Source: Falsarthrobacter nasiphocae
GTDB taxonomy: Bacteria > Actinomycetota > Actinomycetes > Actinomycetales > Micrococcaceae
Direction of reading: 5' to 3'
NCBI RefSeq assembly: GCF_031456275.1
Contig: NZ_JAVDUI010000001.1
Span: 806,001-870,000 of the forward strand
DNA: 64,000 nucleotides
The translations under genes were made by a program, and so were the position numbers. This document shows, piece by piece, positions 1 to 64,000 of this stretch. The notes below the pieces were generated by a model. The model had not been told where the DNA came from. It saw only the letters and a list, made by a program, of their open reading frames with translations, and did not search any database. How positions within the stretch are numbered: the first letter of the stretch is position 1; each line of letters opens with the position of its first letter.

Positions 1-269
1 GACTGTCTCGCCAACCTCAAAAATCATGTGGATATTCCCCTTTCGCGACCTCCACTTTAGCATGGCGGCGCGGTTGTGGGGCCTGGCGCTTTACTTTCGA
101 GATCCCCTCGCGATACGTTCGGAGACTGACTTCTCCCTCCCCTCGGGCCTCCCTGTGCCGCCCCCTTCCCTCCCTCGCGCAGGTGAGCGGGTATCCTGAG
201 ATCACGACGCCGTCCGCCTTGCGCCTCGTCGGCCGCAGACACACCGCCACGCCTTCAGGAGTATTGAGA
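1..269. other. Intergenic leader at window edge
   Basis: No gene is supported here; the reading frames that cross it on either strand lack a convincing start and ribosome binding site. The first 60 bases are less GC-rich than the rest, compatible with a promoter for the lipoprotein gene that follows, but no clear -35/-10 pair was found. Confidence 0.4.
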
Positions 270-821
270 GTGACCAACCTTCGAGCCATCCGCGCCCGCC
301 GCACCGCCGCGGCCGTTATCCTCGCCGCTTCGCTCGCCGGGGCCACAGGCTGCAGCGCGATCAACGAGCAGGCCACCACCAAGACGTACAACCCCTCGGA
401 TGGCGTCTCCGCGTCCCTGCACGCCCCCTCCTCCGACGTCCAGATGCGCAACATGCTCATCGTCACCAACGCCAAGGACAAGCCGGGCCGCCTCCTCGGC
501 ACGCTCGTCAACACGGGGTCTTCCCCCGTGACGGTCCAGTTCACGGTCGGCTCGACCAAGGTCGCGAAGCCCATCACGGTCCCCGCCGGCGCCAAGAACA
601 CGGTCTCTCTCGAAGACAAGGGCAACGAGGTCGAGATCGCCAGCACGCCCAAGACGCCTGGCGAGAATGTCAGCGTGACCGCCACGGCCGGGGGCAAGTC
701 CGCGGAGTTCTCAGCACCCGTTCTGGACGGCACGCTGGAGCAGTACCGCGCGTTCATCCCGGGCGGCTACACCCCGGCGCCCAAGGAGACCACGGCCCCC
801 TCCAAGAGCTCCGGTCACTAG
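270..821 (+). CDS. Putative secreted lipoprotein, function unknown
   Basis: The protein has 183 residues. A basic N-terminus (two Arg-rich stretches) is followed by a hydrophobic segment ending in a lipobox-like A-T-G-C with Cys28 as the probable lipidation site, so it should be anchored outside the membrane. The rest is a soluble Thr/Lys/Val-rich domain that looks all-beta, then a Pro/Thr/Ser tail. The GTG at 270 is chosen because AGGAG (257-261) sits 8 bases upstream and the signal peptide begins there; a longer frame from 183 would bury the signal. It is convergent with regX3 and shares its hairpin terminator. Similar small lipoproteins occur beside senX3-regX3 in Micrococcales, but I cannot assign a function. 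Confidence 0.75.
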   Translation: MTNLRAIRARRTAAAVILAASLAGATGCSAINEQATTKTYNPSDGVSASLHAPSSDVQMRNMLIVTNAKDKPGRLLGTLVNTGSSPVTVQFTVGSTKVAKPITVPAGAKNTVSLEDKGNEVEIASTPKTPGENVSVTATAGGKSAEFSAPVLDGTLEQYRAFIPGGYTPAPKETTAPSKSSGH

Positions 822-850
822 CTCTCAACGGAGTCCGGCACCTCGCCCGG

Positions 851-903
851 CTCCAGACGCAGGAAGGGCCCCGCCACTGGCGGGGCCCTTCCTGCGTCTG
901 GAG
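851..903. terminator. Bidirectional hairpin terminator (lipoprotein / regX3)
   Basis: Perfect 25-bp inverted repeat (851-875 and 879-903) with a 3-base loop between two convergent genes. The right arm abuts the regX3 stop codon at 906-908. It should terminate transcription from both sides. Confidence 0.85.
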
Positions 904-905
904 CT

Positions 906-1586
906 CTAAGACTCGAACTTGTACCCCAGCCCACGCACCGTCACGAGGTGCCGCGGGTTCGAGGGGTCGGGCTCGATCTTGCTGCGGAGGCGCTTGACAT
1001 GGACGTCGAGCGTCTTGGTGTCTCCCACGTAGTCGCTGCCCCAGACCCTGTCGATCAGCTGCCCCCGCGTCAGAACACGGCCCGTGTTGCGCAAGAGCAT
1101 CTCGAGGAGTTCGAACTCCTTGAGGGGCAGGGCCACCTGCTCTCCGTTGACGCTGACGACGTGGCGCTCCACGTCCATGGAGACCGGGCCTGCCGCGACG
1201 GTGCTCGTCACGAGGTCCTCGGGCTCAGCGTGGCGGCGGAGGACCGCCCTGATCCGAGCAACGAGCTCTCGCGAGCTGTACGGCTTGGTCACGTAGTCGT
1301 CGGCGCCGAGCTCGAGGCCCACGACCTTGTCGATCTCGGAGTCCTTGGCCGTGAGCATGATGATCGGCACGTTGGAGGTCTGACGGACGGCGCGGCAGAC
1401 CTCCGTTCCCGACATGCCGGGAAGCTGCAGGTCGAGGAGGATGAGGTCCGGCGTCCACCGCGAGAAGTCCACGAGGGCGGCATTGCCGTCGGCTGCGACA
1501 CGCGCCTCATACCCCTCCTTGCCCAGCAGGTAGGCAAGCGGATCGCTCAGAGATTCCTCGTCCTCGACGATGAGGATGCGCGTCAT
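906..1586 (-). CDS. regX3: Response regulator RegX3 (phosphate regulon)
   Basis: This OmpR/PhoB-class response regulator has 226 residues. The receiver domain (about 1-120) shows the acidic pair in VEDEE, the phosphoacceptor Asp52 in LLDLQLPG, and the conserved Thr and Lys (LTAKD, TKPYS). A C-terminal winged helix (about 130-226) carries the FELLEMLLRNTGRVLTR and RLRSKIE signatures. In actinobacteria RegX3 is phosphorylated by SenX3 under phosphate limitation and activates the high-affinity uptake genes. Its start overlaps the end of senX3 by 4 bases, so the two are translationally coupled. The divergent phoU and the direct repeats between the two transcription units support the phosphate assignment. 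Confidence 0.95.
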   Translation of the reverse strand: MTRILIVEDEESLSDPLAYLLGKEGYEARVAADGNAALVDFSRWTPDLILLDLQLPGMSGTEVCRAVRQTSNVPIIMLTAKDSEIDKVVGLELGADDYVTKPYSSRELVARIRAVLRRHAEPEDLVTSTVAAGPVSMDVERHVVSVNGEQVALPLKEFELLEMLLRNTGRVLTRGQLIDRVWGSDYVGDTKTLDVHVKRLRSKIEPDPSNPRHLVTVRGLGYKFES

Positions 1587-2740
1587 GGCATTTCCCTTTC
1601 ATTCTCATCGGCAACCGCCGACTCGTCCATTTGCGGCAGCCGGACAGTGAACGTCGAGCCCTGCCCCTCGTGGGACCAGACCGTGACGTCACCGCCGTGG
1701 TTCGTGAAGACATGCTTGACAATGCTGAGGCCCAGCCCCGTGCCGCCGGTCTGGCGGGAGCGGGCCGCGTCCACTCGGTAGAAGCGCTCAAAGATGCGCT
1801 CCTGGTCCTCCGGGGAGATGCCCGGGCCCTGGTCCGTGACGGAGACCGTGACGACGCCGTCGACGAGGCGCGCGCCGACGCCCACGGTGGTCCCTGCCGG
1901 CGAGTAGCGGATGGCATTGTCGATGAGGTTCCGCAGCCCCATGGTGATCTGCTCGGCGTCCGCGTGGACGTAGGCGCCGAGGGGCCGCCCGGCGCGGATG
2001 GTGATGCTCTTGGCCTCGGCGGACATCGTATTGCGGTCGATCGCCTCGGAGATGACCGCGTCGATGGACACCCGCTGGCCCTTGATGACCACGTTGGTGC
2101 CCTGGAGCCGGGAGAGCTCGATGATGTCCTGAACGAGCGCCGAGAGCCGCTTGGCCTCGATGAACAGGCGCTTGGCGAAGCGGCGCACGGCCTCCTCGTC
2201 GTCGGCCGCGTCGTCGATGGCCTCGGAGAGGAGGGAGATGGCGCCGACCGGCGTCTTGAGCTCGTGGGACACGTTGGCCACGAAGTCGTTGCGGACGGCC
2301 TCGGTGCGGGTGACCTCCGTGCGGTCGTCGGCCAGGAGGAGGATGAACTCGTCCCCCAGGGCCGCGGCGCGAACGAAGACGACGATGCTCGCGCCGCCGA
2401 GCGGCGTGCGCGGAAGCTCGAACTGCGCCTCCTCGACGACTCCGTCCCGCCGCACGCGGTCCGCGATGGACCGGAGCTCCTCGTGGACCAGGCTGTGCCC
2501 CCGGATGAGCCCGTAGGCGTACGCGGAGGGATTCGCCTTGACCACGCCATTCGTGGAGTCGACGACGACGTAGCCGCGCCCGACGACGGACAGGACCTCC
2601 GCGGCTCCGTCCCCGATCGTGGGGACGGGCTCGTCGACGTGGCCCCGCTTGCGCTCGGAGACCATGAAGGCGTAAACGCCGCCGGCCCCGACGAGGACAC
2701 CCGCAAGCACGGATACGATGGCAAGGACGGCGGGGTTCAC
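1583..2740 (-). CDS. senX3: Sensor histidine kinase SenX3
   Basis: The kinase has 385 residues. A short membrane segment at residues 4-26 is followed by a PAS-like region (about 45-140), the dimerisation/phosphotransfer helix with His159 in NVSHELKTP, and an HATPase domain with N (RNLIDNAIRYS), G1 (DQGPGIS) and G2 (GGTGLGLSI) boxes. It resembles mycobacterial SenX3, which is controlled through PhoU and the Pst transporter, not by direct phosphate binding. It is the upstream partner of regX3 in a two-gene operon divergent from phoU. No pst genes are in this window. Confidence 0.95.
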   Translation of the reverse strand: MNPAVLAIVSVLAGVLVGAGGVYAFMVSERKRGHVDEPVPTIGDGAAEVLSVVGRGYVVVDSTNGVVKANPSAYAYGLIRGHSLVHEELRSIADRVRRDGVVEEAQFELPRTPLGGASIVVFVRAAALGDEFILLLADDRTEVTRTEAVRNDFVANVSHELKTPVGAISLLSEAIDDAADDEEAVRRFAKRLFIEAKRLSALVQDIIELSRLQGTNVVIKGQRVSIDAVISEAIDRNTMSAEAKSITIRAGRPLGAYVHADAEQITMGLRNLIDNAIRYSPAGTTVGVGARLVDGVVTVSVTDQGPGISPEDQERIFERFYRVDAARSRQTGGTGLGLSIVKHVFTNHGGDVTVWSHEGQGSTFTVRLPQMDESAVADENEREMP

Positions 2741-2801
2741 GCCCCCAGCATAGACAGATGACGATCCCCTCTGCGGCGAGCGAGGCTGCGCTGACGGTCT
2801 C

Positions 2802-2845
2802 GTTCAGGCACTGTTCACGTTCGAACCCTCCAGAGTTCACGGGGG
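2802..2845. promoter_or_regulatory. PHO-box-like direct repeats between senX3 and phoU
   Basis: GTTCA-starting units lie at 2802, 2813 and 2835, exactly 11 and 22 bases apart; the unit at 2824 is degenerate. Streptomyces PHO boxes are 11-bp direct repeats beginning GTTCAC, so this is a good candidate RegX3 (PhoP-like) operator controlling one or both divergent units. Confidence 0.7.
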
Positions 2846-2928
2846 CGTGCCAAGGTGCTGAGAGTGGGCTTCTCGCGCCCGCGCCGTAGATCGAACAACG
2901 CCCCGGCGACGACCCGAAGGACACCCTA

Positions 2929-3591
2929 GTGCGCAAGGCTTTCCAGGAAGAACTGGCCACCATCAACGACGAGCTCATCAAGATCGCGGAGCTCGTGACT
3001 GCCGCTCTCGAGCAGGCGGTGCAGGCTCTCGAGTCCTCGGACACCGAGCTCGCGCAGAACGTCATCGCCGCTGACGCCAAGATTGACTTCGTCCAGCATG
3101 AGGTGGACGAGCGCTCGATCGACGTCCTCGCCCTCGAAGGCCCTGTGGCCTCGGACCTGCGCTTTGTCGTGGGCACGCTCCGGATGAGCATCTCTCTCGA
3201 GCGCATGGGAGACCTGGCCCGGCACGTGGCCCAGCTCGTTCGCCTGCGGTACCCCGCCGATGTCCTCCCCGAGGCCATCCGCCCCACCTTCCGTGAGCTG
3301 GCGGCCCTCGACCTCGAGATCGCCAAGGACCTCGTGGAGCTTCTCCGCTCCCGGGACCTGACGGTGGCCAACCGCATCCTCACCGCGAACACGCGCGTCA
3401 ACGAGCTTCACGCGTCGGTGTTCCAGCAGATCGCCAGCGAGGACTGGCAGGGCAACGCGGCCACGAGCGTCGACGTGGCCCTCGCCTCCCGTTACTTCGA
3501 GCGCTTCGCCGACCACGGAGTGTCCGTCGCCCGCAAGGTCTCCTACCTCGTCTCCGGCGACTGGGAGCCGTTCAAGGCCACCGCGCCGTAA
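2929..3591 (+). CDS. phoU: Phosphate signalling protein PhoU
   Basis: The protein has 220 residues, the usual PhoU length, with two repeated three-helix PhoU domains (about 8-100 and 115-205). Acidic/hydrophobic repeats typical of the metal-binding faces are visible, such as the stretch starting VASDLRFVVG and ISLERMGDLARH. PhoU links the Pst phosphate transporter to the sensor kinase and represses the Pho regulon when phosphate is plentiful. The GTG at 2929 is preceded by a GAAGGA ribosome site at 2915-2920. It is divergent from senX3 with a PHO-box-like repeat between them, so it is probably self-regulated by the RegX3 system. A strong terminator follows. Confidence 0.95.
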   Translation: MRKAFQEELATINDELIKIAELVTAALEQAVQALESSDTELAQNVIAADAKIDFVQHEVDERSIDVLALEGPVASDLRFVVGTLRMSISLERMGDLARHVAQLVRLRYPADVLPEAIRPTFRELAALDLEIAKDLVELLRSRDLTVANRILTANTRVNELHASVFQQIASEDWQGNAATSVDVALASRYFERFADHGVSVARKVSYLVSGDWEPFKATAP

Positions 3592-3662
3592 GGCGCCTCG
3601 CTGACAGCAGGAGCGCACCGAAAACACTCGCGCATCAGTCACTACTGACGCAGCAAACACTG

Positions 3663-3687
3663 AAGGGCCCCGCGGCGCGGGGCCCTT
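3663..3687. terminator. Bidirectional terminator phoU / gpmA
   Basis: Perfect 11-bp stem (3663-3673 with 3677-3687), 3-base loop, followed by a pyrimidine stretch, between two convergent genes. A second perfect 13-bp stem with a 4-base loop lies at 3705-3734, just beyond the gpmA stop, and may serve the opposite strand. Confidence 0.85.
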
Positions 3688-3743
3688 CTTCTGTGCCCGA
3701 ACAGGCTGGGAGCCGGGCGAGCCCGGCTCCCAGCGGCCACGGG

Positions 3744-4499
3744 CTAGGCCTTGGGCTTGGCGCTGCCCTGCGCCGCCACGGCCGCGGCGGCCTCAGCAGC
3801 GGCCTCCGGATCAAGGTACTGGCCGCCCTTGGTGATGGGCTTGAGGTCCTCGTCCAGCTCGTAGACGAGCGGGATGCCCGTGGGGATGTTCAGGCCCACG
3901 ATGTCCTCATCCGAGACGCCGTCGAGGTGCTTGACGAGGGCTCGGAGCGAGTTGCCGTGCGCCGTGATGAGGACGCGCTTGCCGGAGCGGATGACGGGGG
4001 CGATCTCCGCGTCCCAGTAAGGGACGAGGCGCTCGATGACGTCCTTGAGGCACTCGGTGCGCGGGACCTCGTCCAGGTCCGCGTAGCGAGGATCGTTGGT
4101 CTGGGCCCACCGGTCCGCCGGGTCGATGGGCGGGGGCGGGGTGTCGAACGAGCGGCGCCAGAGCATGAACTGCTCCTCGCCGAACTCCTGGAGGGTCTCC
4201 GCCTTGTCCTTGCCCTGGAGGGCGCCGTAGTGACGCTCATTGAGGCGCCAGTCCCGCGTGACGTCGATCCACGTGCGGCCCGCCGCCTCAAGGGCGATGG
4301 CGCTCGTGACGACGGCGCGCTGGAGGCGGCTCGTGAAAAGGTACTCCGGCAGAAGGTCCGCGTCCTTGAGGAGCTCGCCGGCGCGGCGCGCCTCCTCACG
4401 GCCCTGCTCAGTCAGGGGCACATCCACCCATCCCGTGAACAGGTTCTTCTCGTTCCATTCGCTCTGGCCGTGGCGCAGGAGAATCAGTGTGTACGTCAT
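3744..4499 (-). CDS. gpmA: 2,3-bisphosphoglycerate-dependent phosphoglycerate mutase
   Basis: This glycolytic and gluconeogenic enzyme interconverts 3- and 2-phosphoglycerate. The 251-residue protein starts with the histidine-phosphatase motif [10 protein letters not shown] (catalytic His10), followed by the FTGWVD and LTEQG segments specific to dPGM. The second active-site His is in [11 protein letters not shown], and ERHYGALQG carries substrate-binding residues. Length matches the family (about 250). The C-terminus has an Ala-rich tail of no known role. The gene converges with phoU and is separated from it by hairpins; phoU next to gpmA is common in Micrococcales. Confidence 0.96.
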
Positions 4500-4529
4500 G
4501 ACCTCACTCTAGCGAAATAGGCTGGAGGG

Positions 4530-5387
4530 ATGGTGGAGAAATCGCGCGAGCTCGCAGTCCGCCCGGGGCGCCCCGTGGGCCACGTGACCCGGGGAACGAC
4601 AGCCGCCAACCGGATGCGGCGTGTTGACCGCTGGCTCTGCGGCACGCACGCGAGCGTCCTCACGCGCGCCGCCAGGCCCCTCGTCGTCGACCTGGGGTTC
4701 GGGGCGGCCCCCTGGACCGCCGCCGAACTGTTCCGGCGAGTCCGCGCGGTGGCGCCGGACGCCGAGCTGATGGGGCTGGAGATCGAGCAGGCGCGGGTGG
4801 CCCTGGCGCGGGCCGTCGAGGAGCCGGGGCTGAGCTTTGAGCTCGGCGGATTCGAGCTCGCCACGCCCCGGCCGCCGCGCGTGGTTCGGGCGTTCAACGT
4901 GCTGCGCCAGTACGAGGAGAAGGACGTCCCGGGCATCTGGGCCACGATGGCGGCGAGGCTCGATCCCGGGGGCGTGCTCATCGAGGGCACGTGTGACGAG
5001 GTGGGGCGCACCGCAGCGTGGGTGTGCCTCGGGCAGGAGGGGCCGCGCACGCTGACGCTTGCCGTCAACCCGTGGCTTGTGTCCCGCCCGAGCGACGTCG
5101 CCGAGCGGCTGCCGAAGGCCCTCATTCACCGCAACGTCCCGGGAGAGCCTGTCCACAGGCTCCTCGCGGAGGCTGATCGCGCGTGGGACCGTGCCGCGGC
5201 CCATGGTGCGTTCTCGCCGCGCCAGCGGTGGGCGGCCATGGCTCGGGCGCTCACGGATGCGGGGCTGGCCCTGGGCCGTGCACCGTACGGCGGGCGGGTC
5301 CTCGGCGGCCCGGCCCGGTGGCGGCTCGGCGAGCTCACCGTGCCGTGGTCCGTGGCGCGCCCGGCAGACGGCCCCCTCGCGGGCTGA
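4530..5387 (+). CDS. SAM-dependent methyltransferase-like protein
   Basis: The protein has 285 residues with a class I methyltransferase fold. A glycine motif (VVDLGFGAAPWT, about residues 54-65) and an acidic residue closing the next strand (LMGLEIEQARV) form the SAM site; RAFNVLRQYEE probably marks the post-III region. The motif is LGFG, not the classic GxGxG. Its substrate is not evident. It starts 30 bases from gpmA on the opposite strand. Related genes sit next to gpmA/phoU in many Actinobacteria and are usually annotated only as methyltransferase, so I do not infer a pathway. The start context is weak; ATG 4530 is the first reasonable start. Confidence 0.75.
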   Translation: MVEKSRELAVRPGRPVGHVTRGTTAANRMRRVDRWLCGTHASVLTRAARPLVVDLGFGAAPWTAAELFRRVRAVAPDAELMGLEIEQARVALARAVEEPGLSFELGGFELATPRPPRVVRAFNVLRQYEEKDVPGIWATMAARLDPGGVLIEGTCDEVGRTAAWVCLGQEGPRTLTLAVNPWLVSRPSDVAERLPKALIHRNVPGEPVHRLLAEADRAWDRAAAHGAFSPRQRWAAMARALTDAGLALGRAPYGGRVLGGPARWRLGELTVPWSVARPADGPLAG

Positions 5388-5489
5388 GCCAGGGCCGACA
5401 CCTGGCGATCGGCACGGCCGCGGAGGCACGCCCTTGCGAGGAGTCAGACGAGCAGGGGCCCGGGGCGCACGCCTGCGACGACGGAAGGG

Positions 5490-5819
5490 CTAGGAGACGG
5501 CGCGCTTGACGTCGGCGAGGTAGATGCCCGCCGCGGTGACGCCGATGATCTGGAACATGTTGATGCCCCCGAAACCGGCCGCACCGGAGGGGCCGAAGAA
5601 CGCACTGACGGCGCCCCAGAGGGTCAGCACGCACACGAGCGCGGAGACGCCCGTGACGGCGAGCCAGAAGCCCTTGGTGCGCTTGCCCATGGCCTCGAAC
5701 ATGCGGGGCTCCCGGCGGGCGCAGTCGAGCACCGCCATCACGGCGACGACGGCCGCGAACAGCGCGAGGCCCGTGTGAACCAGCTGCAGGATCCAGACAA
5801 GGAGCGTTCCGATAGTCAT
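5490..5819 (-). CDS. DUF2516 family membrane protein
   Basis: This 109-residue protein has three hydrophobic segments (about 5-27, 50-72 and 82-103) separated by a basic loop (KRTKGFW). The pattern and length match DUF2516, a small actinobacterial membrane family without known function. It ends convergently with the methyltransferase gene. It lies 13 bases downstream of the PLP enzyme gene on the same strand, so the two may be co-transcribed. Confidence 0.8.
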   Translation of the reverse strand: MTIGTLLVWILQLVHTGLALFAAVVAVMAVLDCARREPRMFEAMGKRTKGFWLAVTGVSALVCVLTLWGAVSAFFGPSGAAGFGGINMFQIIGVTAAGIYLADVKRAVS

Positions 5820-5832
5820 AGTGCCCCCAAGT

Positions 5833-7002
5833 CTACGCGGGGTCCCTGGGTCCCTCCGGGGAGGCCGGGGCCAGGGTGTCGAGGGAGCGTCGCAGGTCCT
5901 CCCAGAGGTCGTCGACGCTCTCGATGCCGACGGAGAGCCGGATGAGTCCGGGCGGCACGGACGGAGACTCTCCCGGGTGGCGCCGGCGCCGTTCCAGGGT
6001 GGATTCCACCCCTCCGAGGCTCGTCGCGCTGACCCACAGCCGCAGGGAGGCGATGAACGCGTCCGCCTCCTCGGCGCCTCCCGGCAGCTGGATGCTCAGA
6101 ATGGACCCGAACCCGTCCATGGTGCGGGCGGCGATCGCGTGACCCGGGTCTGCTGGGAGAGAGGGGTGCCGCACCGACGCCACGGCGGGGTGGGCCTCGA
6201 GCCGGCGCGCAAGCTCCGCGGCGTTCTCCTGCGAGCGCTCGATCCGCAGGGCCAAGGTGCGGAGACCGCGCAGGGCGAGCCATGCCTCGAACGAGCCTGC
6301 AACCGCGCCGCCGAGGAGGCGCTGCTGCACGAGCCTCTCCCGCAGCGCGGGCGTTGACGCCACCGCGGCCCCGAGCACCACATCCGAGTGCCCCGCCAGG
6401 TACTTCGTGACGGAATGGACGACGACGTCCGCGCCAAGCAGGAGGGGCCGCTGGCCCAGCGGGGTGGCGAAGGTGTTGTCGACGATGCTCGTGACCCCGC
6501 TGCGCCGCGCCTCGGCCAGCACGAGCGGGAGGTCTGTGACCTCGAGCATGGGATTCGTCGGGGACTCGAGCCACACCACGAGGCCCCCGGGGGCAGGGCG
6601 GCGGATGCGCTCGACGAGTCCAGCTCCGCCGTCGGCCTCGACGAGCTCCAGGGTGAGCAGCCCGCGAGAGGCGAGCTCACGGGCCACCGCGACAGTGCCG
6701 AGGTAGGTGTGGCGGAGCATGACGAGCGTGGCGCCCTGCGGAACGAGGGAGAGCGCGGCCGAGACGGCCGCGAGGCCCGAGGCGAAGAGCACAGCGGGCT
6801 GCTCGGCGCCCTCGAGATCCGCGAGCGCCTCCTCGAAGGGGTCCCAGCTCGGGTTGGCGTCCCGGCCGTAGGTGCGCACCCCACGGGCGTCGCCGCGCCC
6901 GACGAACGTCGACGTGAGGACGATGGGCGGGTTGAGGGACGACTCCTCCTCGTGGGGCGGCCTGCCGAGGGAGACGACGCGGGTTTCGGGGCGCAGCGAC
7001 AT
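5833..7002 (-). CDS. Cys/Met metabolism PLP-dependent enzyme (cystathionine gamma-synthase-like)
   Basis: This is a fold-type I PLP enzyme of the trans-sulfuration family, 389 residues (usual 380-400). Visible features are the substrate Tyr in YGRDANPSWDPFEEALADLEG, the glycine loop ASGLAAVSA, the aspartate that binds PLP nitrogen in IVDNTFATP, and the Schiff-base lysine Lys200 in HSVTKYLAGHSD. The fold covers cystathionine gamma-synthase, cystathionine gamma-lyase and methionine gamma-lyase; sequence alone does not separate them. No met or cys genes are adjacent. Its only same-strand neighbour is the DUF2516 gene. Confidence 0.88.
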   Translation of the reverse strand: MSLRPETRVVSLGRPPHEEESSLNPPIVLTSTFVGRGDARGVRTYGRDANPSWDPFEEALADLEGAEQPAVLFASGLAAVSAALSLVPQGATLVMLRHTYLGTVAVARELASRGLLTLELVEADGGAGLVERIRRPAPGGLVVWLESPTNPMLEVTDLPLVLAEARRSGVTSIVDNTFATPLGQRPLLLGADVVVHSVTKYLAGHSDVVLGAAVASTPALRERLVQQRLLGGAVAGSFEAWLALRGLRTLALRIERSQENAAELARRLEAHPAVASVRHPSLPADPGHAIAARTMDGFGSILSIQLPGGAEEADAFIASLRLWVSATSLGGVESTLERRRRHPGESPSVPPGLIRLSVGIESVDDLWEDLRRSLDTLAPASPEGPRDPA

Positions 7003-7086
7003 GGGGACAGGCTATCTGAGGATGCGTCCTCCACAGGGGCCGCTCTCGCCTTCTGGATTCCACTGGCGACGAATAGGCTGGGGGAT

Positions 7087-7761
7087 GTGACTGACACGCA
7101 GAACGCCCCCGCACGCGCCGGCCTCTTCATCGTCCTGGAGGGCGGTGACGGCGCAGGCAAGAGCTCGCAGATCCCGGAGCTGGCGACATGGCTGACGAGC
7201 CTCGGCCACGAGGTCATCGCCACGCGGGAGCCGGGCGGCACGGACATCGGTGAGCGCATCCGCCCGCTCGTCCTGGAGCACGGTCAGGGCGAGGTCGACG
7301 CCCGCACCGAGGCGCTGCTCTACGCGGCGGCGCGGGCGGCCCACGTGGAGCAGCGGATCCTCCCCCACCTTCGGGCCGGCGGCACAGTCATCTGCGACCG
7401 GTTCGTCGACTCCTCCGTGGCCTACCAGTCCGCTGGGCGAGAGCTCTCGGCGGACGAGGTGCTGTCCATCAACGCCTTCGCGACGCAAGGGCTGACGCCG
7501 GACCTCACGGTCCTGCTGGACATCGACCCGGCCGAGGGGCGGCGGCGCCGCACGGCGGGCGGGGCTGAGGACCGCCTCGAGGCCGAGCCGGATGAGTTCC
7601 ACGCGCGCCCGCGCCAAGCCTTCCTCGACCTGGCTGCCGCCGCGCCCGAACGCTACGAGGTCATCGACGCAACCCTCACGCCGCGCGAGGTGCAGGCGCG
7701 CATCCAAACCCGCGTGCAGCGCCTGCTCGAGGCTCGCGAGGACGGGCGGGAGGGGGCATGA
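7087..7761 (+). CDS. tmk: Thymidylate kinase
   Basis: The enzyme phosphorylates dTMP to dTDP for DNA synthesis. The 224-residue protein has the P-loop GGDGAGKS (about residues 19-26), the DRF motif with following serines (CDRFVDSS) and an Arg-rich lid segment (GRRRRTAGG). The GTG at 7087 is chosen because the family N-terminus (LFIVLEGGDGAGKS) begins just after it; the longer open frame runs antisense through the PLP enzyme gene. It overlaps holB by 4 bases (ATGA), the tmk-holB pairing seen in many bacteria. Confidence 0.96.
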   Translation: MTDTQNAPARAGLFIVLEGGDGAGKSSQIPELATWLTSLGHEVIATREPGGTDIGERIRPLVLEHGQGEVDARTEALLYAAARAAHVEQRILPHLRAGGTVICDRFVDSSVAYQSAGRELSADEVLSINAFATQGLTPDLTVLLDIDPAEGRRRRTAGGAEDRLEAEPDEFHARPRQAFLDLAAAAPERYEVIDATLTPREVQARIQTRVQRLLEAREDGREGA

Positions 7762-9035
7762 CCCGCCACACCCAGGCGCCGAGCGAGGCAGAGACGAGCC
7801 GCGCGGCCTCGACGAGCAGCGCCGCGGCGAGCGCCCCGGGCTCGGCGCCGGCAAGGGTGGAGCTGACGGGCGTGTGGGCGGATCTCATCGGCCAGGAGCG
7901 GGCGGTCGAGCCCCTCATGGCGGCCGCGGCCTCGACGACCCCGCACCACGCCTGGCTTGTCACAGGCCCTCCGGGCTCGGGGCGCTCCAACGCGGCGCTG
8001 GCGTTCGCCGCAGCCCTCAACTGCCCTCACACGGAGATCGAGCCTCGCGGGTGCGGCACCTGCCGCTCGTGCACGCTCGCGGCCGCCGGCAGCCACCCGG
8101 ACATCACGCGGATCGCCACGGACAAGTCCGTCATCACGATCCAGGAGGCCCGGGACATCGTCCGCCGGGCCTACGACCGCCCCACGTCCGGGCGCTTCCG
8201 CGTCATCGTCATCGAGGACGCAGACCGCATGGCGGAGCGGACCACGAACGTCCTCTTGAAGGCCGTCGAGGAGCCCCCGCCCCACACGATCTGGGTCCTC
8301 TGCACGCCGAGCCCGGGAGACGTGCTCGTGACCATCCGCAGCCGCTGCCGCCTCGTGAGCCTGCGCCTGCCGGACCCGGAGGACGTCGCCCGGCTCCTCA
8401 CCGAGCGGGACGGCTTCGCGCCGGAGATCGCCCGGCGCGCCGCCCTCGCGGCGCAGAGCCACATCGGGATCGCCCGCCGCCTGGCCTCGGACCAGGATGC
8501 CCGCGCGCGGCGCCACGAGATCGTCACGCTCCCATCCCGCCTGACGAGCGTGTCCGCGGGCATGCAGGCCGCCGCCCACCTCGTGGCCCTCGCGGACTCA
8601 GAGGCCGAGGCGTCCCTGGCGGTGCGGAACGAGCGGGAGAAGGAGGAGCTGCGGCGGCAGCTCGGTCTCGAGTCCGACGCCGCCATTCCTCCCGCCCTCC
8701 GCGCCCAGTTCAAGCGGCTCGAGGACGAGCAGGCGCGCCGAGGCAAGCGCAGCCGCAACGACTACTACGACCGAGCCCTGACCGACCTCATCTCCTGGTA
8801 CCGGGACCTCCTCATCATCCAGACGGGCGGCACGAACCTCGTCAACGTCGACCTCGCGGACTCCCTCGCCGCCACGGCGGCCGCGACTCCGCCCGAGTCC
8901 ACCCTCGAGGCCATGGAGACCATCAACGCGACCCGGCGGCGGCTCGTGACGACGAACGTCGCCGCCGCCCAGGCCATCGAGGCCATGATGATGGCCCTGC
9001 TCAGCGCCCCCGCAGCGGCCGCACCCCGGCGGTAG
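7758..9035 (+). CDS. holB: DNA polymerase III subunit delta'
   Basis: This clamp-loader subunit has 425 residues. A disordered Ala/Ser-rich N-terminus (1-35) precedes the AAA+ module. The P-loop is GPPGSGRS (70-77), with Arg in place of the catalytic Lys; delta' subunits generally do not hydrolyse ATP, so this is expected. A zinc module of four cysteines follows (C-P-H at about 91, then GCGTCRSC), then the Walker B-like VIVIEDADRM and the sensor region with the SRC-type IRSRCR motif. The C-terminal collar domain ends Ala-rich. It is translationally coupled to tmk. Confidence 0.93.
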   Translation: MTRHTQAPSEAETSRAASTSSAAASAPGSAPARVELTGVWADLIGQERAVEPLMAAAASTTPHHAWLVTGPPGSGRSNAALAFAAALNCPHTEIEPRGCGTCRSCTLAAAGSHPDITRIATDKSVITIQEARDIVRRAYDRPTSGRFRVIVIEDADRMAERTTNVLLKAVEEPPPHTIWVLCTPSPGDVLVTIRSRCRLVSLRLPDPEDVARLLTERDGFAPEIARRAALAAQSHIGIARRLASDQDARARRHEIVTLPSRLTSVSAGMQAAAHLVALADSEAEASLAVRNEREKEELRRQLGLESDAAIPPALRAQFKRLEDEQARRGKRSRNDYYDRALTDLISWYRDLLIIQTGGTNLVNVDLADSLAATAAATPPESTLEAMETINATRRRLVTTNVAAAQAIEAMMMALLSAPAAAAPRR

Positions 9036-9103
9036 GCATCGGGCCGCACCGCTCACAGGGGCGCGGCTCACTCGGGGGCGCGCAGAGCCGCCCCTCGGGG
9101 GCG

Positions 9104-9829
9104 TCAGGCGCGGACTCCCCGCGCCCTCTCAAGCACAGGGAGGGCACCCACGGAGTCGACGACGTCCGTGGCCCCGGCTGCGATGAGCTCCGCGGCCGTG
9201 TGGGCCCCGGTCGTGACACCCACGACGTCCCTCGCCCCCGCGCGGACTCCCGTGAGCATGTCGTTGACGGAATCACCCACGACAAGGACATCGCGGACGT
9301 CGTCGACATCAAGGGCGAGAACCGCCGTCAGGACGAGATCGGGGAAGGGGCGCCCCCTCCCCGCGTCCGAGGGGCACAGGCTGAGGTCCGCCAGGCCCAT
9401 CCAGCCGAGGGACTCGAGAATGGTGTTCTGGGTGTGGCGGCCGAAACCGGTCACGAGGCACACGAGAACCCCCTGCTCCCGGAGCATCCCGATGGCCTCA
9501 CTGGCGCCGGGCATGGGGCAGACGCCGCGCTCGCGGACCAGGGCGTCAAACGTGGCCTCGAACATGCGGTTGGCGCGGTGGGCGGCCTCGAGGTCGTCGT
9601 CGAAGAGCTCGCGGAAGACGGAGAAGGTGCTGGCTCCGCCTGTGCGGTTCCAGGCGGCGCGGAGCGAGAGACCCTCGGCGGACTCCGGATCCGTGCCGTG
9701 GGATGCGAGGACGCGGGACAGGCTGTCCTCGCGCAGGCCCGCCACATCCACCGTGGTGCCCGCCATGTCGAGCACCGCCAACTGCGGCACACGGGACCGG
9801 CGGGGTCCGTCTACTCTGGTCAGGCCCAT
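9104..9829 (-). CDS. HAD-family hydrolase, phosphonatase-like
   Basis: This haloacid dehalogenase-superfamily phosphohydrolase has 241 residues. The nucleophile motif is LDMAGTTV with Asp21; Ala in place of the second Asp is the hallmark of the phosphonoacetaldehyde hydrolase subgroup. Motif II (LVTGF), a lysine-poor motif III near GRGRPFPD and motif IV (VGDSVNDMLTGVRAG) are present. A helical cap lies at about 30-100. The Schiff-base lysine needed by true phosphonatase is not obvious, and no phosphonate genes are nearby, so a phosphatase of unknown substrate is the safer call. It is convergent with holB across a short G-rich spacer. Confidence 0.82.
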   Translation of the reverse strand: MGLTRVDGPRRSRVPQLAVLDMAGTTVDVAGLREDSLSRVLASHGTDPESAEGLSLRAAWNRTGGASTFSVFRELFDDDLEAAHRANRMFEATFDALVRERGVCPMPGASEAIGMLREQGVLVCLVTGFGRHTQNTILESLGWMGLADLSLCPSDAGRGRPFPDLVLTAVLALDVDDVRDVLVVGDSVNDMLTGVRAGARDVVGVTTGAHTAAELIAAGATDVVDSVGALPVLERARGVRA

Positions 9830-10156
9830 GCGCCTCCCCCTTCTCGCAACGCTGCACCCTCACGACGAGAAGGGCTGAATCCCATCCTTGCGCCCCGATG
9901 TGACGCGGGCGGGGAACGGAAGGTGACCGCCGCATGAACTCGGGGCGGGAAACGACGAACGCCCCCTCCGGAGCGGCACGCGCGCCCAGGCAGGGGCACG
10001 CCGATCCCTCATCACCCTGCCGAGCAACGCGCAATCGTGATAAGTATTAATCACACTCATTTGCCTGCTCCCCTACAGAAAGGAGGGGTGGCGCTCGGCA
10101 GCCTCAGACGCACCCCCTCGGAGCATCTCCGCGACCGTTGCGCCATCGACACCGCC
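9830..10156. other. Non-coding stretch leading into mobile-element remnant
   Basis: No gene is supported in these 327 bases. The segment 9949-9973 matches 10671-10695 at about 23 of 25 positions, suggesting a degraded second copy of the 3' end of the HTH gene remnant. Around 10030-10060 the DNA becomes A+T-rich. An AGGAGG at 10081-10086 lies only one base before an in-frame GTG (10088), too close for a normal start. Confidence 0.4.
10037..10054. promoter_or_regulatory. A+T-rich inverted repeat, possible operator
   Basis: GTGAT (10037-10041) and ATCAC (10050-10054) are inverted around an 8-base A+T-rich centre containing a TATTAA-like -10. It lies upstream of the small phage-type genes and would be a plausible binding site for one of their helix-turn-helix proteins. 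Arms are short, so this is tentative. Confidence 0.3.
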
Positions 10157-10321
10157 ATGAGAAAGAGCCTCGTCTGCAACCTCATCGCCCTCACCGCTCT
10201 TGGCGCCTATCTGGCCCTCGGGTCGAACTACCCCGCCGCCGGTGTGGCCATCTCGCTCGTGGGCCTCGGGTGTCTAGGGGCAGTCCTGTGGTCCCCCGCC
10301 AGAAGGGACGCGAGTGTCTAA
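10157..10321 (+). CDS. Small two-helix membrane protein, hypothetical
   Basis: This 54-residue protein has two hydrophobic helices (about 5-22 and 25-45) joined by a Ser-Asn-Tyr turn and a basic C-terminus. ATG 10157 opens directly on the first helix but lacks an obvious ribosome site; the same frame is open from GTG 10037 (94 residues), so the start is unsure. It overlaps the following gene by 8 bases, suggesting coupling. I recognise no family. Position beside phage-type regulators and tRNA-Thr suggests it belongs to an old mobile element. Confidence 0.45.
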   Translation: MRKSLVCNLIALTALGAYLALGSNYPAAGVAISLVGLGCLGAVLWSPARRDASV

Positions 10322-10538
10322 GCCGATTCAGTACTGGTCCCGCACCGACGTCGCAACCTATTTGGGAGTCCTCCCGAGCTCCCTGGGCCGTTACAAGCTT
10401 CCAGAGCCTGACGTCCTCGTGGGGACCGCACGCGGGTGGCTCCCCGAGCGCATCCGGGCCTGGGACCAGACACGCCCCCGCGCATCACGCCGCAGCGAGC
10501 GGCCTGAGCACCCTTCAGACAGCTCCCCTGCCGCCTGA
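10314..10538 (+). CDS. Small AlpA/excisionase-like helix-turn-helix protein
   Basis: This 74-residue protein has residues 6-50 resembling the MerR/AlpA-type winged helix of phage excisionases and regulators: YWSRTDVATYLGV, a turn, a polar helix, LPEPDVLVGT and GWLPERIRAWD. Such proteins choose a DNA site for excision or control phage genes. The tail (52-74) is Arg/Ser/Pro-rich and looks unstructured. GTG 10314 follows an AGAAGGGA ribosome site. The stop at 10536-10538 is followed in the same frame by a fragment of a different HTH protein, so the 3' end may have been created by a deletion. Confidence 0.65.
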   Translation: MSKPIQYWSRTDVATYLGVLPSSLGRYKLPEPDVLVGTARGWLPERIRAWDQTRPRASRRSERPEHPSDSSPAA

Positions 10539-10700
10539 GAGCTCGCCGACCTCGCCGGCATCTCCCGCGCCACGATCAGCGCAGCCGAGAACGGACACCG
10601 CGAGCCATCCCGCGCCACCATCAGCATGTGGGCCTTGGCCACAGGCGTCGACCGGCACTGGCTCATGACCGGGGAAACGAAAAACGCCCCCTCCCCTGAC
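10539..10700 (+). pseudogene. Remnant of a Cro/C1-type HTH regulator gene
   Basis: Translation right after the stop at 10536-10538, in the same frame, gives ELADLAGISRATISAAENG followed by HREPSRATISMWALATGV and DRHWLMTG. This is the recognition-helix half of an HTH_3 (Cro/C1) domain. No start codon lies upstream in frame, and the first helices of the domain are missing. The frame continues antisense into the tRNA-Thr gene. It is best read as a truncated phage or integrative-element repressor left next to the tRNA. Confidence 0.7.
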
Positions 10701-10714
10701 GGGGAGGAGGCGTT
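10683..10714 (-). terminator. Terminator of tRNA-Thr
   Basis: Stem AACGCC...CTCCCC pairing with GGGGAG...GGCGTT around TGAC. On the minus strand it is followed by a run of T (complement of the A-run at about 10677-10683), placing it as the intrinsic terminator of the tRNA. Confidence 0.7.
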
Positions 10715-10721
10715 CTCTGGG

Positions 10722-10794
10722 AGCCCCCTGCCGGGATCGATCCGGCGACCTTATCATTACGAGTGATACGCTCTACCATCTGAGCTAAGGAGGC
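10722..10794 (-). tRNA. tRNA-Thr (anticodon CGT)
   Basis: A 73-nt cloverleaf: acceptor GCCTCCT/AGGGGGC with one G-T pair, D-arm TTAGCTCAGATGGTAGAGC, anticodon stem TATCA/TGATA around the loop CTCGTAA, and a T-arm with the GATCGATCC-type loop. CCA is not encoded (CTCC follows). The region past its 3' end (lower coordinates) holds phage-type remnants, a usual integration side. Confidence 0.93.
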
Positions 10795-10883
10795 ACGCTG
10801 TCCAACCGGACAACAGCCACCACTCTAGCGGAGGAGCGGCGCACTCTGCAAATCAGGTGCGGCGCCCGGCGTCGGGGCCGGGA

Positions 10884-11726
10884 CTACGCGAAGTCGGAGA
10901 CCGCGGGGTCCGGGCCGATCCGGCCGTCCTCGCCCTTGTCGAGGCCGTTGATCGCGTCCATGTCCTCGTCCGTGAGAGTCACGCCCGTGGCGGCGAAGTT
11001 CTCCTCGATGCGGGACGGGGTGACCGACTTCGGGATGACGACGTTGCCGAGCTGGAGATGCCAGGCAATGACGACCTGGGCCACCGTGGCGCCGAGGCGC
11101 TCGGCGATCTTCACGAGCACGGGGTCCTCGAGGAGCTCCTTGCCCTGGCCCAGCGGGGACCAGGACTCGTGGAGGATGCCCATGTCCCGCTCAACCTCGC
11201 GCAGCGCAGCCTGGTTGAAGTACGGGTGCGTCTCAACCTGGTTGATGACCGGGGCCACACCCGTGACATCGGTGATCTCGCGCAGGGCGTCCGCGGTGAA
11301 GTTCGAGACGCCGATGGACTTCACCAGGCCGCGCTTCTGCAGCTCGATGAGCGCCTTCCACGTCTCCACGTAGAGGCCCTGCTTCGGCTGGAGCCAGTGA
11401 ATGAGGTAGAGGTCCACGTACTCCAGGCCGAGGCGCTCAAGCGAGGCCTCCAGCGCGGCGATGGCGGCCTCGTACCCCTGGTCCGCGTTCCAGAGCTTGG
11501 TCGTGATGAACAGCTCCTCGCGCGGAATGGACGAGGCGGCAACGGCGCGGCCGACGCCCGCCTCGTTCTCGTACACCTTGGCGGTGTCGATGTGGCGGTA
11601 GCCCACCTCGAGGGCCTTGGTCACGGCGGCCTCAGCGCCGTCGTCCTCCACCTGCCAGACGCCGAAGCCGAGCTGCGGGATGGAGCGGGAATCACTGAAT
11701 TTGAGGTCCTTCACGGTGTTGGTCAT
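10884..11726 (-). CDS. Aldo/keto reductase
   Basis: This NADPH-dependent oxidoreductase with a TIM-barrel fold has 280 residues (usual 270-290). The catalytic tetrad is visible: Asp in GYRHIDTAKVYENE, Tyr in the same segment, Lys in ITTKLWN and His in YLIHW. SIGVSNF and the C-terminal IPKSVTPSRIEEN bind NADP. It resembles 2,5-diketo-gluconate reductases; the substrate cannot be told. ATG 11726 fits the family N-terminus (TVKDLKFSDS); a GTG at 11741 is also in frame, and neither has a clear ribosome site. It stands alone between tRNA-Thr and the cstA operon. Confidence 0.93.
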   Translation of the reverse strand: MTNTVKDLKFSDSRSIPQLGFGVWQVEDDGAEAAVTKALEVGYRHIDTAKVYENEAGVGRAVAASSIPREELFITTKLWNADQGYEAAIAALEASLERLGLEYVDLYLIHWLQPKQGLYVETWKALIELQKRGLVKSIGVSNFTADALREITDVTGVAPVINQVETHPYFNQAALREVERDMGILHESWSPLGQGKELLEDPVLVKIAERLGATVAQVVIAWHLQLGNVVIPKSVTPSRIEENFAATGVTLTDEDMDAINGLDKGEDGRIGPDPAVSDFA

Positions 11727-11777
11727 GGGAACAGTCAACACCCGGGCCCCGGATTCGTCACCCCCTGCGGGACAGTT

Positions 11778-12239
11778 TCACTGTGACCGAACGTCCCGCA
11801 GCGCGGCCTCAGCGGCGGCGATCTCCTCGAGAACCTGACGGGCCCGGCGCTCGACGTTCTCCACGCCCGCGGCCCCGTCGTCGGCCCCTCCGGGAGCCAG
11901 GAGGGTCATGGCCGCCGCCTCCGCGCTCGCGGCGAGCGCGTTGCCTGCGCGGGAGAGGCGCCGGTGAACCTCCGTGAAGCGCCCCCCGGGGACATTGAGG
12001 TCGACGCCGGGGGCAGCCCGGTGCGCCTCGACGCAGACCGCCCGGATGCGCGGGAGTGCGTCGGCGAGCAGGTCTGCGGCGGGCACGAGCCGCGAAGCAG
12101 CCTCGTCCTGCCCCTGCTCGAGGATCTGGTGGAAACGGTCGAGCCCGCGGATGTAGCGGTCGTGGGCGCGCCGCCACAGCCCCGTGCCGAGCTCGGACTC
12201 GTCCCGGCGGCGGGCTCGGGCCTGCGCGAAGAAGGCCAC
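11778..12239 (-). CDS. Hypothetical helical protein downstream of ybdD
   Basis: This 153-residue protein appears almost wholly alpha-helical. It has basic and acidic heptad-like stretches (FFAQARARRRDESE, then Ala/Glu-rich C-terminal helices from about 115) suggesting coiled coils. No catalytic motif or signal peptide is visible. The GTG at 12239 shares one base with the ybdD stop (TAGTG), so it is the third gene of the cstA operon and should be expressed with it. I do not recognise a named family. A role in CstA function is only a guess from context. Confidence 0.65.
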   Translation of the reverse strand: MAFFAQARARRRDESELGTGLWRRAHDRYIRGLDRFHQILEQGQDEAASRLVPAADLLADALPRIRAVCVEAHRAAPGVDLNVPGGRFTEVHRRLSRAGNALAASAEAAAMTLLAPGGADDGAAGVENVERRARQVLEEIAAAEAALRDVRSQ

Positions 12240-12472
12240 TAGCAGCACCTGCCTTGGGGCTCGCGGTCCTGCCGGTCCGTCTTGTCCCGCCAGAACTCGC
12301 GCTCGGTCATGAGGCGCCCAGGGCACTCGCCGCGGGCCTCGAGGCGGGCGTGGTGGGCCGCGTACTTCTCATATGCGTCCGCCCCCATGACTCCGCGGGC
12401 GAAGCGCGCCACGGACGCGGCGACGTCCCGGACGCCCCGCCGCGGGGGCGCCGCCGCCTGCCCGTCACCCAT
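12239..12472 (-). CDS. ybdD: YbdD/YjiX family protein
   Basis: This 77-residue small soluble protein ends with the family signature: GADAYEKYAAHHA, then MTEREFWRDKTDRQ and PQGRCC with two C-terminal cysteines. YbdD-type proteins are encoded next to CstA or the related BtsT/YjiY transporters and are needed for, or assist, their activity in enterobacteria. ATG 12472 overlaps the cstA stop by 8 bases, so the two are translationally coupled. The alternative upstream start would extend it deep into cstA. Confidence 0.88.
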   Translation of the reverse strand: MGDGQAAAPPRRGVRDVAASVARFARGVMGADAYEKYAAHHARLEARGECPGRLMTEREFWRDKTDRQDREPQGRCC

Positions 12473-14732
12473 GGTGGCTCGGGGCACGCTGGACGCCGAG
12501 CTCGGCCCACTGGCGCTCAAGCTCCTTCTCTGCGGGCGTGGCCAGCAGGCCGGACGGCGCGTAGATCTCGGAGGGCACGAAGGGGTCCTCGGTGCTCGAG
12601 TGCGAACCGCGGCGCAGCGAGCGCAGCGTCGAGATGACGGCGGCGATGATGACGATGATCGCGAGGACCACGAACAGCACCGACAGCGTGCCCTGGACGG
12701 CCGTGTTGCGGACGACGGCCTCCATGGCGGCCTGTGTCTTGGCCGTTCCGAGGCTCGTCTTGCCCGCCGCGAGCGCGGACTTGAACTGCTCGTGCTGCGC
12801 CCAGTAGCCCACCTTGGGGTTGGAAGAGAAGATCTTCTGGATGCTCGCCGTCACGGTGACGACGGTGACGAACGCGAGGGGCACCGCGAGAATCCACAGG
12901 TACTTGCCGCGCCCGGCCCGGGCCGCGATGCCCATGCACACCGCGAGCGCGATGGCCGCAAGGAGCTGGTTGGCAATGCCGAAGAGCGGGAACAGGGTGT
13001 TGATGCCGCCCAACGGGTCGGTCACGCCCATGATGAGGACGGAGCCCCAGGCCGCGACCATGATCGCCGTGCAGATCCACACGCCTGGACGCCAGGAGAG
13101 GTCCCGGAAGCGCGGCGCGATGTTGCCCAGCGAGTCCTGGAGCATGAACCGGGCCACCCGGGTGCCTGCGTCGACAGCGGTGAGGATGAAGAGGGCCTCG
13201 AACATGATGGCGAAGTGGTACCAGAAGCCCATCATGGCCACGCCGCCGCCGACCTGGTGCATGATGTGCGACAGCCCGACCGCCAGGGTGGGCGCGCCGC
13301 CCGTGCGGGAGACGATCGACTCCTCGCCCACGTTGTGCGCTAGCTGCGTCAGCGTCTCCGGGGCGAGGTTGACGTTGGCGAGGCCGAGGCCATTGACGAA
13401 CGCCGACGCGCCCTCCGCGGTCCCGAGGGTCAGGGCCGAGGACGTGTTCATGGCGAAATACACGCCGCGGTCGATGGACAGCGCGGCGACGAGCGCCATC
13501 ACGGCGACGAAGGACTCCATGGCCATGCCGCCGTAGCCGATGAGCCGGGTCTGCCGCTCCTTCTCCACCATCTTCGGCGTCGTGCCGGACGCGATGAGGG
13601 CGTGGAAGCCGGACAGCGCGCCGCAGGCGATGGTCACAAAGAGGAACGGGAACAGGGAGCCGGAGACGACCGGCCCGTCAGAGCGGCTCGCGAACTCCGA
13701 GAACGCCGGGACGTGGAGCTCGGGGCGCACGAGGACGATGGCGAGGGCCAGCATGACGATCGTGCCGATCTTCATGAACGTCGAGAGGTAGTCGCGCGGG
13801 GCGAGGAGCAGCCACACGGGCAGCACGGCCGCCACGAAGCCGTAGATGATGATGACCCAGGCGATCGTCGTGCGGTCCCAGTGGAAGAACTCGGCGCCCC
13901 AGGCGGACTCCCCGACCCAGCGGCCCGCGATGATCGCGGCCATGAGGAGGACGAACCCGATGACGGAGATCTCCATGACGCGGCCCGGCCGAATGTAGCG
14001 CAGGTACACCCCCATGAAGAGGGCGATGGGCAGGGTCATCGAGACCGAGAAGACGCCCCACGGGGACTCGCCGAGGGCGTTGACGACGACGAGGGCGAGG
14101 ATCGCGGTGATGATGACCATGATCGTCAGCGTCGCGATGATGGCCGCAGTGCCGCCGATGGGCCCCAGCTCGTCACGGGCCATCTGGCCCATGGAGCGCC
14201 CGCCCCGGCGCATGGAGAAGAAGAGGACCACGTAGTCCTGGACGCACCCGGCGAAGATCGCGCCGACGATGATCCAGATGGTGCCCGGCAGGTAGCCGAG
14301 CTGCGCGGCGAGGACCGGGCCCACGAGCGGCCCCGCGCCGGCGATGGCCGCGAAGTGGTGGCCGAAGAGGACGCGCCGATCCGTGGCCGCGAAGTCCTTG
14401 CCGTCCGCCCGGTACTCGGCCGGGGTGGCGCGCTTGTCATCCGCCCGCAGCAGGCGGGACTCGATGAACGTCGCATAGAAGCGGTAGGCGATGAGGTAGC
14501 TGGCCACGGCCGCGAACACGAACCAGATGGCATTGATGCTCTCCCCGCGGGACAGCGCCAGGACGCTCCACGCCACAGCGCCGAGGAGGCCGACGCCCAC
14601 CCAGGCGGCAATCTGCAGCGGGGACATTCGCCGGCGCTCGGCCTGGATGACGTCTTCGTCCAGACCTGCAGGCGGCAGGGTGGCAAGGCCCGCGGAGGCC
14701 GAGGGCTTCGGGGGTGGGACAGCTGTGCTCAC
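12465..14732 (-). CDS. cstA: Carbon starvation protein CstA (pyruvate/peptide transporter family)
   Basis: This integral membrane carrier has 755 residues and about 16-18 hydrophobic helices. Family signatures visible are LFGHHFAAIAGAGPLVGP, the QDYVVLFFSMRRGG loop and ALSGFHALIASGTTPKM. CstA-family proteins take up pyruvate (and were first linked to peptide use) during carbon limitation. The GTG at 14732 follows a GAGG ribosome site; upstream residues of the longer frame look non-coding. It leads a three-gene operon with ybdD and a hypothetical gene. Residues 1-40 are a Pro/Ala-rich cytoplasmic tail. Confidence 0.94.
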   Translation of the reverse strand: MSTAVPPPKPSASAGLATLPPAGLDEDVIQAERRRMSPLQIAAWVGVGLLGAVAWSVLALSRGESINAIWFVFAAVASYLIAYRFYATFIESRLLRADDKRATPAEYRADGKDFAATDRRVLFGHHFAAIAGAGPLVGPVLAAQLGYLPGTIWIIVGAIFAGCVQDYVVLFFSMRRGGRSMGQMARDELGPIGGTAAIIATLTIMVIITAILALVVVNALGESPWGVFSVSMTLPIALFMGVYLRYIRPGRVMEISVIGFVLLMAAIIAGRWVGESAWGAEFFHWDRTTIAWVIIIYGFVAAVLPVWLLLAPRDYLSTFMKIGTIVMLALAIVLVRPELHVPAFSEFASRSDGPVVSGSLFPFLFVTIACGALSGFHALIASGTTPKMVEKERQTRLIGYGGMAMESFVAVMALVAALSIDRGVYFAMNTSSALTLGTAEGASAFVNGLGLANVNLAPETLTQLAHNVGEESIVSRTGGAPTLAVGLSHIMHQVGGGVAMMGFWYHFAIMFEALFILTAVDAGTRVARFMLQDSLGNIAPRFRDLSWRPGVWICTAIMVAAWGSVLIMGVTDPLGGINTLFPLFGIANQLLAAIALAVCMGIAARAGRGKYLWILAVPLAFVTVVTVTASIQKIFSSNPKVGYWAQHEQFKSALAAGKTSLGTAKTQAAMEAVVRNTAVQGTLSVLFVVLAIIVIIAAVISTLRSLRRGSHSSTEDPFVPSEIYAPSGLLATPAEKELERQWAELGVQRAPSHHG

Positions 14733-14916
14733 GGAAACCTCGCTGGGGTGGAGAGGACCCGGCCCAGCGGCGCGGACGCGAGTGAGAGCCGGTCCAGCGC
14801 GCGGCCAGGGGCGCCGACAAGCGGTGACGCCACTCACAAGTTTGCCACGGATGCGCGGACGGTGGCCCACCCGGCGCCAGCCGCCGTCGTCGGCATCAGA
14901 GCGGGCGCGCTCCGCG

Positions 14917-15870
14917 TCAGGCGCGCAAGAGGACCTTCCCCCGGTGCACTCCCTCGTCGAGGCGAGCGTGAGCCGCGGCTGCCTCGTCGAGCGGGAAGAC
15001 GCGGTCCGTCGTCACGCGGATCGCCCCCGACTCGATGAGCGGCCACACGCGCTCGCGGACACCCGCCATGATGGTGCGCTTCTCCTCGAGCGGGCGGGAC
15101 CGCAGGGTCGTGCCAATGATCCGGGCCCTCTTGCCCATGAGGGTCGCGAGATCCAGCTCGCCTGTGCGCCCCTTCTGGAGTCCAATGACGACGACGCGGC
15201 CACCGGTCGCGAGCGCCGCCAGATTGCGCGGCAGGTATGCGGCGCCGACGACGTCGAGGACGACGTCGGCCCCGCCGGCCTCCTCCTTGACCCGCTCGAC
15301 GAAGTCCTCGCTGCGGTGGTCCACGACGACGTCCGCCCCGAGCTCCCGGCAGTAGTCCGCCTTCTCCGGGCCGCCGGCCGTCGTGATGACCCGCGCCCCG
15401 AGCGCGGCCGCGTACTGGATGGCGAACGAGCCGATGCCCCCGGCGCCGCCGTGAATGAGGACCGTCTCGCCAGAGCGCAGCCCCGCCTCGAGGCCGAGGT
15501 TGGAGTGGACGGTCGCCGCGACCTCAGGCAGGCCGGCTGCATCCACCGGGTCGATTCCCGCCGGCACGGGCAGCACGAGGCCCGCGTCCACGGCGACGCG
15601 CTCGGCGTACCCACCGGAGGCCAGGAGCGCGACAACCTGCTCACCGTCCCGGTCTCCGCCGACGACGCGGCCCGAGACCTCGAGGCCCAGGACGTCCGTC
15701 TCACCGGGCGGCGGCGGATAGACCCCGAGGCGCTGCTGGACGTCCGCCCGGTTCACGCCCGCGGCCGTGGTCTCGATGAGGAGCTGGCCCTCGGCGGGGC
15801 TGGGCTCGGGGCGTTCGACGACACGGAGGACCTCGGGCCCTCCCGGTTCAGAGGCAATGACAGCACGCAT
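14917..15870 (-). CDS. NAD(P)H:quinone oxidoreductase, zinc-independent MDR family
   Basis: This medium-chain dehydrogenase/reductase has 317 residues. The N-terminal GroES-like domain (1-115) has NRADVQQRLGVYPPPPG typical of the QOR/PIG3 branch. The Rossmann domain carries the NADP motif HGGAGGIGSFAIQYA (about residues 136-150). No zinc-binding cysteines are present, separating it from alcohol dehydrogenases. Human TP53I3-like members reduce quinones; the substrate here is unknown. It is divergent from tRNA-Ser(TGA) and has no operon partner. Confidence 0.9.
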   Translation of the reverse strand: MRAVIASEPGGPEVLRVVERPEPSPAEGQLLIETTAAGVNRADVQQRLGVYPPPPGETDVLGLEVSGRVVGGDRDGEQVVALLASGGYAERVAVDAGLVLPVPAGIDPVDAAGLPEVAATVHSNLGLEAGLRSGETVLIHGGAGGIGSFAIQYAAALGARVITTAGGPEKADYCRELGADVVVDHRSEDFVERVKEEAGGADVVLDVVGAAYLPRNLAALATGGRVVVIGLQKGRTGELDLATLMGKRARIIGTTLRSRPLEEKRTIMAGVRERVWPLIESGAIRVTTDRVFPLDEAAAAHARLDEGVHRGKVLLRA

Positions 15871-15918
15871 GTGGCCAGGCTACGCCCGAAGGCCCCATGT
15901 GAGATAATGGGTAGCTGA

Positions 15919-16006
15919 GGAAGGTTGTCCGAGCGGCCTAAGGAGCTGGTCTTGAAAACCAGTGCGCGGTCACCCCGTGCCAAGGGTTCAAATCCCTTAC
16001 CTTCCG
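15919..16006 (+). tRNA. tRNA-Ser (anticodon TGA)
   Basis: A class II tRNA, 88 nt: acceptor GGAAGGT/ACCTTCC, anticodon stem CTGGT/ACCAG around CTTGAAA, a long variable arm with GCGCGG...CCGTGC-type pairing, and T-arm AGGGTTCAAATCCCT. CCA is not encoded (G then CGCG). A GATAAT-like -10 lies at about 15903-15908. No terminator separates it from the membrane glycosyltransferase frame that follows. Confidence 0.95.
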
Positions 16007-16035
16007 CGCGCGGAGGCGGGTCTCGCCCGGGGCGT

Positions 16036-17343
16036 CTGTCCCGGTGGCGAGGCCCGTCCTCCATCCTCACTCCGGCGCGCCGCCCGGCCGTCATCGCGAG
16101 CCTCGCCTTCTGCGCCCTCGCGGTCCCCGCATTCCTCCTCATCCTCGAGGCCATGGGCCTGCGCGTCTGGTCCGTGGACTTCTTCGCCTACCGCTACGCC
16201 GTGGAGACGGGGCTGCGCGGGGAGGACGTCTACACGCGCTGGGTGACCGGCCCCGGGCTCGACGAGCGCGGCCTGCCGTACAACTACACGCCCTTCGCGC
16301 TGCTCGCCCTTCTGCCGACGGCCCTCGGCCCCTGGTGGTTCGCCTACGGGCTATGGTCCATCGGCACCACGGCGGCCATCGGGGCGGCCATCGCCGTCGT
16401 CGTCCCCCGCATCCTCGACGTCTGGTGGCGCCTCCCGCTGACGCTCCTGGCGCTCCTGCCCACGCAGATCCTGGCGCATCACCTGATGTTCGGGCAGGTC
16501 AACGCGTTCCTCACACTCGCTTGCCTGGTGGACGTGTGGCTCATGGCCCGCGTGTGGCGCGAGAGCCGTGATCCTGCCGTGGAGGGCACTGTGGAGGACG
16601 GAACGCAGGGCACCGCGGCGGGCGGAACGCAGGGCGCTCCCCGGCGCCGCTACCCGGGAGGCGTGCTCATCGGCATCGCCACGGCCATCAAGCTGACCCC
16701 CGGCCTCTTCATCATCTTCCTGCTCCTTCTGGGGCGCTGGCGCGAGGCCCGGAACGCCTCCCTCGCGTGCGCCGCCTGCTTCCTCGCCGGGTTTGTGCTC
16801 TTCCCGCGCTCCAGCATCGTCTTCGCGACGACGACATTCTGGGAGCTCTCCTCCCGGGTGGACCTCAACAACGTCTTCGCAACGTCCGTCAACAAGTCCG
16901 TCCAGGGCGTCTTCGCGTCCATCTCTCCGGACCTCGCGACCGTGGGCAAGGCCGTCATGGTGCTCCTTGTCGGCGCCTGCCTCTGGGCGGCGGTCCGCCT
17001 GGCACGCCGGGGCGAGGCCGTGCTCGGCGCGCTCGCGGTGGGGGTGGGCACCACGCTCGCCTCGCCGCTGACGTGGGTTCACCACTGGACGTACCTGCTG
17101 CCGCTCCTCGTCGTTGTGGCGGTGCGCGGCGGGGTGGGCAGCCGGATCGTCTGCGCCGTGGCGTACCTCGGCGTGGTCCTCGCCGCTGCGGACTTCGAGG
17201 GCCCCCTCCTCGACCTCGCCGTGGGACCCGTGTCCCAAGCGCTTCTGGGGCCCGTGGGCCTTGTCCTGCGCGCCTGGGTGCTCGTGGCAGGCCTCGTCCT
17301 CACGGCCCTCCTTCTGAGACTTCCCGGGCGCCGCGAATCGTAG
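16036..17343 (+). CDS. GT87-like (DUF2029) membrane glycosyltransferase
   Basis: This polytopic membrane protein has about 9-10 hydrophobic helices. After the first helix comes the acidic extracytoplasmic motif VDFFAYRYAVETGLRGEDVY expected of polyprenyl-phosphate-mannose-dependent GT87 enzymes, which build cell-envelope mannans in actinomycetes. LIGIATAIKLTPGLF and PLTWVHHWTYLLPLL are further family-like segments. The start is unclear: the frame has no ATG/GTG/TTG between the tRNA and ATG 16153, which lies after helix 1. I place it at CTG 16036, but an ATC near 16063 or the ATG at 16153 are alternatives. A Thr/Gly-rich loop (about residues 180-200) contains near-repeats of VEDGTQGT. Confidence 0.78.
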   Translation: MSRWRGPSSILTPARRPAVIASLAFCALAVPAFLLILEAMGLRVWSVDFFAYRYAVETGLRGEDVYTRWVTGPGLDERGLPYNYTPFALLALLPTALGPWWFAYGLWSIGTTAAIGAAIAVVVPRILDVWWRLPLTLLALLPTQILAHHLMFGQVNAFLTLACLVDVWLMARVWRESRDPAVEGTVEDGTQGTAAGGTQGAPRRRYPGGVLIGIATAIKLTPGLFIIFLLLLGRWREARNASLACAACFLAGFVLFPRSSIVFATTTFWELSSRVDLNNVFATSVNKSVQGVFASISPDLATVGKAVMVLLVGACLWAAVRLARRGEAVLGALAVGVGTTLASPLTWVHHWTYLLPLLVVVAVRGGVGSRIVCAVAYLGVVLAAADFEGPLLDLAVGPVSQALLGPVGLVLRAWVLVAGLVLTALLLRLPGRRES

Positions 17344-17395
17344 GATAGTCACGCTGACGCAGCCCCACGCGTCTCCCCACACCGAGGAGTGACCA

Positions 17396-18274
17396 ATGAT
17401 GTTCTCCGCCTCAGATGCGGCTCACGCTGTCCCCCGACCCGCGCCGGACGCGCACAAGTACTCCCGCGGCGTCGTCGGCCTCTCCACCGGAACGGCCCGC
17501 TACCCGGGAGCGGCCGTCCTCGGAGTCCGCGCGGCCCTCGCCGCTGGCGTGGGCATGGTCCGGTATCGGGGGCCGGAGTCCGTGGCGCACCTTGTCCTCG
17601 CCTCCCGCCCCGAGGCCGTCGTTGAGCCCCGCGAGGGGGCGCCCGGACACTGTCAGGCGTGGGTGATCGGCTCCGGCATGGAGGAGGACGACGACGCGGC
17701 CGCCGAACTCGACCGCCTCTCCTCAGACCTTCGCTCGCGCGGCGGGGTGCTCGTGGTGGATGCGGGCGCGCTCGGCGCGGTCCGGGCCCTCCGCCTCGGG
17801 GAGCGGCTGGGCGAGCGGGCCATCCTCACGCCGCACGCGGGCGAGCTTGCCCGCCTGGCCTCCGCCGCCGGGGCCGAGGTGTCCCGCGAGCGCGTCGAGG
17901 CCGAGCCGGCCGACTGGGCCGCGCGCATGTCAGAAGACCTCGGCTGCACGGTCCTCCTCAAGGGGCGCACCACCGTCGTGGCCTCCCCTGACGGAACCCG
18001 CGTCCCCGTCCGTGCCGGCCACCCGTGGCTCGCGACTGCCGGAACCGGCGACCTCCTCGCGGGCGTCATCGGCGCCCTCGCGGCCACGAGCGAGGCCGGG
18101 CCCCTGGACGTCGCCGCCGCCGGGGCGTGGATCCACGGGCGGGCGGGGCGCACCGCCGCGGACTCCGGCCCGTTCGGCGCCTCCGACCTGCCGCCGGCCA
18201 TCCGCCGGGTGGTCCGCGGACTCACCTCGCTTCACGGCCCCGACGACACCGAGCACACCAGGAGCATGTCATGA
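17396..18274 (+). CDS. nnrD: ADP-dependent NAD(P)H-hydrate dehydratase
   Basis: This repair enzyme restores NAD(P)H from its hydrated form. The 292-residue protein has a ribokinase-like fold: HKYSRGVVGLSTG at the start, the substrate region GVGMVRYRGP, the central IGSGM, LTPHAGELARL and the nucleotide/catalytic motif LATAGTGDLLAGVIGAL. Most bacterial NnrD is fused to the epimerase NnrE; here the epimerase domain is absent, leaving a stand-alone dehydratase. ATG 17396 follows GAGGAG at 17383-17388. It overlaps the glycerate kinase gene by 4 bases (ATGA). Confidence 0.9.
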   Translation: MMFSASDAAHAVPRPAPDAHKYSRGVVGLSTGTARYPGAAVLGVRAALAAGVGMVRYRGPESVAHLVLASRPEAVVEPREGAPGHCQAWVIGSGMEEDDDAAAELDRLSSDLRSRGGVLVVDAGALGAVRALRLGERLGERAILTPHAGELARLASAAGAEVSRERVEAEPADWAARMSEDLGCTVLLKGRTTVVASPDGTRVPVRAGHPWLATAGTGDLLAGVIGALAATSEAGPLDVAAAGAWIHGRAGRTAADSGPFGASDLPPAIRRVVRGLTSLHGPDDTEHTRSMS

Positions 18275-19368
18275 CGCCACGGCGCATCCTTCTCTGCCTC
18301 GACAAGTTCAAGGGCTCCCTCACCGCAGAGGAGGCCACGGCCGCGCTGCGCCGCGGCCTGCTCTCCCGGGACCCCGATCTGGGCATCGAGGACATGCCCG
18401 TGGCCGACGGGGGCGACGGCACGCTCGACGTCTTCCTGGCCCGCGGATATCGGGCCGTCGACGTCACGGTGACCGGCCCGCGCGGCGACGAGGTCGAGAG
18501 CGTGATCGCGGTGGACGGCACCACCGCCGTCGTCGAGACAGCACGGACCTCCGGCCTGGTCATGATGGGCGAGCGGCCGCTGGACCCCCTCGGCGCCACG
18601 AGCCGCGGCGTGGGGGACGCGATCCGGGCCTCCCTCGACGCGGGCGCGCAGCGGATCATCCTCGGGCTGGGCGGGAGCGCGACGACCGACGGCGGCGCCG
18701 GGATGCTCCAAGCCCTTGGGGCGCGTCTACTCGACTCTGCCGGCAGAGACCTCGGGCCAGGCGGCGGCGTGCTCGGCGGCCTCGCGGCGGTGGACCTGTC
18801 CGGACTCGACCCCCGTCTCGCGGACGCAGACGTCGTCCTCGCCTCCGACGTCACGAACCCCCTCACGGGGCCAAGCGGCGCGGCGGCGGTCTACGGGCCT
18901 CAGAAGGGCGCGAGCGAGGCGGACGTCGAGACGCTCGACGCCGGGCTCGCTCGCCTCGGCGAGCTCCTCGACCCGAACGCCATGGACCGGCCAGGGGCAG
19001 GCGCCGCCGGGGGCATCGGCTACGCGGCCCTCGCCGCGCTCGGCGCGCAGTTCCGCCCCGGCATCGAGATCGTCCTTGAGGCGCTCGGCGCACGGGAGGC
19101 CATGGCCCGCGCGGACCTCGTCATCACGGGCGAAGGGCGTCTCGACGAGCAGTCGCTCCAGGGCAAGGCACCGAGCGGCGTCCTCGACCTCGCGGCGTCC
19201 CTTGGTGTGCCGGTCACCGCGGTGTGCGGCCTCAACGAGCTCGGCCCGGACGGGCACGGGTTCACGGCCGTCTATGCCCTCGCGGATATCGCCCCGGACG
19301 CCGAGACCAGCATGCGGGAGGCCGCGCGGCTCCTCGAGGAGCTCGGCGCACGCCTCGACCTCGGCTGA
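18271..19368 (+). CDS. Glycerate kinase (GlxK/GarK family)
   Basis: This glycerate 2-kinase-type enzyme has 365 residues (usual 360-380). It begins with the family signature LCLDKFKGSLTAEEA, followed by MPVADGGDGTLDV, the glycine-rich LGLGGSATTDGGAGMLQALGA and ASDVTNPLTG, and ends with LVITGEGRLDEQSLQGKAP. It phosphorylates glycerate, feeding glyoxylate- or sugar-acid-derived carbon into glycolysis. It is translationally coupled to nnrD through an ATGA overlap, a pairing without obvious metabolic link. Confidence 0.94.
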   Translation: MTPRRILLCLDKFKGSLTAEEATAALRRGLLSRDPDLGIEDMPVADGGDGTLDVFLARGYRAVDVTVTGPRGDEVESVIAVDGTTAVVETARTSGLVMMGERPLDPLGATSRGVGDAIRASLDAGAQRIILGLGGSATTDGGAGMLQALGARLLDSAGRDLGPGGGVLGGLAAVDLSGLDPRLADADVVLASDVTNPLTGPSGAAAVYGPQKGASEADVETLDAGLARLGELLDPNAMDRPGAGAAGGIGYAALAALGAQFRPGIEIVLEALGAREAMARADLVITGEGRLDEQSLQGKAPSGVLDLAASLGVPVTAVCGLNELGPDGHGFTAVYALADIAPDAETSMREAARLLEELGARLDLG

Positions 19369-19415
19369 GGGCGGGTGGCCCCAAACCGGGCGGTCCCGGA
19401 CACGGCGTCAATCCC

Positions 19416-19441
19416 AGGGCCGGAGTCAGTCCTGAGGGCCG
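19416..19441. repeat. 26-bp direct repeat, copy 1
   Basis: Identical to 19453-19478, 37 bases apart. Copy 1 lies between the glycerate kinase gene and the convergent flavoprotein gene. Confidence 0.8.
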
Positions 19442-19452
19442 GCTTCCGCTCT

Positions 19453-19478
19453 AGGGCCGGAGTCAGTCCTGAGGGCCG
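19453..19478. repeat. 26-bp direct repeat, copy 2
   Basis: Identical to 19416-19441. This copy contains the stop codon and last codons of the minus-strand flavoprotein gene, so copy 1 is likely a small duplication of that gene end. Confidence 0.8.
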
Positions 19479-21421
19479 CGCCGCAGGACAGAGTCCGCGA
19501 TGGCGTCTGCATCCGCGATGGTCAGGGCCGAGCCGAGCCAGGCGCCGTCCGATTCCGCCGCGATCGCCGTCCCCCACTCAAGGGAGGACAGCTGGAGGCC
19601 AAGGCAGTGCAGCCCCGGCGTGGGCGTCCCCCCGGAGCCGAGCATGACCCGGTCCGTGCCCGTCACCGCAAAGCCGGTGCCGGAGTACTCGACGCCGTCC
19701 ACGATGAGCCGGTGCGGCCGGGCCAGGCCCTCCTCCCCCAGCGCCTTGACCAGCGGAGACGCCAGCGCGGCCACGGCGTTGACAGGCATCATGGCCTCCA
19801 CAAGCCACGACCCTTCGAGCTTCTGACCCTCCACCCACGGCGACGTCACCCGGAACCGGCCCGTGGCCGTGTCCGTGACGACGACGGGGCTCGGGCCGGC
19901 CACCTCGACCACGCCCGCACGCACGAGGGCCGCAAACTCGGCGATGCGCCGCGAGGGCGGGCCCGAGGCCAGCCCCTCGACCAGCGGCTCGAACCATCCG
20001 CGCAGCCGACGGTGCCGCGACTCCTCCGTGAGAATCCCGCGGGCCACGAATCCCTTGAGCGCCCACCGGGCCTGGTTGAGGGCGAAGACCGCGTGCTGAC
20101 GCGGCGATCCAGCGGGGTTCATCGCCGTGCGGGCGTCCATCTCCACGGCCTCAAGGACGGCGAGCCTGTGCTCCTCCGGGCTTGAGAAGGAGCGCCCGAC
20201 GAGAAGCCGAGCCTCCTTCTCGAGATCGAGCCGCTCCTCCTCCGGGCGGCCGTCGACAAACGCGCCGAGGCGAGCCAACGCGGACTCCGGGCTGCCACCG
20301 CCGCGGGCCTCCTCGCGGATCGCCTCCAGCTCGCCTGCCGCCTCGGGCGCCGCTACCGCCCAGTAAGCGAGGTCCGCGTCGGCCCGAATGAGCGGCCAGA
20401 TCTCGGAATCGAAGTCCCGCGGGCCCTCCGCCAGCAGGGCCTCGAAGCGCTCCACCGTGGCGAACGCCCCCTCACGGGGCTCCTCCCCGGGCACGAAGTC
20501 CGGCTTGGCCGCGTACGGCAGCCCCCGGCGGGAGAGCGCGACGACGCGAGGCTCCCGGCCACTGCGCGAGTACTCGAGCTGCCCGTCCTCCAGCGTGCTG
20601 AAAGACCCGCCGCGGCCCTGCGTCAGCTCCGAGACGACATCAAAGAAGTTCAGGCCCATGCCGCGAATGACGACGCCCTCACCCGCGGGGATCCGGGACC
20701 AGTCGATATCGCACGGGATGCCCGGCGGGAAGTACCGCTCCCCCGCCCGGGCGAGGGCCTTGGCCTGTCCCGGGTTCAGCTCTGCGTCCACGTGGCCGAG
20801 CGCAAGAATGACGGCGTCGTGCACCCGATCCTCCCCGCCCGCCCGCAGACGGAAGGGGCCGGCGTGAGGCGCGTCCGGCCAGACGCGCTCCACCGCGGCG
20901 CGGACGTGCTCAAGGGTGACGCCCGCAGGCAGGGCCGCGCGCAGGGACGCCGCGACGCACTCGAGGTACGCGCCATAGACGGCGCGGCGGGGGTAGTCGG
21001 TGGGGGTGAGGGAATCGAGCTCCCGCTGCTCGGCCTCGGTCAGCCCGAACCCCGGCAGCGCCGCCACGACGTCCCGCCACGAGGCTCGGAAGCGATTGAA
21101 CGTCAGGCCGCCCAGGACGGAGCGCGGGGTGTCCAGGCCCAGCGAGCGGGCGTCCTCCACCGTGGCATCCGAGGGCACGGCCGTGGGGAACGCGACCGGG
21201 GTGTTCATGAGGAACTGCGAGGACTGGTCCCGGCGCCACACGCGGCCGGACCCCAGCTCGAACGTCTCGTAGACCGTGATCTCGCACCCGCGGCCGGACG
21301 CCGCCGCCCGCGAGACGATGCGCTCCACCGCCGAGATCCCCCGCGGACCGCCCCCGACCACCGCGACCCTCACGGGCGCACTGGGGCTGACATGGTCTTC
21401 GGCGGCGGCAGGATGGGTCAT
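19463..21421 (-). CDS. FAD/NAD(P)-binding protein
   Basis: This large flavoprotein has 652 residues. An N-terminal dinucleotide-binding motif (VAVVGGGPRGISAVERI, about residues 18-34) starts a Rossmann fold. A second nucleotide-binding region is suggested by AVILALGHVD and VVIRGMGLNFFDV. It matches the FAD/NAD(P)-binding group of bacterial proteins related to flavin monooxygenases and hydroxyacylglutathione-like FAD proteins, whose substrates are mostly unknown. It is a single-gene unit; its 3' end is part of a 26-bp direct repeat. The upstream GAAGG is only two bases from the ATG, so the downstream GTG (VSPSAPVRV) is an alternative start. Confidence 0.8.
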   Translation of the reverse strand: MTHPAAAEDHVSPSAPVRVAVVGGGPRGISAVERIVSRAAASGRGCEITVYETFELGSGRVWRRDQSSQFLMNTPVAFPTAVPSDATVEDARSLGLDTPRSVLGGLTFNRFRASWRDVVAALPGFGLTEAEQRELDSLTPTDYPRRAVYGAYLECVAASLRAALPAGVTLEHVRAAVERVWPDAPHAGPFRLRAGGEDRVHDAVILALGHVDAELNPGQAKALARAGERYFPPGIPCDIDWSRIPAGEGVVIRGMGLNFFDVVSELTQGRGGSFSTLEDGQLEYSRSGREPRVVALSRRGLPYAAKPDFVPGEEPREGAFATVERFEALLAEGPRDFDSEIWPLIRADADLAYWAVAAPEAAGELEAIREEARGGGSPESALARLGAFVDGRPEEERLDLEKEARLLVGRSFSSPEEHRLAVLEAVEMDARTAMNPAGSPRQHAVFALNQARWALKGFVARGILTEESRHRRLRGWFEPLVEGLASGPPSRRIAEFAALVRAGVVEVAGPSPVVVTDTATGRFRVTSPWVEGQKLEGSWLVEAMMPVNAVAALASPLVKALGEEGLARPHRLIVDGVEYSGTGFAVTGTDRVMLGSGGTPTPGLHCLGLQLSSLEWGTAIAAESDGAWLGSALTIADADAIADSVLRRGPQD

Positions 21422-21459
21422 AGCCTTCAGGATATCGCGGCCCCTTGGCGGGCGGCATG

Positions 21460-21488
21460 TTGCTCACACCCCCGCTAGTCGGTACTCT
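21460..21488 (+). promoter_or_regulatory. Promoter of tRNA-Ser(GCT)
   Basis: TTGCTC (21460-21465) and TACTCT (21483-21488) are separated by exactly 17 bases, 37 bases upstream of the tRNA. This is a good sigma-70-type match for a stable-RNA gene. Confidence 0.6.
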
Positions 21489-21525
21489 GGATGAGTTGAT
21501 CCCTCCTCGGAGCGGCTCAACGGAT

Positions 21526-21614
21526 GGAGACGTGCCAGAGCGGCCGAATGGACTTCACTGCTAATGAAGGGTCCGGGGAAACTTGGACCGGGGGTTCAAA
21601 TCCCCCCGTCTCCG
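21526..21614 (+). tRNA. tRNA-Ser (anticodon GCT)
   Basis: A class II tRNA, 89 nt: acceptor GGAGACG/CGTCTCC, anticodon stem CTTCA/TGAAG around CTGCTAA, long variable arm with GGTCC...GGACC pairing, and T-arm GGGGGTTCAAATCCCCC. The discriminator G is followed by CC-G, so CCA is not encoded. Confidence 0.96.
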
Positions 21615-21620
21615 CCGAAC

Positions 21621-21657
21621 AGCCGGGCTCCCGTCATCGTGACGGGGGCCCGGCTTT
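21621..21657 (+). terminator. Terminator of tRNA-Ser(GCT)
   Basis: Stem AGCCGGGC pairing with GCCCGGCT, extended inside by TCCCGTCA/TGACGGGG, followed by TTT. It lies 7 bases after the tRNA. Confidence 0.85.
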
Positions 21658-21770
21658 CGTTTGCCCTGTCCCCCTCCCGTTCCGTGGCGACTTTCGCCCC
21701 GAAAACCGCGCCCCAACGTGCGAACCTCACCCCGCAACGGGATGGTGGGTGGCGGGAGGTGCCAGGCGCG

Positions 21771-22526
21771 TCAGGCGCGGCGCAACGGTGGGCTGAGGAA
21801 CGCCGGGCGCAGCGGATCCCCCGTGACACGCGGCCGGTACACCTTCGCCGGGGCCCCGCGCCCGCCCGATGCGAGGTACCGCTCCCCCGTCTCCTCGAGC
21901 GTCCCCGAGGCGAGGATCTTGCGCTGAAAGTTGCCCGGATCCAAGTCCACGCCCCACACAGCCGCATAGACCATGCGGATCTGGGACAGCGTGAACGCCT
22001 CCGGAAGAAACCGCGCCGCAACAAGCGTGAACTCCATGCGGGAGGCGATGCGCTCGATCGCGTCCTCCAGAATCTCGGCGTGGTCGAACGCCATCTCGGC
22101 CCCCTTGAGGTCCGCGCACCGCGTCCACTGGGTCTGCCCGTCCGCGACGACCTTCGGCAGGCGCGCGTTCATCGTCGCGGCGATGCCCACATGCGCCACG
22201 GACACGACGCGCATGCGGGGATCCCGGTCCGGGGCCGTGTACGTCTTGAGCTGCTCCACGGCCACGCTGGTGCCGAGGCCCGTCTTCTCCCGGGCGATGC
22301 GCTCCGCGGCCTCGCCCGCAGACTCGGTCTCCCCGAGGAAGCCGCTCGGAAGCCCGAGGCGCCCCTCAAACGGGTGCGAGGCGCGGCGGCGCGTCAGCAC
22401 GAAAAGCTCGCCCCGCTCGACGGCGAGCAGCGCGAGGTCGGCAGTGACGGCGAAAGGAGGGTGGTCAGCAGGGTTGTAGGCCGCGAGGAAGGACTCCTCA
22501 GGCCCGGTCCCCGAAACGTCAGGCAC
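21771..22526 (-). CDS. Nudix-domain protein with winged helix, NrtR-like regulator
   Basis: The 251-residue protein combines an N-terminal Nudix domain (about 20-165) with a C-terminal winged helix (about 170-225, FTLSQIRMVYAAVWG and NFQRKILASG), the architecture of NrtR regulators of NAD metabolism, which bind ADP-ribose. The Nudix box reads ERIAREKTGL where REUXEEXGU is expected: the first and last catalytic Glu are Ile and Lys, so hydrolysis is unlikely and a sensing role fits. GTG 22526 directly follows the TGA of the upstream membrane-protein gene, so they are coupled. Target genes are not in this window. Confidence 0.82.
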   Translation of the reverse strand: MPDVSGTGPEESFLAAYNPADHPPFAVTADLALLAVERGELFVLTRRRASHPFEGRLGLPSGFLGETESAGEAAERIAREKTGLGTSVAVEQLKTYTAPDRDPRMRVVSVAHVGIAATMNARLPKVVADGQTQWTRCADLKGAEMAFDHAEILEDAIERIASRMEFTLVAARFLPEAFTLSQIRMVYAAVWGVDLDPGNFQRKILASGTLEETGERYLASGGRGAPAKVYRPRVTGDPLRPAFLSPPLRRA

Positions 22527-22949
22527 TCAGCGGCCGCGAGGCGCGTCGTCGTCGCCCTTGCCGAAGCCCTCCAGGCCGTCAAGGCGACCGTCCGTGAACG
22601 GATCCCCCAGAGGCTCGGAGCTGAAGGCTCCGTCCGCCCACGGGGCCGCCGGGCCCTGATGCTGCTGGGGGTGCTTGGCGAGCGCGGCGACGGCCACCGT
22701 GGACTCGAAGAGCGTGGCCTTCGTGGCCTTCTGGTAGGTCTCGACGGCCTCCCGCTGGCGGCCCTGCGCGATGCACGCGTAGACCTGCCGGTGCGCGTCC
22801 GCGTCCAGCTTGGCGCTCGCCTCCCGCGCGAAATCGGGCGAGGCCGAGTCCTCGATGCCCTGCGCGACGGCGCCCCGACCACGGCGAACGAGCATGAACA
22901 CGAGGCCCGCGACGGCCACGGCGACGAAGATCCACCAGAGATAGTCCAT
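22527..22949 (-). CDS. Membrane-anchored hypothetical protein
   Basis: The protein has 140 residues with a single N-terminal helix (residues 4-22, WWIFVAVAVAGLVFMLV) followed by an Arg-rich cytoplasmic edge. A helical region (about 45-95) has ARQ/EAVETYQKATKA-like features reminiscent of a TPR-type helix pair. The Gly/Asp-rich tail looks disordered. No family is recognised with confidence. It precedes the NrtR-like gene without a gap and is divergent, across 35 bases, from an aldo/keto reductase. Confidence 0.65.
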   Translation of the reverse strand: MDYLWWIFVAVAVAGLVFMLVRRGRGAVAQGIEDSASPDFAREASAKLDADAHRQVYACIAQGRQREAVETYQKATKATLFESTVAVAALAKHPQQHQGPAAPWADGAFSSEPLGDPFTDGRLDGLEGFGKGDDDAPRGR

Positions 22950-22984
22950 GGCCCAAGGTTATCGGGCCTGGCAGAGTGTCGCCT

Positions 22985-24010
22985 ATGAAGATGAACATGC
23001 TCGGCCCCACCGGTCTCGCCGCCTCGGAATACGCGCTCGGCACGATGACGTTCGGAGGGGCCACCGATGAGGCCACGGCCTTCGCCATGATGGACAGGTA
23101 CGTGGAGGCCGGCGGCAACGTCATCGACACGGCCGACATCTACAACCTGGGGGCCAGCGAGGAGATCGTGGGCCGCTGGCTGGCTGCGCGCCCCGACGCC
23201 GCCCCGGACGTGGTTCTCGCGTCCAAGGCCCGGTTCGGCACGGGCGAGCGGGACGGCGTGAACCAGCGCGGCTACGGCCGGAAGTTCCTCCACGACTCGC
23301 TGGAGGGCTCGCTGCGACGGCTCGGCGTCGACTCCATTGACCTCTTCCAGCTGCACGCCTGGGACCCGCGCACGCCCATCACCGAGGCGCTGCGCTTCCT
23401 CAACGACGCCATGGCCGCGGGCAGGATCCACGCCTACGGCCTCTCGAACTTCACGGGCTGGCAGATCACCAAGACGGTCTATGAGGCGCGCCTGCACGGC
23501 TGGGCCGAGCCGGTGAGCATTCAGCCCCAGTACTCGCTTCTGGTGCGGGAGATCGAGTCGGAGATCCTGGACGCGGCCGACGACGCCGGGATGGCCGTTC
23601 TGCCCTGGTCGCCGCTGGCCGGCGGGTGGCTGTCCGGCAAGTACCGCAAGGATGACGAGCCGAGTTCCGACTCGCGATTCGCAGGCCGGGCCGCGAACCT
23701 GCAGTCCTCGTGGGACGAGCGGAACGAGGACCCGCGCACGTGGGCCGTGCTGGGCGAGCTGGAGCGGATTGCCTCGGCCCACGGCTGCACCGTGCCGCAG
23801 GCCGCCCTCGCTTGGACCGCCGCGCAGCCCGGGATCACGAGCGTGCTCCTGGGCGCCCGGACGATGGAGCAGCTCGAGGACAACCTCGGCGCGGTCTCGG
23901 TGGAGCTGACCGCGGACGACATCGATGCTCTGAACCAGGTCTCGAAGCCTGCGCTGACGGAGTACCCGTACGGGGCGCCGGCGCTGGAGCAGCGTTCGCG
24001 GGACATCTGA
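22985..24010 (+). CDS. Aldo/keto reductase (YhdN/general stress type)
   Basis: This NADPH-dependent oxidoreductase has 341 residues, longer than the copy near 11 kb. Motifs are YALGTMTFGG, the catalytic Asp-Tyr pair in NVIDTADIYNLG, Lys in LASKARFG and His in LFQLHAWD. GLSNFTGWQ and the C-terminal VLLGARTMEQLEDNLGA bind NADP. The family resembles potassium-channel beta subunits and Bacillus YhdN. ATG 22985 gives the normal N-terminus; a GTG at 22976 is in frame. It shares only general fold similarity with the other aldo/keto reductase in the window. Confidence 0.92.
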   Translation: MKMNMLGPTGLAASEYALGTMTFGGATDEATAFAMMDRYVEAGGNVIDTADIYNLGASEEIVGRWLAARPDAAPDVVLASKARFGTGERDGVNQRGYGRKFLHDSLEGSLRRLGVDSIDLFQLHAWDPRTPITEALRFLNDAMAAGRIHAYGLSNFTGWQITKTVYEARLHGWAEPVSIQPQYSLLVREIESEILDAADDAGMAVLPWSPLAGGWLSGKYRKDDEPSSDSRFAGRAANLQSSWDERNEDPRTWAVLGELERIASAHGCTVPQAALAWTAAQPGITSVLLGARTMEQLEDNLGAVSVELTADDIDALNQVSKPALTEYPYGAPALEQRSRDI

Positions 24011-24051
24011 GGCGGGGCCGGGATGGGCTTGGCCCACGCTTCGGCTCACTC

Positions 24052-24080
24052 TTGACAAGGCGGGTTAGGGGGCTGATGAT
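24052..24080 (+). promoter_or_regulatory. Promoter of Tat-secreted protein gene
   Basis: A consensus TTGACA (24052-24057) is followed after 17 bases by GATGAT (24075-24080), in a locally A+T-rich stretch. The gene's ATG is 53 bases downstream with GAAAGG as ribosome site. Confidence 0.6.
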
Positions 24081-24133
24081 ATTCCAAATCATTCCCACGC
24101 ACGGTTTTCCCCCGTTTTTTTGAAAGGCCTGCC

Positions 24134-24907
24134 ATGGCTGCCCCCATCACCCGTCGCCGCGTTGCCCAGTACGCGGCCTGGACGGCCCCCGCCGTCGTCG
24201 CCATCGCCGCCGCACCAGGCGCCGCTGCGAGCCCCATTACAAGCTCTCCGCTCTGCGGACAGTCCATTTCCTTTACTTCGGACTGGGCGCAGATCACTGA
24301 GATTTCAGGCAGCCATACACCTGGACCCTCGGGCGCGTATTACATCCAAAATTATGGCGAGGGTGCCTCATACGGGTCTTGGGACAGCGGTGCCGATCCG
24401 GCATACCGAGCTTTCAGCGCCTACCACCTCGACTCTCTGTCCTACAGCGTCACCTATCCCGCGGTTGAAGCAGTAGCGGGCCAGGCACTGACGTTCACTT
24501 TCCCGCTCACCGTGGGCTACGCCAACGGCGATCCGCAGAACGCCATGGAGCAGCGGCTGGACATTGACATCGACGGGACCACTGTCTTCAAGGCCTCGAC
24601 TCGCTTGATCCCGTACTCTTCCAGCCAGTACTTCCCCACGAGCAGTGCGTACAGGACCGTGGGAACTGGCGCGGTCACCGCGGAGGGCCGCACCTCCCTC
24701 CCTGCGGGCACGACGTCATGGTCCTTTACCTGGACAGCCCCGTCAACGGGGACGTTCCCCATGACCTTCACGTTCTGGAAGGCGACGAACACGGGCCCCT
24801 ATGACCGAACGAGTCATGTCCACGACGCGCCCAGCACGACGGCACCGACGGACGTGATCGGCACCGACAAGTTGAGCGTCGGAGCCCTCGCGGTTTCCTG
24901 CGCCTAA
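24134..24907 (+). CDS. Tat-exported cell-surface or secreted protein
   Basis: The protein has 257 residues. An RRR motif at 7-9 followed by a Trp/Ala/Pro-rich hydrophobic stretch and an Ala-x-Ala-type site near residue 32 form a Tat-like signal peptide. The mature part is rich in Ser, Thr, Tyr and Gly with little charge, probably beta-sandwich; there is no cell-wall anchor. Base composition is visibly less GC-rich than its neighbours, suggesting acquisition or weak codon selection. The signal resembles that of the secreted protein at 32.1 kb (RR-x-VA, W-x-x-PA, AAP), so both may belong to one secreted family group. Function unknown. Confidence 0.75.
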   Translation: MAAPITRRRVAQYAAWTAPAVVAIAAAPGAAASPITSSPLCGQSISFTSDWAQITEISGSHTPGPSGAYYIQNYGEGASYGSWDSGADPAYRAFSAYHLDSLSYSVTYPAVEAVAGQALTFTFPLTVGYANGDPQNAMEQRLDIDIDGTTVFKASTRLIPYSSSQYFPTSSAYRTVGTGAVTAEGRTSLPAGTTSWSFTWTAPSTGTFPMTFTFWKATNTGPYDRTSHVHDAPSTTAPTDVIGTDKLSVGALAVSCA

Positions 24908-24955
24908 TCCGGCGATGGCGTGGGGCGGCCGGGGACCAAACAGGCGTCGAAGGGG

Positions 24956-27196
24956 CTAGGCGGGCGTGGCGAGGGCGAGCGGGAGAACCGCCTCCGCCCC
25001 GGCACGCCGCAACTCGCGAGCGGCCACGGTCATGGTCCACCGGGAGTCCACGAGGTCGTCGATCAGCAGGACGGGCCCCCGGTGCTCAGCGAGACCCGCG
25101 GCCCACCCCTCAGGCACCGCGAACTGCCCCCACACGTCCGCGAGGCGGTAGGCGCTGTTGCCACCCGGCTGACTGGAGGGGCCGCCGTGCGGGGTCTCGA
25201 GAGCGCCCAGGAACGGAAGGCGCCCCGCCTCAGAGATGGCGCGAGTGAAGCTCTCCACGAGCACGGGACGCCGCCGAGACGGGACGTACGCCACGGCCAC
25301 GGGGCGCTCGGTCCAGCCCCAGTCCGCGAGGACCCTGATTCCCGCCTGCACGAGGCCGGCTGGGGCCTCCTGGTCCGGGGCGTCCGGGGCGAGGAGGGCT
25401 CGCAGAGACTGGCCGGTGCCCAGGTCTGTGAATCGGGCAATGGCGCGGCCCTCAAGCGCGCGCTCCGCGGGCGGAATGTTGCCCTTGACCGGCACCCCGA
25501 GGCGGTCCATGCCCTGGGGCCACTGAGCTCTCGGGGCGATGGGGACACCGACGCGGGCGGTGGCGCCGCCCGCGAGGGCCTTCGCCTCCTCACTGATGGT
25601 GGTGGAGTACCAGGGGCCCGCGCAGTTGTCGCACTTCCCGCAGGACTGACCCGTCGGGTCGTCGAGCTGGTTGGTCAGGTAGAGCATCCGGCACTGACTG
25701 GTCTGTTCGAACTCCAGCATGGCGTTCTGCTCGGTCACACGCTCCTCCGCGATGCGCGCATAGCGCTCCCGGTCAAACTCCCAGGGCCGACCCGTGGCCC
25801 GCCACCCGCCGCTGATGCGCTCGACGGCGCCGTCCACGGCGAGCACCTTGAGGAGGAGCTCCAGGGGCGAGCGGCGGAGGTTGACGCGTGCCTCGAGCGC
25901 CGGCGGCGAGAGGACCCCGCCCTCCGCAAGCGCAGTCAAGACGGCTGTGGCCCGGGCCTCGTCCGGCATGGACGCCGTGGCGAAGTACCGCCAGATTTCG
26001 CGGTCCTCCGCCCCCGGCAGGAGGAGCACGTCTGCGTGGTCCGTTCCGCGCCCGGCGCGGCCGACCTGCTGGTAGTAGGCCACCGGCGAGCTGGGGGCTC
26101 CCACGTGGACCACGAACCCGAGGTCTCGCTTGTCGAAGCCCATCCCGAGGGCGCTCGTGGCGACAAGGCACTTGACCTCGTTGGCCTTGAGGGCGCGTTC
26201 CGCGGCTTCCCGCTCCTCCGGGTCCGTCCCGCCTGTGTAGGTCAGCGCGGAGTGGCCGGCGCGCTTGAGCAGCTCCGTGATGTCCTGGGCGGCGGACACC
26301 GTGAGCGTGTAGATGATGCCCGAGCCGGGGAGGTCCCCCAGGTGGTCCACGAGCCACGCCAGGCGCGCCTCGGGGGACGCGAGCCTCAGGACGCCCAGCC
26401 GGAGCGACGCCCGAGCGAGCGGCCCACGCAGCGTGAAGACCTCGCCGCCCGTTCCGTCCACGAGGCTGTCCACGCCGAGCTGCTCCTCGATGTCTGCGAC
26501 GACGCGCGAGTTGGCCGTGGCGGTCGTCGCGAGCACGGGCACGCCCGCAGGCATCCGCGCGATGACGTCCCGGATACGGCGGTAGTCAGGCCGGAAGTCA
26601 TGACCCCAGTCAGAGATGCAGTGGGCCTCGTCAATGACAAGCAGGCCCGTGGTGGCCATGAGCTGAGGCAGGATCTCGTCCCGGAACCCGGGGTTGTTGA
26701 GGCGCTCGGGTGAGACCAGGAGGACGTCGATCTCCCCGGCGCGCAGACGCCCCATGATCTCTCCCCACTGGGTGGAGTTGGCGGAGTTGATGGCCTCAGC
26801 CGCCACCCCTGCCCGCCGCGCCGCCTCAATCTGGTCCCGCATGAGCGCGAGCAGGGGCGAAATGATGATGGACGGGCCCGCGCCAGCCCGGCGCAGCAGC
26901 TTGGACGCCACGAAGTAGACGGCGGACTTGCCCCAGCCGGTGCGCTGGACGACGAGGGCGCGCCGCTTCTCCACCACGAGCGCCCGGATGGCCTCCCACT
27001 GCCCCTCGTGGAAATCCGCCTCCGGGGCGCGCGTCAGTTCCCGCAGGACGCCCAAGGCCTCCTGCCGGGCCGGGTCCTGGCCTCCGCCATCCCGGTCCTG
27101 GCCTCCAGCACCCTGGCGCTGCCCCTCAGCGTTCTGCCCCTGCCCGTCCAAGCCCTGGCCCTGCCCGTCAAAACTGCGCTCATCGACTGTGCTCAT
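24956..27196 (-). CDS. recQ: RecQ-family ATP-dependent DNA helicase with C-terminal phosphoribosyltransferase-like domain
   Basis: The protein has 746 residues. Residues 10-42 are a Gln/Gly repeat (GQGQ, DGQGQ, AGGQ). The helicase core follows: TGWGKS (86-91), DEAHCISDWGHDFRPDY, TATAN and a motif VI QQVGRAGRG. A zinc site with cysteines in SQCRMLY and CGKCDNC marks the RecQ-Ct region. The last 40 residues contain a PRPP-loop-type motif, VLLIDDLVDSRWT, as in type I phosphoribosyltransferases. Such fusions occur in other actinobacterial RecQ-like proteins as far as I recall. ATG 27196 is preferred; an extra 14 residues are possible. Confidence 0.9.
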   Translation of the reverse strand: MSTVDERSFDGQGQGLDGQGQNAEGQRQGAGGQDRDGGGQDPARQEALGVLRELTRAPEADFHEGQWEAIRALVVEKRRALVVQRTGWGKSAVYFVASKLLRRAGAGPSIIISPLLALMRDQIEAARRAGVAAEAINSANSTQWGEIMGRLRAGEIDVLLVSPERLNNPGFRDEILPQLMATTGLLVIDEAHCISDWGHDFRPDYRRIRDVIARMPAGVPVLATTATANSRVVADIEEQLGVDSLVDGTGGEVFTLRGPLARASLRLGVLRLASPEARLAWLVDHLGDLPGSGIIYTLTVSAAQDITELLKRAGHSALTYTGGTDPEEREAAERALKANEVKCLVATSALGMGFDKRDLGFVVHVGAPSSPVAYYQQVGRAGRGTDHADVLLLPGAEDREIWRYFATASMPDEARATAVLTALAEGGVLSPPALEARVNLRRSPLELLLKVLAVDGAVERISGGWRATGRPWEFDRERYARIAEERVTEQNAMLEFEQTSQCRMLYLTNQLDDPTGQSCGKCDNCAGPWYSTTISEEAKALAGGATARVGVPIAPRAQWPQGMDRLGVPVKGNIPPAERALEGRAIARFTDLGTGQSLRALLAPDAPDQEAPAGLVQAGIRVLADWGWTERPVAVAYVPSRRRPVLVESFTRAISEAGRLPFLGALETPHGGPSSQPGGNSAYRLADVWGQFAVPEGWAAGLAEHRGPVLLIDDLVDSRWTMTVAARELRRAGAEAVLPLALATPA

Positions 27197-27295
27197 GCCT
27201 CGAGTATGGCAAGAGGGGTGGACACGTTGAGCCCACACCGTCTCGGCCTCCTTCGCACCCCCGCGCGGGAACCCCTGGGCGGCTAAGCTGGAACG

Positions 27296-28705
27296 GTGAC
27301 TATCGATCTCTCATCCTCATTCAAGGCCTATGACGTCCGAGGCATCGTCGGCGACACCATCACGGCCGAGACGGTCGAGGCCGTCGGCGCCGCGTTCGTC
27401 GACGTCGCGGAACTCGCCGGCAAGACCGTGCTCATCGGCGGTGACATGCGCCCTTCCTCCCCCGAGTTCGCCAAGGCGTTCGGGAAGGGTGCCCGCGCCC
27501 GCGGTGCCAACGTGGTCTACCTCGGCCTCATTTCCACTGACGAGCTGTACTACGCCTGCGGCGTCGAGAACGCCGCCGGCGTCACGTTCACGGCGAGCCA
27601 CAACCCCGCCGAGTACAACGGCATGAAGATGTCGCTCGCCGGCGCGGTGCCGATCTCCTCGGAGACCGGTCTCTTCGACGTCCGGGACCTCGCCCAGCGC
27701 TACCTTGCGGACGGCATCCCGGCCGGAGACACGCAGGGCACCGAGCAGGAGGAGGACATCCTCAAGGGGTACGCCGAGTTCCTCCGCAGCCTCGTGGACC
27801 TCTCCGGCAGCCGCCCCCTCAAGGTCGTCGTGGACGCGGGCAACGGCATGGCCGGCTTGACCACGCCAGCCGTCCTCGGGGACACGATCCTCCCGGCTCT
27901 GCCCCTGACGATCGAGCCGCTCTACTTCGAGCTCGACGGCACGTTCCCGAACCACCCCGCCAACCCGCTGGAGTCCGAGAACCTCCGGGACCTTCAGAAG
28001 GCTGTCGTCGAGCACGGTGCGGACATCGGCATTGCGTTCGACGGCGACGCGGACCGCTGCTTCGTCATCGACGAGAAGGGCGAGCCGGTCTCCCCCTCGG
28101 CCGTCACCGCCATGGTCGCGCGCCGTGAGATCGCCCGCGCCAAGGCCGCCGGCGAGGAGACCCCCGTGGTCATCCACAACCTCATCACCTCGCGCGCCGT
28201 GCCTGAGCTCATCGAGCACGACGGCGGCCGCGCCGTCCGCACCCGCGTGGGGCACTCGTTCATCAAGGCCCAGATGGCCGCGGAGAACGCGGTGTTCGGC
28301 GGCGAGCACTCGGCGCACTACTACTTCCGCGACTTCTACAACGCGGACACGGGCATGCTCGCGGCAATGCACGTCCTCGCGGCTCTCGGCGAGCAGGACG
28401 GCCCGCTGTCCGAGCTCGGCGCTGAGTACGAGCCCTACTTCTCCTCCGGTGAGATCAACTCGAAGGTCGAGGACAAGGCCGGGGCCGTGGCCCGCGTCAA
28501 GGCCGAGCTCACGCCGGAGTACAACGGCGTGGCCGTGACCATGGACGAGCTCGACGGCACGACCTTCACGGCCGCCGACGGCTCCTGGTGGGTCAACCTC
28601 CGCCCCTCCAACACCGAGCCGTTCCTCCGGTTCAACGGGGAAGGCGTGGACGAGGCAACGTTTGCCCCAGTCCGGGACCGCGTCCTCGAGATCGTCCGGG
28701 CTTAG
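27296..28705 (+). CDS. manB: Phosphomannomutase / phosphoglucomutase
   Basis: This alpha-D-phosphohexomutase has 469 residues. The phosphoserine loop is FTASHNPAEYNGMK with Ser101, the magnesium loop is AFDGDADRCFV (about residue 250), the sugar loop GEHSAHYYF and the phosphate-binding loop RPSNTEPFLR near the C-terminus. It makes mannose-1-phosphate (and possibly glucose-1-phosphate) for GDP-mannose and envelope glycans, which would also feed the GT87-type enzyme at 16 kb. The start is GTG 27296. A hairpin terminator follows. Divergent from recQ. Confidence 0.93.
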   Translation: MTIDLSSSFKAYDVRGIVGDTITAETVEAVGAAFVDVAELAGKTVLIGGDMRPSSPEFAKAFGKGARARGANVVYLGLISTDELYYACGVENAAGVTFTASHNPAEYNGMKMSLAGAVPISSETGLFDVRDLAQRYLADGIPAGDTQGTEQEEDILKGYAEFLRSLVDLSGSRPLKVVVDAGNGMAGLTTPAVLGDTILPALPLTIEPLYFELDGTFPNHPANPLESENLRDLQKAVVEHGADIGIAFDGDADRCFVIDEKGEPVSPSAVTAMVARREIARAKAAGEETPVVIHNLITSRAVPELIEHDGGRAVRTRVGHSFIKAQMAAENAVFGGEHSAHYYFRDFYNADTGMLAAMHVLAALGEQDGPLSELGAEYEPYFSSGEINSKVEDKAGAVARVKAELTPEYNGVAVTMDELDGTTFTAADGSWWVNLRPSNTEPFLRFNGEGVDEATFAPVRDRVLEIVRA

Positions 28706-28713
28706 GCCCCAGC

Positions 28714-28746
28714 CCCGGGTGCCCGTTCCCTCCGCACCCGGGTTTT
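28714..28746 (+). terminator. Terminator of phosphomannomutase gene
   Basis: Perfect 9-bp stem CCCGGGTGC (28714-28722) with GCACCCGGG (28734-28742), 11-base loop, followed by TTTT. Confidence 0.9.
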
Positions 28747-28753
28747 GATCTGC

Positions 28754-28786
28754 ACGACGGCGTCCCGCTCACCGGGGCGCCGTCGT
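28754..28786 (+). terminator. Second hairpin upstream of nsrR
   Basis: Stem ACGACGGCG (28754-28762) with CGCCGTCGT (28778-28786), with an inner CCCG/CGGG. It follows the first terminator by 8 bases and lies 44 bases before nsrR; it could be a backup terminator or an element in the nsrR leader. Confidence 0.5.
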
Positions 28787-28829
28787 CATCTTCCCAACCC
28801 CGCCCGCCTCACGGTTGCAAAGGAGCACG

Positions 28830-29342
28830 ATGAGACTCAACGTCTTCTCGGACTTGTGCCTGCGCATCGTGCTGGCGCTGGGCGAGCACGAGCCGCAGAC
28901 CGGGCGGCAGCTCGCGGAGCGGGTCGGGCTGCCGTACAACCACGTGAGCAAGGCCGTCATCCGTCTGCGGGAGCTGGGCCTGCTCGACGTGCAGCGCGGG
29001 CGCAACGGCGGCGCATCCCTCTCGCCGGCGGGCCGGACCACGACCGTGGGCCGCCTTCTGCGCGATCTCGACGAGCGGCCCAACGTGGCGGCGTGCTGCG
29101 AGCCGGGCCGACCGGCGTGCCCGCTCCTCGGCCGATGCGGTCTCCAGCACGTGCTCAACCGGGCGCGGGAGGAGTTCTACCGCGCGCTGGACGACGTCGT
29201 CATCACCTCCCTCTCCCCCGCCTCCAAGACCCTCATCCCCATCCCCCCGATCCCTCCCGCGGCCGAACCGGCCCAGGCCGAGCCCACCCAGGCCGAGCCG
29301 TCTGCCGCCGGGGATCTCGACCAGCAGCAGTCAAGGATGTAG
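28830..29342 (+). CDS. nsrR: Rrf2-family nitric-oxide-sensing repressor NsrR
   Basis: This iron-sulfur transcription repressor has 170 residues. The N-terminal winged helix has the Rrf2/NsrR pattern LNVFSDLCLRIVL and VGLPYNHVSKAVIRL, with the wing GRNGGASL. The cluster-binding cysteines are Cys89/90, Cys97 and Cys103 with spacing like NsrR. NO destroys the cluster and relieves repression. The C-terminal 45 residues (Pro/Glu/Ala-rich, AEP-TQAEP repeats) are an unusual disordered extension. ATG 28830 follows AAGGAG. The flavohemoglobin gene 1.3 kb downstream, with inverted repeats over its promoter, is the likely target. Confidence 0.9.
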   Translation: MRLNVFSDLCLRIVLALGEHEPQTGRQLAERVGLPYNHVSKAVIRLRELGLLDVQRGRNGGASLSPAGRTTTVGRLLRDLDERPNVAACCEPGRPACPLLGRCGLQHVLNRAREEFYRALDDVVITSLSPASKTLIPIPPIPPAAEPAQAEPTQAEPSAAGDLDQQQSRM

Positions 29343-29354
29343 AAGGGCACCGTC

Positions 29355-30449
29355 ATGACGTCACCGGAGCGCGCAACACCCACCGGCGCACTGACTTTGC
29401 GGTCCTCCGGGCCGCCCAAGGAGCCCTCGCGCTCTGCGGAGGGACACTCGCGCTCCGCGGAGGGAAGCGTGAAGCGGCCGCCGCTCGCACGGGGGCACCA
29501 CAGTCGCCGCACGGCGCTCGCCGCTTTCGGCACCCTCCCCCTGCTGGTGGCGGGCTGTGCGGAGGGGAGCGACGACGACCCGCGCGGCCCCCAGCCGAAT
29601 CCTTCAGGCAGCCCAGCCGACGGCCGCACCTCCGCCGGGCCCGGGGCAGGTCCAAGCCCCTCCGGAGGCCCGTCCGCGAACGGCGAGGGCACCTCGGGCG
29701 CCCCCGATCCAGCCTCTCCCGAGGGCGCCTGGGGTGCCGAGGCCCGCCGGAAGGCCCTCGCGGCGGCCGGAAGCACCGCCGGCAGGCACTGGAGCACGGA
29801 GCCGCCCGGCAGTCTGGCCCGCTTCACCCCCGCAACGGGCCGTGAGCGTGCCCTGACCTTCGACGCGTGCGGCGGGGACGTCCTCGGGGTGGACCACAAA
29901 CTCATCGCGATGCTGCGGCGCGAGGGGGTCAAGGCCACCCTGTTCCTCAACGAGCGGTGGATCGGGCGGCACGAGGGCCTCGTCCGCGAGCTCGCCGAGG
30001 ACCCCTTGTTCGAGCTGGCCGTCCACGGGACCCGCCACGTCCCGCTGTCCACGAGCGCCCGCGCGGCCTACGGGATCACGGGGACGGCCTCTGCTGCCGA
30101 GGCCTGGGACGAGATCACGGGCGCCGCCCGCGTCCTCGCGGGCTTCGGCGTTCGCCCGCGCTTCATGCGGCCCGGGACGGCGTTCGCGGACGAAGTGTGC
30201 TCTCGCCTGGCTCTGGCCGCGCGCCTGCCGCTCGCGTCCTTCTCCGTCAATGCCGACGCCGGGGCCACGTTCACCCCGGCCCAGGTCGCCGAGACGGTCG
30301 TCATGGCGCCTGCGGGCAGCGTGCTCATTGCGCACATGAACCGGCCCGGGGGCGGGACTGCGGGGGGCTTCACCGCGGCGATCCCCGCCCTGAAGGCGTC
30401 AGGCGCCCGCTTCGTCACGATGAGCGAGGCGTTTCCGGAGCACGCGTAG
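29355..30449 (+). CDS. Polysaccharide deacetylase (NodB-like) lipoprotein
   Basis: The protein has 364 residues. Twin Arg51-Arg52 before a hydrophobic stretch and a lipobox LLVAGC (Cys68) indicate export by Tat and lipidation. A Ser/Pro/Gly linker (70-130) precedes the NodB domain with TFDACGGD (general-base Asp), a metal His in AVHGTRH and RFMRPGTAF. CE4 enzymes remove N-acetyl groups from peptidoglycan or similar polymers. The cytoplasmic N-terminus contains a near-perfect duplicated SRSAEG unit. The gene starts 12 bases after nsrR and precedes hmp, so it may be co-transcribed with nsrR; its role in NO defence is not known. Confidence 0.85.
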   Translation: MTSPERATPTGALTLRSSGPPKEPSRSAEGHSRSAEGSVKRPPLARGHHSRRTALAAFGTLPLLVAGCAEGSDDDPRGPQPNPSGSPADGRTSAGPGAGPSPSGGPSANGEGTSGAPDPASPEGAWGAEARRKALAAAGSTAGRHWSTEPPGSLARFTPATGRERALTFDACGGDVLGVDHKLIAMLRREGVKATLFLNERWIGRHEGLVRELAEDPLFELAVHGTRHVPLSTSARAAYGITGTASAAEAWDEITGAARVLAGFGVRPRFMRPGTAFADEVCSRLALAARLPLASFSVNADAGATFTPAQVAETVVMAPAGSVLIAHMNRPGGGTAGGFTAAIPALKASGARFVTMSEAFPEHA

Positions 30450-30582
30450 GCTCGCAGCCGGCGGCTGGGCGTCGTCGTCCTCTCCCAGAGCCTCCCGACG
30501 AGGAGGCGAAGGGGCCTGCCCTCCCGGAACCAGAAGGGAGCCAGGCGCTCCGCAGCGCCTCCCGCGGGCCCACTGAAACACG

Positions 30583-30601
30583 TTTCTACACGCCGTAGAA
30601 A
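30583..30601 (+). promoter_or_regulatory. Inverted repeat over hmp -35, candidate operator
   Basis: TTTCTAC (30583-30589) and GTAGAAA (30595-30601) are perfect 7-bp arms around 5 bases. They cover a TCTACA -35 (30585-30590), which pairs with TACAAT (30608-30613) at 17-bp spacing. Binding here would block the polymerase. Confidence 0.6.
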
Positions 30602-30607
30602 TGAGAC

Positions 30608-30613
30608 TACAAT
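30608..30613 (+). promoter_or_regulatory. hmp promoter -10
   Basis: TACAAT (five of six consensus bases) with TCTACA 17 bases upstream; the hmp ATG is 37 bases further on, after GAAAGGAG. Confidence 0.65.
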
Positions 30614-30618
30614 GAATC

Positions 30619-30635
30619 TTGCATCCAACATGCAA
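30619..30635 (+). promoter_or_regulatory. NsrR-like inverted repeat at hmp transcription start
   Basis: TTGCAT (30619-30624) and ATGCAA (30630-30635) are inverted around 5 bases, just downstream of the -10. The TGCAT half-sites recall the ATGCAT halves of known NsrR operators. With nsrR encoded upstream, this is the best operator candidate. Confidence 0.6.
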
Positions 30636-30649
30636 CGAAAGGAGTTCCC

Positions 30650-31840
30650 ATGCTCTCGGCCACCAGCCGCCCCGTCATCGAGGCCACACTGCCCGTCATC
30701 GCAGCCCACATCGAGGACATCACCCCCGTGTTCTACGGAAAGATGTTCGCCGCACGCCCCGATCTCCTTGAGGGCACGTTCTCCCGGGCCAACCAGAAGA
30801 ACGGCACGCAGCCGCAGGCCCTGGCCGGGAGCATCGCGCGCTTCGCGACCTGGCTGCTCGAGAACCCGGACACCATGCCGGAAGAGCTCCTCGCGCGGAT
30901 CGCCCACAAGCACACCTCCCTCAACGTCCGGGCGGACGAGTACCCCACGGTGCATGAGCACCTCTTCGCCGCGATCGTCGAGGTCCTCGGCGACGCCGTG
31001 ACGCCCGAGGTCGCCGCGGCGTGGGACGAGGTGTACTGGCTCATGGCCGACGCCCTCATCAAGATGGAGAAGGGGCTCTACGAGGGCCTCTCCGCGGACG
31101 TCGGCTACACCCCATGGCGCATCGCCGAGATCACCGAGGAGACCGAGAGCGTCAAGACATTCCGCCTCGAGCCCGCCGACGACTCCGTGGCCACCCCCGG
31201 CCGCCCCGGCCAGTACGTCTCGGTGCGCCTCACCACGGAGGACGGCCTCCTCCAGGCCCGCCAGTTCTCGCTCTCGTGCAGCCCGGAGTCCACGGAGAAG
31301 CGCGTCATCACCGTGAAGCGGGATCAGGACGGGGAGATCTCCCCCGTCATGCACTCGCGCCTCGCGGTGGGAGACGTCATCGAGGTCTCCCCGCCCTTCG
31401 GCCTCAACGCCCTCCCCAGCGACGACGGCCGGCCGCTCGCCTTCATCACCGCGGGCATCGGCATCACGGTGACCTCCGCCGCGCTGTGCTCCCTCAAGCG
31501 GGCCGAGGACTCCCGCTCCATCCTCGCCGTCCACGCGGACAAGTCCTTCAGCACGGTGGCGCGGCTCGAGCCCGTGAAGCAGGCCATCGAGGCCCTGCCC
31601 AACGCGCGCGCGGAGTGGTTCCTGCGCGAGGAGACCGGCGCGGACCACAGGACGGACAAGGTCAACCTCGCCGAGCTCGGCGTGACGCCCGAGACCCACG
31701 TCTTCCTCTGTGGCCCGATGGCCTTCATGCAGGCCATGCGCGAACAGGCACTGGAGATCGGCGTGGCCCCGCAGGACATCCACTACGACGCGTTCGGCCC
31801 CGACATCTGGATGCCCGCCCCGGGCAACCCCGTTCAGTAG
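30650..31840 (+). CDS. hmp: Flavohemoglobin (nitric oxide dioxygenase)
   Basis: The protein detoxifies NO to nitrate using O2 and NAD(P)H. The 396-residue protein has three domains. The globin (1-140) contains distal Tyr29 in PVFYGKMF and proximal His88 in AHKHTSLNV. The FAD domain (about 150-250) has RPGQYVSV and ARQFSLS. The NAD domain has TAGIGITV and CGPMAFM. Length matches bacterial Hmp. It is preceded by its own promoter with two inverted repeats, and nsrR lies upstream; together they form a typical NO-stress module. A strong hairpin terminator follows at 31971. Confidence 0.96.
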   Translation: MLSATSRPVIEATLPVIAAHIEDITPVFYGKMFAARPDLLEGTFSRANQKNGTQPQALAGSIARFATWLLENPDTMPEELLARIAHKHTSLNVRADEYPTVHEHLFAAIVEVLGDAVTPEVAAAWDEVYWLMADALIKMEKGLYEGLSADVGYTPWRIAEITEETESVKTFRLEPADDSVATPGRPGQYVSVRLTTEDGLLQARQFSLSCSPESTEKRVITVKRDQDGEISPVMHSRLAVGDVIEVSPPFGLNALPSDDGRPLAFITAGIGITVTSAALCSLKRAEDSRSILAVHADKSFSTVARLEPVKQAIEALPNARAEWFLREETGADHRTDKVNLAELGVTPETHVFLCGPMAFMQAMREQALEIGVAPQDIHYDAFGPDIWMPAPGNPVQ

Positions 31841-31970
31841 CCCGCACCCTGAGCCCTACCGCGCCCGGTGAGGCCCGTGGACCGCTGCGGGCCCGCAGGG
31901 TCATTCGGGGGCTGCCGACAGGGTTCCCGCGAGACGACTGGCGGGGCCCCGCAGGGCGAATGACGCGACT

Positions 31971-32000
31971 CAGGCCCGGCACCGTGTGGTGCCGGGCCTG
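31971..32000. terminator. Hairpin terminator after hmp
   Basis: Perfect 13-bp stem (31971-31983 with 31988-32000), 4-base loop. The arm CTCAGGCCCGGCAC is the same as in the two repeat elements at 33382 and 34637, so this hairpin sequence occurs three times within 2.7 kb. Confidence 0.75.
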
Positions 32001-32072
32001 AGTTCCACCCTCGGACCGGGGACGGCGCGGGGGCGCCGCCTGAGGGAGTGCGACGCGTGTTGCGCACCCCTC

Positions 32073-32103
32073 GTCAGGGGCGCCCTTGGCAAGAGCCCCT
32101 GAC
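32073..32103 (-). terminator. Terminator of the 32-kb Tat protein gene
   Basis: Perfect 9-bp stem GTCAGGGGC (32073-32081) with GCCCCTGAC (32095-32103), 13-base loop, located 15 bases beyond the stop of the minus-strand gene. Confidence 0.65.
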
Positions 32104-32117
32104 GTGGACCCCAAGAA

Positions 32118-32786
32118 TCAGACGATGCTGCCCGGGACGCCCTGCGAGGTAACAAGGTACTTCACATCCGCGCCTCGCTGGCCCGCCCGAACCTTGGCAG
32201 TGTAGACACAGCCACCCTCGGGGATGGTCGCGACGTTCCTGCCGCTCAGGTTGCGGAACGAGAGAACGTAGGTGAGCTCAAAGGTCACCGGCTTGTTCCG
32301 ATACACGAACCCGACCACGGCGTTGGAGAACGGCGAGTTGTAGCCGAACTTGTAGTCCCTGAAGTTGGCGGCGAGGGTGGGGGACGCCGTCGAGCTGACC
32401 GCGAAGGGCTGGTCACCCGAGCTGGTCGTAATCCGGCCCGTGTAGGTCCGGCCCTGCTCCGTCGTGATGGAAATGGCCCTGGGAGTGATGAGCCAGTACG
32501 CCGTGTGGGGGCTGTACGTCACGCACCGCTGACGGTACGTGCCCAGGGTCCAGTTGAGCTGGAGCGAGCCGTCCGGAACCCGAGTGGCAGTCCACGACGG
32601 GGCCGAGCCCGGCGCGGCCACCAGGCACGGCAGCGCGGGGCATGTAACCTCGGGCCGGGGCTTCGAGTCTGGTACAGGCTTCGACGCGGCCGAAGCAGGC
32701 GCCGCCGAAGCGACAGCGATAGCCGGCAGGGCCCAGGATGCGCCCAGGGCGACCGATCGGCGGGAGATGGGGGTTTGTGAGGTCAT
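32118..32786 (-). CDS. Tat-exported secreted protein, function unknown
   Basis: The protein has 222 residues. The signal peptide ISRRSVALGASWALPAIAVA has Arg9-Arg10 and ends with an ASA-A site near residue 34. The mature protein is Ser/Thr/Tyr/Val-rich, predicted mostly beta, with four cysteines (TCPALPC near the start, RCVTY, GGCVYT) that may pair outside the cell. No anchor or enzyme motif is visible. ATG 32786 follows AAGGAGTC, a good ribosome site; the reading frame begins 18 bases earlier. Signal and composition resemble the secreted protein at 24.1 kb. It opens the accessory island. Confidence 0.75.
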   Translation of the reverse strand: MTSQTPISRRSVALGASWALPAIAVASAAPASAASKPVPDSKPRPEVTCPALPCLVAAPGSAPSWTATRVPDGSLQLNWTLGTYRQRCVTYSPHTAYWLITPRAISITTEQGRTYTGRITTSSGDQPFAVSSTASPTLAANFRDYKFGYNSPFSNAVVGFVYRNKPVTFELTYVLSFRNLSGRNVATIPEGGCVYTAKVRAGQRGADVKYLVTSQGVPGSIV

Positions 32787-32888
32787 CGAGACTCCTTCTG
32801 GCACAGAGGCAGGGATGGCCGAGTTGGCCCGAGCCCGAGTCGCCAGCGCGGGGGCACCAGCTGCCCGAAGGCTCCTTAAGTGTTTACC

Positions 32889-32905
32889 ATAGGTTGGCTA
32901 CCTAT
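32889..32905. promoter_or_regulatory. Inverted repeat upstream of Tat protein gene
   Basis: ATAGGT (32889-32894) and ACCTAT (32900-32905) flank 5 bases in a locally A+T-rich stretch about 100 bases upstream of the 32786 start. It may be an operator for this gene or for the divergent small membrane-protein gene. Confidence 0.35.
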
Positions 32906-33047
32906 CTCAATAGTCCCCACCCTCACCCCCCTGGCGCGCCTCCAAAGACGCACCCGACCCACCTCCTCGAGAAGTTACCCACGACAACCCCGAGAGGGAG
33001 CACTATCGTCGTTGACATCTCGGTCGATTTGATAATGGGGGTGGAGC

Positions 33048-33368
33048 ATGAGCCTGATCCACGGATTCCTTCGCTACCTCGGCCTATCCCGAGACCCCTC
33101 CACCCAGGAGGCCACACCCACGCAGGCCCGTCCCACACGGCGGACAAAACTGCTCGCTGTCGTCGTTGGGCTAGGCGTCTTCGTCGTACTCTCGCTCGTA
33201 CCCCGCCAGGTGGACGCGCTTTCTGCCCTCGTCCCGTTGATCATGGCCATTCTCACCGCCAAGATCGCGCTGGGCACTACTCCTAACCCCCGGCCTTCGG
33301 GCAGCAGAACCTCGGAGCCCCCGTCTCCGCCCACGCCACGTCACTCCCCCACAAACCGCCCCTCATAG
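33048..33368 (+). CDS. Small two-helix membrane protein, island paralog 1
   Basis: This 106-residue protein starts with an amphipathic segment (LIHGFLRYLGLSRDP), then a basic linker (RPTRRTKLL), two hydrophobic helices (about 35-52 and 58-76) and a Pro/Ser-rich tail. ATG 33048 is preceded by a GGGGGTGGAG ribosome site. It is clearly homologous to the product at 33652-33954: FLRYLGLSRDP corresponds to VLRWLGLTRDP, and the helices align. Unlike the second copy it is followed directly by the 95-bp repeat with no secreted-protein gene. No known family is recognised; a membrane immunity or export helper role is only a hypothesis. Confidence 0.6.
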   Translation: MSLIHGFLRYLGLSRDPSTQEATPTQARPTRRTKLLAVVVGLGVFVVLSLVPRQVDALSALVPLIMAILTAKIALGTTPNPRPSGSRTSEPPSPPTPRHSPTNRPS

Positions 33369-33381
33369 GCACGCGGGGACA

Positions 33382-33476
33382 GCTCAGGCCCGGCACGCCA
33401 TTGTGCCGGGCCTGAGCCTTTGAGAGGTGCGCGTGATGAGGTGCGCACACGGTCCGCGCCTCGCGCGGGCCGATCC
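33382..33476. repeat. 95-bp direct repeat, copy 1
   Basis: Nearly identical (about 2-3 mismatches) to 34637-34731. It contains a perfect 15-bp stem (33382-33396 with 33403-33417, loop GCCATT) acting as terminator for the preceding gene, then GAGAGGTGCGCGTGATGAGG and a GTGCGCAC palindrome. A further hairpin follows at 33482-33502, also mirrored after copy 2. Confidence 0.9.
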
Positions 33477-33546
33477 GAGGGGTGACCCCAAGCTGGGGTT
33501 ACTCTCAACTCATCCTGAACTCAGACTGAGGATTTGATCACGAATA

Positions 33547-33552
33547 TATAAC
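33547..33552 (+). promoter_or_regulatory. Possible -10 of the paralog 2 operon
   Basis: TATAAC in the most A+T-rich stretch of the island (33531-33560), with the palindrome CTCAGACTGAG (33520-33530) at the -35 position. No good -35 consensus is seen, so an activator or repressor bound at the palindrome is possible. Confidence 0.35.
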
Positions 33553-33651
33553 AATCGGTCGCTATTTCCGAAAGACCCTTGCGCGCCAGCCCGATGAGCA
33601 GCATCCTGTTATTGCAATCACATGGACAACATTCCAGGGAGGTGACACGCC

Positions 33652-33954
33652 ATCGTCCTCCAGAGAGTCCTGCGCTGGCTTGGCCTGACGCGAGACCCAG
33701 CCGAACAGGAGACGGTTCAGGACGACGCCCACCCCACATGGCGGGCAAAGTTTCCCGTCCTGCTCCTAGGCTTCGCCGTCTACTTCATCGTGAGTCTCGT
33801 GCTCCGGGACGCAGGCGAGGCCTTCAAGGCGATTCCATGGGCCTCGGCCCTCCTCACCGTCACCATCATGATGCCTGAAGGGACTACCCGGTCCAGGCCA
33901 ACCGAAAGGAGATATCCGGATGATCAAACCGCCCACCAAGACGATCCTCACTAG
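33652..33954 (+). CDS. Small two-helix membrane protein, island paralog 2, apparent AUC start
   Basis: The frame from 33652 encodes 100 residues beginning IVLQRVLRWLGLTRDPAEQE, homologous throughout to the product of 33048-33368 (helices at about 33-50 and 57-75). No ATG, GTG or TTG exists between the in-frame stop TGA (33643-33645) and the conserved region. The codon ATC at 33652 lies 9 bases after GGAGG, inside an excellent AGGGAGGTGA ribosome site (33636-33645). The most economical reading is initiation at AUC; loss of the start codon is the alternative. The end overlaps the next gene by 35 bases. Confidence 0.55.
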   Translation: MVLQRVLRWLGLTRDPAEQETVQDDAHPTWRAKFPVLLLGFAVYFIVSLVLRDAGEAFKAIPWASALLTVTIMMPEGTTRSRPTERRYPDDQTAHQDDPH

Positions 33955-34564
33955 CACACTGCTCCTGGGGCTCGCCTTCACCACGCCCGCCGGCCACGCC
34001 TCCCAACCCCAGACGCCAGTAGACCTGGTCAGCACCACCCTTGCACTCAACAGTGAGTCGTCAGGACGCGATGCTGAGCTCTTCCAACCCTTTCCCGGAG
34101 ACCAGCGGTCCGCGGCCTCGCGATTGGGCGCGCATCTCGGCGCTGGAGTCAGCGAACGAATCACCACGGAGCAAGCGAAAGTCATCAGCGACGTGTTTGT
34201 CAGCAGTGGAAGGGCCGCCCTTCCCGACGGGACCGTTGCGCTCCGCCACCTAGACTCCGGGGACCTCGTGGCAGTTGATGCGCTGGGAACCCCGCTCGCG
34301 ACCTACCTGGAAGCAACGCTTTCCGCACGAGACACGGCCCTGCCAGAAACCGAAGATGACACACAAGCCGAGGGGATCATCCATCCCGAGGTCAAGCGCA
34401 TCATCGGGGCCTGCCTTGGCATCGGAGTCCCGGGGGCCATTAGCGCAGAGACAGTGATCCGATGGTTCAACACCCCCCAGAAGGCCGCCAAGTTCATCGT
34501 GCGGCGGCTCGGTGTCTTCGGAGCAATCAGCTGTGCCGGAGGAATCATCTGGGAGTACATCTAG
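33920..34564 (+). CDS. Secreted protein with hydrophobic C-terminus, function unknown
   Basis: The protein has 214 residues. A Sec signal peptide (TKTILTSTLLLGLAFTTPAG, cleavage near residue 27) is followed by an acidic, Ser/Thr-rich middle and a distinctive C-terminus (about 155-214). The last part contains IIGACLGIGVPGA, a basic amphipathic segment (NTPQKAAKFIVRRLG) and SCAGGIIWEYI, with two cysteines. A secreted precursor with a compact hydrophobic cationic tail is compatible with a bacteriocin or surface-active peptide, but no family is recognised. ATG 33920 follows GAAAGGAGA. It overlaps the end of the small membrane-protein gene, suggesting a two-gene operon ended by the repeat at 34637. 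Confidence 0.65.
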   Translation: MIKPPTKTILTSTLLLGLAFTTPAGHASQPQTPVDLVSTTLALNSESSGRDAELFQPFPGDQRSAASRLGAHLGAGVSERITTEQAKVISDVFVSSGRAALPDGTVALRHLDSGDLVAVDALGTPLATYLEATLSARDTALPETEDDTQAEGIIHPEVKRIIGACLGIGVPGAISAETVIRWFNTPQKAAKFIVRRLGVFGAISCAGGIIWEYI

Positions 34565-34636
34565 ATCCCTATCGACGCTCATGCGTCACGAGTTTCTCCA
34601 CCCACCCTGAGGCGGCAGGCGAAACGACAAGACACG

Positions 34637-34731
34637 GCTCAGGCCCGGCACGCCATTGTGCCGGGCCTGAGCCTTTGAGAGGTGCGCGTGATGAGGTGCG
34701 CACACGGTCCGCGCTGCGCGCGGGCCGATCC
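34637..34731. repeat. 95-bp direct repeat, copy 2
   Basis: Copy of 33382-33476, offset by 1255 bases. It begins with a perfect 16-bp stem (34636-34651 with 34658-34673) followed by TTT, serving as terminator of the secreted-protein gene. The second hairpin after it (34736-34758) differs in sequence from the one after copy 1 but is in the same place. Confidence 0.9.
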
Positions 34732-34735
34732 TAGA

Positions 34736-34758
34736 GGCGGCCCCAGAGCGGGGCCGCC
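34736..34758 (-). terminator. Terminator of pckG
   Basis: Perfect 9-bp stem GGCGGCCCC (34736-34744) with GGGGCCGCC (34750-34758), loop AGAGC, 9 bases from the pckG stop codon. Confidence 0.75.
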
Positions 34759-34767
34759 CGCACACCG

Positions 34768-36612
34768 CTACTTCGCGAGGCGCTCCTCGAGGCGAGTAAG
34801 CTCCTGGCTCATCTCCTCGGGCAGCGAGTCGCCAAAGCGGGCGAACCACTCCTGGATGCCCTTGAGCTCCTCAGCCCACTCGGCATCGTCGAACTTCACG
34901 GCGTCCTCGAACTGCTCGCGGGTCGTGTCGAGGCCCGTGAGGTCCATGGACTCGAACGTCGGGACCACGCCGATCGGCGTCTCAACGCCGTCAGCCTTGC
35001 CCTCGATGCGCTCGAGGGCCCACTTGAGCACGCGCGAGTTCTCGCCGAAGCCGGGCCACGCGAAGCCGCCGTCGCGGTCGCGACGGAACCAGTTCACGAG
35101 GAAGATCTTGGGGAGCTTCTCCGGGTCGTGGCCCGCGGACGTGTCCAGCCAGTGCTGGAGGTAGTCGCCCGCGTCGTACCCGATGAAGGGGAGCATGGCC
35201 ATGGGGTCACGGCGGACAACACCGGTTGCCCCCGCGGCAGCCGCCGTCGTCTCAGAGGAGAGAGTGGCGCCCATGAAGATGCCGCCCTTCCAGTCCCGCG
35301 CCTCGGTGACCAGAGGAATGGTGGTCTTGCGGCGGCCACCGAAGAGGATGGCGTCAATCTTGACGCCGTTCGGCTCGTAGTAGTCGTCGGAGAGCATGTC
35401 GATCTGGTCGATCGGGGTGCAGAACCGCGAGTTCGGGTGGGCGGCGGGGCGGCCGGACTCGGGGGTCCAGTCGTTGCCCTGCCAGTCGGTGAGGTGGGCG
35501 GGGACCTCGTCGGTCATGCCCTCCCACCAGACGCCGCCGTCGTCCGTCAGCGCGACGTTCGTGAAGATCGTGTTGCCCTTGGCGATGCCGCGCATGGCGT
35601 TCGGGTTGGTGCTCCAGCCCGTGCCGGGGGCCACGCCGAAGAGGCCGGCCTCGGGGTTCACGCCGTAGAGGGCGCCGTCCTTGCCGAAGCGCATCCAGTT
35701 GATGTCGTCGCCGAGAGTCTCGGCCGTCCAGCCCTCAACCGTGGGGTCGAGGAGGGCGAGGTTCGTCTTGCCGCAAGCCGAGGGGAAGGCCGCCGCGATG
35801 TGGTAGCTCTTCTTCTCCGGGCTCGTGAGCTTGAGAATGAGCATGTGCTCGGCGAGCCAGCCCTCGTCCCGCGCCATGACCGAGGCGATGCGCAGCGCGT
35901 AGCACTTCTTGCCGAGCAGCGCGTTTCCGCCGTAGCCCGAGCCGTACGAGTAGATGGAGCGCTCCTCCGGGAAGTGCACGATCCACTTGTCCTCGTTGCA
36001 CGGCCAGACGACGTCCTCCTGGCCGTCCTCGAGCGGGGCGCCGACGGAGTGGAGGGCGGGGACGAAGAACGCCTCCGTCTCCTCGATCTTCTTGAGGACG
36101 TCGGAGCCGATGCGGGCCATGATGCGCATGGATGCCACAACGTAGGCGGAGTCCGTGATCTCGACGCCGAACTTGGGCTCGTCCGCGTCCAGGTGGCCCA
36201 TGACGAAGGGGATGACGTACATCGTGCGGCCGCGCATGGCGCCCTTGAAGAGGCCGTCGAGCTTGGCGTGCATCTCGGACGGGTCCATCCAGTTGTTGGT
36301 GAAGCCGGCGTCCTCCTTCTTCTCCGAGCAGATGAAGGTGCGCTCCTCGACACGGGCGACGTCGGCCGGGTCAGAGAAGGCGGCGAAGGAGTTCGGGAAC
36401 TTGGACTCGTCGAGCGGCTTGAGGACGCCCTTCTCGACGAGCTCGCCCTGAAGGCGCTTGATCTCGGCCTCGGAGCCGTCCACCCAGTAGACGTCCTTGG
36501 GCTGCGTGAGGGCGGCCACCTCATCGACCCACGCCTGAAGCTTCGCGTAGGTGGTCCCCTTGAGCCCGGGCACGTTCGACTCGGTGGTGGTCTCGTTGGC
36601 GTTGATCGTCAT
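34768..36612 (-). CDS. pckG: Phosphoenolpyruvate carboxykinase (GTP)
   Basis: This gluconeogenic enzyme converts oxaloacetate and GTP to PEP. The 614-residue protein matches GTP-dependent PEPCK length. Visible motifs are the P-loop-like kinase region [15 protein letters not shown], the [22 protein letters not shown] segment with metal ligands, FGGRR, and the PEPCK lid region NWFRRD. ATG 36612 follows GGAGG at 6 bases; the longer frame would add 22 unlikely residues. Upstream lie palindromes that match the DasR/NagR operator half-sites, hinting at control by amino-sugar status. Confidence 0.96.
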
Positions 36613-36677
36613 AGTGGTCCTCCATGAACGGGATAGAGCAAGTGGGGACAACACTACGACGACGTCGGCTGGCGCCA

Positions 36678-36700
36678 CTAGACCACTGGTCTAGACCGGA
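36678..36700. promoter_or_regulatory. DasR/NagR-like operator upstream of pckG
   Basis: CTAGACCA-C-TGGTCTAG (36678-36694) is a perfect palindrome and overlaps GGTCTAGACC (36688-36697). ACTGGTCTAGACC at 36685-36697 matches 13 bases of the Streptomyces dre consensus ACTGGTCTAGACCACT. It lies about 70 bases before the pckG start. Confidence 0.6.
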
Positions 36701-36798
36701 CGGGGCCGCGGGGTGGGGAATGGGCCCATCAGGGCAAACTCCGCATGAACTCGGGGTGAAAGACAGAATGAAGCCGAGCCAGAGGTGCCGTTCGTCAC

Positions 36799-36812
36799 GT
36801 AGACCGGTCTAC
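36799..36812. promoter_or_regulatory. Second TAGACC palindrome upstream of pckG
   Basis: GTAGACCGGTCTAC is a perfect 14-bp palindrome with the same half-site as the 36678 element but different centre spacing, about 100 bases further upstream. Confidence 0.5.
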
Positions 36813-36992
36813 CATTGTGAGCGGCGCAGCGGTCGAAGCACGGCATCATTGATCGAACGCCGTCGGGAACGAGGCGAGTTCTCGAGATTCAAAGCTGGGT
36901 AAGCTGAAACGGCTCGGCAGGGCGGGTGGCCCGATCAGCAGCAGGGGCGGTCTGAATGTCCGCGGAGGCAGCACCCGCGCCCGGACAGCGAC

Positions 36993-37024
36993 GAAGCCCC
37001 CTCACCTGATCGTGAGAGGGCTTC
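36993..37024 (-). terminator. Terminator of tRNA-Arg
   Basis: 13-bp stem with one mismatch (36993-37005 with 37012-37024), 6-base loop, 9 bases past the encoded CCA of the minus-strand tRNA. Confidence 0.75.
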
Positions 37025-37035
37025 CTCTGGAGTGG

Positions 37036-37108
37036 TGCGCGCGAAGGGATTCGAACCCCCAACCTTCTGATCCGTAGTCAGATGCTCTATCCGTTGAGCT
37101 ACGCACGC
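37036..37108 (-). tRNA. tRNA-Arg (anticodon ACG)
   Basis: A 73-nt cloverleaf: acceptor GCGTGCG/CGCGCGC, D-arm TAGCTCAACGGATAGAGC, anticodon stem TCTGA/TCAGA around CTACGGA, T-loop TTCGAAT. The 3' CCA is encoded (37033-37035). The A34 of ACG is normally converted to inosine by TadA, encoded here at 43 kb. Confidence 0.95.
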
Positions 37109-37249
37109 AAACGATTCTCTTTCGAGACCGCCTTGGCCCTTGAGCCGTAGACAACTTTACACGGGTTCTGAACAAAGCGCCAATCGGAGGCCTCCACCCT
37201 CCAATCTCCCCGGAAACTCGGGGAGCCCCACCCCTAGCATCCCTCCTAT

Positions 37250-37278
37250 TTGAACTGACCGGTCAGTTTCATTAGGCT
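37250..37278 (+). promoter_or_regulatory. Promoter of the YhgE/Pip operon
   Basis: TTGAAC (37250-37255) and TAGGCT (37273-37278) have a 17-bp spacer. Transcription from about +7 would begin at the GTG start codon 37285, implying a leaderless mRNA; no ribosome site is visible there. Confidence 0.5.
37253..37268. promoter_or_regulatory. TetR-type operator
   Basis: AACTGACC/GGTCAGTT is a perfect 16-bp palindrome overlapping the -35 and spacer of the operon promoter. The last gene of the operon encodes a TetR-family protein, the likely ligand of this site. Confidence 0.75.
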
Positions 37279-37284
37279 GTTTCC

Positions 37285-37959
37285 GTGCTCACCGCCCATG
37301 ACCTCCGCTTCCGCGGACACCACGCCGACATCATCACGCCCACCTCCTTCTCCGCCGCCGCGGGAGAGGTCACGCTCGTCATCCACGAGTCGCCCGAGAC
37401 CCGCACGGCGCTGGGCCTCATCCTGACGGACCGGATGCGCCCCACGAGCGGCTCCGTGGACAGCCCCCGGCCGCTTCGCCGCCGCTCCGCTCTCATCGAC
37501 GCGCCCGACATCACCGAGCCGGGCGACGAGCTCACGGGCCGGGGAATCGTCACCGAGGCCATGGCCCTCACGCCGGGGATGCGCACCCTCTTCCTCAACC
37601 GCCGGGCAGAGTCCTGGATGGCGGATCACGGCCTCGGGGAGCTCGCGCGGGAGCCCCTGGAGCGGATCGACGGGGCGCACCGCCTCCGCCTCCTCACGGA
37701 GACCGCCCTCATGGACGAGGCCGTGGACCTCCTGGTCCTTGACTCGCCTGACCGCCACGCCCCGGCCGAGGAGTGGCTGCCCTACGTGGCGGAGGTTGCG
37801 GCCCGCGGCGTCACCGTCGTCGTTCTCCTCCCCTCCGCGCCCCACGACTGGCGAGGGACCGTGGTGTACGTAGGCGACGACGGCTGCGCGGACCAACCCG
37901 AGCCCGCTGCGGACACCGAACCCCAGAACCCAACGCACGAAGAAGAGGACCGCGCATGA
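37285..37959 (+). CDS. Degenerate ABC-type ATPase-like protein
   Basis: This 224-residue protein has the layout of an ABC nucleotide-binding subunit, but the Walker A position reads HESPETRT where GxxGxGK[ST] is expected: the glycines and Lys are lost. Walker B ends LLVLDSPDR, with Ser in place of the catalytic Glu, and no LSGGQ signature is visible. It is therefore unlikely to hydrolyse ATP. The acidic tail (190-224) is disordered. The gene begins the operon with the YhgE/Pip protein and TetR regulator, overlapping the former by 4 bases. In other actinomycetes this position holds an ABC-ATPase-like gene, so a structural or regulatory role is possible. Confidence 0.75.
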   Translation: MLTAHDLRFRGHHADIITPTSFSAAAGEVTLVIHESPETRTALGLILTDRMRPTSGSVDSPRPLRRRSALIDAPDITEPGDELTGRGIVTEAMALTPGMRTLFLNRRAESWMADHGLGELAREPLERIDGAHRLRLLTETALMDEAVDLLVLDSPDRHAPAEEWLPYVAEVAARGVTVVVLLPSAPHDWRGTVVYVGDDGCADQPEPAADTEPQNPTHEEEDRA

Positions 37960-40223
37960 ACGCCGCACGAATCGCGGGGGCCGAACTCCGCCGCATGACC
38001 AACGGGCTCCTGCCGAAGCTCGCCGTCTTGGCGCTGACGCTCGTGCCGCTCCTCTACGGCGCCACCTACCTCTACGCCAACTGGGACCCCTACAAGCACC
38101 TGGGGAGCATCCAGGCGGCACTCGTCGTCGAGGACGAGGGCGCTAGCATCGAAGCCCCCGCCGCGGACGGGAAGAAGCGCACCACTCACCTGACAGCAGG
38201 CAACGACGTGGCCGCGGACCTCGAGAAGAGCGGCTCCTTCGACTGGGTCCGCACGTCCCCCGAGGATGCCGCCGACGGCGTCCGCAGCGGGCGCTACGGC
38301 TTCTCCCTCACGATCCCCAAGGACTTCTCCGCGAACCTCGCCTCGCCCCAAAACTTCGACGCCGCCAAACAGGCACTCTTCACCGTCACGACGAACGACG
38401 CGAACAACTACGTCCTCTCGACGATCGTTGGCCGCCTGACCGGGTCCATTCACAACGCCGTGGCCACCCAGGTGGGCGAGAAGACCGCCAACCAGCTCCT
38501 TGGCGGCTACTCCAGCATCCACTCGAGCATGATCAAGGCGGCCGACGGCGCCGACAAGCTGACACAGGGCGGCCGCGATGCGCAGAAGGGCGCGGCAGAC
38601 CTCGCCGCAGGCCTGGGCACGCTGACCGACGGGGCGAGGAGCCTCGCCTCCGGTGAGGGACAGCTCGTCACCGGGGCGGACCAGCTCGCGGGCGGCGCGG
38701 GCAAGCTCTCGCAGGGCGCGGACACCCTGTCCACGGGGGCCTCGAGCCTGGCGACCGGCGCGAACAGCCTCAACACCGGTGCCTCGAACCTCGCCACGGG
38801 CGCCAACAGCCTCGCCACCGGCCTCGACACCATGAACCAGAAGGTCACGGCCCTCCCCGGCCAGGCCCAGAAGCTCGCGGCCGGCGCCAAGCAGGTCGCC
38901 GACGGCAACGCTGTCCTCAACGCGTCCGTGCAGGACGCGGTCGCGGCCCTCGACACGCTCGGCACCACCGCAGACCAGGCCGCCGCCGAGCGCCTCGCGA
39001 CTCTCGTCAAGGACGGCACGCTCACGCAGGAGCAGGCGGACGCCATCACACAGCGCGTCCTCGCGGCCCAGGCGTCCACGACAGTCACCCAGGCGCGCGC
39101 CCGGGTCGCCGACGCCGCCGCCAAGGTCAACCAGCTCGCCACCGGGTCCCAGGCCGTCTCCGAGGGCGCCTCCGCCCTGGCCCAGGGCGCGGGTCAGCTC
39201 TCCGCCGCCACGGGGCAGGCGGCCACGGGCGCGCACAGCCTCGCGGAGGGCGCGGGCAAGCTCTCCCAGGGGGCGGGGTCCCTCTCCACTGGGGCGGGCT
39301 CCCTCGCCTCGGGCGCGGCGGAGCTCTCCAAGAGCACGACGACGCTGGCCGCCGGCGCCTCAAACCTCGCTGCCAACCAGCGCACCGCGGCGAACGGAGC
39401 CGCCTCGCTCCGGGACGGCCTCGTCTCGGCTCAGAACGGCGCGTCCTCCCTGGGAAGCGGCCTGAAGAAGCTCACGGATGGCACCTCGACCCTGGCGTCC
39501 CAGATCCGCGCCGGCGCCGACCAGGTCCCCAACCCGAGCGAGACCGTCAAGGAGAGGGCCTCCAAGGTCATCGCGGACCCCGTCAAGGTGACGGACTCCG
39601 CCCAGACGACCGCCCAGTCCTACGGCGCGGGCCTGGCGCCCTTCTTCCTGTCCCTCTCGCTGTGGATCGGCGTGTTCATCCTGACCCAGCTCATGCGGCC
39701 CCTCACGCCGCGTGCGCTCGCCTCGAACGCCCCCTCGCTCGCCGTCTCCCTCGGCGGCTGGCTGCCGTTCCTGCTCATCGGGCTCGCCCAGGCGCTCGTC
39801 CTCTTCACGGCCGTCACCCTCGGTGTGGGCCTCACCCCGGTCCACCCGTGGCTGCTCCTCGGCACCATGCTCCTCGGCACGTTCTCCTTCAGCGCCGTCA
39901 TCCACGGGATCGTCGCGCTGCTCGGCTCACCGGGCAAGCTCGTCGTGCTCGTCCTCATGATCCTTCAGCTGGTCTCCTCCGGCGGCACGTTCCCGTGGCA
40001 GACCACCCCCGAGCCCCTCCACAGCCTCCACCGCTACCTCCCGATGGGCTATATGGTGGACGCCATGCGGCAGATCACCTACGGAGGCGACCTCGGGATT
40101 GCCCGGGAGAAGCTGCTCGTCCTGGCGGCGTGGGGCGTCTTCGGCCTCCTGCTGGGTGCCCTCGCCACCATGCGGTCCCGCCGCTGGACCCTCTCAACCT
40201 TCAAGCCGGTGCTGACCCCATGA
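37956..40223 (+). CDS. YhgE/Pip domain-containing membrane protein
   Basis: The protein has 755 residues. One N-terminal helix (about 20-40) and the motif PLLYGATYLYANWDPY start the Pip domain. A long extracytoplasmic region follows, in which residues about 195-530 are Ala/Gly/Ser-rich repeats (variants of GA-x-x-L-x-x-GA) forming an extended helical rod. The C-terminal 200 residues hold about five helices like an ABC-2 permease. The family includes phage infection protein Pip and YhgE/EsaA-like components of type VII-type secretion, and may export substances or span the envelope. It overlaps both neighbours by 4 bases. Confidence 0.92.
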   Translation: MNAARIAGAELRRMTNGLLPKLAVLALTLVPLLYGATYLYANWDPYKHLGSIQAALVVEDEGASIEAPAADGKKRTTHLTAGNDVAADLEKSGSFDWVRTSPEDAADGVRSGRYGFSLTIPKDFSANLASPQNFDAAKQALFTVTTNDANNYVLSTIVGRLTGSIHNAVATQVGEKTANQLLGGYSSIHSSMIKAADGADKLTQGGRDAQKGAADLAAGLGTLTDGARSLASGEGQLVTGADQLAGGAGKLSQGADTLSTGASSLATGANSLNTGASNLATGANSLATGLDTMNQKVTALPGQAQKLAAGAKQVADGNAVLNASVQDAVAALDTLGTTADQAAAERLATLVKDGTLTQEQADAITQRVLAAQASTTVTQARARVADAAAKVNQLATGSQAVSEGASALAQGAGQLSAATGQAATGAHSLAEGAGKLSQGAGSLSTGAGSLASGAAELSKSTTTLAAGASNLAANQRTAANGAASLRDGLVSAQNGASSLGSGLKKLTDGTSTLASQIRAGADQVPNPSETVKERASKVIADPVKVTDSAQTTAQSYGAGLAPFFLSLSLWIGVFILTQLMRPLTPRALASNAPSLAVSLGGWLPFLLIGLAQALVLFTAVTLGVGLTPVHPWLLLGTMLLGTFSFSAVIHGIVALLGSPGKLVVLVLMILQLVSSGGTFPWQTTPEPLHSLHRYLPMGYMVDAMRQITYGGDLGIAREKLLVLAAWGVFGLLLGALATMRSRRWTLSTFKPVLTP

Positions 40224-40846
40224 CCCAGAATGAGCCCGAAGCCTCCTCAGAGCCTCGTCGCCGCCCAGTGCGCACTCGCACGACCAAGCTCAAGCTGTTC
40301 CGTGCCGCCATGGAGCTCATGGGCGAGTCCGGGGTCACGGAGACGCGCGTCGAGGACGTGGCCGCCCGGGCCGGCGTCTCCAAGGGCTCCATCTACTACA
40401 ACTTCGGCTCGAAGAGTCAGCTCGTCGAGGAACTCCTCCGGTTCGGCCTCGAGCAGCTCGAAGAGCGCATCGCGGGGATCCGGCGCGCGGCGGACTCGGA
40501 CGGACTCGAATACCTGGCCAGCGTCCTCGAGCAGGGCTTCCGCTTCCTCGACGAGTACCCCTCCTTCGCCAGGCTGTGGGTGGCGACCAGCTGGCGCGGG
40601 GCCGGGGAGTGGGCGGAGACACTCGCGTCCCTCCGCCACCGCGTGGTGGGGCTCGTGGAGGAGGGTCTCGAACTCGCCGTGCCGTCCGCGGACGCGGCGA
40701 CGGTCCGCCTCACGGCTCACGCGATCTTCGGCTCGGTCTTCGCGCTCTCGCTCGACGACGGCCAGGCGCGCCGCCCGTCAGTTCCCGAACGAGTCTCGAT
40801 CTGCCTTTTGACCGCACGCGGCCTCGCGGAGCAGGACGGGGCCTGA
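40220..40846 (+). CDS. TetR-family transcriptional regulator
   Basis: The protein has 208 residues. An N-terminal basic arm precedes the TetR helix-turn-helix (about 40-62: ETRVEDVAARAGVSKGSIYYNFGSK). The helical ligand-binding domain (75-205) is not assignable. ATGA overlap with the YhgE/Pip gene shows it is the third gene of the operon. The perfect palindrome at 37253-37268 over the operon promoter makes autorepression and control of the membrane protein likely. Confidence 0.93.
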   Translation: MTQNEPEASSEPRRRPVRTRTTKLKLFRAAMELMGESGVTETRVEDVAARAGVSKGSIYYNFGSKSQLVEELLRFGLEQLEERIAGIRRAADSDGLEYLASVLEQGFRFLDEYPSFARLWVATSWRGAGEWAETLASLRHRVVGLVEEGLELAVPSADAATVRLTAHAIFGSVFALSLDDGQARRPSVPERVSICLLTARGLAEQDGA

Positions 40847-40889
40847 TTCGGCGGGAGCGTCGTCGTCATCTCCTGCCAGAAGCAGAAGG

Positions 40890-41396
40890 CTAGCGGGGCG
40901 CGATGAAGGAGAGCAGGCGCGCGTCACGCCCGTCCAGCTCCGCCCAGGGGGTGTCCGTCTCGAAAAGGCAGAGGCCCGCCGTGGGGTACTCCGTGGCCAT
41001 CTCGATGACGGCCTCCTGGTCAGAGTCCATGCTCGCCAGCCGCATGGCCGTCTCCTGAACCCCTGGCATGTGCGCCACGATGAGGAGGGAGTCCACGGTG
41101 GCCGGGGCCTGGTTGATGACCGAGACGATCTCCGCCGCCGTGGCGTTGTACAGGCCGTCCATGAGGCGCGGCGTGGGGCCCTGCTCCCCCAGGGACTCGC
41201 CGATCCACGCGGCCGTCTGCCGGGTGCGCAGCGCGCTGGAGACCAGAATGCACTCCGGCACCCAGCCGTGCTCCTTCAGCGCCTCGCCGACAAGAGGGGC
41301 CTGCGCATGGCCCGCCGCGGAGAGCGGGCGCTCGTGGTCCTCGACGCCTCGGGGAAAGGCCGCCGTAGCGTGTCGAACAATACTGAGTCTGCGCAC
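40890..41396 (-). CDS. sixA: Phosphohistidine phosphatase SixA-like
   Basis: This small histidine phosphatase has 168 residues. The RHG-type motif is LSIVRHATAAF (catalytic His8), and LSAAGHAQA, SALRTRQTA and VAHMPGVQ supply the other arginines and second His. SixA removes phosphate from phosphohistidine in relay or PTS proteins; actinobacterial relatives may have other targets. It is convergent with the TetR gene and follows the winged-helix regulator gene on the same strand by 30 bases, so both could share a transcript. Confidence 0.85.
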   Translation of the reverse strand: MRRLSIVRHATAAFPRGVEDHERPLSAAGHAQAPLVGEALKEHGWVPECILVSSALRTRQTAAWIGESLGEQGPTPRLMDGLYNATAAEIVSVINQAPATVDSLLIVAHMPGVQETAMRLASMDSDQEAVIEMATEYPTAGLCLFETDTPWAELDGRDARLLSFIAPR

Positions 41397-41426
41397 GCGG
41401 CCCCCTTCTCTGGCGGCAATGACCGC

Positions 41427-42245
41427 CTAAATGTAATATTCCGGGGCCGTCCATACGACGACCTCCGGGTGCTCAAAGAAACGGTACCCCTCGCCGCGCA
41501 CCGTTCGCACCGCGCCCGAGAGCCGGCCCAGTTTGGTGCGCAGCCGCCGGATATGGACATCAATGGTTCGCAGACTGGGCTGCTCCCCCACCGCGCCCCA
41601 GATCTCCGTGAGCATCTCCTCACGGCTCACCACGCGGTGCTGATTCTCCACAAGGAGGAAAATGAGCTCGAATTCCTTGAACGTCAGGCTCAGCGGAACG
41701 CCGTCGAGGTAGACCTCCCGGCGGGCGAGGTCAATGAGGACACCCGCGACGGAGACCACCTTGGAGGACTTCTCCTTCTCCTCCTGGCTCGGCTTCCTCC
41801 GCGGGGCGGGACGGGGAGGCATCCCCGGGTCCCCCAGGGCGCGGCGGACGATCTCGAGGTCGTCCCCCGCCGCGTCCGTCGGAGCGAGGGCCACGGCCGC
41901 GTGAGACTCCGCCTGCGGGACGAGCTCATGAATGTAGGCCCGCGCCTGCTGCGCCACCCGGGTCAGGGACAATCCGGCCTCATGCGCGGTCTGCTCGCTG
42001 AGCCCCACGTAGATGACAAACCCGCGCGCCACCGCGTCCGGCAGCCCCGACCCCGGCTCTGCGGGAGGGGTTGCGACGACGGCGGCTGGCGCCGTCAGGA
42101 CCACCCCGTTGCCCACATGGGCCGCCCCATAGGGGCCCGCGGGCCGCCCCACCCCCACCTGAGCGCCGTAGACGGAGCTATTCGCTTCCTGCGACACGTG
42201 ACTCACGCGCCGGGAGACATGGACGTAGCCGGAAGTGGTGGGCAT
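41427..42245 (-). CDS. Winged-helix transcriptional regulator without receiver domain
   Basis: The 272-residue protein has a C-terminal OmpR/PhoB-type winged helix (about 165-262: FKEFELIFLLVENQHRVVSREEM, then RTIDVHIRRLRTKLG and VRTVRGEGYRFF). The N-terminal 160 residues are not a phosphoreceiver: there is a low-complexity region to about 65, then a small domain (FVIYVGLSEQTAHEAG...AYIHELVP) of unknown type. It ends with an unusual aromatic tail EYYI. Similar stand-alone OmpR-DNA-binding proteins occur in Micrococcaceae, but I cannot name its regulon. A partner kinase is absent. Confidence 0.78.
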   Translation of the reverse strand: MPTTSGYVHVSRRVSHVSQEANSSVYGAQVGVGRPAGPYGAAHVGNGVVLTAPAAVVATPPAEPGSGLPDAVARGFVIYVGLSEQTAHEAGLSLTRVAQQARAYIHELVPQAESHAAVALAPTDAAGDDLEIVRRALGDPGMPPRPAPRRKPSQEEKEKSSKVVSVAGVLIDLARREVYLDGVPLSLTFKEFELIFLLVENQHRVVSREEMLTEIWGAVGEQPSLRTIDVHIRRLRTKLGRLSGAVRTVRGEGYRFFEHPEVVVWTAPEYYI

Positions 42246-42384
42246 GGCAGACCTTTAGCGTGCGCGGAATGCTGGTGCACGGTCCTCCTCGACGAGCGCC
42301 GACAAGGCACGCGCATACCCAATAATAATGCAACCGACTGTCGTTTCATGATCAGCTCGGGCTCCCGCCCGGCCTCACGTCGAC

Positions 42385-43020
42385 CTAGCCCGCCACCCCG
42401 TAGAGCCGATCACCCGCATCGCCGAGGCCGGGCACGATGTACGACTTCTCGTTGAGGCGCTCGTCAATCGACGCGAGAACCAGCGAGACAGGCAGGCCGT
42501 CCAGCTCGTCCTCAAGGACCTTGAGGCCCTCCGGCGCGGCGAGAAGGCACAGGCACGTGACGGACTCGGCGCCGCGCTTGAGCAGGAAGCGGACAGCCTC
42601 CTTGAGCGTGCCGCCCGTGGCCAGCATGGGATCCAAGACGAACACCTGGCGGCCCGTCAGGTCCTCAGGCAGGCGCTCCGCGTAGGTGATGATGTCCAGC
42701 GTCTCCTCGTTACGAGCCATGCCGAGGAATCCGACCTCCGCGGTGGGGACCAGGCGGATCATGCCCTCCAGCATGCCGAGGCCCGCCCGAAGAATCGGGA
42801 CTACGAGGGGTGTCGGCTTCGCAAACGCCGTGCCCACGGTGCGAGTCACGGGCGTCTCGATCTCGACGGGGACCGTCTTGACGTCCCGCGTGGCCTCGTA
42901 CGCCAGCAGCGTCACGAGCTCCTCCGTGAGCTTCCGGAAGACGAGGGAGGGCGTCCGCACGTCGCGAAGCACGGTGAGCTTGTGGGCGACGAGGGGGTGG
43001 TCGACGACGAGAGTGCGCAT
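42385..43020 (-). CDS. upp: Uracil phosphoribosyltransferase
   Basis: The enzyme converts uracil and PRPP to UMP in pyrimidine salvage. The 211-residue protein matches the family length. The PRPP loop is [10 protein letters not shown] (Asp130-Thr138), and the uracil-binding C-terminal region [12 protein letters not shown] is present, as is the ILRAGLGM segment. It is divergent from tadA across 24 bases, so their promoters must overlap. The spacing to the next same-strand gene is about 140 bases. Confidence 0.97.
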
Positions 43021-43044
43021 ACGGAAAAACTACCATTGAGGACT

Positions 43045-43551
43045 ATGAGCTCCCCTAGACAGCCGGCCCCCAACGGGCCGCCCCCGTCTGACGCACAGGC
43101 CCGGGCCTGGATGGGTCTCGCCCTCGACGAGGCCCGGCGTGCGCCGGCGGCGGGGGACGTGCCGATAGGCGCCGTCGTCGTCAGCCCTGAGGGCCACGTC
43201 CTGGGGGCGGGGTACAACCAGAGGGAGCGAGACGGCGACCCGACCGCCCACGCCGAAGTCATTGCGCTGCGAGACGCCGTGCGGGCGATGGGCGACTCGT
43301 GGCGGCTTGAGGACTGCACGCTCGTGGTCACGCTGGAGCCGTGCGCAATGTGCGCGGGGGCGATTGTCCTGTCCCGGGTGCGACGCGTGATTTTCGGGGC
43401 GTGGGACGAGAAGGCCGGGGCGGCGGGGAGCGTTTTCGACGTGCTGCGCGAGCCGCGGCTCAACCATTTTGTGGAGGTCATTCCCCGCGTCAGGGAGGAC
43501 GAGTGCGCCGAGCTGCTCCGCGGCTTCTTCCGGGGCCTCCGCGGCGCGTAG
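43045..43551 (+). CDS. tadA: tRNA adenosine(34) deaminase TadA
   Basis: The enzyme deaminates A34 to inosine in tRNA-Arg(ACG), which is encoded at 37 kb in this window. The 168-residue protein has the zinc site His69-Ala-Glu71 (TAHAEVIAL) and PCAMC (Cys100 and Cys103), plus the substrate loop DEKAGAAGS. ATG 43045 gives the usual N-terminus after a Pro-rich stretch; the open frame extends antisense into upp. Divergent from upp and upstream of tRNA-Ser(CGA). Confidence 0.93.
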   Translation: MSSPRQPAPNGPPPSDAQARAWMGLALDEARRAPAAGDVPIGAVVVSPEGHVLGAGYNQRERDGDPTAHAEVIALRDAVRAMGDSWRLEDCTLVVTLEPCAMCAGAIVLSRVRRVIFGAWDEKAGAAGSVFDVLREPRLNHFVEVIPRVREDECAELLRGFFRGLRGA

Positions 43552-43649
43552 GCGCGCCCCGGGGAACGGGCCCGGCTTTGGGCGTTGAGGTGGGCCCGGC
43601 CCCGACCGTTTGGGGGAAAGCGGGCGCATCGGATAGAGTAGTCGGGCTG

Positions 43650-43737
43650 GGTGACGTGTCCGAGCGGCCGAAGGTGCAACACTCGAAATGTTGTGTACGG
43701 TAACCCCGTACCGAGGGTTCAAATCCCTCCGTCACCG
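43650..43737 (+). tRNA. tRNA-Ser (anticodon CGA)
   Basis: A class II tRNA, 88 nt: acceptor GGTGACG/CGTCACC, anticodon stem CAACA/TGTTG around CTCGAAA, long variable arm GTACGG...CCGTAC, T-arm GAGGGTTCAAATCCCTC. CCA is encoded (43738-43740). A TAGAGT -10 lies at 43634-43639. Confidence 0.96.
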
Positions 43738-43744
43738 CCACAGC

Positions 43745-43788
43745 GAAGGCCCGTGCTTCCCTGAGAAATCAAGGGAGTGCGGGCCTTC
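43745..43788 (+). terminator. Terminator of tRNA-Ser(CGA)
   Basis: Imperfect long stem GAAGGCCCG...TTCCCT with AGGGAGTGCGGGCCTTC, followed by a T-containing stretch; it begins 5 bases after the encoded CCA. Confidence 0.75.
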
Positions 43789-43831
43789 TGCATGTCCGGG
43801 GCGGGGTCCGTGCCCACCATTCGCCGATGGC

Positions 43832-43854
43832 GGGTTAGCGGCCAAAAAGTGTGT
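43832..43854. repeat. Left terminal inverted repeat of the IS
   Basis: GGGTTAGCGGCCAAAAAGTG then TGT; matches the right end with a single C/T difference at position 8. Confidence 0.88.
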
Positions 43855-43868
43855 TTTTCTCGGGCGTG

Positions 43869-45020
43869 TCATGGCCGTCCTGCCCACCCTTGCTGGGTTC
43901 CGTTCCCGTCCTCCCAGCTGAACCCGTGGCCCCACAGCTCGGGCCCGATGACCTCCTCGACGCCCGCGATGGTGTCCTCCCGGGCCTGGTAGTGCTCGGC
44001 GCGGATGAGCTCGCTCGCTGGTCGAGTGTCCACGCTCAAGGACCGGAAATACCAGGCCGCCGCCACGGGGGCCCGGTGCCTGGGGATCCCGCGATGTGAC
44101 CGGAAGAGCTCCTTGAGCCCGGCATTGACCCCACCCTCGAGCGGACTTGTCGTACGCGGCAGCACTTCCCCGGGCCTGGCTTGTTCCAACCACGTGAAGA
44201 GATGCCCGGCTTTGCGCACGCGCTCTAGGGTGAAATACGCCCGCCGAAGACGCTGATGCGTGTACCACCACGCCGCGCTCACAGGCACGCTCGAGGGCCT
44301 CACCAGGCCAGCACGGGCGTACGTGCGCTCCGTCAGAAACGCCCGCCAGGCCCCATGCCACGCGGCCAACGAAGCCTCCCACGAGGCCGCCTGGTCCAGG
44401 GAGGAGACCTTCGGCAACGCCCGGGCCAGCGACCGAAGTTGCCGCCCTGCCTGTAGCACGGGCCGGCGAGTGAGATGCTCATCCACCCGGTGAAGCAGAT
44501 GAAAGAGACACCGTTGAACCCGGGTGGCGGGCCACAGCTCGCCGATCACGGTCAGAGCCGCGGCGTTCCCATCGACGATGACGATGTCCGGGGCCGGGAT
44601 CATCTCCAGCAGCGCGGCCCATGACGCGCGCTTCTCCCGGTCGCAGAACTGCCACGCCACGACATGCTCACCGGTGTAGGCCACGAGCGCGCACCAGGTG
44701 TTGAAGTACGTCCCATCCAGCATCAGCACCCGGTGGACTTCCCCGGTCAGTACTGGTTCCGGGGCCACGTTCCAGCACCAGGCATGCTGGCGGCGGAAGG
44801 TGCGAGCGGGCCCGTGCTCGCCCTGGGTCGTACGTCCAAGGAGCCAGTCCTCGAAGCGGTGGATCTGGTGGGCCCGCGTCAGGTCACCCCGGCGGGCTGG
44901 GGTGGTGGACGCTCCGCAGGATGAGCATCGGTAGCGCGGGCGTCCTGCGCTGGTCGTGCCGTTCTTGATCAGGGTCTGGGCGCATACACCACAACGGGGC
45001 CGATTCGCGGGAAGGGGCAT
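43869..45020 (-). CDS. IS1249-type transposase
   Basis: This DDE transposase has 383 residues. An N-terminal zinc ribbon (CGVC...CSSC, about residues 9-36) and a basic helix-turn-helix region precede the catalytic core. The first Asp is in VLMLDGTYF, the second in IVIVDGN, and the Glu in TTSPLEGGVNAG, as expected for IS256-related mutator transposases. The C-x2-H-type segment RCLFHLLHRVDEHL between the second Asp and Glu is also typical. Length fits IS1249 relatives and no stop or frameshift is seen, so it may be active. Confidence 0.93.
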   Translation of the reverse strand: MPLPANRPRCGVCAQTLIKNGTTSAGRPRYRCSSCGASTTPARRGDLTRAHQIHRFEDWLLGRTTQGEHGPARTFRRQHAWCWNVAPEPVLTGEVHRVLMLDGTYFNTWCALVAYTGEHVVAWQFCDREKRASWAALLEMIPAPDIVIVDGNAAALTVIGELWPATRVQRCLFHLLHRVDEHLTRRPVLQAGRQLRSLARALPKVSSLDQAASWEASLAAWHGAWRAFLTERTYARAGLVRPSSVPVSAAWWYTHQRLRRAYFTLERVRKAGHLFTWLEQARPGEVLPRTTSPLEGGVNAGLKELFRSHRGIPRHRAPVAAAWYFRSLSVDTRPASELIRAEHYQAREDTIAGVEEVIGPELWGHGFSWEDGNGTQQGWAGRP

Positions 45021-45090
45021 TCATCATGCTTGCAGAGTAAGTCAACGGGCGTATAGCCCTACTGCCGACTGGGAAGCAGGCCCCTGCCAC

Positions 45091-45113
45091 ACACACTTTT
45101 TGGCCACTAACCC
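45091..45113. repeat. Right terminal inverted repeat of the IS
   Basis: ACACACTTTTTGGCCACTAA then CCC, the reverse complement of the left end except one base. Confidence 0.88.
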
Positions 45114-45301
45114 CCGATGACGGGGGTGCATTTCGCACCGCGGGCTGAGCCGGCCTGACCCCTACGAAGCCGCCGCAACAGCGCCCCCATCCTGGCCCGA
45201 ACTCGGGTCGATCAGTTGTCCCCCAACGTCCTCCGGACATGACAACCCCCTCCGGGGCGTGAGAAACTGAGGCACAACACTGGGCGAAGGAGGGTGCGGC
45301 A

Positions 45302-45481
45302 ATGAATCGCCAAGAGCAGTGGGAACGCAACGCTGAGCGCGACGAGCGCGAGCGCTACCGCGAGGCCATGGGCTACCTCCGCCCTGCAGATGAGCGACGC
45401 GCTGAGCGCCTCGCGCGGGCCAAGACCTCCAGCATCAAGCCTCGCAAACTCTCCGAAGTCCTCGGACACACTTACGTCTAG
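45302..45481 (+). CDS. Small, highly charged hypothetical protein
   Basis: This 59-residue protein begins MNRQEQWERNAERDERERYR and is nearly half Arg, Glu and Asp, so it should form a single charged helix; the C-terminus (SSIKPRKLSEVLGHTYV) is different in character. ATG 45302 is preceded by an AAGGAGG ribosome site at proper distance, which supports translation. I know of no family. It lies between the IS element and the acyl-CoA dehydrogenase-like gene, and may be missed by length filters. Confidence 0.6.
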   Translation: MNRQEQWERNAERDERERYREAMGYLRPADERRAERLARAKTSSIKPRKLSEVLGHTYV

Positions 45482-45617
45482 GCCGTGTCGGGCACCTGGA
45501 CACAGGACCCAGCAATCGCGAGGGTGCCGCTCAGCTGCGGTGCCTCGCCGCGGGATCGGTAGGCTTGACTGGAGAGGCCCCGTGCGGAACACCGCACCAC
45601 CGAGGAGGACACCGAGC

Positions 45618-46619
45618 ATGTCGAGCGCCGATCCATCCCCTGCCATTCGTCTAGGCACAGCTGAGGCCCCTTCCGAGCGCATTGCGCTCCTCAACGAGGC
45701 CTGGCCGGGCCTCGCGGGCGCACCCTTCGGCGAGATCTGGGGCGTCCTGGCCGAGATCGCCGAGGCAGACCTGGGCGCGGCCCGCATGGTCGAGCCCCAC
45801 CTCGACGCCCTGAGCATCCTGTCCCAGGCCCCCGAGCCGCGCCCGGCCGTCCCGGACGGCTCCACGTGGGGCGTCTTCGCCGCCGAGGCCCCCGGCTCCC
45901 GCCTCGAGGCGCACCGGCAGGAGGACGGGTCCTGGGCCCTGACCGGTGTCAAGCCCTGGTGCTCCCTGGCCGGCGAGTTGAGCCACGCCATCGTGACGGC
46001 GCACGTCAAGGGCGGCCGCCAGGCGTTCGCCGTCGCCCTCCAGGGGCCGGGGGTGACGCCGCTGGAGGATGCGTGGCCGAGCCGCGGGCTCTCGGAGATC
46101 CCCAGCGGGCCCGTGGAGTTCACGGGCGCCCCCGCAGAGCCCGTCGGCGGCACGGACTGGTACCTGACGCGGCCCGGATTCGCCTGGGGCGGGATCGGGG
46201 TGGCTGCATGCTGGCTCGGCGGGGCAACGGGTCTGGCCCGGGCCGCCGTGACCGCCGCGCAGACCAAGCCGGAAGGTCCAGACACGGCCGTGCTGGCGGC
46301 GCTGGCCGGACGGATCGACGTCGAGATTCTCACCGCCTGCACCCTCCTGCGCGCCGCCGCTCGCGTGGCCGAGGGCCACGAGCCCTGCCCAGATGCCGCC
46401 GAGTGGACCTATGCCCTGCGCGTGCGCACCGCCGTCCACCGCGCCGCGACCACCGTCCAAGCCCTCAGCCGCGAGCTCGCGGGCCCGGCGCTCCTCACCG
46501 GCAACGCGGCGTTCGCGAAGGCTGACGCCGACCTCACCGTCTACGCGAGCCAGCACCACGGCACACGAGACGAGGCCGCCCTCGGCCGCACCCTCCTCTC
46601 AGGAGGCCCCACGTGGTGA
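45618..46619 (+). CDS. Acyl-CoA dehydrogenase-like flavoprotein
   Basis: The 333-residue protein is shorter than classical acyl-CoA dehydrogenases (about 380). WGVFAAEAPGSRLEA and WALTGVKPWCSLAG correspond to the flavin-binding strand region, and GGIGVAACWLGGATGLARAAV to the C-terminal helical domain. The usual catalytic Glu region is not apparent. It is the first gene of a coupled trio, overlapping the PIG-L/methyltransferase gene by 7 bases, which suggests a dedicated biosynthetic step and not general beta-oxidation. ATG 45618 follows GGAGGA. Confidence 0.82.
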   Translation: MSSADPSPAIRLGTAEAPSERIALLNEAWPGLAGAPFGEIWGVLAEIAEADLGAARMVEPHLDALSILSQAPEPRPAVPDGSTWGVFAAEAPGSRLEAHRQEDGSWALTGVKPWCSLAGELSHAIVTAHVKGGRQAFAVALQGPGVTPLEDAWPSRGLSEIPSGPVEFTGAPAEPVGGTDWYLTRPGFAWGGIGVAACWLGGATGLARAAVTAAQTKPEGPDTAVLAALAGRIDVEILTACTLLRAAARVAEGHEPCPDAAEWTYALRVRTAVHRAATTVQALSRELAGPALLTGNAAFAKADADLTVYASQHHGTRDEAALGRTLLSGGPTW

Positions 46620-48094
46620 CCTTCCACCACACTGACGCCTCCACGCCCGAGGAGTCCTGGCTTGACGCGGGCGTGGGGCAGCTCCCACTCCTGGACGCGC
46701 GGCTCCTGGCTGGCGCCTCACGCGTCGTCGTCCTCGCGGCCCACCCGGACGACGAGCTGCTCGGCTGCGCCGCCCTCCTCGCAGAGACCGAGCGGCTGGG
46801 CGTGGACACCGTGGCGATCCTCTTCACGGGCGGCGAGAACTCCCACCCCCGCTCCCCCACGGTGACGCCGGAGCAGCTCGCGGAGCTGCGCGCGGCGGAG
46901 TTCGAGGCCCTCTCGGGCGCGCTCTTCCCCTCGGCCCGGACCGTGCACCCGGGGCTGACGGACGGGCGCGTGGCCGAGTCCCCGGAGGCCGTCCGCGACG
47001 CCCTGGACGCCGCGCTGGCGGGGTGCGACGCCGCGCGGGCCGTCGTCGTCTCCCCGCGCCACGACGACGGGCACCCGGACCACGAGACCCTCGGCGAGGC
47101 GGCCCTGGCCGCCGGGCGCGCTCTCGGCGCCACGGTCCTCGAGTACCCCATCTGGTACTGGCACTGGGCGGGCCCCGAGGACGCGCGCTGGCGCTCGTGG
47201 GTGCGTCTGCCGGACCCAGCGGGCCTGGACCGCGACGCCCTGTGGGCGCTCTACCCCACGCAGACGCGGCCGCTCTCGCCTGCGCCGGGAGACGAGGCCA
47301 TCGTCCAGCCAGACTTCCTCGCGCACTTCCTGCGCGGATTCGAGACCTTCGAGGTCACGCAGACGGACCGGAATGAGGCCGCGCAGGCGCACCGGGATGA
47401 GGCCGCGCTGGCGCACCCGGACGCGGCGCGCGTCTTTGATCAAGTCCATCAGGACGACGACCCCTGGCGGACCTATACCTCCGCATACGAGGCGCGCAAG
47501 CGCGCCACCCTGATCGGGCTGCTCAAGGAGGCCCGCGGCGGGCGGGTGCCGGGCTCCGACGAGTCCGAGCTGGGCCGCGGTGCCGGTGCGGATGACGGTG
47601 GGAGTGACGGCGCCTCCGCCGATGCGGACAGGCCGTATGCGCGCGCCTTCGAGATCGGCTGCTCGGTGGGCGCGCTCACCGGGGACCTGACCCGGATCAG
47701 CGAGCGCGTCCTCGCCGTGGACGCGAGCGCCGAGGCCCTTGAGCAGGCCCAGGCCAAGCAGGGCGGCCGTGCGGGCGTCGAGTTCCGCCAGATGCTCGTG
47801 CCGGAGTCCTGGCCGGAGGGGTCGTTCGACCTCATCGTGCTCTCGGAGACTGGGTATTACCTCACCGAGGCCGACCTGCGCGCGACGTTCGCGAAGATCG
47901 CGGCGTCCGCGTCCGGCGGCGGCGCCGTCGTCGCCCTCTGCCACTGGCGAGGCGACATTGAGGGGTGGCCGCTGGACGCCGCGGCCGTCCACCGGATGGC
48001 GCGCGAGACGTGGCCCGGAGAGCGGGTGGCGTCCCACGAGGACCCCGATTTCCTCATCGACCTCTTCGATATCGCGGGCCCCAGTGGACGCTGA
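46613..48094 (+). CDS. Bifunctional PIG-L deacetylase / SAM-dependent methyltransferase
   Basis: A 493-residue fusion. The N-terminal LmbE/PIG-L domain (about 35-270) has the zinc motif AAHPDDELLG (44-48) and DDGHPDHETLG, used to deacetylate N-acetylglucosamine-type groups. The C-terminal half (about 300-490) is a NodS-like class I methyltransferase with FEIGCSVGALTGDL and VLSETGYYLT. Between them lies an Ala/Asp-rich region with repeated EAALAH-type units. GTG 46613 follows AGGAGG at 6 bases. Deacetylation followed by N-methylation recalls NodB/NodS of Nod factors. The glycosyltransferase gene overlaps its end by 11 bases. Confidence 0.88.
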   Translation: MVTFHHTDASTPEESWLDAGVGQLPLLDARLLAGASRVVVLAAHPDDELLGCAALLAETERLGVDTVAILFTGGENSHPRSPTVTPEQLAELRAAEFEALSGALFPSARTVHPGLTDGRVAESPEAVRDALDAALAGCDAARAVVVSPRHDDGHPDHETLGEAALAAGRALGATVLEYPIWYWHWAGPEDARWRSWVRLPDPAGLDRDALWALYPTQTRPLSPAPGDEAIVQPDFLAHFLRGFETFEVTQTDRNEAAQAHRDEAALAHPDAARVFDQVHQDDDPWRTYTSAYEARKRATLIGLLKEARGGRVPGSDESELGRGAGADDGGSDGASADADRPYARAFEIGCSVGALTGDLTRISERVLAVDASAEALEQAQAKQGGRAGVEFRQMLVPESWPEGSFDLIVLSETGYYLTEADLRATFAKIAASASGGGAVVALCHWRGDIEGWPLDAAAVHRMARETWPGERVASHEDPDFLIDLFDIAGPSGR

Positions 48095-48956
48095 CGCACC
48101 CAGGCGCGGCGAGGGCCGGACGCCCGGCTCGGGCAGAAACCTCAGCGGGGGCCGGCTCCTCGGCGTCGTCATCCCGGCCAGGGACGAGGAGTCAGGCGTG
48201 GGCGCGACACTCCGCTCCGTCCTGGACTCGCTCGACGCGGCGGAGGCGGCGACCGCCGCCGAGGCAGGGCGGCCCGGCAGCGAGCCGGCCCTCGCGTGCC
48301 ACGTGGTCTGCGTGGTGGACGGCGGGGAGGACGCGACCCTGGACATCGCGCGGCGGATCGCGGCCGACGACCCCCGCATCGAGGTCCTGGCCCAGACGTC
48401 TTCCGGCGTGGGCGCCGCGCGGCGCGCCGGCTGCGAGCGGGTGTTCGCGTGGGCCAGCCAGGTGTCCGGCTCGCCCGTGCCTCCGCGCCTGTGGATAGGG
48501 ACGACGGACGCCGACAGCCTCGTCCCCCGCGGCTGGGCGTCGGCCCATCTGGGCAGCGAGGCGGCGGGCGAGGACATGCTCGTCGGCATGGTCCGCCCTG
48601 ACGAGAACGGGGCCGATCCCGAGCTCATCGCCGCCTGGCACCGCCTGCACCCCGCCACGGAGGGGCACCCGTTCGTCTTCGGCGCGAACTTGGGCTTCCG
48701 AGCCGCGGCCTACCGGGCCGTGGGCGGCTTCTCCGCCGTGAAGCACGGGGAGGACGTGGGCCTCGTGGCGGCCTTCGAGACGGCCGGCGCCCGCATCCGC
48801 CGCTCCCCCGTGCCGTGTGTGACAACCTCCGCGAGGCTCGCGGGCCGGGTCGAGGACGGGTTCAGCACTTACGTGCGGGAGCTGGCGTCGACCCTGCCTG
48901 CGGGGGCCGAGGCGGGGCGGGCGGGCTGCCCGCCTGCCGAACTGCGCCATGCATGA
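48084..48956 (+). CDS. GT2-family glycosyltransferase
   Basis: The protein has 290 residues. GVVIPARDEESGVGATLRSV is the typical start of a GT-A glycosyltransferase 2 domain, with GTTDADSLVP as the metal-binding DxD motif. FGANLGFRAAAYRAVGGF and HGEDVGLV carry the acceptor-site ED motif. No membrane helix is seen, so it is cytoplasmic. GTG 48084 overlaps the preceding gene by 11 bases. With the acyl-CoA dehydrogenase and deacetylase/methyltransferase it forms a small biosynthetic operon, possibly making a modified amino-sugar glycolipid. Confidence 0.86.
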   Translation: MDADAPRRGEGRTPGSGRNLSGGRLLGVVIPARDEESGVGATLRSVLDSLDAAEAATAAEAGRPGSEPALACHVVCVVDGGEDATLDIARRIAADDPRIEVLAQTSSGVGAARRAGCERVFAWASQVSGSPVPPRLWIGTTDADSLVPRGWASAHLGSEAAGEDMLVGMVRPDENGADPELIAAWHRLHPATEGHPFVFGANLGFRAAAYRAVGGFSAVKHGEDVGLVAAFETAGARIRRSPVPCVTTSARLAGRVEDGFSTYVRELASTLPAGAEAGRAGCPPAELRHA

Positions 48957-49063
48957 CCCGTCCACGCCGGCTATGAGCCCAGTTTCCGGGGCTCGGGGGC
49001 CCGAACATGACGCGCTTCGGGGAAAGGCGTCGCGGTTGGGCGGGAGCCACCCCACCCGATTAA

Positions 49064-49078
49064 TGAGAATGAGTCTCA
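49064..49078. promoter_or_regulatory. Zur-like box
   Basis: TGAGA-ATGAG-TCTCA, an inverted repeat resembling Fur/Zur-family sites, ends two bases before a TAAGAT -10 (49081-49086). It precedes the AztD-like gene, so repression by zinc through Zur is plausible. Confidence 0.55.
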
Positions 49079-49097
49079 CTTAAGATAAAGTGTCCGC

Positions 49098-50516
49098 ATG
49101 ACCAATCACTCTCACCTCTCCAGCGAGCGCGCACGCCGCCCTCGCGCTCGTCTGTCCACCGCTGGCCCCGCCCTTCTCGCCGCGGCGCTCCTCGCGGGCT
49201 GCGCCTCGCCGTCACCCTCCCCGGAGACGACGGCCGGCGCGCCCGCGTCCGACAGCCCCTCCGCACCCCAGAGCGCGTCACACGGCCCATCACAAAGCCC
49301 CTCGCAGGGCGCCGCCGCTAGCACCGACGCCCACGCCAAGGATGCGGGCAACGGCCACGGCACCGAGGTCGCAGCCCCGGTGCCCCGCCTCGTGGCAACG
49401 TACGACGGCGGCGTCCTCACCCTCGACGCCACGACGCTCGAGCAGGTCGCCGACGAGAAGATCCCCGGTTTCCTCCGCGTCAACCCCGCCGGGGACGGCC
49501 GCCACGCGTTCCTCTCCACAGACAAGGGCTTCCGCCTCTTCGACGCGGGGACGTGGAGCGAGGCGCACGGGGACCACTCGCACTCCTACACCGCGGATCC
49601 CAAGGCCACCTCAGCCACCGTCGCTGCGGATCACCCGGGTCACGTCGTGGTCCACGGCGGCCGCACGGCCCTCTTCGCCGACGGCACGGGAACGGTCTCT
49701 CTTCTCGAGACAGACGCGATCGCCAAGGGCGCGGAGGCGGGCTCGCTCCGCCCCGTGGGGAGCGTCTCGGCACCCCAGCCGCACCACGGCGTCGCCGTCC
49801 CCCTGCCGGACGGCGGGCTCGCGATGACCCGATCCAAGGGCGAGGAGCGCACGGGCATGAGCGTGTACGCGAAGGACCTCAAGACCGTCACGCACAGCTC
49901 CGACGACTGCCCGGGCACCCACGGCGAGGCCGTCGCGAAGGGCGGCGCCGTCGTCTTCGGCTGCGAGAACGGAGTCCTCATCTACACGAAGGGCGCCATC
50001 AAGAAGGTCGCCTCACCGGACAAGATCGGGCGGATCGGCAACCAGGCGGGCAGCGAGGCCTCGCCGATCGTCCTGGGCGACTACAAGGTCCGCCCCTCCG
50101 AGGGCACCCGCGAGCACCCGACGCGCGTGAGCCTCATCGACACCCGCACCGGCACGATCCGCCTCGTCGACGTCAAGGCGAGCTACACGTTCCGCTCCCT
50201 GGGCCGCGGCCCGGCGGGCGAGGCCCTCGTCCTGGGCACGGACGGCAAGCTGCGCGTCCTCGACCCGGCCACCGGCCGCATCACCAAGGAAATCCGGGTC
50301 ACGGACGCGTGGACGGAGCCCGAGGAGTGGCAGAAGCCCCGCCCGGCCCTGCACGTCCAGGGGGCCACGGCATACGTCACGGATCCGGCCACCCGGCGCC
50401 TCGTCTCGGTGGACATTCCGTCCGGGGAGATCGTCAAGGAGACGACGACGACGCAGCCGATCAACGAGATCACGAGCGTGACCGGCAAGGCCGCCCGCGC
50501 GCCCCACTCCCACTGA
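49098..50516 (+). CDS. aztD: AztD-like zinc metallochaperone, lipoprotein
   Basis: This predicted extracytoplasmic zinc chaperone has 472 residues. The signal peptide ends in a lipobox LLAGC (Cys35). A Ser/Pro linker with His-rich HGTEVAAP follows, then a beta-propeller-like domain with His motifs (EAHGDHSHSY, QPHHGVAVP, GTHGEAV) and a C-terminal APHSH. In Paracoccus, AztD hands zinc to the AztABC transporter; no such transporter genes are adjacent here. ATG 49098 lies about 11 bases after a TAAGAT -10 with no ribosome site, suggesting a nearly leaderless transcript under the Zur-like box. Confidence 0.85.
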   Translation: MTNHSHLSSERARRPRARLSTAGPALLAAALLAGCASPSPSPETTAGAPASDSPSAPQSASHGPSQSPSQGAAASTDAHAKDAGNGHGTEVAAPVPRLVATYDGGVLTLDATTLEQVADEKIPGFLRVNPAGDGRHAFLSTDKGFRLFDAGTWSEAHGDHSHSYTADPKATSATVAADHPGHVVVHGGRTALFADGTGTVSLLETDAIAKGAEAGSLRPVGSVSAPQPHHGVAVPLPDGGLAMTRSKGEERTGMSVYAKDLKTVTHSSDDCPGTHGEAVAKGGAVVFGCENGVLIYTKGAIKKVASPDKIGRIGNQAGSEASPIVLGDYKVRPSEGTREHPTRVSLIDTRTGTIRLVDVKASYTFRSLGRGPAGEALVLGTDGKLRVLDPATGRITKEIRVTDAWTEPEEWQKPRPALHVQGATAYVTDPATRRLVSVDIPSGEIVKETTTTQPINEITSVTGKAARAPHSH

Positions 50517-50522
50517 ACCGAG

Positions 50523-50561
50523 CGCGCCGCCGTCCGAGCGTGGAGCTCGAGCGGCGGCGCG
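50523..50561. terminator. Bidirectional terminator aztD / transporter
   Basis: Perfect 10-bp stem (50523-50532 with 50552-50561) and 19-base loop between two convergent genes, followed by GTCGTCGTTCT. Confidence 0.75.
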
Positions 50562-50582
50562 TCGTCGTCGTTCTGAGAAGAA

Positions 50583-51938
50583 CTAGCCGGTGACGATGGC
50601 CCCGGTGAGGATGGCCACGCCCAGCATGACGAGGGAGAGGACCACGCAGCGCCAGAGGACCTTCTTGTGGTGATCGCCGAGCTCGACGCCCGCGAGGGAG
50701 ACGAGAAGGAGGATCGCCGGGACGAGGGGCGACTGGAGGTGGAACGGCTGGCCCGTCAGGGAGGCGCGGGCCATGGAGGCCGGGTCCACGCCGAACTGCG
50801 AGGCGGTCTGCGCCAGGATCGGGAGGATGCCGAAGTAGAACGCGTCGTTGCTCATGAGGAACGTCAGCGGGATGGACAGCAGGCCCGTGATGAGCGGCAG
50901 GTGCGGGCCCCACTCGGTGGGGATGACGTCGACGAGCCAGTGGGCCATGGCGTCCACCATGCCCGTGCCGCTCAGCACGCCCGTCAGGACGGCGGCCGCC
51001 ATGACCATGCCGACGACGGCCACGATGGACCGGCCGTGCTCCGTGACGCGCTCGAGCTGCTCCTTCGGGCTGGGGAAGTTGACGACGATCGCCACGGCCA
51101 CACCGACCATGAAGATGTACGGCAGCGGGAGGACGTCCACGACAAGGAGGACCATGATCGCGAGCGTCAGCAGGAGGTTGAACCAGAAGAGCTTGGGCCT
51201 CAGGGTGGAGCGGTTCGGGTCGAGCGCGTTGTCGGCCATGACCGTGTCCCGCTCGTCGACGAGGTCCAGGGCGGGCAGGCGCGAGTCGTCGAGGAGGTTG
51301 CCGCTCCACGCGTCCGGGTAGGCGGCCTTGAGGCGGCGGCGCTCGAGGATGCCGAGGTGCCACGAGAACGCGAAGACGCAGAGCATGGTCACGGCCATGG
51401 CAGGCACGAGCGGCACGAACACGTCTGTGACGGACAAGTGCAGGGCCGTCGCCGCGCGGGCGGTGGGGCCGCCCCACGGGATGATGTTCATCGTGGCGTT
51501 GGCCATGGCCGCCACGACGGTGAGGACCACGGGGCTCATGCGCAGACGCCGGTAGATCGGCAGGAGCGCGGCCGTGGTGAGGATGAACGTCGTCGAGCCG
51601 TCACCGTCAAGGGAGACCGCTGCCGCCAGGACCGCTGTGCCGACGACGATCTTCATGGGGTCGTTGCCGGAGATCCGCTGGATGAAGTCGACGAGGCGGT
51701 CGAAGAGGCCGACGTCGATCATGAGACCGAAGTACATGATCGCGAACATCAAGAGGGCCGCGGTGGAGGTCATCGACTTCATGGACGTCATGACCATGTC
51801 GCCGATTCCGAGGCCGGCGCCCGCGAAGAGGCCGAAGACCGTCGGGACGATGATGAGCGCCAGGACAGGCGTCAGCTTCTTGGTCATGATGAGCGTCATG
51901 AAGACGGCGATCATGATGAAGCCGAGGAGGACGAGCAT
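50583..51938 (-). CDS. CitMHS-family citrate:metal symporter
   Basis: This transporter has 451 residues and about 12 hydrophobic helices. GDGSTTFILTTAALLPIYRRL and IIPWGGPTARAATAL are typical CitMHS segments, and NDAFYFGILPILAQTA lies in the second half. The family takes up citrate complexed with Mg or Ca. ATG 51938 follows GAAGGAG. It is divergent from a CitA/DcuS-like sensor kinase and response regulator, the common arrangement for citrate-responsive control. Confidence 0.92.
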   Translation of the reverse strand: MLVLLGFIMIAVFMTLIMTKKLTPVLALIIVPTVFGLFAGAGLGIGDMVMTSMKSMTSTAALLMFAIMYFGLMIDVGLFDRLVDFIQRISGNDPMKIVVGTAVLAAAVSLDGDGSTTFILTTAALLPIYRRLRMSPVVLTVVAAMANATMNIIPWGGPTARAATALHLSVTDVFVPLVPAMAVTMLCVFAFSWHLGILERRRLKAAYPDAWSGNLLDDSRLPALDLVDERDTVMADNALDPNRSTLRPKLFWFNLLLTLAIMVLLVVDVLPLPYIFMVGVAVAIVVNFPSPKEQLERVTEHGRSIVAVVGMVMAAAVLTGVLSGTGMVDAMAHWLVDVIPTEWGPHLPLITGLLSIPLTFLMSNDAFYFGILPILAQTASQFGVDPASMARASLTGQPFHLQSPLVPAILLLVSLAGVELGDHHKKVLWRCVVLSLVMLGVAILTGAIVTG

Positions 51939-52126
51939 GGGAACTCCTTCGTTCCGTGGAGACTGCAGTCCGCAGGGCGCCGGGCGGAGCCGGGCCACGC
52001 ACTGGGGCGTGATCTCGCTCACTGCGGAGGTTTCGACTGACGCTATCGTGAGCCCTGTCACGCTTGCGCGCTTTGGCTCATATGGGTCGTTTTGATCATT
52101 CGGCGCGTTGCGTGCATTCTGCTCAC

Positions 52127-53911
52127 ATGAGCTTTCGCCGCCTCCCCGCCGCACGCGGAGCCCGCACCGCCCGCCGCGGGCGCGGGTTCCAGCGGCGGCT
52201 CGCGGGCGTCATGGTGGGGCTCGTCCTCATCGTGGCCGCCCTCATCGGCGCGTCCCACGCGTGGCGCCTCAACGCCCGCATCATGGAGAGCACCCAGGAC
52301 AAGGCCCTGACGCTCGCGCGCGCGGTCGCCGCCGAGCCCGAGATCATCTCCGAGGCCGCCCGGATCTCCTCGGGGCCGCCGCCGAGCCCCGCCGACCTCC
52401 GCACGGGACCGATCCAACGGGCCGCCGCCGACATCACGCGGCGCACGGGCGCCCTCTTCGTCGTCGTCACCGACGAGAGCGGGATTCGGCTCAGCCACCC
52501 CGACCCAGCCCGCCTCGGCGAGCGCGTCAGCACGGACCCCTCCGGCGCGCTCGCGGGCCGGGACGAGGTCACGGGGGACACGGGCACGCTCGGCCCCTCG
52601 GCCGGAGCCAAGGTCCCGGTCCGGGACGGGTCGGGCCGGATCGTGGGGATCGTGTCCGTGGGCTTCGAGAGCGGCGAGCTCGCCGAGCAGTGGCTCCGGG
52701 ACGCCCGCTGGGGCATCCTCGCGACCCTCGCGGCCGCCCTCCTCGGCGTCGGCGCGTCCATCGTCGTCTCCCGCAGCCTTCACCGCGAGATCCTCGGGCT
52801 CGAGCCGGAGGAGATCGCCGGTCTCGTCACCGAGCAGGAGGCCGTCCTCCACGGCGTCGACGAAGGCGTGCTCGGCGTGGACCCGGACTTCACCGTGCGC
52901 GTAGCCAACCGGGCGGCCCTCGCCATGCTCCCCGGGGTCACGGTCGGCGCGCCCGCGGACGCAGAACACGTCCCGGACGAGCTCGTGGAGCTCCTCCACC
53001 ATGCGGCGGCGAGCGCCGGATCGGCCGCGAGCCCCCTGGAGACCGGGCCGCACACCGGGCCCCGGGACGCCGGAACCCGCACCGTCGTCGCCGGCGAGCG
53101 CATCCTCGTCTGCACGGTGCGCCCCGTCCGGCGGCGGGACGCGGACCTCGGCTACGCCGTCGTCGTCAGAGACCGCACCCAGGTGCAGGAGATGAGCCGG
53201 GAGCTCGCGGATGCCCGCGCGCTGACCGCCGCCCTGAGGATCCAGCGCCACGAGTTCTCGAACCAGCTCCACACCATCGCCGGCCTCGTCGACGCAGGCG
53301 CCCTCGAGGAGGCGTCCGAGTACGTCCTCGCCCTGACGGAGACCCGCCGGCTCGGCAGCGGCATGGCGGGGCTCGAGTGCATCGAGGACGAGAGCCTGCG
53401 CTCCTTCCTCGCCGCCAAAGCGGCGCAGGCCCACGAGCGCTCGGCGAGCCTGGTCCTCGGGGACAGCAGCGGCCTCACCTCCCGCCTCCGCGTCCCGCAG
53501 GGCCTCCAGGACACGACGACGGTCCTCGGCAACCTCGTGGACAACGCGCTGGCGGCGGCGATCGCCGCCCAGACCCCCTCCCCGGCCGTGCTCGTCGACA
53601 TCGTGGAACACGACGGCGTCCTGCACCTGGCCGTCACCGACACGGGCGCGGGGATCGCCGAGCCCGAGCTCGCGTTCACCCAGGGGTACTCGCGGGTGCC
53701 GAGCCTGCGAGGAGAGGCCGGGGGCCACGGCATCGGCCTGCCGCTCGTGCGCCGGATCGCGCGGGCCCGCGGCGGAGACGTCTGGATCGGGGCGAGGGCC
53801 GGCACCGAGATCGCCGCCCCCGAGCTGCCCCACCACTGGACCGGCGCCACCGTGTGCGCGCGCCTCCCCGGCGTCCTGCTCCCGCCCCGAGAACAGCCCG
53901 ACCACCCCTAA
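52127..53911 (+). CDS. CitA/DcuS-family sensor histidine kinase
   Basis: The protein has 594 residues. A first helix (about 25-43) and a second (about 190-208) flank an extracytoplasmic PAS-type domain that contains TGALFVVVTDESGIRLSHPD, the pattern of citrate/C4-dicarboxylate sensors. A cytoplasmic PAS follows. The phosphoacceptor His is in RIQRHEFSNQLHTIAGLV (about residue 377), and the ATPase domain has VDNALAAAI, DTGAGI and GHGIGLPLV. ATG 52127 gives a normal N-terminus. The response-regulator gene follows after 10 bases. Divergence from the CitMHS gene implies it controls that transporter. Confidence 0.92.
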   Translation: MSFRRLPAARGARTARRGRGFQRRLAGVMVGLVLIVAALIGASHAWRLNARIMESTQDKALTLARAVAAEPEIISEAARISSGPPPSPADLRTGPIQRAAADITRRTGALFVVVTDESGIRLSHPDPARLGERVSTDPSGALAGRDEVTGDTGTLGPSAGAKVPVRDGSGRIVGIVSVGFESGELAEQWLRDARWGILATLAAALLGVGASIVVSRSLHREILGLEPEEIAGLVTEQEAVLHGVDEGVLGVDPDFTVRVANRAALAMLPGVTVGAPADAEHVPDELVELLHHAAASAGSAASPLETGPHTGPRDAGTRTVVAGERILVCTVRPVRRRDADLGYAVVVRDRTQVQEMSRELADARALTAALRIQRHEFSNQLHTIAGLVDAGALEEASEYVLALTETRRLGSGMAGLECIEDESLRSFLAAKAAQAHERSASLVLGDSSGLTSRLRVPQGLQDTTTVLGNLVDNALAAAIAAQTPSPAVLVDIVEHDGVLHLAVTDTGAGIAEPELAFTQGYSRVPSLRGEAGGHGIGLPLVRRIARARGGDVWIGARAGTEIAAPELPHHWTGATVCARLPGVLLPPREQPDHP

Positions 53912-53921
53912 GGAGCCCCGC

Positions 53922-54584
53922 ATGCTCACCGTCCTCGTCGTCGACGACGACTACCGCGTGGCCGACCTCCACGCCGAGATCGTCGCCTCCACCCCCGGGT
54001 TCCGCGCGCTCCCGCCCGCCCACACCCTCGCGGCCGCCCGCGACACCCTCTCCCGCGAGCGCGTCGACCTCCTCCTCGCAGACCAGTTCGTCCAGGACGG
54101 GCGCGGGGTGGACCTTGTGGGCGCCTTCCCCGGGGACTCCATCCTCATCACCGCGGACCGCTCGCGGGCGACGACGAGGCTTGCGCTGACGCGAGGCGCC
54201 CTCACGGTCCTCTACAAGCCGTTCGCCGCGCGCGAGCTCGCAGACCGCCTCACCGCCTACGCCCGCCGGCGCCGCATCCTCGACGCGTCCGGCGACCTGG
54301 ACCAGGAGACGCTGGACCGGGCCCTCCGGGCGTTCCTCGCGCCCAAGCAGCAGGCCGACGCGATCTCGGGCAACGCCACGCTGGCCCGGTTCCGCGAGAT
54401 CCTCGCCGCAGAGCCGGCCGGGATGACCGCCGCCCAGGTCGCGGAAGCCGCCGGTGTCTCCCGCCCCACGGCCCAGCGCCACCTGGCGGCCGGGGCCCGT
54501 GCGGGCTCGCTCGCGCTCGAGCTGCGGTACGGGAGCACGGGCCGGCCCGAGCATGTCTACCGGCTGAGCGGCCAGGACCGCTGA
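53922..54584 (+). CDS. CitB/DcuR-family response regulator
   Basis: The protein has 220 residues. The receiver domain (1-118) has the acidic pair in VVDDDYRV, phosphoacceptor Asp54 in LLLADQFVQDG and Lys in LYKPF. The C-terminal part has a helix-turn-helix (about 165-200, AAQVAEAAGVSRPTAQRHL), the CitB/DcuR layout. It forms a two-gene unit with the upstream kinase and probably activates the divergent citrate transporter gene. Confidence 0.92.
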   Translation: MLTVLVVDDDYRVADLHAEIVASTPGFRALPPAHTLAAARDTLSRERVDLLLADQFVQDGRGVDLVGAFPGDSILITADRSRATTRLALTRGALTVLYKPFAARELADRLTAYARRRRILDASGDLDQETLDRALRAFLAPKQQADAISGNATLARFREILAAEPAGMTAAQVAEAAGVSRPTAQRHLAAGARAGSLALELRYGSTGRPEHVYRLSGQDR

Positions 54585-54728
54585 CGGCACCGGGCCCCGG
54601 CGGCGGGCCCCTGACGGCGGGGGACGGGTGAGGCGGGTCGTCGTCGGCCCATCACGAGCGCCAGGACGGAGTACTCTGAACTACCAACGAACGCCGCGAT
54701 GGCGCGGCGCCGATCCCCTGGAGGACTC

Positions 54729-56174
54729 GTGTCCAGTGTTGCACCCGCCGAATTGCCCGCCGCGACTGGCGAGCCGAAGGAGGCGCAGCTCGCGCCGGGC
54801 CTGAAGAAGCGCCACATCTCGATGATCTCCATCGCGGGAGTCATCGGCGCGGGCCTCTTCGTCGGCTCCTCGAACGCCATCGCCGTGGCCGGGCCCGCCG
54901 TCCTCATCTCCTATGCGCTCGCGGGCACGCTCGTGGTCCTCGTCATGCGGATGCTCGGCGAGATGGCCGTGGCCAACCCGGACACGGGCTCGTTCTCCAC
55001 CTACGCGGACCGGGCGCTCGGGCGCTGGGCCGGGTTCTCGGTGGGCTGGCTGTACTGGTGGTTCTGGGTGCTCGTCATCCCGTTCGAGGCCATCGCCGCC
55101 GGCGAGATCATCGCCGGCTGGACCGGTCTGCCCGCGGTTCTGCCGACGCTCCTCGTCATCGCGCTCCTCGTGGCGAGCAACCTCATCTCCGTCAAGAACT
55201 ACGGCGAGTTCGAGTTCTGGTTCGCGCTCATCAAGGTCGTGGCGATCATCGCGTTCATCGCCATGGGCGTCGCCGCGATCTTCAACCTCCTGCCGAACCA
55301 GCAGAGCCACGGCCTGGCCCACCTCACGAGCCACGGGTTCATGCCCGCCGGCGTGACCGCCGTGGCCACCGCCATGATGACGACGATGTTCTCCTTCATG
55401 GGCACCGAGATCGTCACGATCGCCGCCGCCGAGTCCAAGAACCCCGAGGCCGGCATCACGAAGGCCACGAACTCGGTCATCTGGCGCATCGGCATCTTCT
55501 ACATCGCCTCGATCTTCATCGTCGTGGCCCTCGTGCCCTACACGTACTTCGACAAGACGACGAACCCCGACGGCCTCGGCACCTACGGCGCCGCCCTCGC
55601 CGCCATGGGCGTGACGCCGGAGATCGCCCGCAACCTCGTCAACGTCATCGTCCTGTTCTCGGTGGCGTCCTGCCTCAACTCGGCTGTCTACACGGCGAGC
55701 CGAATGTCCTTCTCCCTCTCGCGCCGCGGGGACGCGCCCGCCGCGTGGTCCCGCGTGACGAAGCAGGGCGTGCCCGCGGTCTCCGTGCTCGTCTCCACGG
55801 CCGTGGCGGTGGTGGCCGTCGTCCTCAACTACACCGGGGCCCAGAGCATCTTCAGCGTCCTCCTCCAGACGTCCGGCGGAATCGCCCTCCTCGTCTACCT
55901 CGTCATCTGCTTCACGCAGCTCGCGTCCCGCCGCCGCCTCGAGGCCGAGGGCCGGATCGGGGCGGTGCGCATGTGGGGCTTCCCCTACGTGACGATCGGC
56001 ACCATCGTGGCCATCATCGCGATCTGCATCCTCATGCTCACGGGGTCCTCCCGCATGGACTTCGTCTACTCCGCCATCCTTGCGGCCATCACCATCGCGG
56101 CCGGCGTCGTCGTCCAGAAGCGCTCAGGCAACCGCCACGGCGCGACGGACGTCACAGTCCCCGGCGGTCACTAG
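54729..56174 (+). CDS. Amino acid permease (GabP/AroP-type APC family)
   Basis: This carrier has 481 residues and 12 hydrophobic helices. The family signature is in helix 1: ISIAGVIGAGLFVGSSNAIAVAGPA; MRMLGEMAVANPDTGSFSTYA and FSFMGTEIVTIAAAES follow. The AAT-type family imports amino acids or GABA by proton symport; the substrate is not determinable. GTG 54729 follows CTGGAGGA. It is likely a single-gene unit between the citrate regulators and rlmH. Confidence 0.94.
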   Translation: MSSVAPAELPAATGEPKEAQLAPGLKKRHISMISIAGVIGAGLFVGSSNAIAVAGPAVLISYALAGTLVVLVMRMLGEMAVANPDTGSFSTYADRALGRWAGFSVGWLYWWFWVLVIPFEAIAAGEIIAGWTGLPAVLPTLLVIALLVASNLISVKNYGEFEFWFALIKVVAIIAFIAMGVAAIFNLLPNQQSHGLAHLTSHGFMPAGVTAVATAMMTTMFSFMGTEIVTIAAAESKNPEAGITKATNSVIWRIGIFYIASIFIVVALVPYTYFDKTTNPDGLGTYGAALAAMGVTPEIARNLVNVIVLFSVASCLNSAVYTASRMSFSLSRRGDAPAAWSRVTKQGVPAVSVLVSTAVAVVAVVLNYTGAQSIFSVLLQTSGGIALLVYLVICFTQLASRRRLEAEGRIGAVRMWGFPYVTIGTIVAIIAICILMLTGSSRMDFVYSAILAAITIAAGVVVQKRSGNRHGATDVTVPGGH

Positions 56175-56246
56175 GCGGCCGGAGGGGCCGCCGGGCAGAC
56201 TGGAAGGCCGGGGCCGGCGGCCGGCCCGCCGACGAGAAGGAGAGTC

Positions 56247-56714
56247 ATGACCCTGCGAGTCCTCATGGTGGGGCGCAAGCACGAGTCCTGGGTGGTCGAG
56301 GGGATCGAGCGGTATGAGAAGCGGCTCGCCAAGCCGTTCGATCTCGCCTGGCAGCCGCTGCCGCACTCCGCCAAGAGCGGGGACGCGGCGAGGAGCGACG
56401 AATCGGATGCGATCCTCGGCAAGCTCACGGGAAAGAACGCCAAGGACTTTGTCGTGCTGCTCGACGAGCGCGGGCGGAACATTGACTCCCCCACGCTCGC
56501 GACGACGCTCCGCGGCCCGTTGGACCGCGGACGCAGCGTGACGCTCGTCATCGGCGGCGCCTACGGGGTGGATGATCGGGTCCATGCCCGTGCGGACTTC
56601 GTGTGGTCGCTCTCGAAGCTCGTGTTCCCGCACCAGCTCGTGCGACTCATCCTCGCGGAGCAGGTCTACCGGGCCCAGGAGATCGCCGCAGGGCGCCCGT
56701 ATCACCACGTCTGA
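56247..56714 (+). CDS. rlmH: 23S rRNA (pseudouridine1915-N3)-methyltransferase RlmH
   Basis: This SPOUT-fold methyltransferase acts on the 70S ribosome at position 1915 of helix 69. The 155-residue protein matches the family. Signatures are VLLDERGRNIDS (about 70-82), VIGGAYGVDD (101-110, the SAM-binding knot) and the C-terminal QVYRAQEIAAGRPYHHV. A GAAGGAGAG ribosome site precedes ATG 56247. It lies 51 bases before lhr. Confidence 0.96.
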   Translation: MTLRVLMVGRKHESWVVEGIERYEKRLAKPFDLAWQPLPHSAKSGDAARSDESDAILGKLTGKNAKDFVVLLDERGRNIDSPTLATTLRGPLDRGRSVTLVIGGAYGVDDRVHARADFVWSLSKLVFPHQLVRLILAEQVYRAQEIAAGRPYHHV

Positions 56715-56765
56715 GCGGCGGGCTGCACGCTCATCGTGTCCACCCCTCGTGGAATGATCGAACAC

Positions 56766-59700
56766 ATGCCTGACATTCTTGAGCGCTTCACCGAGTCCAC
56801 CAGACGGTGGTTCCTCGACGCGTTCTCGAACCCCACCCCCGCGCAGGCGGCCGCCTGGGAGGCGGTCAGCGGGGGCCAGGACGCCCTTGTCGTGGCGCCC
56901 ACGGGCTCCGGCAAGACCCTCTCCGCATTCCTCTGGGCTTTGGACGGCTTCTTCCGGCGCGCGGCGGCAGGCGGCGGGGAGCCTCAGCTGCCGGGCATGC
57001 CTGAGGTGCCGGGCGGCATGAGGAGGACGACGCCGGGCCGCGGGGAGGGGACCCCGCCGGCCGGTTCCGAGGAGGCCCCGGGAGGCACGCGCGTCCTCTA
57101 CATCTCACCGCTCAAGGCCCTCGGCGTGGATGTGGAGCGGAACCTGCGCTCGCCGCTCATCGGCATCCGGCAGACGGCCCTGCGGCTCGGGCTGCCCGCC
57201 GCCGAGGTCACCGTGGGCGTCCGCAGCGGCGACACCCCGCCCAACGAGCGCCGCCGCCTCGCCACCCACCCGCCGGACATCCTCATCACCACGCCCGAGT
57301 CCCTCTTCCTCATCCTCACGTCGAAGTCGCGGGGCACCCTCGCGAACGTGGACACGATCATCCTGGACGAGGTCCACGCGATCGCCGGGACCAAGCGCGG
57401 CGCGCACCTCGCGGTCTCTCTCGCGCGGCTGGACGCCTACCGGGCGTCGCGGGGGCGGCCGCGCGCGCAGCGGATCGGCCTCTCCGCCACCGTGGAGCCC
57501 CGCGAGCTCGTCGCTGAGTTCCTGAGCGGCGGGAAGCCGTGCGCCATCGTGGCCCCGCCCTCCGGGAAGATCTGGGATCTCACGGTGACCGTTCCTGTGG
57601 AGGACCTTGCCTCCCTGGGTGGCGGGAGGGCCGGCCACACCTCGAATCCCACCTCAGCGGCGGCAGCAGAGACCGCCCCGGCGAGCACCCCGGAAGAGGA
57701 CTTCCCCACGTTCGCGGACACCCTCGCGGCCTTCACACCCCCCTCCCGCCCGGCGCTGACCGGCCATGGGACGGGCGCCGAGCAGAAGGGATCGGGGTTC
57801 TCTCCCGACGCCTCAATCTGGCCCCACATCGAGGAACGTCTCGTGGACCTCATCCTCGAGAAGCGCTCCACGATCGTCTTCGCCAACTCCCGGCGTCTGG
57901 CCGAACGCCTCACGGGGCGCCTCAACGAGATCTACGCGGACCGTCTCGGTTTCGGGCTCGAGGACCCGTGGGCACCGTCGTCGCCCCCTGCCCAGGTGAT
58001 GGCGCAGGCAGGCGCGTCCCCCGCTACCCCCGAGGACGCGCCCCTGCTCGCCCGCGCGCACCACGGTTCAGTGTCCAAGGACCAACGCTCGGAGATCGAG
58101 GAGGGGCTCAAGCGCGGTGACCTGCGCTGCGTGGTGGCCACGAGCTCGCTGGAACTCGGGATCGACATGGGCCTCGTGGACCAGGTCCTCCAGGTGGAGT
58201 CCCCGCCGTCCGTGGCGAGCGGCCTCCAGCGTGTGGGCCGCGCGGGGCACGGCGTCGGCGAGGTCTCCCGGGGCGTGTTCTACCCGAAGCACAGGGGAGA
58301 TCTCCTCACGACCTCCGTGACGGTGATGCGGATGCTCGAAGGGCGCATCGAGCCGGTGCGCATCCCCCGCAACCCCCTCGACATCCTGGCGCAGCAGACC
58401 GTGGCCGCCTGCGCCCTCGAGCCCATCGGGGTCGAGGACTGGTACACGACCCTCACCGCGAGCGCCCCGTTCCTCAACCTCCCCCGCTCGGCGTACGAGG
58501 CCACCCTGGACCTGTTGAGCGGCCGGTACCCGAGCGACGAGTTCGCGGGCCTCCGCCCGCGCATCGTCTGGGACCGTGTCGCCGGGACCCTCGAGGGGCG
58601 CCCAGGGGCTCAGCGCCTGGCCGTGACAAGCGGCGGAACCATCCCGGACCGCGGTCTCTTCGGCGTCTTCCTGGCCTCAGCGGACGGGGAGCGCGGAGGC
58701 AAGCGGGTCGGCGAGCTCGACGAGGAGATGGTCTACGAGTCCCGGGTCGGCGACGTCTTCGCGCTCGGTGCGACGAGCTGGCGCATCGTCGACATCACCC
58801 ATGACCGAGTTCTCGTGACGCCGGCGTTCGGCGAGCCCGGGAAGCTGCCGTTCTGGCATGGGGACGCCGCCGGGCGGCCCGTGGAGCTGGGGCGCGCGCT
58901 CGGCGAGTTCCTCCGCGAGGCCGGCGGCCCGGGCGGCATGCCGGAGAGCATCCGGGAGCGGCTTCGGCAGACGGGCCTGGACCCGTTCGCCCTCGGCAAC
59001 CTCGAGCGCTACCTCGAGGACCAGCGCTCAGCCACCGGGGCCGTCCCCACGGAGCGCACGCTCGTCGTCGAGCGGTTCAAGGACGAGATCGGCGACTGGA
59101 GGATCGTCCTCCACAGCCCCTACGGCATGCCGGTTCATGCCCCCTGGGCGCTCGCCGTGGGCGCGCGTGTGCGGGAGACGCACGGCATGGACGCCTCCGC
59201 CATGGCGGCCGACGACGGCATCATCCTCCGCGTCCCCGCCGGAGACGGGGAGCCGCCTGGGGCTGAGCTGTTCCTCTTCGAGCCGGACGAGATCGAGGAC
59301 ATCGTCACCCGCGAGGTGGGCGGCTCTGCGCTCTTCGCCGCCCGCTTCCGGGAGTGCGCTGCACGGGCCCTGCTGCTGCCGCGGCGGGACCCGGGCAAGC
59401 GGACGCCCCTGTGGCAGCAGCGCCAGCGCTCGTCCCAACTCCTCCAGGTGGCCCGCTCCTACCCGTCCTTCCCCATCATTCTCGAGACCGTCCGCGAGTG
59501 TCTCCAGGATGTCTACGACCTGCCCGCGCTCGTGGGGATCTTCCGCCAGGCGGACCGCAGGGAGATCGCGTTCCTCGACGTCTCCACGCCGGAGCCCTCC
59601 CCGTTCGCGAAGTCTCTCCTCTTCGGCTACGTGGCCACGTTCCTCTACGAGGGAGACGCCCCGCTCGCCGAGCGCCGCGCGGCGGCGCTCGCCATGGACC

Positions 59701-61736
59701 CCGCGCTGCTCAACGAGCTGCTCGGACGAGTCGAGCTGCGGGAGCTGCTGGACGAGGAGGTCGTCGCGACCGTCGAGGGCGAGCTCCAGCGCACCCTCCC
59801 CGACCGCCGGCTCGTGGGCGCCGAGGGAGCCGCTGATCTTCTACGCCTCTTAGGCCCCCTCACCATCGAGGAGGCCGCCGCGAGGATGCGCGCGGACCGC
59901 ACGTCCGAGGCGGCCCTTGCGCCCGCCGAGGCGCACGCGGCTCTTGAGGAGCTCGCCGTCGCGCGCCGCGCGTTCGTCACCCGGCTCGCGGGGCGGCCCG
60001 TGTACGCGGCGGTCGAGGACGCGGCGCGGCTGAGAGACGCGCTCGGCGCCCCGATCCCCCACGGGGTTCCCGTGGACTTCCTCGAGCCCGTGGACCGGCC
60101 CGTCGAGGACCTCGTGGCCCGGGACGTGCGCACACACGCGACCATCACCATCCGCGAGACCGCAGACCGCCTCGGACTGGGCCGCGCCGTGGTCCGAAGC
60201 ACGCTGGCCACGCTTGTGCGCGAGGGCCGGGTCGTCGAGGGGGCATTCCGGCCCACGGGCCGCGGAGACGAGCCAGAGTTCTGCGACGCCGACGTCCTCC
60301 GCTCCATCCGCCGCCGCTCCCTCGCGCGCCTGCGCAAGGCCGTGGAGCCCGTTGACTCAGCGACGCTCGGCCGGTTCGTGCCCGCCTGGCACCACATCCT
60401 CGGCGCATCCCAGGACGCGCCGCACGCTCGCGGGACAGATGCCGTCATCCTCGCGGCGGAACAGCTCACAGGGGCGCCCCTGCCCGCCTCCGCCCTGGAG
60501 AGCCTCATCCTGCCCTCCCGCGTGCCGGACTACGCGCCAAGCATGCTGGACGAGCTCCTCGCGGCCGGCGAGCTTGTCATCCAGGGCCACGGCGCCATCG
60601 GCTCCGCAGACGGGTGGGTCTCCCTCCACCTCGCGGAGACGGCCGAGCTGACCCTGGCCCCGCCACAGCGACTCCCCCCAGACGAGCCCCAGGACCTCCC
60701 AGGGGAGCTGCTCGCTCGCATGCTCGCCTCCGGCGCCTCCTTCCCGCGAGCCCTGGCCGAGGCCTCGATCCCGCGAACTGGCCTGCCCGTCCCAGGCCCT
60801 GCCCTCTCGCAAGCCCTGTGGGAGCTCTTCTGGTCTGAGTCCATCACCGTTGACTCGTTCGCACCGGTGCGTGCGCGCCTCAACGGAGGGGGCCGTTCGG
60901 CCCATGCCACGGCCGCGCCGTCCCCCCGCGCCCGCACCCTCCGCCGCGGCCCGTCCCGGCGCGGTTCCCTGCGGGCGCAGCTCGTCCGGGACACCTCCGG
61001 CGTGGGTCTCGGGGCTGGCTCGGCGCGGGAGCCCGAGACCGCCTTCCCCTCCGATATCGCCGCCCGCTGGTCCCTCCTCCCCGCCGTGGAGCCGGACCCC
61101 ACCCTCCGGATCGCCGCCCGAACTCACGTCCTCCTGGACCGCCACGGCGTCCTGACCCGTGGCGCGGTGGCCACCGAGGACGTGCCGGGAGGGTTCAGCG
61201 CCGTCTACCGCGTGGCCAGCCGCCTCGAGGAGACCGGAGCCGTGCGCCGCGGATACTTCGTCGAGAAACTCGGCGCATCCCAGTTCGCGGCTCCCGAGAC
61301 CGTGGACGGGCTGCGCGCGTGGACCCACGAGTCCCTGACCGTGCCGGGCACCGCCCAGCGGGGTTTCGTCCCCGCCGTCGCCCTCGCGTCTACGGACCCA
61401 GCCAACGCCTACGGAGCCTCCCTGCCGTGGCCGGAGACCGAGGGGCACCGGCCAGGGAGGAAGGCGGGCGCCGTCGTCGTCCTCGTGGACGGGGAGCTCT
61501 GCCTGTACGTGGAGCGGGGTGGGCGCTCGGCCCTGACGTTCTCCGAGGACGCGGGCGTGCTGGCCCGGGCCGCCCAGGTCTATGCAGCTGCGGTCCAGCG
61601 CGGGAGAATCGGCCCGCTGAGCATCGAGAAGGTCAACGGAGAAGAGCTGGCCGGGCCTGCGGGCAGCCCCTTCACCGCTGAGCTAGTCCGGCACGGGTTC
61701 TACGCCACCCCGAAGGGCGTGAAGTACCGCCCATGA
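56766..61736 (+). CDS. lhr: Large ATP-dependent helicase Lhr
   Basis: The protein has 1656 residues, the long form typical of actinobacterial Lhr. The superfamily 2 helicase core has Walker A APTGSGKT (44-51), motif II DEVH, motif III LSATVEP and motif VI QRVGRAGH. The Lhr-specific winged helix and DUF4145-like C-terminal regions follow. Pro/Ala-rich insertions at about 70-115 and 290-370 lengthen the core. Lhr is induced by DNA damage in mycobacteria and unwinds 3'-tailed DNA and RNA-DNA hybrids. ATG 56766 matches the family start (DILERFTESTRRWF); ATG 56754 is also possible. The next gene overlaps by 4 bases. Confidence 0.95.
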   Translation: MPDILERFTESTRRWFLDAFSNPTPAQAAAWEAVSGGQDALVVAPTGSGKTLSAFLWALDGFFRRAAAGGGEPQLPGMPEVPGGMRRTTPGRGEGTPPAGSEEAPGGTRVLYISPLKALGVDVERNLRSPLIGIRQTALRLGLPAAEVTVGVRSGDTPPNERRRLATHPPDILITTPESLFLILTSKSRGTLANVDTIILDEVHAIAGTKRGAHLAVSLARLDAYRASRGRPRAQRIGLSATVEPRELVAEFLSGGKPCAIVAPPSGKIWDLTVTVPVEDLASLGGGRAGHTSNPTSAAAAETAPASTPEEDFPTFADTLAAFTPPSRPALTGHGTGAEQKGSGFSPDASIWPHIEERLVDLILEKRSTIVFANSRRLAERLTGRLNEIYADRLGFGLEDPWAPSSPPAQVMAQAGASPATPEDAPLLARAHHGSVSKDQRSEIEEGLKRGDLRCVVATSSLELGIDMGLVDQVLQVESPPSVASGLQRVGRAGHGVGEVSRGVFYPKHRGDLLTTSVTVMRMLEGRIEPVRIPRNPLDILAQQTVAACALEPIGVEDWYTTLTASAPFLNLPRSAYEATLDLLSGRYPSDEFAGLRPRIVWDRVAGTLEGRPGAQRLAVTSGGTIPDRGLFGVFLASADGERGGKRVGELDEEMVYESRVGDVFALGATSWRIVDITHDRVLVTPAFGEPGKLPFWHGDAAGRPVELGRALGEFLREAGGPGGMPESIRERLRQTGLDPFALGNLERYLEDQRSATGAVPTERTLVVERFKDEIGDWRIVLHSPYGMPVHAPWALAVGARVRETHGMDASAMAADDGIILRVPAGDGEPPGAELFLFEPDEIEDIVTREVGGSALFAARFRECAARALLLPRRDPGKRTPLWQQRQRSSQLLQVARSYPSFPIILETVRECLQDVYDLPALVGIFRQADRREIAFLDVSTPEPSPFAKSLLFGYVATFLYEGDAPLAERRAAALAMDPALLNELLGRVELRELLDEEVVATVEGELQRTLPDRRLVGAEGAADLLRLLGPLTIEEAAARMRADRTSEAALAPAEAHAALEELAVARRAFVTRLAGRPVYAAVEDAARLRDALGAPIPHGVPVDFLEPVDRPVEDLVARDVRTHATITIRETADRLGLGRAVVRSTLATLVREGRVVEGAFRPTGRGDEPEFCDADVLRSIRRRSLARLRKAVEPVDSATLGRFVPAWHHILGASQDAPHARGTDAVILAAEQLTGAPLPASALESLILPSRVPDYAPSMLDELLAAGELVIQGHGAIGSADGWVSLHLAETAELTLAPPQRLPPDEPQDLPGELLARMLASGASFPRALAEASIPRTGLPVPGPALSQALWELFWSESITVDSFAPVRARLNGGGRSAHATAAPSPRARTLRRGPSRRGSLRAQLVRDTSGVGLGAGSAREPETAFPSDIAARWSLLPAVEPDPTLRIAARTHVLLDRHGVLTRGAVATEDVPGGFSAVYRVASRLEETGAVRRGYFVEKLGASQFAAPETVDGLRAWTHESLTVPGTAQRGFVPAVALASTDPANAYGASLPWPETEGHRPGRKAGAVVVLVDGELCLYVERGGRSALTFSEDAGVLARAAQVYAAAVQRGRIGPLSIEKVNGEELAGPAGSPFTAELVRHGFYATPKGVKYRP

Positions 61737-63835
61737 CGCCCCAATTCACCGACACCTGGCTCGGAGCCCTCCCCGCGGTCCTGTTCACGGTGACCATCGT
61801 CTTCGTGCCCGGCCTCGTCACGGGCGCCGTCTTGCGCTTGAGACGCTTGACCCTCCTGGCGGCCGCCGCCCCGCTCACCGCCACGAGCGCCGGACTCGGC
61901 GCCGTCGCGTTCGAGGCACTCGGCCTGGGCTGGGGCCTGCCGCAGCTGGCCGTCTCCACGCTCGTCGTCTCGAGCCTCGCGTGGGGCCTGCGCGCAGTGG
62001 CGGAAGCACGCTTCCCACGCCTCGACACCGCGAGAGACACGCCCCAGCCCCACGCACCGCCGGGCGCCCCGGCGCCCTCCTGCTCGCAGGCCGCTTCCGC
62101 CCGGACCGGGAGCCACGCGGCGCCCGCCGTCCCGCGCTTCCGCGCCGCCGTGGCTGCCCTCTCCGTCGCGGTGCCAGCGGCCGCTGTGGCCGCCATGGTC
62201 CTCTCCATGATTCCGCGCCCGTCCCTCCTCGCGCAGGCGCATGACACGATCTTCCACGCCCCCGCAGTGGAGCACATCGTCTCCGCGGGCCTCGGCTCGT
62301 CCCTCACGCTCGGCGTGCTCGGCTACGACCCTTCCCTCAGCTTCTACCCCGCCGCGTGGCACGACCTCGCTGCCCTGGCCCCGCTCTCCCTGGGCACCGA
62401 CATCCCCACAGCCATGAACGCGCTCAACCTCGTCATCGCCGCGCTCGTGTGGCCCGTGAGCGCGGTGTGGTTTGCGCGGACGGCCCTGCGCCCCCGCCCG
62501 CTCGTCGGCCTCTCCGCAGGCGTCGCCGCGGCCGCCATGCCCCTCTTCCCGTACTTGCCCCTCCAGTTCGGGGTGATCTACCCGTTCCTCTTCGGCGTGG
62601 CCGTCCTTCCCGCGGTCCTGGGCTTCGCGCTCCTCGTCCTCGGCGGCGCGTCCTCGAGCGGCGTGGAGCCCGCCACCGCTCTGCGGGCCGGGCTCGTGCT
62701 GGCCCTCGGCGGCCCCGGCGTCGTCCTCATCCACCCCAGCATGGTCAACACGGCCGCACTCATCCTGACCCCCTGCGTCCTGATGGTGTGGCTGGGCAGG
62801 GGCCGCGGGCTGCGGCGGCTGCTGGCGAGTGCCGCCTGGCTCGCGGGCCTCGCGGCCCTGTGGATCTTTGTGAGGCCGGGGCGGCGCGCGGCGTCCAACT
62901 GGGAGCGTCAGGGGGACCCGCAGGCCGCGCTCTGGGACAGCGTGGACCAGTCCCACCTGACGTACCCGCCCTCTCCGGTGCTCGCTCTCGGCCTCGCCGC
63001 AGGCCTCCTCCTCGCTGTGGTCTGCAGGCGATCCCGCTGGCTGGCCCCCGCGTACGTGCTGCTCGTCGCGGCGTACGCCGTCGGGTCGTGGGGCGGCGGC
63101 GGGGATCCCCGGTGGGCCCTGACGGGGGTCTGGTACAACGACTACTTCCGGATCGCCGCCCTCGCCCCCGTCGTCGGCGTCCCGCTGCTGGCCCTGGCCC
63201 TCTCCGCGGCTGTTCGCGCGGCGGCATGGTCTGCGGAGGCCCTGGTACATTCAGTCCGACGACGGCGCCTGGCGGCCCGCGAAGCGCCCACTCGAGGATG
63301 GGGCGTGCTCGGCGGAGCCGCCGCGGGCCTCATCCTCACGGCGCTGCTCATCCCCCTCAGCCCGGGGCTCGAACGCTCCCTCGCGGACGGCCGTGAGAAG
63401 TACGCCCTGACAGAGTCGTCTTCACTCGTGACGGCGGACGAGGTCGCGCTCATGCGGCGGCTCGGCCAGCGCGCGAGGAACGGCGCCGTCGTGGCCGGGG
63501 ACCCCCTGACGGGCGCGGGCCTCGCCTCCCTCTACGGCCCCGTCACAGTGGTCCAGCCCACCAACAGCCCCGCCTCCACGGAGGCCGGGCGCTACCTCAT
63601 GACCCACCTGGACCAGGCCGCCACGAACCCGGCCGTCTGCGCCGCGGCCCGGAGCCTGCGCCTCGACTATGTCCTCGACTTCGGGCACCAGAGCGTCAAC
63701 GGGTCCCAGCTCGTGTATCGTCCGGGATTCGTTAACCTCGGCGAGAGCCGCGGCTTCGTCGTCGTCGACCGCGAAGGAGACGCCCGCCTCCTCAGACCCG
63801 CCGCCTGCGACCCAGGCTGGAAGGCACCCTCATGA
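61733..63835 (+). CDS. DUF6541-like large integral membrane protein
   Basis: The protein has 700 residues with about 14 hydrophobic helices and an extracytoplasmic C-terminal domain (about 535-700). A motif QAHDTIFHAPAVEHIVSAG after the second helix group is reminiscent of GT-C glycosyltransferase acidic loops. Pro/Ser/Ala-rich residues 95-130 form a cytoplasmic linker. The layout fits DUF6541, actinobacterial membrane proteins near cell-wall glycan genes. It overlaps lhr and the following gene by 4 bases each (ATGA). Confidence 0.75.
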   Translation: MTPQFTDTWLGALPAVLFTVTIVFVPGLVTGAVLRLRRLTLLAAAAPLTATSAGLGAVAFEALGLGWGLPQLAVSTLVVSSLAWGLRAVAEARFPRLDTARDTPQPHAPPGAPAPSCSQAASARTGSHAAPAVPRFRAAVAALSVAVPAAAVAAMVLSMIPRPSLLAQAHDTIFHAPAVEHIVSAGLGSSLTLGVLGYDPSLSFYPAAWHDLAALAPLSLGTDIPTAMNALNLVIAALVWPVSAVWFARTALRPRPLVGLSAGVAAAAMPLFPYLPLQFGVIYPFLFGVAVLPAVLGFALLVLGGASSSGVEPATALRAGLVLALGGPGVVLIHPSMVNTAALILTPCVLMVWLGRGRGLRRLLASAAWLAGLAALWIFVRPGRRAASNWERQGDPQAALWDSVDQSHLTYPPSPVLALGLAAGLLLAVVCRRSRWLAPAYVLLVAAYAVGSWGGGGDPRWALTGVWYNDYFRIAALAPVVGVPLLALALSAAVRAAAWSAEALVHSVRRRRLAAREAPTRGWGVLGGAAAGLILTALLIPLSPGLERSLADGREKYALTESSSLVTADEVALMRRLGQRARNGAVVAGDPLTGAGLASLYGPVTVVQPTNSPASTEAGRYLMTHLDQAATNPAVCAAARSLRLDYVLDFGHQSVNGSQLVYRPGFVNLGESRGFVVVDREGDARLLRPAACDPGWKAPS

Positions 63836-64000
63836 TCCAGAGCCCGCTGCCCGTGAAGGACGGCGTCAACGCCACCCGACTCCGCCTGCCTGCCGAGGGC
63901 CCGTGGGAGACGGTCCTTGAGTACGTCCTCGAGCGCTTCGGCCACGTTGACCCGGAAAGCATGCGGGCGCGCTTCCTCGCGGGCGAGATCGTCGACTCCT
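63832..64000 (+). CDS. RluA-family pseudouridine synthase, N-terminal part
   Basis: The frame is cut by the window end after 56 codons. It begins MIQSPLPVKDGVNATRLRLP, and the region to residue 56 (ETVLEYVLERFG, then RARFLAGEIVDS) resembles the S4-like N-terminus of actinobacterial tRNA/rRNA pseudouridine synthases. The catalytic Asp domain is not in view. ATG 63832 overlaps the preceding stop (ATGA). Identification rests on a short segment. Confidence 0.65.
   Translation, partial: MIQSPLPVKDGVNATRLRLPAEGPWETVLEYVLERFGHVDPESMRARFLAGEIVDS

Follow-up and report, generated by a model that had tools for sequence, protein, structure and literature searches.

The protease-activated antimicrobial peptide (PAMP) of Propionibacterium jensenii is described as a propeptide of 198 aa that is secreted, has a signal peptide of 27 aa and carries at its C-terminus the active part, which is released extracellularly (PMC5756557). 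Propionicin SM1, encoded by ppnA on plasmid pLME106, is described in the same source as a secreted protein of about 207 aa, also with a 27-aa signal peptide (PMC5756557). For the T6SS of Vibrio cholerae, new effector-immunity modules are reported to recombine in and old immunity genes to be kept (Kirchberger et al., 2017; PMC5361080), and homology-facilitated illegitimate recombination is proposed there for the arrays that result (PMC5361080). In the T7SS, strings of non-identical immunity paralogs (esaG/tipC) are described as recombining through similar blocks (Garrett et al., 2022; PMC9484751).

In this study, we analyzed a 64-kb stretch (64,000 nucleotides, hereafter the window) of the genome of Falsarthrobacter nasiphocae, which is assembled as one contig of 2,195,465 bp. 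The interval between an hmp-like gene and pckG holds two small membrane protein genes (P1 and P2), a gene for a secreted preproprotein and two copies (B and C) of a 95-bp direct repeat. We consider it somewhat probable that P2 and the secreted gene are a bacteriocin-immunity pair which recombined in at the pckG terminator, and that P1 is an orphan immunity gene from an earlier pair. As far as compared, the locus may work like PAMP, propionicin SM1 and the T6SS and T7SS immunity arrays. The likeness to PAMP, judged by description, lies in a secreted propeptide of which the C-terminal part is proposed to be active. The pLME106 record has a 207-aa gene followed by a gene for a small membrane-like protein, and we take the 207-aa gene to be ppnA. 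Propionicin SM1 would then resemble the locus of the window in its secreted protein and its small membrane-like partner, there on a small plasmid, but differs in being a DUF2599 protein without the two-Cys domain. Homology to the 207-aa protein of that record was considered and rejected, with E values of 0.053 for our profile A1 (over the signal peptide) and 0.74 for profile A3. In the T6SS orphan arrays, as far as the source describes them, effectors are injected by a secretion machine, whereas the window appears to encode a Sec-type secreted peptide and its duplicated flank is still visible. The recombining blocks described for esaG/tipC lie inside the immunity genes, whereas the repeat of the window is the terminator of a neighboring gene. 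From hmp (plus strand) to pckG (minus strand), the order is minus-strand gene, P1, copy B, P2, secreted gene and copy C, with the following features:

30650-31840, plus strand: hmp-like flavohaemoglobin gene (Pfam Globin, 5.8e-10; FAD_binding_6, 4.6e-6), convergent with and adjacent to pckG in three other genera
31967-32004 (about), no strand: hairpin A behind hmp, where the first hairpin of the repeat stands a third time, its 14-nt arms the same as in B and C
32118-32804, minus strand: gene that apparently belongs to the cargo too; its 228-aa product has an RR signal-like N-terminus
33048-33368, plus strand: P1, small membrane protein of 106 aa with 2 TM, proposed orphan immunity gene (ATG start; profile A6, 1.2e-25; two helices in the model)
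33382-33476, no strand: repeat copy B, three hairpins, duplicate of the pckG 3' terminator (93/95 identical to C; fold z -6.0)
33481-33503, no strand: fourth hairpin of copy B (offset as in C, sequence different)
33507-33637, plus strand: AT-rich stretch before P2 (47% GC against 71% for the window), probable promoter region
33652-33954, plus strand: P2, small membrane protein with 2 TM, proposed immunity protein of the pair (ATC start; Shine-Dalgarno sequence at 33636-33644; profile A6, 1.1e-26)
33920-34564, plus strand: secreted preproprotein of 214 aa (ATG start; Shine-Dalgarno sequence at about 33908-33912; homologs; structure model)
34376-34561, plus strand: proposed active peptide, a conserved C-terminal domain of 62 residues in which Cys165 and Cys205 are invariant (alignments A3 and A5)
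34637-34731, no strand: repeat copy C, home copy of the pckG terminator (pckG of G001 and G002 is followed by a like hairpin, loop AATGG(C/G); terminator-like on the minus strand)
34736-34758, no strand: fourth hairpin of copy C by folding, adjoining the pckG stop codon
34768-36678, minus strand: pckG, GTP-dependent PEP carboxykinase (Pfam PEPCK_GTP, 1e-165)

The hmp gene converges directly on pckG, at a distance of 104-181 nt, in 3 of the 18 other genomes checked at the pckG 3' end (L076, L077 and L081, from three genera), and an EamA transporter gene separates the two in G002, a member of the same genus. The claim of the sequence-only reading that terminators are kept while gene content varies agrees with these arrangements. 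Because hmp and pckG face each other directly in three other genera, the window genes between them look like inserted cargo; the ancestral order was presumably hmp-terminator-pckG, with all of these genes as later arrivals. One of them, the gene at 32118-32804, has an ortholog of 72% identity in G001 at an unrelated place, and its protein has no match in Pfam.

Copies B and C differ at 2 of 95 positions (98% identity) at an offset of 1255 bp. Direct repeats bound the membrane-gene and secreted-gene module, as the sequence-only reading had reported. Including the flanks, the similarity covers 112 nt at 94%. In a self-comparison, B and C are the only direct repeat above 90% identity in the window, and the whole genome holds two full copies; the recombination sites of integrons, with which the repeat was also compared, are shared by many cassettes and come with an integrase. 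Three matches to the 10-bp stem of the first hairpin (GGCCCGGCAC..GTGCCGGGCC) exist in the whole genome (window positions 31973, 33387 and 34642), all within 2.7 kb, and the same pattern read backwards has none. Both copies fold into the same row of four hairpins (z -6.0 for B and -6.8 for C against shuffles), and both mismatches fall in the loop of the third. The earlier reading also placed a second hairpin at the same position after each repeat; the offset of this element, the fourth in our fold, is indeed identical, but its sequence differs between the copies, as if one version had come from elsewhere. Not part of the sequence-only reading, like hairpin A, is the identity of the repeat, which is the 3' terminator of pckG, its convergent neighbor: in G001 and G002, the two other genomes of the genus, the pckG stop codon is followed by a like hairpin that shares the core and has AATGGC or AATGGG as its loop. 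In both genomes this terminator is single as far as visible, the G001 contig stopping just behind it. Copy C is about 73% identical over the aligned bases to the terminators of G001 and G002, with which the pckG DNA is 89% and 87% identical, respectively.

That the two membrane genes are paralogs was borne out by an alignment score of 130 for P1 and P2, against a mean of 26 and a maximum of 46 in 500 shuffles. Their protein identity is 33-37%, and the distance between them is about that of either to a homolog from another genus. Together with such a homolog (L017) they form one clade (support 87/84), inside which the branching order is unsettled; the proteins are short and few branches of the tree are well supported. 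The model of the small protein has two helices and a mean pLDDT of 63.1. P2 has a good Shine-Dalgarno sequence yet no in-frame ATG, GTG or TTG, the best start being ATC at 33652, which could also stem from a sequencing error; should translation of P2 be weak, protection may come mainly from P1. A consensus promoter scan of the AT-rich stretch upstream of P2 (33507-33637) found none. The stop codon of P1 lies 13 bp from copy B, a gap in which no trace of a secreted gene was visible. We found no near-identical effector pair matching P1, whose groupmates are P2 and L017, the latter with a broken secreted gene. An immunity-like gene without its own effector adjoins the intact pair of P2 and the secreted gene, and we read P1 as a putative orphan immunity gene.

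The 5' end of the secreted gene overlaps the 3' end of P2 by 35 nt. The N-terminal part of its product, MIKPPTKTILTSTLLLGLAFTTPAGHAS, by eye resembles a signal peptide, as do the N-termini of its homologs; in addition to this start, the homologs share a pro-domain and the C-terminal 62-residue domain with its two invariant cysteines. In the structure model (mean pLDDT 61.7), a pro-domain at about residues 66-130 (pLDDT 85-93) is followed by a low-confidence linker at 133-152 and by a C-terminus that is helical at middling confidence. Such a linker between a well-folded pro-domain and a helical C-terminus in the model would fit processing. P1, P2 and the secreted protein had no family match in Pfam, NCBIfam or PHROGs, where single weak hits stayed below the cut-off. 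By sequence the best E value in the PDB was at least 1.9, and by fold, with a model that is weak outside the pro-domain, there was no match at E <= 0.001; no match by family, PDB or fold named a bacteriocin. The module was not seen as cargo among the viral contigs or phage sequences searched, and no description of the two-Cys secreted family was found in the open-licence literature.

Homologs of the secreted protein occurred in 12 of 395 genomes of the family (Micrococcaceae) and in a single one of 396 genomes drawn from the order, which was the genome of the window itself. A search of genome contigs with the C-terminal alignment placed them at nine named loci in several orders, against none in a scan with a single protein as query; the weak matches L018-L024 were left out as non-homologous by eye. 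One locus (L038:7643-8478) belongs to a mobilizable plasmid of 9,719 bp from a human-skin Corynebacterium tuberculostearicum, in which both module genes are annotated as hypothetical. The GC content of the module is below that of its surroundings in seven of nine loci compared, and not clearly so in L031 and L033. This patchy occurrence, the plasmid location and the low GC content argue for a bacteriocin-immunity cassette. A small membrane gene stands beside the secreted homolog at all 14 loci examined, which likewise counts for a bacteriocin-immunity pair. Twelve of these neighbors belong to the P1/P2 family, including a weak match on the plasmid (a 71-aa membrane protein with a profile match of 1e-5, the gene of which overlaps the secreted gene), and two encode a 4-TM protein (L031 and L032). 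The membrane gene lies upstream at most loci and downstream in L033. The secreted gene of L030 has no usual start codon. The small protein was matched in 38 of the 395 family genomes at E <= 0.001 and in 29 at E <= 1e-6; on the stricter threshold, which leaves out nine weak genomes, 9 of the 29 had a secreted match and 20 had none. An open small gene stands beside a secreted gene that is disrupted or reduced to a remnant at L014, L015, L017 and L048. Such one-sided decay, together with the small gene being alone in 20 of 29 genomes, argues for the pair and is the pattern of toxin and immunity genes, by which P1 would be an ordinary orphan immunity gene.

The related loci were also screened by self-comparison for direct repeats of at least 45 bp and at least 85% identity, 0.3-7 kb apart. 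Repeats flank 4 of 11 loci whose secreted homolog is not known to be broken by a stop or frameshift (the set being the window, L025-L033 and L038, with an intact secreted gene or a homolog with another partner), namely the window, L026, L027 and, weakly, L033. Twenty further loci with a module, a fragment or an orphan (L095-L114) had none, and neither had 20 control stretches from the same genomes; these numbers are small, and the window itself was picked for its repeat. In Ornithinimicrobium laminariae (L026), the repeat comprises the 3' end of rplI and a spacer, and the copies enclose, at L026:6411-8058, a small membrane ORF and a seemingly frameshifted secreted ORF. This unit is non-homologous to the first unit at the DNA level and is absent from a sister species (L025), which is in line with the variation among relatives that had been predicted; relatives are not all alike, and the repeat of the window is confined to its locus and not widespread in the genome. 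Of the 23 differences private to the right copy in L026, 21 lie within the first 80 columns or so, which fits a spacer arriving with incoming DNA and a crossover inside rplI. In Arthrobacter sp. MYb229 (L027), a second copy of the 5' end of an lhr-like gene, with a deletion in it, lies on the far side of the module. To judge from the genes they match, the L026 and L027 repeats are host-gene ends and not transposon ends, and they have no sequence in common with the repeat of the window.

The layout of the locus, the protein family, its conserved linkage, the match of the repeat to the pckG terminator and the age difference of paralogs and repeats are observations. Considering these results, we propose a model in which antibacterial activity, immunity, processing and crossover are all inferred from sequence. 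The 214-aa protein would be exported by Sec and would lose its pro-part extracellularly, by cleavage in the loose linker that precedes residue 153. The released C-terminal peptide of 62 residues, helical in the model, could then attack the membrane of related bacteria, with P2 in the membrane of the producer protecting it and P1 remaining as the immunity gene of an earlier pair. Incoming DNA with P2, the secreted gene and a related pckG terminator would have recombined with the resident terminator, either by a single crossover of a circle or by homology-facilitated illegitimate recombination of a linear piece with homology on one side. Either route would leave exactly one extra terminator copy, so that the pckG 3' region is present twice, as B and C. 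Copy B may insulate P1 from P2, and recombination between B and C would drop the newest unit and leave P1 as an immunity-only locus. The hmp-pckG interval shared by three genera, the 98% identity of B and C despite the earlier split of P1 and P2, and the scars at rplI (L026) and the lhr-like gene (L027) speak for an insertion. The lack of repeats at 7 of the 11 loci, the weakness of the L033 repeat and the different unit bounded by repeats in L026 count against it, and the start codon of P2 is odd for a sole immunity gene, though P1 could serve. A donor strain of the P2 and secreted-gene cassette was not found.

The sequence-only reading explained the arrangement by supposing that the small membrane gene, the secreted gene and the terminator were duplicated together in tandem and that the first secreted gene was then lost. 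We consider this unlikely, even with gene conversion to keep the repeats alike. It draws on the placement of P1 and P2 in one clade with L017 and on the agreement of the hairpin positions behind both copies, but equal ages of paralogs and repeats were not observed. P1 and P2 are as far apart as proteins from different genera, whereas B and C are far closer than the terminators are between species; therefore, unless gene conversion has acted, B and C must have arisen long after P1 and P2 diverged, which makes a simple tandem duplication improbable. The clean 13-bp gap behind P1 and the single terminators visible in G001 and G002 point the same way. Even less probable, in our judgment, is that the repeats serve expression alone, as a strong terminator working in both directions that was copied or retained, and have no bearing on gene gain. 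Stable four-hairpin elements do stand behind both plus-strand genes and pckG, and hairpin A stands behind hmp, but B and C are near-identical including loops and spacers and occur nowhere else in the genome, and the duplicated rplI and lhr flanks are coding sequence and not terminators. A transposon with target-site duplication was rejected, as there is no transposase-like ORF between B and C and the duplications, of 95, about 133 and 367 bp, are neither short nor fixed.

Somewhat more weight, though still clearly the lesser part, goes to a different function for the pair, in signaling or in the cell envelope, with the membrane protein helping to sense or process the secreted peptide. A secreted propeptide with a membrane protein would suit signaling as well, no bacteriocin family was matched, and the small protein is found alone so frequently that it may serve another purpose, which also counts against a role in immunity. 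The usual marks of toxin-immunity genes stand against this function, namely patchy spread, low GC content, a plasmid location, a secreted gene that decays first and a partner that switches between the 2-TM and 4-TM types at the same place. Returning to the bacteriocin-immunity pair, we tentatively raise a wider proposal, which is itself rather doubtful. An undescribed class of actinobacterial secreted bacteriocins might travel as bare, integrase-free bacteriocin-immunity cassettes that insert at conserved gene ends (pckG, rplI, lhr) by homologous recombination with a carried gene end; each arrival would duplicate the gene end, stack on older cassettes, leave orphan immunity genes and make the newest cassette able to loop out. 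If right, skin, nasal, plant and soil Actinobacteria would have a new family of antibacterial peptides that are secreted and paired with cognate immunity proteins, one absent from the protein-family libraries searched, and peptide-immunity pairs would have a route of gain, stacking and loss without integrases. The duplicated gene end would be the scar that makes this insertion process testable by strain comparison.

Several minor observations were made alongside. Three stretches of the window (15926-15997, 21526-21623 and 43650-43744), of 72-98 bp, are 73-78% alike. An Rfam match to Guanidine-III at 32045-32101 scored 18.8 bits against a cut-off of 36 and was rejected as a known RNA element. 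The first 40-70 residues of the 32118-32804 protein recur about ten times in the host genome, which makes it one of a small family of exported proteins in the genus. Three secreted homologs (L068, L069 and L071) form a more distant branch of the secreted family, with the C-terminus AGC..GG....CIAGAGG, and each is directly followed by a short hydrophobic ORF. A contig with the title Vibrio cholerae 35D (L029) carries the same module as G712, from the family of the window, and this record is probably mislabeled or contaminated.

Follow-up and report, generated by a model that had tools for sequence, protein, structure and literature searches.

A conserved small-protein gene of Falsarthrobacter nasiphocae that may be translated from an AUC codon behind an extended Shine-Dalgarno sequence

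Findings

The window, that is, the whole 64,000-nucleotide stretch of Falsarthrobacter nasiphocae DNA that was analyzed, contains between its PEPCK and flavohaemoprotein genes a small open reading frame (ORF) and a neighboring gene for a secreted protein, together with a flanking repeat of 112 bp (Table 1). The corresponding interval of the related genome G002 instead holds an EamA-type transporter, identified from its sequence, and the DNA directly following PEPCK there is similar to part of the 112-bp repeat. The segment 33491-34745, which is flanked by both repeats and contains both genes of the pair, could have been gained or lost by recombination between them. Bounded by these repeats, it is also possibly excisable or recently duplicated.

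About 280 bp upstream of the small ORF lies a second, intact small-protein gene. The earlier note had described the two products as paralogous, and alignment bears this out (Table 1), although the two genes stand too near saturation (dN/dS 0.69/0.98) for this ratio to be informative. A -10-like GATAAT is seen only ~10 bases upstream of the start of this second gene, and hence its mRNA may have little or no leader.

Table 1. Features of the locus, with positions in the window
Feature	Position	Strand	Remarks
Small-protein paralog	33048..33368	+	ATG start; no secreted partner; 39% identity, E=2e-11
112-bp direct repeat, copy 1	33379..33490		terminator-like hairpin; 94% identical to copy 2
Possible 7-codon leader ORF (MDNIPGR)	33622..33645	+	TGA stop falls within the extended SD; or chance
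Extended Shine-Dalgarno sequence GGAGGTGA	33638..33645	+	ends 6 nt upstream of the ATC; complementary to the anti-SD over 8 nt without mismatch
Predicted local hairpin	33638..33661	+	-9.1 kcal/mol; GGAGG of the SD paired with CCTCC directly after the start
Small membrane protein gene	33652..33954	+	100 aa; N-terminal LRWLGL motif; immunity-like partner; basis: paralog, homologues, AlphaFold model
Inferred initiation codon ATC	33652..33654	+	near-cognate; usual SD spacing; distance to conserved Gly
Secreted pre-pro-protein gene	33920..34564	+	214 aa; basis: homologues, named loci, alignments
112-bp direct repeat, copy 2	34634..34745		adjoins the PEPCK terminator; strong hairpin

The translated frame of the small ORF is open over 33646-33954 and is preceded by an in-frame TGA at 33643-33645. 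It had been claimed in the earlier note that no ATG, GTG or TTG separates this stop from the conserved segment, and this proved correct: the only canonical initiation codons in the frame are GTG 33790, GTG 33799, ATG 33868 and ATG 33871, the first of them lying 46 codons into the frame without a ribosome site, and none is available at the conserved start position. The codon-usage score of the ORF (-0.02 per codon) is, if weakly, the best of the six frames, the others ranging from -0.21 to -0.77, and compares with a median of +0.33 for long native genes; such a weak fit would be expected of acquired DNA. Its 100 residues match the 88-106 of most homologues, and AlphaFold predicts, with low confidence (mean pLDDT 62), two helices comprising residues 30-51 and 56-73. 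Judging from its sequence features and homologues, this ORF is a real gene.

Upstream of ATC 33652 lies the extended Shine-Dalgarno (SD) sequence GGAGGTGA, whose GGAGG (33638-33642) ends 9 nt before the ATC and whose 3' end coincides with the TGA closing the frame upstream. The genome contains three copies of its counterpart, the anti-SD GGATCACCTCCTTTC, as rRNA operons would lead one to expect. We compared the predicted pairing at this site, -16.6 kcal/mol, with that of 366 genes chosen by codon usage from 464 kb of the F. nasiphocae genome (twenty 20-kb stretches plus the window). Pairing as strong or stronger was recovered for one of these genes and an uninterrupted 8-nt match to the anti-SD for 11 of the 366, both fractions being approximate as the gene starts in the sample were assigned by our own script; about 0.025% of random positions are as strong, in a run that used a slightly shorter anti-SD. 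The earlier statement that the GGAGG nine bases before the ATC is among the best ribosome sites of the window agrees with this comparison, and the ATC is provided with a strong extended SD at a proper spacing. The same SD is predicted to take part in a local hairpin (Table 1); over the wider region, predicted folding does not exceed that of shuffled sequences (z 0.94), and the hairpin may therefore be a chance pairing.

Several alternative placements of the start were considered and rejected: the internal GTG 33790 as the main start, which has no SD and would deprive the protein of its conserved N-terminus along with a large part of the first helix; the upstream ATG 33594 or TTG 33579, which are in a different frame and have weak SDs; and a frameshift at the locus, as the start position is equivalent in the homologues.

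A conserved gene pair

The downstream gene encodes a protein with a signal-like N-terminal stretch and a conserved C-terminal region of 63 residues containing two invariant cysteines. In its predicted structure (overall pLDDT 60) the middle region, at about residues 70-130, is modelled with good confidence (pLDDT above 80). It has its own SD, GAAAGGAG, located 8 nt before ATG 33920 with a predicted pairing of -12.9 kcal/mol, which weakens an earlier suggestion that this gene had lost translational coupling to the small gene. Relatives of the secreted protein are found in the same taxonomic family, with E-values down to 4e-34; further relatives were recovered from the named genomes of Ornithinimicrobium, Arthrobacter sp. 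MYb229, Glutamicibacter soli and Pseudopropionibacterium massiliense, as well as of Rhodococcoides fascians, Aeromicrobium and Rothia nasimurium. A further member, from a skin isolate of Corynebacterium tuberculostearicum, is encoded on the 9.7-kb mobilizable plasmid NZ_CP073094.1 (7643-8478) along with a hydrophobic partner of 71 residues that lacks the motif of the small protein, both being annotated as hypothetical.

Homologues of the small protein, of similar size, are present in about ten other actinobacterial genomes and usually adjoin a homologue of the secreted-protein gene. They are marked by an N-terminal L-x-W/Y/F-L/F-G-L motif, or a close variant of it, and by a hydrophobic central part. 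In most of the named loci the motif-bearing gene lies directly upstream of the secreted gene, and in Rothia directly downstream. No motif-bearing partner was seen beside the secreted gene in the Rhodococcoides and Aeromicrobium loci; conversely, genome G168 has the small protein with no secreted partner seen beside its gene. Within the genus, the small protein is absent from both other genomes. As a query on its own it found no match in genome_contigs or viral_contigs, and its weak family-wide matches are mostly noise, save for those that adjoin a secreted-protein gene or bear the N-terminal motif. With the C-terminal domain of the secreted protein, an order-wide search recovered its own genome only, and a class-wide search two more genomes, one of them again the Aeromicrobium locus; neither of these class-wide matches had a recognizable LxWLGL small gene next to the secreted gene. 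Damaged secreted genes also occur, with a stop codon in G141 and truncated copies in G200 and G188. We further noted that the locus of G351, whose genome belongs to the same actinobacterial family as the window, recurs in record WNZI01000006.1 under the title Vibrio cholerae strain 35D; this record is hence probably mislabelled or contaminated actinobacterial DNA.

These comparisons show the small and secreted genes to be a pair thinly spread over Actinomycetota. Given that its homologues are paired with secreted genes, the ATC ORF is the small member of this conserved pair, with its full length kept and no frameshift. Neither gene of the pair gave a match above the curated cut-off or otherwise significant in Pfam, NCBIfam, PHROGs and PADLOC; models of both proteins matched no solved PDB fold with E below 0.001, and a description of the peptide family was not found in the literature. 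The pair combines a secreted precursor whose C-terminal peptide is conserved, an adjacent small membrane protein and a patchy distribution. This architecture and spread, along with the orphan second small gene and the presence on a mobilizable plasmid, make the pair look like a bacteriocin precursor and its immunity protein. Going by the architecture, the likeliest role of the small protein is to shield the producing cell against the C-terminal peptide once this is processed.

Start codons in relatives and the infC precedent

The earlier note had proposed inspecting the codon aligned with 33652 in related loci. At the equivalent place all homologues examined have an ATG, GTG or TTG, with no frameshift needed and ATC in none of them. 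Going by position and SD, from which the start sites of the relatives were inferred, ATG is used in seven motif-bearing small genes (Arthrobacter MYb229, Glutamicibacter, G351, Pseudopropionibacterium, Rothia, G141 and G200) and in the plasmid-borne small gene of C. tuberculostearicum, GTG in G188 and G168, and TTG, or else a GTG directly preceding it, in the two Ornithinimicrobium loci. The start precedes the invariant glycine by 5-15 residues in these homologues and by 10 if translation begins at ATC 33652. The ATC is thus confined to this lineage, and the simplest reading of its history is a single change from ATG to ATC.

Initiation at AUC itself would be nothing foreign to this bacterium. 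In its infC gene (G000:C1, about 1831735) the stretch from the preceding stop codon to the point where conserved IF3 sequence begins contains no ATG, GTG or TTG, and the gene begins at an ATC located 8 nt after AAGGAG. Across 29 genomes, this one included, infC starts with ATC (15) or ATT (13) at the same place in 28, the start in the remaining one not being resolved by the search pattern. With such a start and no canonical alternative in infC, AUC initiation must work in this bacterium and, as far as these gene sequences tell, belongs to the normal repertoire of the lineage for at least one gene. Among the sampled 464 kb no other convincing candidate for an AUC, AUU or AUA start was found. 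In Streptomyces, too, infC starts at ATC, and non-canonical starts are repressed by IF3 (PMC5472188).

Weighing the explanations

We hold it most likely, at about even chances, that the small gene is weakly translated from AUC 33652 by virtue of its extended SD, at a level limited by IF3, with the paralog possibly covering the rest. The intact ORF, its family-typical length and the pairing with the secreted gene kept in several genera speak for use of the AUC, as do the normally spaced SD, which ranks near the top of the genome sample, the ATC start of infC, and the precedents in S. aureus and in Streptomyces sigR treated below; against it stand the ATC being common to no homologue and the predicted hairpin over the SD, which would lower initiation. 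The earlier note had left the choice between AUC use and a lost start, and here infC makes AUC initiation plausible while a single genome fits either reading. Our confidence is moderate since one genome is at hand and since a used AUC and a fresh start loss give the same sequence.

The main rival, which we regard as a real if minority possibility, is precisely such a recent loss, with one substitution having turned ATG into ATC and left the gene silent or nearly so, the loss being tolerated either through replacement by the paralog or through absence of secreted-peptide production. The canonical starts of all homologues agree with it, as do the intact ATG-started paralog a short distance upstream, which could cover the function, and the patchy nature of the pair and its frequent decay elsewhere, in the form of the stop and truncations in the secreted genes described above; a fresh start-codon mutation would, moreover, look identical. 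However, neither the ORF and its length nor its outstanding SD show any damage, an AUC behind so strong an SD should still leak, and an AUC start is already present in the genome. Initiation by another route, be it at GTC 33655, through readthrough of TGA 33643 from ATG 33622, or at the internal GTG 33790, we consider unlikely. GTC 33655-33657, which adjoins the ATC and likewise lies one change from a start codon, is a near-cognate alternative within reach of the SD, of the codon type known from Streptomyces sigR, and has a pairing of -18.3 in its upstream stretch; but it is 12 nt from the GGAGG, and the spacing favors the ATC. ATG 33622, though in the same frame and ahead of the TGA, has a weak SD of its own (-4.0), pairing at GTG 33790 is nearly absent (-2.2), and the latter start would also come at the cost of the conserved N-terminus. 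A base-call error, with G the true base at 33654, would require just a single substitution; yet the assembly is a single contig of chromosome size, and finished assemblies seldom contain substitution errors in their consensus, making this explanation very improbable.

If the AUC is used, then the canonical start of the small gene would have turned into AUC in this lineage, to judge from the starts of the homologues, and ribosomes held on GGAGGTGA would place fMet at AUC 33652, with IF3 limiting this initiation to a reduced level as in the organism's own infC. The secreted protein would be translated from its own strong SD, leaving the small protein low in proportion, and the paralog with its ATG start may supply the remaining share of the same activity. 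That the AUC has been selected, with the level of IF3 setting the ratio of protector to secreted peptide, the SD hairpin acting as a second brake and the paralog providing a constant base, appears rather unlikely to us.

Implications

To our knowledge, very few non-canonical bacterial starts have been characterized experimentally, namely those of infC, pcnB, sigR, cvfC1 and ccpN, and such starts are not sought by automated annotation. The infC gene resembles the ATC gene in having an AUC start behind an SD in this genome, in its relatives and in Streptomyces (PMC5472188). It differs in that its start (AUU, AUC or AUA) is conserved and autoregulated and its product is IF3, whereas the ATC of the small gene is confined to one lineage and its product is a small membrane protein. 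The sigR gene of Streptomyces has an IF3-repressed GTC start that lowers sigR relative to rsrA, which has its own ribosome-binding site (PMC5472188). Like the ATC gene, it is actinobacterial and the first of a two-gene unit with an independently initiated partner, and its non-canonical start sets the protein ratio, an effect that we infer for the ATC gene; unlike it, the start is GTC, is conserved across Streptomyces, serves a sigma/anti-sigma pair and has been experimentally proven. In Staphylococcus aureus, cvfC1 (AUU) and ccpN (AUA) combine non-canonical starts with very strong extended SDs, and such combinations give about 10% of the expression from AUG, one of them reaching as much as 30% (PMC13009471). 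While cvfC1 shares with the ATC gene a small product, the first place in an operon and a very strong extended SD, the starts and SDs of cvfC1 and ccpN are conserved among relatives and were shown by Ribo-Ret and reporters (PMC13009471).

Regarding the product, propionicins SM1, T1 and F are Sec-secreted bacteriocin precursors of propionibacteria, with resistance to propionicin F conferred via the membrane protein pcfI (PMC5756557). The pair described here resembles these in arrangement only, with a secreted precursor bearing a signal peptide or propeptide. It seems to represent an unnamed family of bacteriocin-like precursors of skin-, soil- and animal-associated actinobacteria. The gene at 33652 would be either a rare AUC-started gene or a very recent case of start loss; its ORF being backed by homology and its host already using AUC for infC, it would offer a clean test of whether a strong extended SD can carry an AUC start.

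Follow-up and report, generated by a model that had tools for sequence, protein, structure and literature searches.

Three overlapping genes in a 64,000-nt stretch of the Falsarthrobacter nasiphocae genome (contig NZ_JAVDUI010000001.1, positions 806,001 to 870,000; hereafter the window) raise the question of which product a flavoenzyme, a deacetylase-methyltransferase fusion and a glycosyltransferase could make together. An earlier note, drawn up from the sequence, was reminded of Nod factor chemistry (deacetylate, N-methylate, acylate, glycosylate). We favor a different product: with a probability of roughly 0.53, the three genes and their four activities constitute a single biosynthetic route to a modified amino-sugar glycoside of small size, made within stress physiology.

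Gene content and domain organization

The open reading frames, the Pfam matches and the predicted flavoenzyme model agree with the description of the trio as a flavin enzyme, a PIG-L-methyltransferase fusion and a GT2 glycosyltransferase (Table 1). The flavoenzyme and fusion frames overlap by 7 (or 4) nt, and the fusion and GT2 frames by 11 nt.

Table 1. Position and characteristics of the trio and of the domains of the fusion protein in the window.
Feature	Position	Strand	Remarks
Flavoenzyme, acyl-CoA-dehydrogenase fold	45618..46619	+	333 aa; first trio gene
PIG-L deacetylase + NodS-like methyltransferase fusion	46613..48094	+	493 aa; second in-frame GTG at 46616
PIG-L domain, aa 39-167	46727..47113	+	Pfam; HPDDE and HDDGHPDH motifs
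NodS-like SAM methyltransferase domain, ~aa 338-485	47624..48067	+	Pfam; PDB 4isc match
GT2 glycosyltransferase	48084..48956	+	290 aa; GTG start; TDAD and ED motifs

Within the fusion protein, which has one match in the F. nasiphocae genome, Pfam detected the PIG-L domain with 71.6 bits (cut-off 28.2) and NodS at aa 338-427 with 50.8 bits (cut-off 24). The PIG-L motifs HPDDE and D-x-H-x-D-H, which we take to be metal-binding, are intact in the window and are conserved at 90% or more in an alignment of 74 loci. The GT2 motifs are likewise intact, and the protein matches Glycos_transf_2 with 44.2 bits (cut-off 23.3). Its fold search returned no informative donor or acceptor, the best matches being to the fucosyltransferase WrtF (TM ~0.53). 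For the flavoenzyme, the sole Pfam match is the middle domain of acyl-CoA dehydrogenases (31.7 bits, just below the cut-off of 33.3).

Linkage of the gene set across genomes

Linkage was studied in 59 Actinomycetota loci chosen by the methyltransferase alone, together with 40 control regions. The flavoenzyme was found beside the methyltransferase in 58/59 loci, the GT2 also in 58/59 and the PIG-L domain in 44/59, while the trio occurred in none of the control regions; the arrangement is far beyond chance, and the reservation of the earlier note, that the three genes might rarely be linked, can be set aside. One locus (L111) carries the methyltransferase alone. In 29 of the 44 PIG-L-bearing loci a single frame encodes both PIG-L and methyltransferase, so the two activities probably act in succession. 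The fused protein also led to 28 named relatives, where the flavoenzyme adjoins it in all and the GT2 in 27. The exception (L039) lies on a Rothia MAG contig of 8.2 kb, which starts within the flavoenzyme and holds only its end, and no GT2 match was obtained there in ~6.5 kb of downstream sequence. Plasmid records extend the gene set to alpha-, beta- and gammaproteobacteria, Deinococcus and Nostoc, with all four domains present in 16 of the 23 loci read from them. Unbiased clustering of the neighbors revealed no further family common to most loci. Additionally, a literature search covering mainly freely accessible papers yielded neither a named product nor a known pathway with this gene set, in line with the earlier note, which knew of no described product.

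Genomic neighborhood and promoters

Catalase, Dps, LigD/Ku or trehalose genes lie within ~9 kb of the set in 16/59 loci and in 0/40 controls (Fisher p = 1e-4), although the 59 loci are not mutually independent and four of the 16 positive ones fall in one family code. Taken singly, only catalase (7/59, p = 0.02) stays below 0.05 among the four core groups, the others being LigD/Ku (5/59, p = 0.07), Dps/ferritin (4/59, p = 0.12) and trehalose genes (2/59, p = 0.35), each with 0/40 in the controls. Other stress-type genes, grouped more loosely, gave 6/59 against 0/40 (p = 0.04), and core and looser genes together 20/59 against 0/40. Since the probes had been drawn from the named and plasmid loci, independence from them is limited to the 59/40 comparison. 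No core stress gene was found in the stretch read at 43 of the 59 loci, the probes match only 2/20 mycobacterial loci, and the neighbors of the window's own trio are not stress genes. On two Comamonas plasmids the set is embedded between trehalose genes in the order otsA-flavoenzyme-PIG-L-MT-GT2-otsB, and Legionella lytica presents the order otsB-GH65-PIG-L-MT-GT2-flavoenzyme. The recurrence of catalase, Dps, LigD/Ku and trehalose neighbors suggests that the product is a metabolite of stress and not a signal.

Concerning regulation, a SigF-like promoter of a wider pattern precedes 13 of 16 GT2-first mycobacterial operons, compared with 3.7% of random windows; this pattern was drawn after viewing the sequences and a published promoter, hence the count is not blind. 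The narrow pattern was detected at 3/86 non-mycobacterial loci, no enrichment over the background of 2.9%, and not upstream of the window trio. General control of the set by SigF/SigB was consequently dropped, and the promoter evidence is held for mycobacteria alone. A lead in M. smegmatis is MSMEG_1097, annotated as "glycosyl transferase, group 2", which is reported at -5.63/-5.01 (log2) in a sigF mutant and carries, at position 11 from its start codon, the promoter GTGT-N15-GGGTT (PMC4694148). Both the type and the spacing of this promoter match the mycobacterial loci of the gene set. The main text of that paper names no other gene of the MSMEG_108x-110x range. The gene is also listed at 1.5 in an expression table appended to work on spray drying (PMC5445863) and with a value of -6.5 fold in a paper on zinc homeostasis (PMC7174638). 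The GT2 stands alone in two of the 20 mycobacterial loci (L073 and L083), and MSMEG_1097 is regarded here as a candidate member of the set, as a lead only.

Deacetylase replacement and relation to known pathways

Fifteen of the 59 loci are devoid of a PIG-L profile match. In 11 of these, of Rubrobacteraceae type, a NodB-like deacetylase and a Pyr_redox_2-type oxidoreductase were identified; one more (L103) has, by Pfam, a divergent PIG-L, and the remaining ones are L101, L111 and L148. The NodB-like protein of Rubrobacter carries the motifs TFDDGPD and HCVRH, whose roles are presumed here, and its best NCBIfam match is NodB (TIGR04243), at 113.4 bits, which is under the cut-off of 240. This swap of a NodB-like enzyme for the unrelated PIG-L is the best evidence for a step of carbohydrate N-deacetylation. 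The genes form a constant set, and with the replacement as independent support, deacetylation, N-methylation and glycosylation, as the earlier note had them, are plausible; its acylation step is not supported. Some members of the PIG-L and NodS families act on other substrates, so the amino sugar itself is something that we infer.

Several known systems resemble the set in part. In mycothiol and bacillithiol biosynthesis (MshA-MshB, BshA-BshB) a glycosyltransferase is likewise followed by a PIG-L deacetylase, which frees the amine on a small glycoside. That glycosyltransferase is a GT4, compared with the GT2 found here, and a methyltransferase and a flavoenzyme replace the cysteine-adding enzyme. 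The window deacetylase scores 29.1 and 25.3 bits against BshB1 and BshB2 (cut-offs 182.5 and 195.25), scores on which membership in the bacillithiol pathway was rejected, and MshB is absent from its NCBIfam matches. The mycofactocin glycosyltransferase MftF (TIGR03965) gave 30.5 bits with a cut-off of 280. Finally, the methyltransferase domain matches PDB 4isc with 102.5 bits over 145 residues, the same methyltransferase family by score, although 4isc is a stand-alone chain of 164 aa and the window domain is fused. The structure presumably derives from Pseudomonas syringae, and we know of no published function for it.

Alternative explanations

One alternative takes up the acylation idea of the earlier note: the flavoenzyme would be a true dehydrogenase of acyl-CoA or acyl-ACP and would ready an acyl group for incorporation into the product. 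Its predicted model (mean pLDDT 88.8) has the complete acyl-CoA-dehydrogenase fold and superposes on isovaleryl-CoA dehydrogenase with Z 31.0 (rmsd 2.7, 321 residues), and a Thermus acyl-CoA dehydrogenase tops its PDB profile matches; however, the monooxygenases DszC and MsuC and the amino-sugar nitrososynthases KijD3 and DnmZ match about equally, and the searches by fold do not tell monooxygenases and dehydrogenases apart. SfnB, of the same fold, is the best NCBIfam match of two scanned family members (28.6 and 45.3 bits, far below 430.9), whereas the window flavoenzyme is shorter than the SfnB and DszC types and has no NCBIfam match. Gln312/His313 occupies the position of the usual catalytic Glu in the window. 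In the alignment the Gln312 position is Gln in 21/21 members with no Glu within three residues, and the isovaleryl-type site is Gly in 20/21 and Asp in 1/21, both presumed sites (the usual one of YEGT type) being located through the alignment. L192, one of two acyl-CoA dehydrogenases compared from this genome and recognized as such by Pfam, is equally without Glu at the usual site, so this feature alone does not exclude a dehydrogenase. The fold itself does not acylate, and among 20 annotated plasmid loci neither an acyl carrier nor a dedicated acyltransferase is a recurrent neighbor of the set, two of these loci having single GNAT acetyltransferases. A dehydrogenase serving acylation is improbable in our judgment.

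A second alternative is Nod-factor-like signaling, in which the product would be an N-methylated chitooligosaccharide or a similar host signal. The set has in common with NodB, NodC and NodS a deacetylase, a GT2 and a NodS-like methyltransferase, the deacetylase being NodB-like in Rubrobacteraceae-type loci, and one of the carriers, a Bradyrhizobium plasmid, comes from an isolate of a soybean nodule. Yet all proteins tested score below the cut-offs of the Nod equivalogs: the window methyltransferase has 45.7 bits with NF041650 (NodS, cut-off 300), and on this and the NodB score given above membership in the Nod factor pathway was rejected. The annotated neighbors in the 20 plasmid loci include no gene named nod, and neither NodA nor NodC was seen there (these gene tables are incomplete); NodC is also missing from the NCBIfam matches to the GT2 of the window. 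The flavoenzyme and the stress neighborhood also set the loci apart from Nod factor genes. Most of the carriers read are presumably not plant symbionts, being soil, marine, clinical, radiation-resistant and vinegar isolates. A host signal appears very unlikely. Tailoring of a surface glycolipid or polysaccharide, instead of a free small molecule, would suit the sphingomonad sets, which come after a GT4 and further glycosyltransferases, and the MT-GT2 pair of D. proteolyticus, which is near a family 1 GT and a UDP-galactopyranose mutase. Nevertheless, the window GT2 is predicted as one compact domain, and trehalose genes within the same gene run in Comamonas and Legionella fit a cytosolic solute better; we consider surface tailoring unlikely, though worth keeping in mind.

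Proposed pathway and significance

For the small amino-sugar glycoside that we prefer, the order of steps and the substrates that we infer are as follows. The GT2 would glycosylate a small acceptor with an N-acetylamino sugar, and PIG-L, or the NodB-like deacetylase in other lineages, would remove the N-acetyl group. The NodS-like domain would then methylate the freed amine with SAM, this amine being its putative target. The flavoenzyme would oxidize, perhaps through flavin-dependent oxygenation of the sugar, the amine or the aglycone. More tentatively, the products may form a class of stress metabolites that is widespread yet undescribed: amino-sugar glycosides carrying an N-methyl group and made perhaps on or alongside trehalose, whose cassette, plasmid-borne or chromosomal, is patchily distributed over four phyla, employs two unrelated deacetylase folds (PIG-L and NodB-like) and has turned a flavoenzyme into a sugar or amine oxygenase. 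Two unrelated enzymes are expected to share one substrate if the deacetylase swap is read correctly, which offers a direct and cheap test. Trehalose, catalases and Dps are known mainstays of bacteria that withstand drying, peroxide and radiation. If the proposal is true, a pathway with an apparently unnamed product could fill a gap in this stress-survival kit, and the product may be a new protectant.

The three-gene set in Falsarthrobacter nasiphocae

The earlier note's description of three overlapping genes, encoding a flavoenzyme, a PIG-L deacetylase fused to a NodS-like methyltransferase and a GT2 glycosyltransferase, proved exact. The PIG-L, NodS and Glycos_transf_2 matches score well over cut-off, and the ORF ends overlap on a single strand, a pattern that would be expected of translationally coupled genes. 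The fused protein has a single match in this 2.2-Mb genome.

Features of the trio and its neighbours in the window
Feature	Coordinates	Strand	Remarks
Flavoenzyme ORF	45618-46619	+	Acyl-CoA dehydrogenase middle domain, 31.7 bits (Pfam cut-off 33.3)
Fused PIG-L deacetylase-NodS-like methyltransferase ORF	46613-48094	+	Second in-frame GTG at 46616; Pfam PIG-L, NodS
GT2 ORF	48084-48956	+	Pfam Glycos_transf_2
SixA-like gene, upp, tadA			Trio neighbours, putative identification
Regulator, transposase, weakly propeller-like protein, citrate-type transporter, sensor kinase			Other trio neighbours

Comparison of 40890-53908 with the nearest relative locus, that of Arthrobacter sp. UM1 (L031), revealed common flanking genes around the trio, namely the SixA-like gene, regulator, upp and tadA at one end and the genes for the citrate-type transporter and the sensor kinase at the opposite end. 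The orientation of the trio relative to these flanks is opposite in the two genomes; it was therefore either inverted or acquired twice at this site. Just upstream lies a Mutator/MULE-like transposase gene (43869-45020, minus strand), which possibly displaced the promoter that was there originally. L031 has no match to this gene or to the one at 49098. The latter encodes a 472 aa protein with a weak PQQ-type match and is preceded (49060-49100) by TGAGAATGAGTCTCA, which we take to resemble a zinc-regulator (Zur) box; its product may be a secreted zinc protein.

Linkage and distribution

The scan of named genomes for the fused protein led to 28 loci (Arthrobacter, Pseudarthrobacter, Brevibacterium, Paeniglutamicibacter, Haematomicrobium, Microbacterium, Gulosibacter, a Rothia MAG and others). 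The flavoenzyme adjoins the fused gene in all of them, with only its end present in L039, at a contig start, and GT2 in 27. So that the fusion would not select the loci, the methyltransferase domain alone was made into a profile (A2). On ten named genomes, including four that had supplied rows to it, A2 gave cassette members at least 152.9 bits and other methyltransferases at most 44.2. At E <= 1e-15 the distribution of this family is patchy (51/396 genomes across the phylum, 87/297 in the order). Among 59 Actinomycetota loci selected with A2, mostly one per genus, flavoenzyme and GT2 were each found within 5 kb of the methyltransferase in 58 and PIG-L in 44. The domain profiles used had been trained on previously collected loci, some of them in genomes sampled again here. 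The 40 control regions, drawn from 28 of the genomes that supplied the 59 loci, gave two PIG-L hits and no others. The genes are thus linked. In 29 of the 44 loci with PIG-L, this domain and the methyltransferase are encoded in a single frame.

The fused protein also matches 52 plasmid records, 23 of which, picked for breadth and not at random, were read. Sixteen of these stretches match the profiles of all four domains (Kitasatospora, Pandoraea, three Acinetobacter, Bradyrhizobium, two Comamonas, Deinococcus sp. NW-56, Nostoc, Novosphingobium, two Sphingobium, Sulfitobacter, Komagataeibacter and Legionella). Within the stretches read, a PIG-L profile match is absent in Rubrobacter and two Cupriavidus loci (in C. 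basilensis an annotated PIG-L gene adjoins a catalase on the other strand); GT2 was not found nearby in D. radiodurans and Roseomonas; Paraburkholderia and D. proteolyticus match methyltransferase and GT2 only, the latter with an annotated PIG-L gene 8.5 kb away. The D. radiodurans flavoenzyme gene (L063:3172-5508) encodes about 779 aa, of which only the part from about residue 400 on matches the flavoenzyme.

The deacetylase swap

Of the 15 Actinomycetota loci lacking a PIG-L profile match, 11 harbor a polysaccharide deacetylase gene that precedes the flavoenzyme gene on its strand, with 213-639 nt separating the matched parts; downstream of the methyltransferase, these loci have a Pyr_redox_2-type flavoprotein followed by GT2. 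Three deacetylases and one oxidoreductase were checked with Pfam, and the deacetylase and oxidoreductase probes match 1 and 2 of the 40 controls, respectively. One family code is common to ten of the 11 loci. The best NCBIfam match of the Rubrobacter indicoceani deacetylase is NodB (113.4 bits, below the cut-off of 240), and TFDDGPD and HCVRH are kept. Because two unrelated folds fill the same slot, we argue that the slot would serve carbohydrate N-deacetylation. Of the new findings, this swap most strongly supports the proposed chemistry of deacetylation, N-methylation and glycosylation.

GT2 is longer in two NodB-type loci (L129:6248-7813, 522 aa; L136:10645-12330, 562 aa), with no Pfam match in the C-terminal part. 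In Rubrobacter, a 546-aa protein, also without a Pfam match, directly follows GT2 (L195:11598-13235).

The flavoenzyme

No evidence was found for the acylation proposed in the earlier note. The AlphaFold2 model is a confident, full acyl-CoA-dehydrogenase fold, and Foldseek matches are mixed, comprising monooxygenases (DszC, TdsC, MsuC), nitrososynthases (KijD3, DnmZ) and dehydrogenases. In VIA-align, dehydrogenases made up most of the 50 entries, whose Z scores spanned 28.9-31.0 (TdsC 29.1), a range too flat to choose between dehydrogenase and monooxygenase; sequence-profile ranking placed a Thermus dehydrogenase on top and flavin monooxygenases next. All 21 aligned flavoenzymes have Gln at position 312 and no Glu up to three residues away from it; L193, a dehydrogenase from this genome, reads FEGT there. 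At what we take to be the second catalytic site, 20 of the flavoenzymes have Gly and one has Asp. A strong reading of the missing Glu is countered by L192, another Pfam-matched dehydrogenase of this genome, whose first site has no Glu either. Given this and the mixed fold matches, "acyl-CoA dehydrogenase" names a fold here, and oxygenation would be a plausible alternative to dehydrogenation.

Stress neighbourhood and proposed role

Stress-gene probes (Dps/ferritin, catalase, LigD/Ku, trehalose), derived from the named and plasmid loci, match 16/59 loci, spanning ten family codes, vs 0/40 controls (Fisher p = 1e-4). The discovery sets, not independent of the probes, gave 18/28 (named) and 12/23 (plasmid), and the mycobacterial loci 2/20. 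Core stress genes are absent from 43/59 of the stretches read, and none lies beside the trio in the window. Two Comamonas plasmids carry otsA-flavoenzyme-PIG-L-methyltransferase-GT2-otsB, a single series in which each gene abuts or overlaps the next, and Legionella lytica has otsB-GH65-PIG-L-methyltransferase-GT2-flavoenzyme. Catalase directly follows GT2 in Sulfitobacter; catalase and three further glycosyltransferases precede the set in Novosphingobium and Sphingobium RAC03.

PPE genes, presumably a mark of mycobacteria, occur in 10/10 genomes tested of one genus (g10) and 0/14 control genomes, so this genus was taken as Mycobacterium. A GT2 match of at least 77 bits is present in 28/60 of its genomes; 17 of 20 loci fetched have GT2 and flavoenzyme, 16 with GT2 first. 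Just upstream of 13 of these 16, G[TG][GT]T-N14-17-GG[GC][TA][AT], a promoter pattern drawn after inspecting the sequences, was found vs 191/5100 random windows; loci outside mycobacteria showed no enrichment.

A text search of the literature, covering few subscription papers and hence weak evidence of absence, gave no description of the gene set. Its reaction types are known already; the combination of activities, the breadth of occurrence and the deacetylase swap appear to be undescribed. The cassette probably performs glycosylation, deacetylation, N-methylation and oxidation, of which we infer the oxidation as well as the sequence of steps and their substrates: GT2 would form an N-acetylamino-sugar glycoside, the deacetylase would free its amine, the NodS-like domain would methylate this amine and the flavoenzyme would oxidise the product. 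Based on neighbourhood statistics and, in mycobacteria, the promoter match, we infer that the cassette may act in stress.
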